Assembly: GCA_040756715.1 (NCBI GenBank)
Contig: JBFLYE010000017.1
Location: 1 to 5,539, forward strand
Reading direction: 5' to 3'
Length of the DNA: 5,539 bases
Source of the DNA: JBFLYE01 sp040756715 [NCBI: bacterium]
Lineage (GTDB): Bacteria; UBA9089; UBA9088
Shown here: positions 1 through 5,539 of the stretch, one piece after another
Position numbering within the stretch: position 1 is the first letter of the stretch
Layout: each line of letters begins with the position of its first letter
Program-made: the position numbers and the translations under genes
The notes under the pieces: generated by a model
Told to the model about the DNA's origin: nothing
The model's database searches: none
The model's input: the letters and a program-made list of their open reading frames with translations, nothing else

Positions 1-50
1 TTTTGAAGTAGTTCTTCTTCTGGTTCCATCTCTATTATATTTATCGGCAT
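1..50 (-). CDS. Possible 5' end of an unknown minus-strand gene (partial)
   Basis: An open minus-strand frame begins with ATG at 50-48 and runs off the left edge after 16 codons, reading MPINIIEMEPEEELLQ. The acidic stretch after the second Met looks protein-like but is far too short to assign a family. No Shine-Dalgarno sequence precedes the ATG; a second ATG at 29-27 is an alternative start. A TTGACA hexamer lies at 75-70 on the same strand, but no good -10 follows it at normal spacing. The gene would be divergent from the macro-domain operon. The opposite strand also has a short open frame (2-52, ending in TAA) that reads as hydrophobic residues, so a plus-strand gene ending here cannot be excluded. 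Function unknown. Confidence 0.3.
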   Translation of the reverse strand, partial: MPINIIEMEPEEELLQ

Positions 51-69
51 AAAATGAGAAAAAGTTAAC

Positions 70-81
70 TGTCAAAGAGCA
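70..81 (-). promoter_or_regulatory. boxA-like / TTGACA motif upstream of the left partial gene
   Basis: On the minus strand this reads TGCTCTTTGACA. It matches the E. coli rRNA antitermination boxA consensus TGCTCTTTAACA at 11 of 12 positions, and its last six bases are a perfect -35 hexamer TTGACA. Either reading could be right. No rRNA start is visible downstream before the window ends, and the best -10 candidates at 15-18 nt spacing match TATAAT poorly. Seen: the string. Inferred: any role. Confidence 0.25.
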
Positions 82-172
82 ATTTTTGAGAAACGAACTT
101 CAAGGTTGCGAAAAATAAGAAATTTTACCTTTTATTTTCCCATTGTAACCTGTATCATTATAAGCATAATCC

Positions 173-207
173 TTACCATTATTTTCTTTATCATAAAAAA
201 ATGGTAA
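173..207. repeat. Imperfect inverted repeat / potential hairpin in the divergent spacer
   Basis: TTACCATT (173-180) pairs with AATGGTAA (200-207). After one A-A mismatch the stem continues with TTTT (182-185) against AAAA (195-198), giving 12 of 13 pairs and a 9-nt loop at 186-194. The right arm covers the position of the -35 element of the predicted operon promoter (202-207). No T-tract follows on either strand, so it does not look like an intrinsic terminator. An operator for the downstream operon is possible but is inference. Confidence 0.45.
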
Positions 208-230
208 CTATTCAGGTCTAAAGGTATAAT
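202..230 (+). promoter_or_regulatory. Predicted promoter of the macro-domain/efp/accB-like/tsaD operon
   Basis: A perfect TATAAT lies at 225-230. Seventeen bases upstream is TGGTAA (202-207), a weak -35 matching TTGACA at 3 of 6 positions. The implied start site near 236-238 gives a leader of about 53 nt before the ATG at 290. No other convincing promoter is seen before the first gene, and all four downstream genes overlap, so this one promoter may drive the whole operon. The weak -35 suggests that an activator or another element helps. Confidence 0.45.
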
Positions 231-238
231 AAATATTG

Positions 239-258
239 TCAAAAAAAGCTTTTTTTGA
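239..258. repeat. Perfect 20-bp palindrome at the predicted transcript start
   Basis: Seven A, then GC, then seven T, flanked by TC and GA, form a perfect 20-bp dyad with its centre between 248 and 249. It starts one to three bases after the predicted start site of the operon promoter and lies wholly in the untranslated leader. As DNA it could be an operator half-site pair; as RNA it could only fold if some central pairs open to make a loop. It is not followed by a terminator-like context and lies before the first gene. Confidence 0.5.
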
Positions 259-289
259 TATACTTTGCTGATTAAAGGCTAAATTTACG

Positions 290-811
290 ATGATAAAGAT
301 TATCCTTTCTGATATAACTGAGCAAGATTGTGATGCAATTGTCAATGCGGCAAATTCTAGTTTAATGGGTGGAGGTGGGGTTGATGGAGCAATCCATAGA
401 AAGGGTGGAGAAAAAATCCTTGAGGAATGCAAGGAGATTATAAAAAAGATAGGGTATCTTGAAACAGGAAGGGCTGTCATTACAAGGGGTGGAAACCTTA
501 AGGCAAAATTTGTTATCCATACCGTAGGTCCAATCTGGAGGGGTGGAAAAAATAGGGAGGAAAGCCTTTTAAAGAGCTGTTATCAAGAGAGCCTAAAGCT
601 TGCTTTGGAAAATAATTTAAAAACAATTGCATTCCCATCCATATCTACAGGTGCTTATGGCTATCCAAAGGAATTGGCTGCACCTGTTGCGCTGAGAGCG
701 GTTTCTGATTTTTTAAAGGAAGAAAAAGGAATACAAGAGGTAAGGTTTGTCTTGTTTGATAAAGAAACATTTTCTGTTTATAAGGAGGCATTAGATGATC
801 TCAGCGGTTGA
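290..811 (+). CDS. ymdB: Macro-domain protein, YmdB-like O-acetyl-ADP-ribose deacetylase
   Basis: A single macro domain fills all 173 residues, close to the 177 of E. coli YmdB. Proteins of this family bind ADP-ribose and hydrolyse O-acetyl-ADP-ribose, and some remove mono-ADP-ribose from acidic residues; E. coli YmdB also modulates RNase III. The hallmark NAAN at 19-22 is followed by MGGGGVDGAIH (26-36). N22 and D32 correspond to the catalytic-site N25 and D35 of YmdB, and D8 to the adenine-binding aspartate. HTVGPIWRGG (77-86) and the phosphate loop STGAYGYP (119-126) are present, so the active site looks intact. ATG at 290 is the only usable start: an in-frame stop lies at 269-271, and AAAGG (274-278) is a weak, distant Shine-Dalgarno. 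The 3' end overlaps efp by 17 bases, so the two are almost certainly co-transcribed. The exact physiological substrate is not deducible. Confidence 0.92.
   Translation: MIKIILSDITEQDCDAIVNAANSSLMGGGGVDGAIHRKGGEKILEECKEIIKKIGYLETGRAVITRGGNLKAKFVIHTVGPIWRGGKNREESLLKSCYQESLKLALENNLKTIAFPSISTGAYGYPKELAAPVALRAVSDFLKEEKGIQEVRFVLFDKETFSVYKEALDDLSG
782..788 (+). promoter_or_regulatory. Strong Shine-Dalgarno of efp, inside the macro-domain gene
   Basis: AAGGAGG ends six bases before the ATG at 795. It is the best ribosome-binding site in the window and fixes the efp start inside the coding end of the upstream gene. It implies that efp is translated at a high rate independently of the macro-domain gene. 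Confidence 0.8.
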
Positions 812-1358
812 TTTAAGGGCGGGGAAGAATATTGAATTTAACAATTCAATATGCACGGTGGTTGATTTTGCCCATATAAAACCAGGAAAAGGACCTGCAT
901 TTGTCAGGGTAAAGCTCAAATCCTGGAATACAGATGCTACAACAGAATACACATTTAGACCTGAACAAAAATTTACCCATGTTGAGGTTTATGAAAAGCA
1001 AAAGCAATATCTCTATAGAAATGGCGATGAATATTGTTTTATGGATACAGAGACATATGAACAGGTAAGTATAGGAAAGGACATTCTAAAGGATAATGCA
1101 AAGTATCTTACAGAAAATATGAATGTAGACTTTCTTGAGTATGACGGAAGGGTGGTCGGAGTAAAGCTTCCTCTAGTGGTTGAGCAGAAAATAAAAGAGA
1201 CAGAGCCAGGATTTAAGGGAGATACAGCAACGGGTGGGACAAAGCCAGCCATTACAGAGACAGGTTTAAACATCTCTGTTCCATTGTTTATTGAGATAGG
1301 CGATGTTGTAAAGATTGACACAAGAACGGGAAGTTATATTGAAAGAGTGAAGAAATGA
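795..1358 (+). CDS. efp: Elongation factor P with a PGKGP loop
   Basis: The 187-residue protein has the normal EF-P length and its three beta-barrel domains. EF-P binds between the ribosomal P and E sites and relieves stalling on consecutive prolines. It opens with MISAVDLRAGKNIEF, and the loop that reaches the peptidyl-transferase centre reads HIKPGKGPAFVR (27-38), with K32 at the tip. The family signature KGDTATGGTKPA is at 141-152, and the C terminus GSYIERVKK is typical. The residue after KG is Pro, giving the palindromic PGKGP loop reported in an actinobacterial EF-P subfamily whose lysine stays unmodified; most EF-Ps have another residue there. No modification gene (epmA, epmB, earP) is seen nearby. 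The gene overlaps the upstream macro-domain gene by 17 bases and the next gene by the ATGA at 1355-1358, so it is mid-operon. The family call is certain; the lack of modification is inference. Confidence 0.97.
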   Translation: MISAVDLRAGKNIEFNNSICTVVDFAHIKPGKGPAFVRVKLKSWNTDATTEYTFRPEQKFTHVEVYEKQKQYLYRNGDEYCFMDTETYEQVSIGKDILKDNAKYLTENMNVDFLEYDGRVVGVKLPLVVEQKIKETEPGFKGDTATGGTKPAITETGLNISVPLFIEIGDVVKIDTRTGSYIERVKK

Positions 1359-1714
1359 AAGAGGAAAGAATAAGGGAATTGAATACCCTGATGAACAAGA
1401 TGGGTATCCTCGAATTGGAGGTAAAGGATGGTGATTTTGAGTGTAAGATAAAAAAGCGATCCCTATCGCCCCTGCCAGTAATGCAAGAGGAGGAAAAAAA
1501 CCTTCCCATTGTTATAAAATCACCCACGGTTGGCATTTTTTATCCCAAAGTAGAGGAAAACAATATTGTTTCATCCTCACAGGCTATAGGAACCATAATG
1601 GTTGTAGGTCATCCCCATGAGGTTGTTTCTCCCCAGGATGGAAAGGTTATTCAGGTTTTGGTAAAGGAGGGATTTCCCGTTGAATATGGCCAGCCTTTAG
1701 TTCTCATTTCATAA
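1355..1714 (+). CDS. Biotin carboxyl carrier-like protein lacking the biotinyl-lysine
   Basis: By position after efp and by sequence this is an AccB-family protein, but it is only 119 residues against about 155 in E. coli. Residues 1-34 resemble the AccB N terminus; the usual Ala/Pro linker is cut to about 15 residues; 55-119 form the biotinyl-domain barrel (SPTVGIFYP at 56-64, PVEYGQPLVLIS at 108-119). Aligned to E. coli AccB, the EAMKM motif becomes MVVGH (82-86), with Gly85 in place of the lysine that carries biotin and no lysine from 66 to 96. About eight residues are also missing after FY, where E. coli has its thumb loop. It therefore should not be biotinylated. It joins efp by ATGA and tsaD by TAATG, and accC does not follow. 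The frame is intact, which argues for a maintained protein. It may resemble plant BADC proteins, non-biotinylated AccB homologues that regulate acetyl-CoA carboxylase, or have a new role; neither is shown. Confidence 0.85.
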   Translation: MKEERIRELNTLMNKMGILELEVKDGDFECKIKKRSLSPLPVMQEEEKNLPIVIKSPTVGIFYPKVEENNIVSSSQAIGTIMVVGHPHEVVSPQDGKVIQVLVKEGFPVEYGQPLVLIS

Positions 1715-2700
1715 TGTTCCTTGGCATTGAAACCTCCTGCGATGAGACAAGCATTGGGGTAATTGACGAAAATTACAACCTCCTTTCCTGTGTCATATTT
1801 TCTCAGGATGAGATTCATAAAGAATGGGGTGGTATCTTTCCAGAGCTTGCATCCAGGGCACACCTTGAAAGGATAAGGATGGTATTTGACAAGGCAATTT
1901 TGGATGCTGATATTAAAATTAGTGATATTAAGGCAATTGGGGTAACATATGGGCCTGGGCTTATTGGTTCTCTTCTTGTAGGTCTTTCATTCGCCAAAGG
2001 GTTAAGTATTTCTTTAAATGTCCCATTGTATGGGATAAACCACCTTGATGGACATCTCTCCCTTCCCTTGATTGAGAATAGAAACATTCCCCTTCCTGGC
2101 ATAGGGCTTATTGTATCAGGTGGCCATACTGAGCTTGTATATATCAAGGATTGGGGGATATATGAAAGCCTGGGAAGAACCCTTGATGATGCTGTGGGAG
2201 AGGCGTTTGATAAGGTGGCAAGGCTTCTTGGGTTTTCCTTCCCTGGCGGACCAATCATAGATGAGATTTCTAAAAAGGGAAAGCCGAGCATAAAATTCCC
2301 TATTGCTAAGATAAAAAAGAAAGGATTTGATTTCAGCTTTTCAGGGATTAAAACCGCTGTTTTTTATTATTTAAGGGACAATAAAGGCTATTCAAGAGAG
2401 GATGTTGCTTGTTCTTTTCAGGAGGCTGTAATAAGGGCTTTGATAATTAGGGTTAAAGAAGCTTTATCTTATAAGGATGCAAAAAGCATTATCTTAGGTG
2501 GTGGGGTTGCTTGTAATACCCTGCTTAGACAGAGAATAAAAGAAGAGGGAGAAAAAAGAAAAATCCCTATATTCTTCCCCTCAAAAAGGCTATGTATAGA
2601 TAATGGAGCAATGATAGCAGCTGCTCTTTTAAGAAAGATTAGAAATAACGAACCTCCCTTTCCCCTCTCTATTTCTCCTGAACCAAGTATTAAGCTATGA
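1714..2700 (+). CDS. tsaD: tRNA N6-threonylcarbamoyladenosine transferase TsaD
   Basis: TsaD (Gcp/Kae1/Qri7 family) transfers the threonylcarbamoyl group from threonylcarbamoyl-AMP to A37 of ANN-decoding tRNAs, working in bacteria with TsaB and TsaE. The 328-residue length is close to the 337 of E. coli. The N terminus MFLGIETSCDETSIGV is diagnostic, followed by GGIFPELASRAHL (39-51), the ASKHA fold glycine motif YGPGLIGSLLVG (79-90), and the metal-binding histidines H110 and H114 in INHLDGHL. VSGGHTEL (134-141), LDDAVGEAFDKVARLLG and GGGVACN follow, and D296 in CIDNGAMIA is the C-terminal metal ligand. All key residues are present. The start overlaps the stop of the AccB-like gene by one base (TAATG) and no Shine-Dalgarno is visible, so translation is probably coupled. 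It is the last gene of the operon and converges on acsB. TsaB and TsaE are not in the window. Confidence 0.97.
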   Translation: MFLGIETSCDETSIGVIDENYNLLSCVIFSQDEIHKEWGGIFPELASRAHLERIRMVFDKAILDADIKISDIKAIGVTYGPGLIGSLLVGLSFAKGLSISLNVPLYGINHLDGHLSLPLIENRNIPLPGIGLIVSGGHTELVYIKDWGIYESLGRTLDDAVGEAFDKVARLLGFSFPGGPIIDEISKKGKPSIKFPIAKIKKKGFDFSFSGIKTAVFYYLRDNKGYSREDVACSFQEAVIRALIIRVKEALSYKDAKSIILGGGVACNTLLRQRIKEEGEKRKIPIFFPSKRLCIDNGAMIAAALLRKIRNNEPPFPLSISPEPSIKL

Positions 2701-2751
2701 TTTTAATAAATCCTTACTGTGATACCTAAACACATACTTGCATTTTGAATT
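2701..2751. other. Convergent tsaD/acsB gap without a recognisable terminator
   Basis: These 51 AT-rich bases separate two converging stop codons. I see no GC-rich stem followed by a T-run on either strand. The only inverted repeat nearby (CAAGTAT at 2684-2690 with ATACTTG at 2734-2740) has a 43-nt loop and is unlikely to terminate transcription. Transcripts from the two sides may overlap or end by Rho. Confidence 0.4.
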
Positions 2752-4962
2752 TTATATTATCGCCTCCATTGAGAGACAGGGATGGTTTTTCTCTTTGCAC
2801 CAATTTAAGACTTCCTCTTCGGTTAAGGCGTTTTCCTCAGTGGCAATTAGCTCAAAAAGATTGGGAATTCCCTCCTCTTCTCCCCTTCTTTTTAATACAT
2901 CGGCAAGGGCTTCCTTTAACTTATTTGGCATCCAAACAAGCCTCTTTATTCCACCCTCTGCCTTAAGATACTTCTTTGAGCCGATATAAAACTTTGAATG
3001 TCCAATAAATCCAGGGGTTTGCTGGCCTCCACCTACAGAGCCAGCTAGGGTTGAGAATTTCATGCCGCAAGGGGTCATCCCAGTATGGTCTCTATCCACA
3101 ATCATAATCCCAGAAACCGAAGGAAGGAGAACCGAGATGCACTCAAAGCAACCGCAGGAAGTCATTGGGTCAACCATTATTGAATAGGCAGACATTCGTT
3201 CAATCTTGTTGTGAGACCTCTCTAAAACAGCTCTATTTACATTATCCCATTGCCCAAGGCTTTCATCAATAACATTTCCCTTTTTTATTGGCTGATTTGG
3301 TCCAGTTGGAGAGATTTGATGGGCGGCTTTTGTATCAAGCCAGTTATATGCTCCGCATAAGCCAGAACGCTCTGGGGTAACAATACAGACATGGTTTGGA
3401 GCAAATGATTGGCATAGGGTGCAGGAATAGAAGGTATCTACGCCTTCATCGGTTAAGCCAGCCATCCTTTCATCCCTTGCTTTATAAACCTTTCTGGCAA
3501 TCTCCCTTTTTTCCTTTATCGTTTCTTCTTCTGTATAGAGAAAAACAGAAACCTTATCAAGAATACTTGAATATTCATGGTGGAATTTGGCATAGATTAT
3601 CTTTCCAATATGGACTAGCCTAAAACCATTCTTATACGCCTCCTTGCTTATCCTTATCCAGCTTATATCCCTCTGGCCTATATGCAAAACACCCGAGGCG
3701 GCATTTAGGGATTCATGGATATGACGCTCTAATATTGGCTCAAAATCCTTTTGCATTTTTGCACCAGAAACCTCAACCCATATCCCCAAAGCCATAGAGC
3801 CTCCTTCCTCTACACTATCAAGGTCAAAGCCGATAACCTCTATTTTTCCATCCTCTACCTCATTGCTTGGCTTTGTGGTTACATATTCAAAGGTGGGTTT
3901 TTTTGTTCTCATCTCATTTATCTCAACAAACATATCCTCCTTTCTTATCCTTTCTCCCGAAAAGGCAGGGCCATAGGGAACAGGTATGTCAATCTTTGCC
4001 GTAATTACCTTAAGCCCTCTGACATATATCGCCTTCTCTACCATTTTGTCAAAGGGAACATTGGAAACAACATGCTCATACATACAAACACCGGTAGGAA
4101 GGATTTCGGGAATTGGCGTATAAGAGATTACCGGAAATCCATAGTTTATTGCCCCTGCTGCTGTAGCATACCATTCATCTGAAACCTCTCCTAATGCAAG
4201 GATAAAGGCAAATACCCGATGGCGATTATATAAAAGGTTTCTTCTATAATCTCCGGGTGCAACACCACCAAAGGACATTGCGGCACGAGAGGCAAAACCC
4301 AAAGCAAAAACAGCAGAATATATATCCTTGCCAAATGGAACAAGCCTAGTTTCCCATCCCAATTGGACATCAGCCTCCCTTAATTGCTCTGCCATTGAAA
4401 CACCGTTGTTTTCTGCGTGTAAAAAGACATAGAGAGTTTTTTCTTGAAGTTCCCTTGCTAGTTTAGCGGCCGTCTCTTTATCAGGGCAACAACCCACACA
4501 GGCAGCAAACCCAGGGGCAGAGCCATCAACAAATTCAATCCCCCTCTCCCTCATTATCTTATCATCTGCTGCACCAAGCCATAGATGGGTTTCATCTGGA
4601 GAGGGTGCGATAAAATAGGGGCAGGGGTCTTCTAAATATTTTAATACCTCAATGATCTCCTCATTCCATAAGGTTGCCATTCCAGCATCAAGGGTCTCTC
4701 CAAGGTATGGAAGGTTAATGTGTTTTGCGGGAATTTCTGGAAGCAAATCCTTTGCCATTTTTAAAACCTTCTCACAATCAGCAAGGGTTTTTACCGGAAT
4801 TCCTGTCATTGCATAGATTATGGGAAGATAATAGCCGGTGTTTGGAAATTCAATGCTTTTTTCTGGAGAAAATCTATCAATTGCCTTAAAAAGCCTTGTT
4901 TCTGCCTCCTTGGCTATTCTGTGCGCTCCCCTTATTGCAGCTTGAGCAATTATTTTTGACAT
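2752..4962 (-). CDS. acsB: Acetyl-CoA synthase (CODH/ACS complex, bacterial AcsB)
   Basis: AcsB condenses CO, a methyl group from the corrinoid iron-sulfur protein and CoA into acetyl-CoA in the Wood-Ljungdahl pathway. At 736 residues it is a full-length bacterial form (about 729 in Moorella), including the N-terminal domain that docks on CO dehydrogenase; archaeal CdhC lacks that domain. The A-cluster is complete: CTLC with C514 and C517, C526 in PNHVC, C536 in SGLC, and CGC (603-605). These match Moorella C506, C509, C518, C528, C595 and C597 with a constant offset of eight. C514, C526 and C536 would hold the Fe4S4 cluster, C517 would bridge it to the proximal nickel, and C603 and C605 would bind the distal nickel. 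F520 and W435 sit where Moorella has pocket aromatics. An unusual C155-x-x-C158-C159 lies in the N-terminal domain. No other pathway gene is in the window. It has its own promoter, with no Shine-Dalgarno before the ATG. Confidence 0.97.
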   Translation of the reverse strand: MSKIIAQAAIRGAHRIAKEAETRLFKAIDRFSPEKSIEFPNTGYYLPIIYAMTGIPVKTLADCEKVLKMAKDLLPEIPAKHINLPYLGETLDAGMATLWNEEIIEVLKYLEDPCPYFIAPSPDETHLWLGAADDKIMRERGIEFVDGSAPGFAACVGCCPDKETAAKLARELQEKTLYVFLHAENNGVSMAEQLREADVQLGWETRLVPFGKDIYSAVFALGFASRAAMSFGGVAPGDYRRNLLYNRHRVFAFILALGEVSDEWYATAAGAINYGFPVISYTPIPEILPTGVCMYEHVVSNVPFDKMVEKAIYVRGLKVITAKIDIPVPYGPAFSGERIRKEDMFVEINEMRTKKPTFEYVTTKPSNEVEDGKIEVIGFDLDSVEEGGSMALGIWVEVSGAKMQKDFEPILERHIHESLNAASGVLHIGQRDISWIRISKEAYKNGFRLVHIGKIIYAKFHHEYSSILDKVSVFLYTEEETIKEKREIARKVYKARDERMAGLTDEGVDTFYSCTLCQSFAPNHVCIVTPERSGLCGAYNWLDTKAAHQISPTGPNQPIKKGNVIDESLGQWDNVNRAVLERSHNKIERMSAYSIMVDPMTSCGCFECISVLLPSVSGIMIVDRDHTGMTPCGMKFSTLAGSVGGGQQTPGFIGHSKFYIGSKKYLKAEGGIKRLVWMPNKLKEALADVLKRRGEEEGIPNLFELIATEENALTEEEVLNWCKEKNHPCLSMEAII

Positions 4963-4984
4963 TTTAAGATTAAAATTATATAAT
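4956..4984 (+). promoter_or_regulatory. Consensus sigma70-type promoter for the bS22-glmU unit
   Basis: TTGACA (4956-4961), a 17-base spacer and TATAAT (4979-4984) form a perfect consensus promoter. The expected start near 4991 gives a leader of about 30 nt before the ATG at 5021. The -35 hexamer lies inside the first codons of acsB on the other strand. Strong constitutive expression is expected, fitting a ribosomal protein and a cell-wall precursor enzyme. Confidence 0.85.
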
Positions 4985-4985
4985 T
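4974..4985. repeat. 12-bp palindrome forming a shared, two-way -10 element
   Basis: AATTATATAATT is a perfect palindrome. It contains TATAAT on both strands (4979-4984 plus, 4980-4975 minus), so RNA polymerase could melt the same site in either direction. It is the common core of the two divergent promoters here. Confidence 0.75.
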
Positions 4986-5003
4986 AAAGTCTAAAATTTG
5001 CAA
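4975..5003 (-). promoter_or_regulatory. Promoter of acsB, overlapping the divergent one
   Basis: On the minus strand TTGCAA (5003-4998, four of six matches to TTGACA) is followed after exactly 17 bases by a perfect TATAAT (4980-4975). The predicted start near 4970-4965 leaves only about 3-8 nt before the ATG at 4962, and the sequence between has no Shine-Dalgarno, so the acsB mRNA is predicted to be leaderless. Because the -10 is shared with the opposite promoter, the two probably compete for polymerase. Confidence 0.7.
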
Positions 5004-5010
5004 AATAATT

Positions 5011-5016
5011 AAGAGG
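5011..5016 (+). promoter_or_regulatory. Ribosome-binding site of the bS22-like gene
   Basis: AAGAGG ends four bases before the ATG at 5021. It supports translation of the small gene, which would otherwise be easy to miss. Confidence 0.6.
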
Positions 5017-5020
5017 TAAA

Positions 5021-5125
5021 ATGAGTAGCGTTGTTAAGAAAAGAAGGAAGAAGATAAGAAAGCATAAATACGAGAAGCTTAGGAAGAGGCTTCGGGCTGA
5101 AAGAAAGAGGTATGGAAAGCTGTGA
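5021..5125 (+). CDS. bS22-like small ribosomal protein (AURKAIP1/COX24 domain)
   Basis: A 34-residue, extremely basic protein: 10 Lys and 8 Arg. It begins MSSVVKKRRKKIRKHKYEKL, which matches the pattern of the AURKAIP1/COX24 C-terminal domain family, best known as the roughly 33-residue bS22 found in mycobacterial 30S subunits (consensus start MGSVIKKRRKRM, then KHRKL). Homologous domains occur in mitochondrial small-subunit proteins. It probably binds rRNA in the 30S subunit. A Shine-Dalgarno and a consensus promoter lie just upstream, which supports real expression despite the size. The stop codon lies inside glmU, with a 14-base overlap in another frame, so translation of the two is likely coupled. 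The family call rests on motif recognition and composition only; a generic basic peptide is the alternative. Confidence 0.85.
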   Translation: MSSVVKKRRKKIRKHKYEKLRKRLRAERKRYGKL

Positions 5126-5539
5126 TACAGTTGTAATTTTAGCCGCAGGTAAAGGCATTAGGATGAGATCAAAGACAACAAAATTGCTTCATCCTTTAAT
5201 GGGAAAGCCCATTCTTTCTTATTTAATAGAGGCAACATCTTTCTTTAAAAATCGGGTATTTATTGTTCAAGAGGGTTGCAAGGAAATCTGTGATTTAATA
5301 GGGAATAGAGGAAAAATAGCATTTCAAAAGGGTGTTTTGGGAACCGGCGATGCCCTCTTTTGTGCAAAGCCCTTTATTAAAGGTGATTTTGTGGTTATAC
5401 CAGGAGATGTTCCCCTTGTTTCTAAAAAAACCATAAAAAGGCTAATAAATTTTCATCTTAAGGAAAAGGCAGATGCCACAATCCTGGCGGTAAGGAAGAG
5501 AGAGCCAAGGGGGTATGGAAGGGTAATTAAAGAGTCAGG
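5112..5539 (+). CDS. glmU: GlmU, N-acetylglucosamine-1-phosphate uridyltransferase domain (partial)
   Basis: The first 142 codons are present; the gene runs off the right edge. GlmU makes UDP-GlcNAc for peptidoglycan and, in Gram-negatives, lipopolysaccharide: its C-terminal half acetylates glucosamine-1-phosphate and its N-terminal half adds UMP. Only the N-terminal Rossmann-type domain is visible. It has the nucleotide loop LAAGKGIRM (10-18; the usual T is I16), K24 in TKLLH, Q72 and the uridine-binding LGTGDA (76-81), the metal-binding D99 in GDVPL, and GYGR near the edge. I cannot see whether the left-handed beta-helix acetyltransferase domain follows, so a single-domain uridyltransferase remains possible. 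The start at 5112 overlaps the bS22-like gene by 14 bases. AAGAGG at 5105-5110 is only one base from the ATG, too close for a normal Shine-Dalgarno, so coupling to the upstream gene is likely. Confidence 0.9.
   Translation, partial: MESCDTVVILAAGKGIRMRSKTTKLLHPLMGKPILSYLIEATSFFKNRVFIVQEGCKEICDLIGNRGKIAFQKGVLGTGDALFCAKPFIKGDFVVIPGDVPLVSKKTIKRLINFHLKEKADATILAVRKREPRGYGRVIKES

What the first reader, a model, noticed from the sequence alone, without database searches (positions are those of the whole stretch)
1355..1714. AccB-family protein that has lost its biotin attachment lysine and thumb
Seen: an intact 119-codon frame in the usual accB position after efp, with AccB-like N and C termini, but MVVGH where EAMKM should be (Gly85 at the biotinyl-lysine site) and about eight residues missing at the thumb. 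No lysine lies between 66 and 96. The next gene is tsaD, not accC. Known: plants have BADC proteins, AccB homologues without the lysine that regulate acetyl-CoA carboxylase. Inference: this could be a bacterial counterpart, a subunit of another complex, or an AccB fold recruited for a role linked to EF-P or TsaD. An open frame with smooth overlaps on both sides argues against decay.
Basis: partly seen in the sequence, partly recalled or inferred. Interest (0 to 1): 0.75.

Follow-up and report, generated by a model that had tools for sequence, protein, structure and literature searches.

The report
Biotin-less partner subunit of acetyl-CoA carboxylase
This bacterial gene makes a copy of the protein that normally carries biotin for fatty-acid synthesis but can no longer hold biotin, and several groups of bacteria keep such a copy beside a normal one, which suggests that one enzyme subunit has been divided into a docking half and a carrier half.

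Summary
In detail: window 1355-1714 encodes a 119-aa AccB homologue with Gly85 at the biotinyl-lysine site and eight residues missing at the thumb. The three other copies found in its order share both losses, and dN/dS is low. The genome also has an ordinary AccB with EAMK, accC, accD and a biotin ligase.

It is not a local oddity. Lysine-less AccB was read in 101 genomes: 10 of 18 in this phylum; 59 of 59, 14 of 17 and 2 of 2 in three other classes; 16 of 45 further relatives of one class; and 0 of 60 others. It lies directly upstream of accC in 82 of 101; its lysine-bearing partner in 0 of 90.

The copies have complementary losses: the lysine-less one keeps a C-terminal VE[YF] motif (98 of 101) that partners have lost (1 of 90 keeps it), while partners keep lysine and thumb; single AccBs keep everything.

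Best reading: a non-catalytic, BADC-like AccB that docks on AccC while another AccB carries biotin. Binding is inferred. I found no bacterial counterpart in the open paper library.

The parts
1355..1714 (+). accB* : lysine-less AccB homologue, 119 aa
   Evidence: purifying selection
1361..1402 (+). N-terminal helix (residues 3-16 of the model)
   Evidence: AlphaFold2 model, (block pLDDT 71-73 here)
1412..1453 (+). N-terminal beta-hairpin (residues 20-33), the AccB element that in Chloroflexus BC1 clamps two biotin carboxylase dimers
   Evidence: strands 20-25, 28-33; block pLDDT 57-72; role from PMC11077971
1508..1708 (+). biotinyl-type domain (residues 52-118)
   Evidence: Foldseek rmsd 0.9 A to 1bdo and 4hr7_G
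1541..1546 (+). site of the thumb deletion (between Tyr63 and Pro64, eight alignment columns empty)
1607..1609 (+). Gly85 codon at the biotinyl-lysine site, in the turn between strands 77-83 and 86-91
1679..1687 (+). VEY motif (residues 109-111), kept by lysine-less copies and lost by their lysine-bearing partners
795..1358 (+). efp, ordinary upstream neighbour of accB; not part of the system
1714..2700 (+). tsaD, immediate downstream neighbour here and in G002 only; not part of the system

Best explanation
The gene encodes a non-biotinylated AccB paralogue (AccB*) that works as a structural, docking subunit of acetyl-CoA carboxylase, much as BADC does in plant plastids. The ancestral AccB did two jobs: it docked on AccC and it carried biotin. 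In these bacteria the jobs are divided. AccB* keeps the VE[YF] loop and an N-terminal hairpin and is proposed to sit on AccC and pair with the other AccB. The partner AccB keeps EAMKM, the thumb and its own hairpin, is biotinylated, and shuttles carboxyl groups between AccC and AccA-AccD. Shown here: the conserved loss of lysine, the co-occurrence of two copies, the accC linkage in most groups, the complementary losses and purifying selection. Inferred: binding to AccC and AccB, the docking role of VE[YF], biotinylation of the partner, and the effect on activity (assembly aid rather than inhibitor).
For: Lysine-less copies in 101 genomes, Lys replaced by G 88, D 4, H 3, N 3, Q 2, R 1. A lysine-bearing AccB was also fetched in 89 of those 101. 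accC directly downstream of the lysine-less copy in 82 of 101, of the partner in 0 of 90, and of AccB in genomes without a lysine-less copy in 76 of 99. VE[YF] in 85 of 87 single AccBs, 98 of 101 lysine-less copies and 1 of 90 partners; thumb columns complete in 87 of 87 singles and 90 of 90 partners, but at least five short in 67 of 101 lysine-less copies. In G005, G006, G007 and G011 both copies still have Lys, yet only the copy near accC has VE[YF]. NG86 dN/dS 0.08-0.43 for six lysine-less pairs, 0.11-0.18 for three AccB-Lys pairs, 0.15 for tsaD and 0.12 for efp. No PYC_OADA match in 18 of 19 genomes of the phylum, so acetyl-CoA carboxylase is the evident client of the lysine-bearing AccB there. 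The model has the AccB hairpin and biotinyl fold. In Chloroflexus BC1 the BCCP hairpin, not the biotin-bearing core, makes the biotin carboxylase tetramer and raises its activity (PMC11077971, passages and Discussion part 1).
Against: No binding data. The hairpin is not what distinguishes the copies: its columns are well filled in 90 of 90 partners and 86 of 87 singles but only 87 of 101 lysine-less copies, so the partner may still dock by its own hairpin. In the window's order accC is on another contig, so linkage is lost in exactly this lineage; 19 of 101 copies in all lack it. accA was not found in G000, probably a gap in a 218-contig assembly. Twelve of 101 genomes gave no lysine-bearing AccB among the fetched loci; G003, G004, G009 and G015 had a second match and G481 that I did not fetch. 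Trees cannot say whether the lysine-less proteins have one origin or several. The site alignment of G036 and G183 is unsure; a Lys stands two positions before the expected one. The E. coli BC-BCCP tetramer is held by BCCP cores rather than hairpins (PMC11077971).
Confidence: 0.65

Rival explanations
1. AccB* is a negative regulator: it occupies AccC, or mixes into AccB oligomers, without biotin and so lowers carboxylase activity (the inhibitory model once proposed for plant BADC), or it acts in autoregulation of the acc operon.
For: Same anatomy as for the assembly model; inhibitory BADC model cited in PMC11926652. Loss of thumb and lysine is compatible with a dominant-negative carrier.
Against: In the class of G022 every one of the 59 AccB-bearing genomes has the lysine-less copy, next to accC in 52 of 59, while 0 of 59 lysine-bearing frames are; this fits a standing subunit better than an optional brake. 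The partner has lost VE[YF] in 89 of 90, so it may depend on AccB* rather than be opposed by it. Neither point excludes inhibition.
Confidence: 0.18
2. AccB* has left acetyl-CoA carboxylase and serves another complex, for example with EF-P or TsaD or another AccC-like enzyme.
For: In the window's order the gene is not next to accC and is joined by overlaps to efp and tsaD in G000.
Against: tsaD adjacency is not kept in G003 and G004. efp adjacency is the ordinary accB position. Only one match to the biotin carboxylase C-terminal family was found in G000. Outside the phylum 78 of 91 lysine-less copies sit next to accC.
Confidence: 0.1
3. The lysine-less frame is a decaying relic of a duplicated accB.
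For: A second, intact AccB exists in the same genome; thumb and lysine are lost.
Against: dN/dS 0.08-0.43 in six pairs; all 101 copies were read as open frames, a few cut by contig ends; the aromatic residue of VE[YF] is kept in 101 of 101; present in 59 of 59 AccB-bearing genomes of one class.
Confidence: 0.03
4. The lysine-bearing second AccB belongs to another biotin enzyme (such as a two-subunit pyruvate carboxylase), so these genomes would lack a carrier for acetyl-CoA carboxylase or use one carrier for both.
For: In G005 the second AccB is fused to a PYC_OADA protein.
Against: No PYC_OADA match in the 18 other genomes of the phylum, while accA is found in 18 of 19 and accC in 16 of 19. 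Not tested in the other classes.
Confidence: 0.06

Closest known systems
BADC proteins of the plastid heteromeric acetyl-CoA carboxylase (Arabidopsis BADC1-3; PMC11926652, passages and section 12)
   Same: BCCP homologue without the biotinylation motif, in an organism that also has a biotinylated BCCP; 25-30% identity to BCCP there, 35% to the genome's own AccB here.
   Different: Bacterial, and in most of the genomes found it stands in the accB position before accC; the lysine-bearing partner has a matching loss (VE[YF]); thumb often reduced. Shared ancestry with plant BADC and binding to BC and BCCP were not tested.
AccB / BCCP of bacterial acetyl-CoA carboxylase (TIGR00531; E. coli 4HR7, 1BDO)
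   Same: Fold, N-terminal helix and hairpin, VE[YF] loop, efp neighbourhood.
   Different: No biotinyl lysine, thumb missing here, below the TIGR00531 cut-off.
Fused BC-BCCP protein BC1 of Chloroflexus aurantiacus (PMC11077971)
   Same: BCCP hairpin with a structural role independent of the biotin-bearing core.
   Different: Fused to BC and still biotinylated on Lys553.
Non-catalytic 'glue' or epsilon subunits of bacterial acyl-CoA carboxylases (passage in PMC11926652; listing of PMC13118682)
   Same: A non-catalytic subunit that assembles a biotin-dependent carboxylase.
   Different: From recall, epsilon subunits are not BCCP homologues; not compared here.

Membership tests
AccB / BCCP (TIGR00531) | Score over the curated cut-off | tested here: not met
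   39.4 bits against 115.2
AccB / BCCP (TIGR00531) | Biotinyl lysine in EAMKM | tested here: not met
   Gly85; same in the four copies of the order
AccB / BCCP (TIGR00531) | Biotinyl-domain fold | tested here: met
   predicted model, rmsd 0.9 A to 1bdo over 76 columns
AccB / BCCP (TIGR00531) | Thumb | tested here: not met
   eight columns missing
AccB / BCCP (TIGR00531) | N-terminal helix and hairpin | tested here: met
   (moderate confidence); profile of lysine-less proteins matches 4hr7_B over residues 19-176
BADC-like non-catalytic BCCP | BCCP homologue without the biotinylation motif | tested here: met
BADC-like non-catalytic BCCP | A biotinylatable BCCP in the same organism | tested here: met
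   EAMKVFNEI copy in G000:C23 and a BPL match in C41; 89 of 101 genomes have a lysine-bearing copy among the fetched loci. Biotinylation itself not tested.
BADC-like non-catalytic BCCP | Binds BC and BCCP and affects holoenzyme assembly | not testable with these tools
   needs protein; linkage to accC is indirect evidence
BADC-like non-catalytic BCCP | Common descent with plant BADC | not tested
   no plant BADC sequence was compared

The most novel reading that the evidence does not exclude
In several bacterial lineages acetyl-CoA carboxylase is a five-subunit enzyme. AccB has split, perhaps more than once, into an obligate non-biotinylated docking subunit, usually made next to AccC, and a carrier that has lost part of its own docking surface. 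The matched losses mark the VE[YF] loop as the AccC-side contact of ordinary AccB.
Probability: 0.42. Interest if true: 0.82.

Novelty: new variant of a known kind. Interest (0 to 1): 0.72.

Why it matters
Non-biotinylated BCCP-like subunits are described as unique to the plant enzyme (abstract of PMC11926652), and it is disputed whether they assemble or inhibit it. A bacterial class in which all 59 AccB-bearing genomes examined have the split would give a simple system to decide it. The complementary losses also make a direct prediction about which AccB surface docks on AccC. Annotation should not count such genes as biotin carriers.

Tried and rejected
Sequencing error, recent mutation or decay: rejected by the conserved Gly in the order and low dN/dS. 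EF-P/TsaD partnership: neighbours not conserved. Pyruvate carboxylase as client of the second AccB: PYC_OADA in 1 of 19 genomes. Single origin of the lysine-less type: not decided. With the biotin-site columns removed three changes sufficed, all lysine-less rows as one clade gave p-AU 0.39 and those of the own phylum p-AU 0.076. With thumb and VE[YF] columns removed too the lysine-less label needs six changes (starred branches force two), p-AU 0.26, and the partners four, p-AU 0.40. A test on the class of G022 did not finish. A recent duplication inside the phylum is not rejected (p-AU 0.395).

Named relatives: the one scan of genome contigs gave a single named locus, UBA9088 contig DNCM01000152.1; the taxonomy has no such name. 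Kinship of the genomes to G035 is not shown, nor that of the classes of G022, G035 and G036 to each other, so I name no phyla. The 45 genomes taken and the 60 'other' ones were chosen from capped lists of matches to the window protein or to lysine-less profiles; they are no estimate of frequency.

Literature: searches found no bacterial lysine-less AccB in the open-access library; most subscription papers are not held. I saw listings only, except PMC11926652 (passages, section 12), PMC11077971 (passages, Discussion part 1) and PMC3199775 (passages).

Mistakes corrected: one search read 13 loci on the wrong strand; one search repeated it. My second notebook entry gives the BPL frame as L063 3295-4035, which is pantothenate kinase; the BPL match falls in L063 2601-3305. 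Seven carrier proteins with EAMKME or EAMKLES (G068, G183, G387-G389, G445, G569) were dropped before the counts (290 of 297 kept). They are still inside the genome totals: the three genomes of the class of G035 without a lysine-less copy have only such a protein, as have one of the 60 'other' genomes (G068) and one of the 45 (G569).

Full report
THE OBSERVATION. The frame at 1355-1714 is intact and encodes 119 residues. It matches the biotin/lipoyl domain (PF00364, E 5.8e-08, over the cut-off) and, below its cut-off, the acetyl-CoA carboxylase BCCP model TIGR00531 (39.4 of 115.2 bits). In the alignment of 27 AccB proteins the lysine column holds Gly85, MVVGHPHEV replaces EAMKVMNEV, and eight thumb columns are empty. 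The gene overlaps efp and tsaD.

THE SAME GENOME. G000 (1.55 Mb, 218 contigs, 96% complete) has a second, ordinary AccB with EAMKVFNEI and a full thumb at C23, after a CvpA-like gene. It has accC (C144), accD with its zinc ribbon (C119) and a biotin ligase match (C41). accA was not found in G000 but was found in the 18 other genomes of the phylum searched. PYC_OADA, a domain of pyruvate carboxylase and oxaloacetate decarboxylase, gave no match in 18 of 19 genomes. So acetyl-CoA carboxylase is the evident client of the lysine-bearing AccB.

CONSERVATION. The three other copies found in the order (G002, G003, G004) also have Gly at the site and the same eight-residue gap. In G001, same genus, a contig begins with the last 17 residues of this protein, identical. 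NG86 dN/dS is 0.077 (G000-G002, dS saturated at 2.8), 0.199 (G003-G004), 0.232, 0.221, 0.267 and 0.426 for lysine-less pairs of the phylum, against 0.114-0.179 for three AccB-Lys pairs, 0.146 for tsaD and 0.115 for efp. YN00 failed for three of the eleven pairs and gave higher values for six of the other eight (up to 0.41 for lysine-less pairs). This is purifying selection, weaker in most lysine-less pairs than on the neighbours.

HOW WIDE IT IS. I searched 79 relatives with the protein, 386 genomes with a profile of 13 lysine-less sequences, the classes of G035 (18 genomes), G022 (61) and G036 (2), and 392 relatives of G035 with a second profile, and took stretches of chosen matches. Reading the lysine column in the AccB-like frames fetched: own phylum 10 of 18 genomes lysine-less (G 6, D 4); class of G035 14 of 17 (all G; the other three have only a carrier of another type); further relatives of G035 16 of 45 (G 9, N 3, H 3, Q 1), in 13 family codes; class of G036 2 of 2 (R, Q; alignment unsure); class of G022 59 of 59 (all G); other genomes 0 of 60. 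Genomes searched without any match (G010 of the own phylum, G386 of the class of G035, G426 and G427 of the class of G022) are outside these fractions. The replacements are mostly turn-forming residues (G, N, D), which fits a kept hairpin; in the model Gly85 lies in the turn between strands 77-83 and 86-91.

LINKAGE. The lysine-less copy is directly followed by accC in 82 of 101 cases (82 of 98 with at least 300 bases held downstream), its lysine-bearing partner in 0 of 90, and AccB of genomes without a lysine-less copy in 76 of 99. By group the lysine-less figures are 4 of 10 (own phylum), 9 of 14, 15 of 16, 2 of 2 and 52 of 59. So the copy that stayed before accC is usually the one that lost the lysine. 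In the window's order the lysine-less gene is itself separated from accC.

COMPLEMENTARY LOSSES. The motif VE[YF] near the C-terminus is present in 85 of 87 single AccBs, 98 of 101 lysine-less copies and 1 of 90 partners; the aromatic residue alone in 87 of 87, 101 of 101 and 1 of 90. The columns between the VG before the thumb and the lysine site are all filled in 87 of 87 singles and 90 of 90 partners; at least five are empty in 67 of 101 lysine-less copies. Each paralogue has kept what the other has lost. In G005, G006, G007 and G011 both copies still have Lys, but only the copy near accC has VE[YF], and in G006 and G011 its thumb is already reduced. These look like intermediates: the second copy lost VE[YF] first, the copy near accC lost its lysine later. 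E. coli BCCP has VEF at this place. Against a simple division, the N-terminal hairpin is kept by both: its columns are well filled in 90 of 90 partners, 86 of 87 singles and 87 of 101 lysine-less copies.

STRUCTURE. AlphaFold2 with 43 aligned sequences gave mean pLDDT 81.9 and pTM 0.53: helix 3-16 and hairpin 20-25/28-33 at moderate confidence, a low-confidence linker, and a biotinyl domain with block pLDDT 93-95. Foldseek matches 1bdo and 4hr7_G at 0.9 A and Arabidopsis BCCP1 (9a87) at 1.1 A.

MECHANISM. In Chloroflexus BC1 four BCCP hairpins form a barrel that joins two biotin carboxylase dimers; deleting the hairpin, not the biotin-bearing core, breaks the tetramer and lowers activity, whereas the E. 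coli tetramer is held by the cores (PMC11077971; passages, Discussion part 1). In plants BADC, a BCCP homologue without the motif, helps BC and BCCP assemble, although an inhibitory role was also proposed (PMC11926652; passages, section 12). That paper also says that the BC-contacting face of E. coli BCCP lies opposite the thumb. Putting these together, I propose that AccB* is the docking half and the partner the carrying half of a divided AccB, perhaps joined in mixed hairpin barrels. That the VE[YF] loop is the AccC contact is inference from the matched losses and the linkage. Assembly aid is favoured over inhibition because the partner appears to have lost one docking feature of its own.

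ORIGIN. The protein is short. With only the biotin-site columns removed, three changes suffice and one clade of lysine-less proteins is not rejected (p-AU 0.39). With thumb and VE[YF] columns also removed, six changes are needed, of which starred branches force two, and one clade is still not rejected (p-AU 0.26). One old split or several parallel ones both remain possible; parallel splits would strengthen the functional reading.

KNOWN OR NEW. Eight searches of the open-access library found BADC in plants but no bacterial counterpart; subscription papers are mostly not held. I rate it a new variant of a known kind: it works, most likely, like BADC, but membership in that family by descent was not tested.

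Noticed in passing
window 5021-5125 (+): A 34-aa basic ORF matching PF08213 (COX24_C, E 1.1e-10) between the acetyl-CoA synthase gene and glmU.
   Followed up: partly
window 2752-4962 (-): Bifunctional acetyl-CoA synthase (CODH/ACS alpha/beta, NF040764 1029 bits), so the organism has at least this part of the Wood-Ljungdahl pathway.
   Followed up: no
L061 5157-6323 (G000:C23): DarT ADP-ribosyltransferase and a macro domain in one 388-aa frame just after the lysine-bearing accB; a further macro-domain gene lies at window 290-811 before efp.
   Followed up: no
G014 and G018 (99-100% complete); also G008 (84%): No accC match and no AccB of the efp/accC type found, while a lysine-bearing AccB and accA are present: accC and that AccB are missing together.
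   Followed up: no
L087 921-2735 (G005:C1): The second AccB of G005 is fused to a PYC_OADA-type protein.
   Followed up: partly
L188/L189 (G036, G183): The AccB before accC has KHRR or KHQS at the site; a Lys stands two positions before the expected one and the alignment there is unsure.
   Followed up: no
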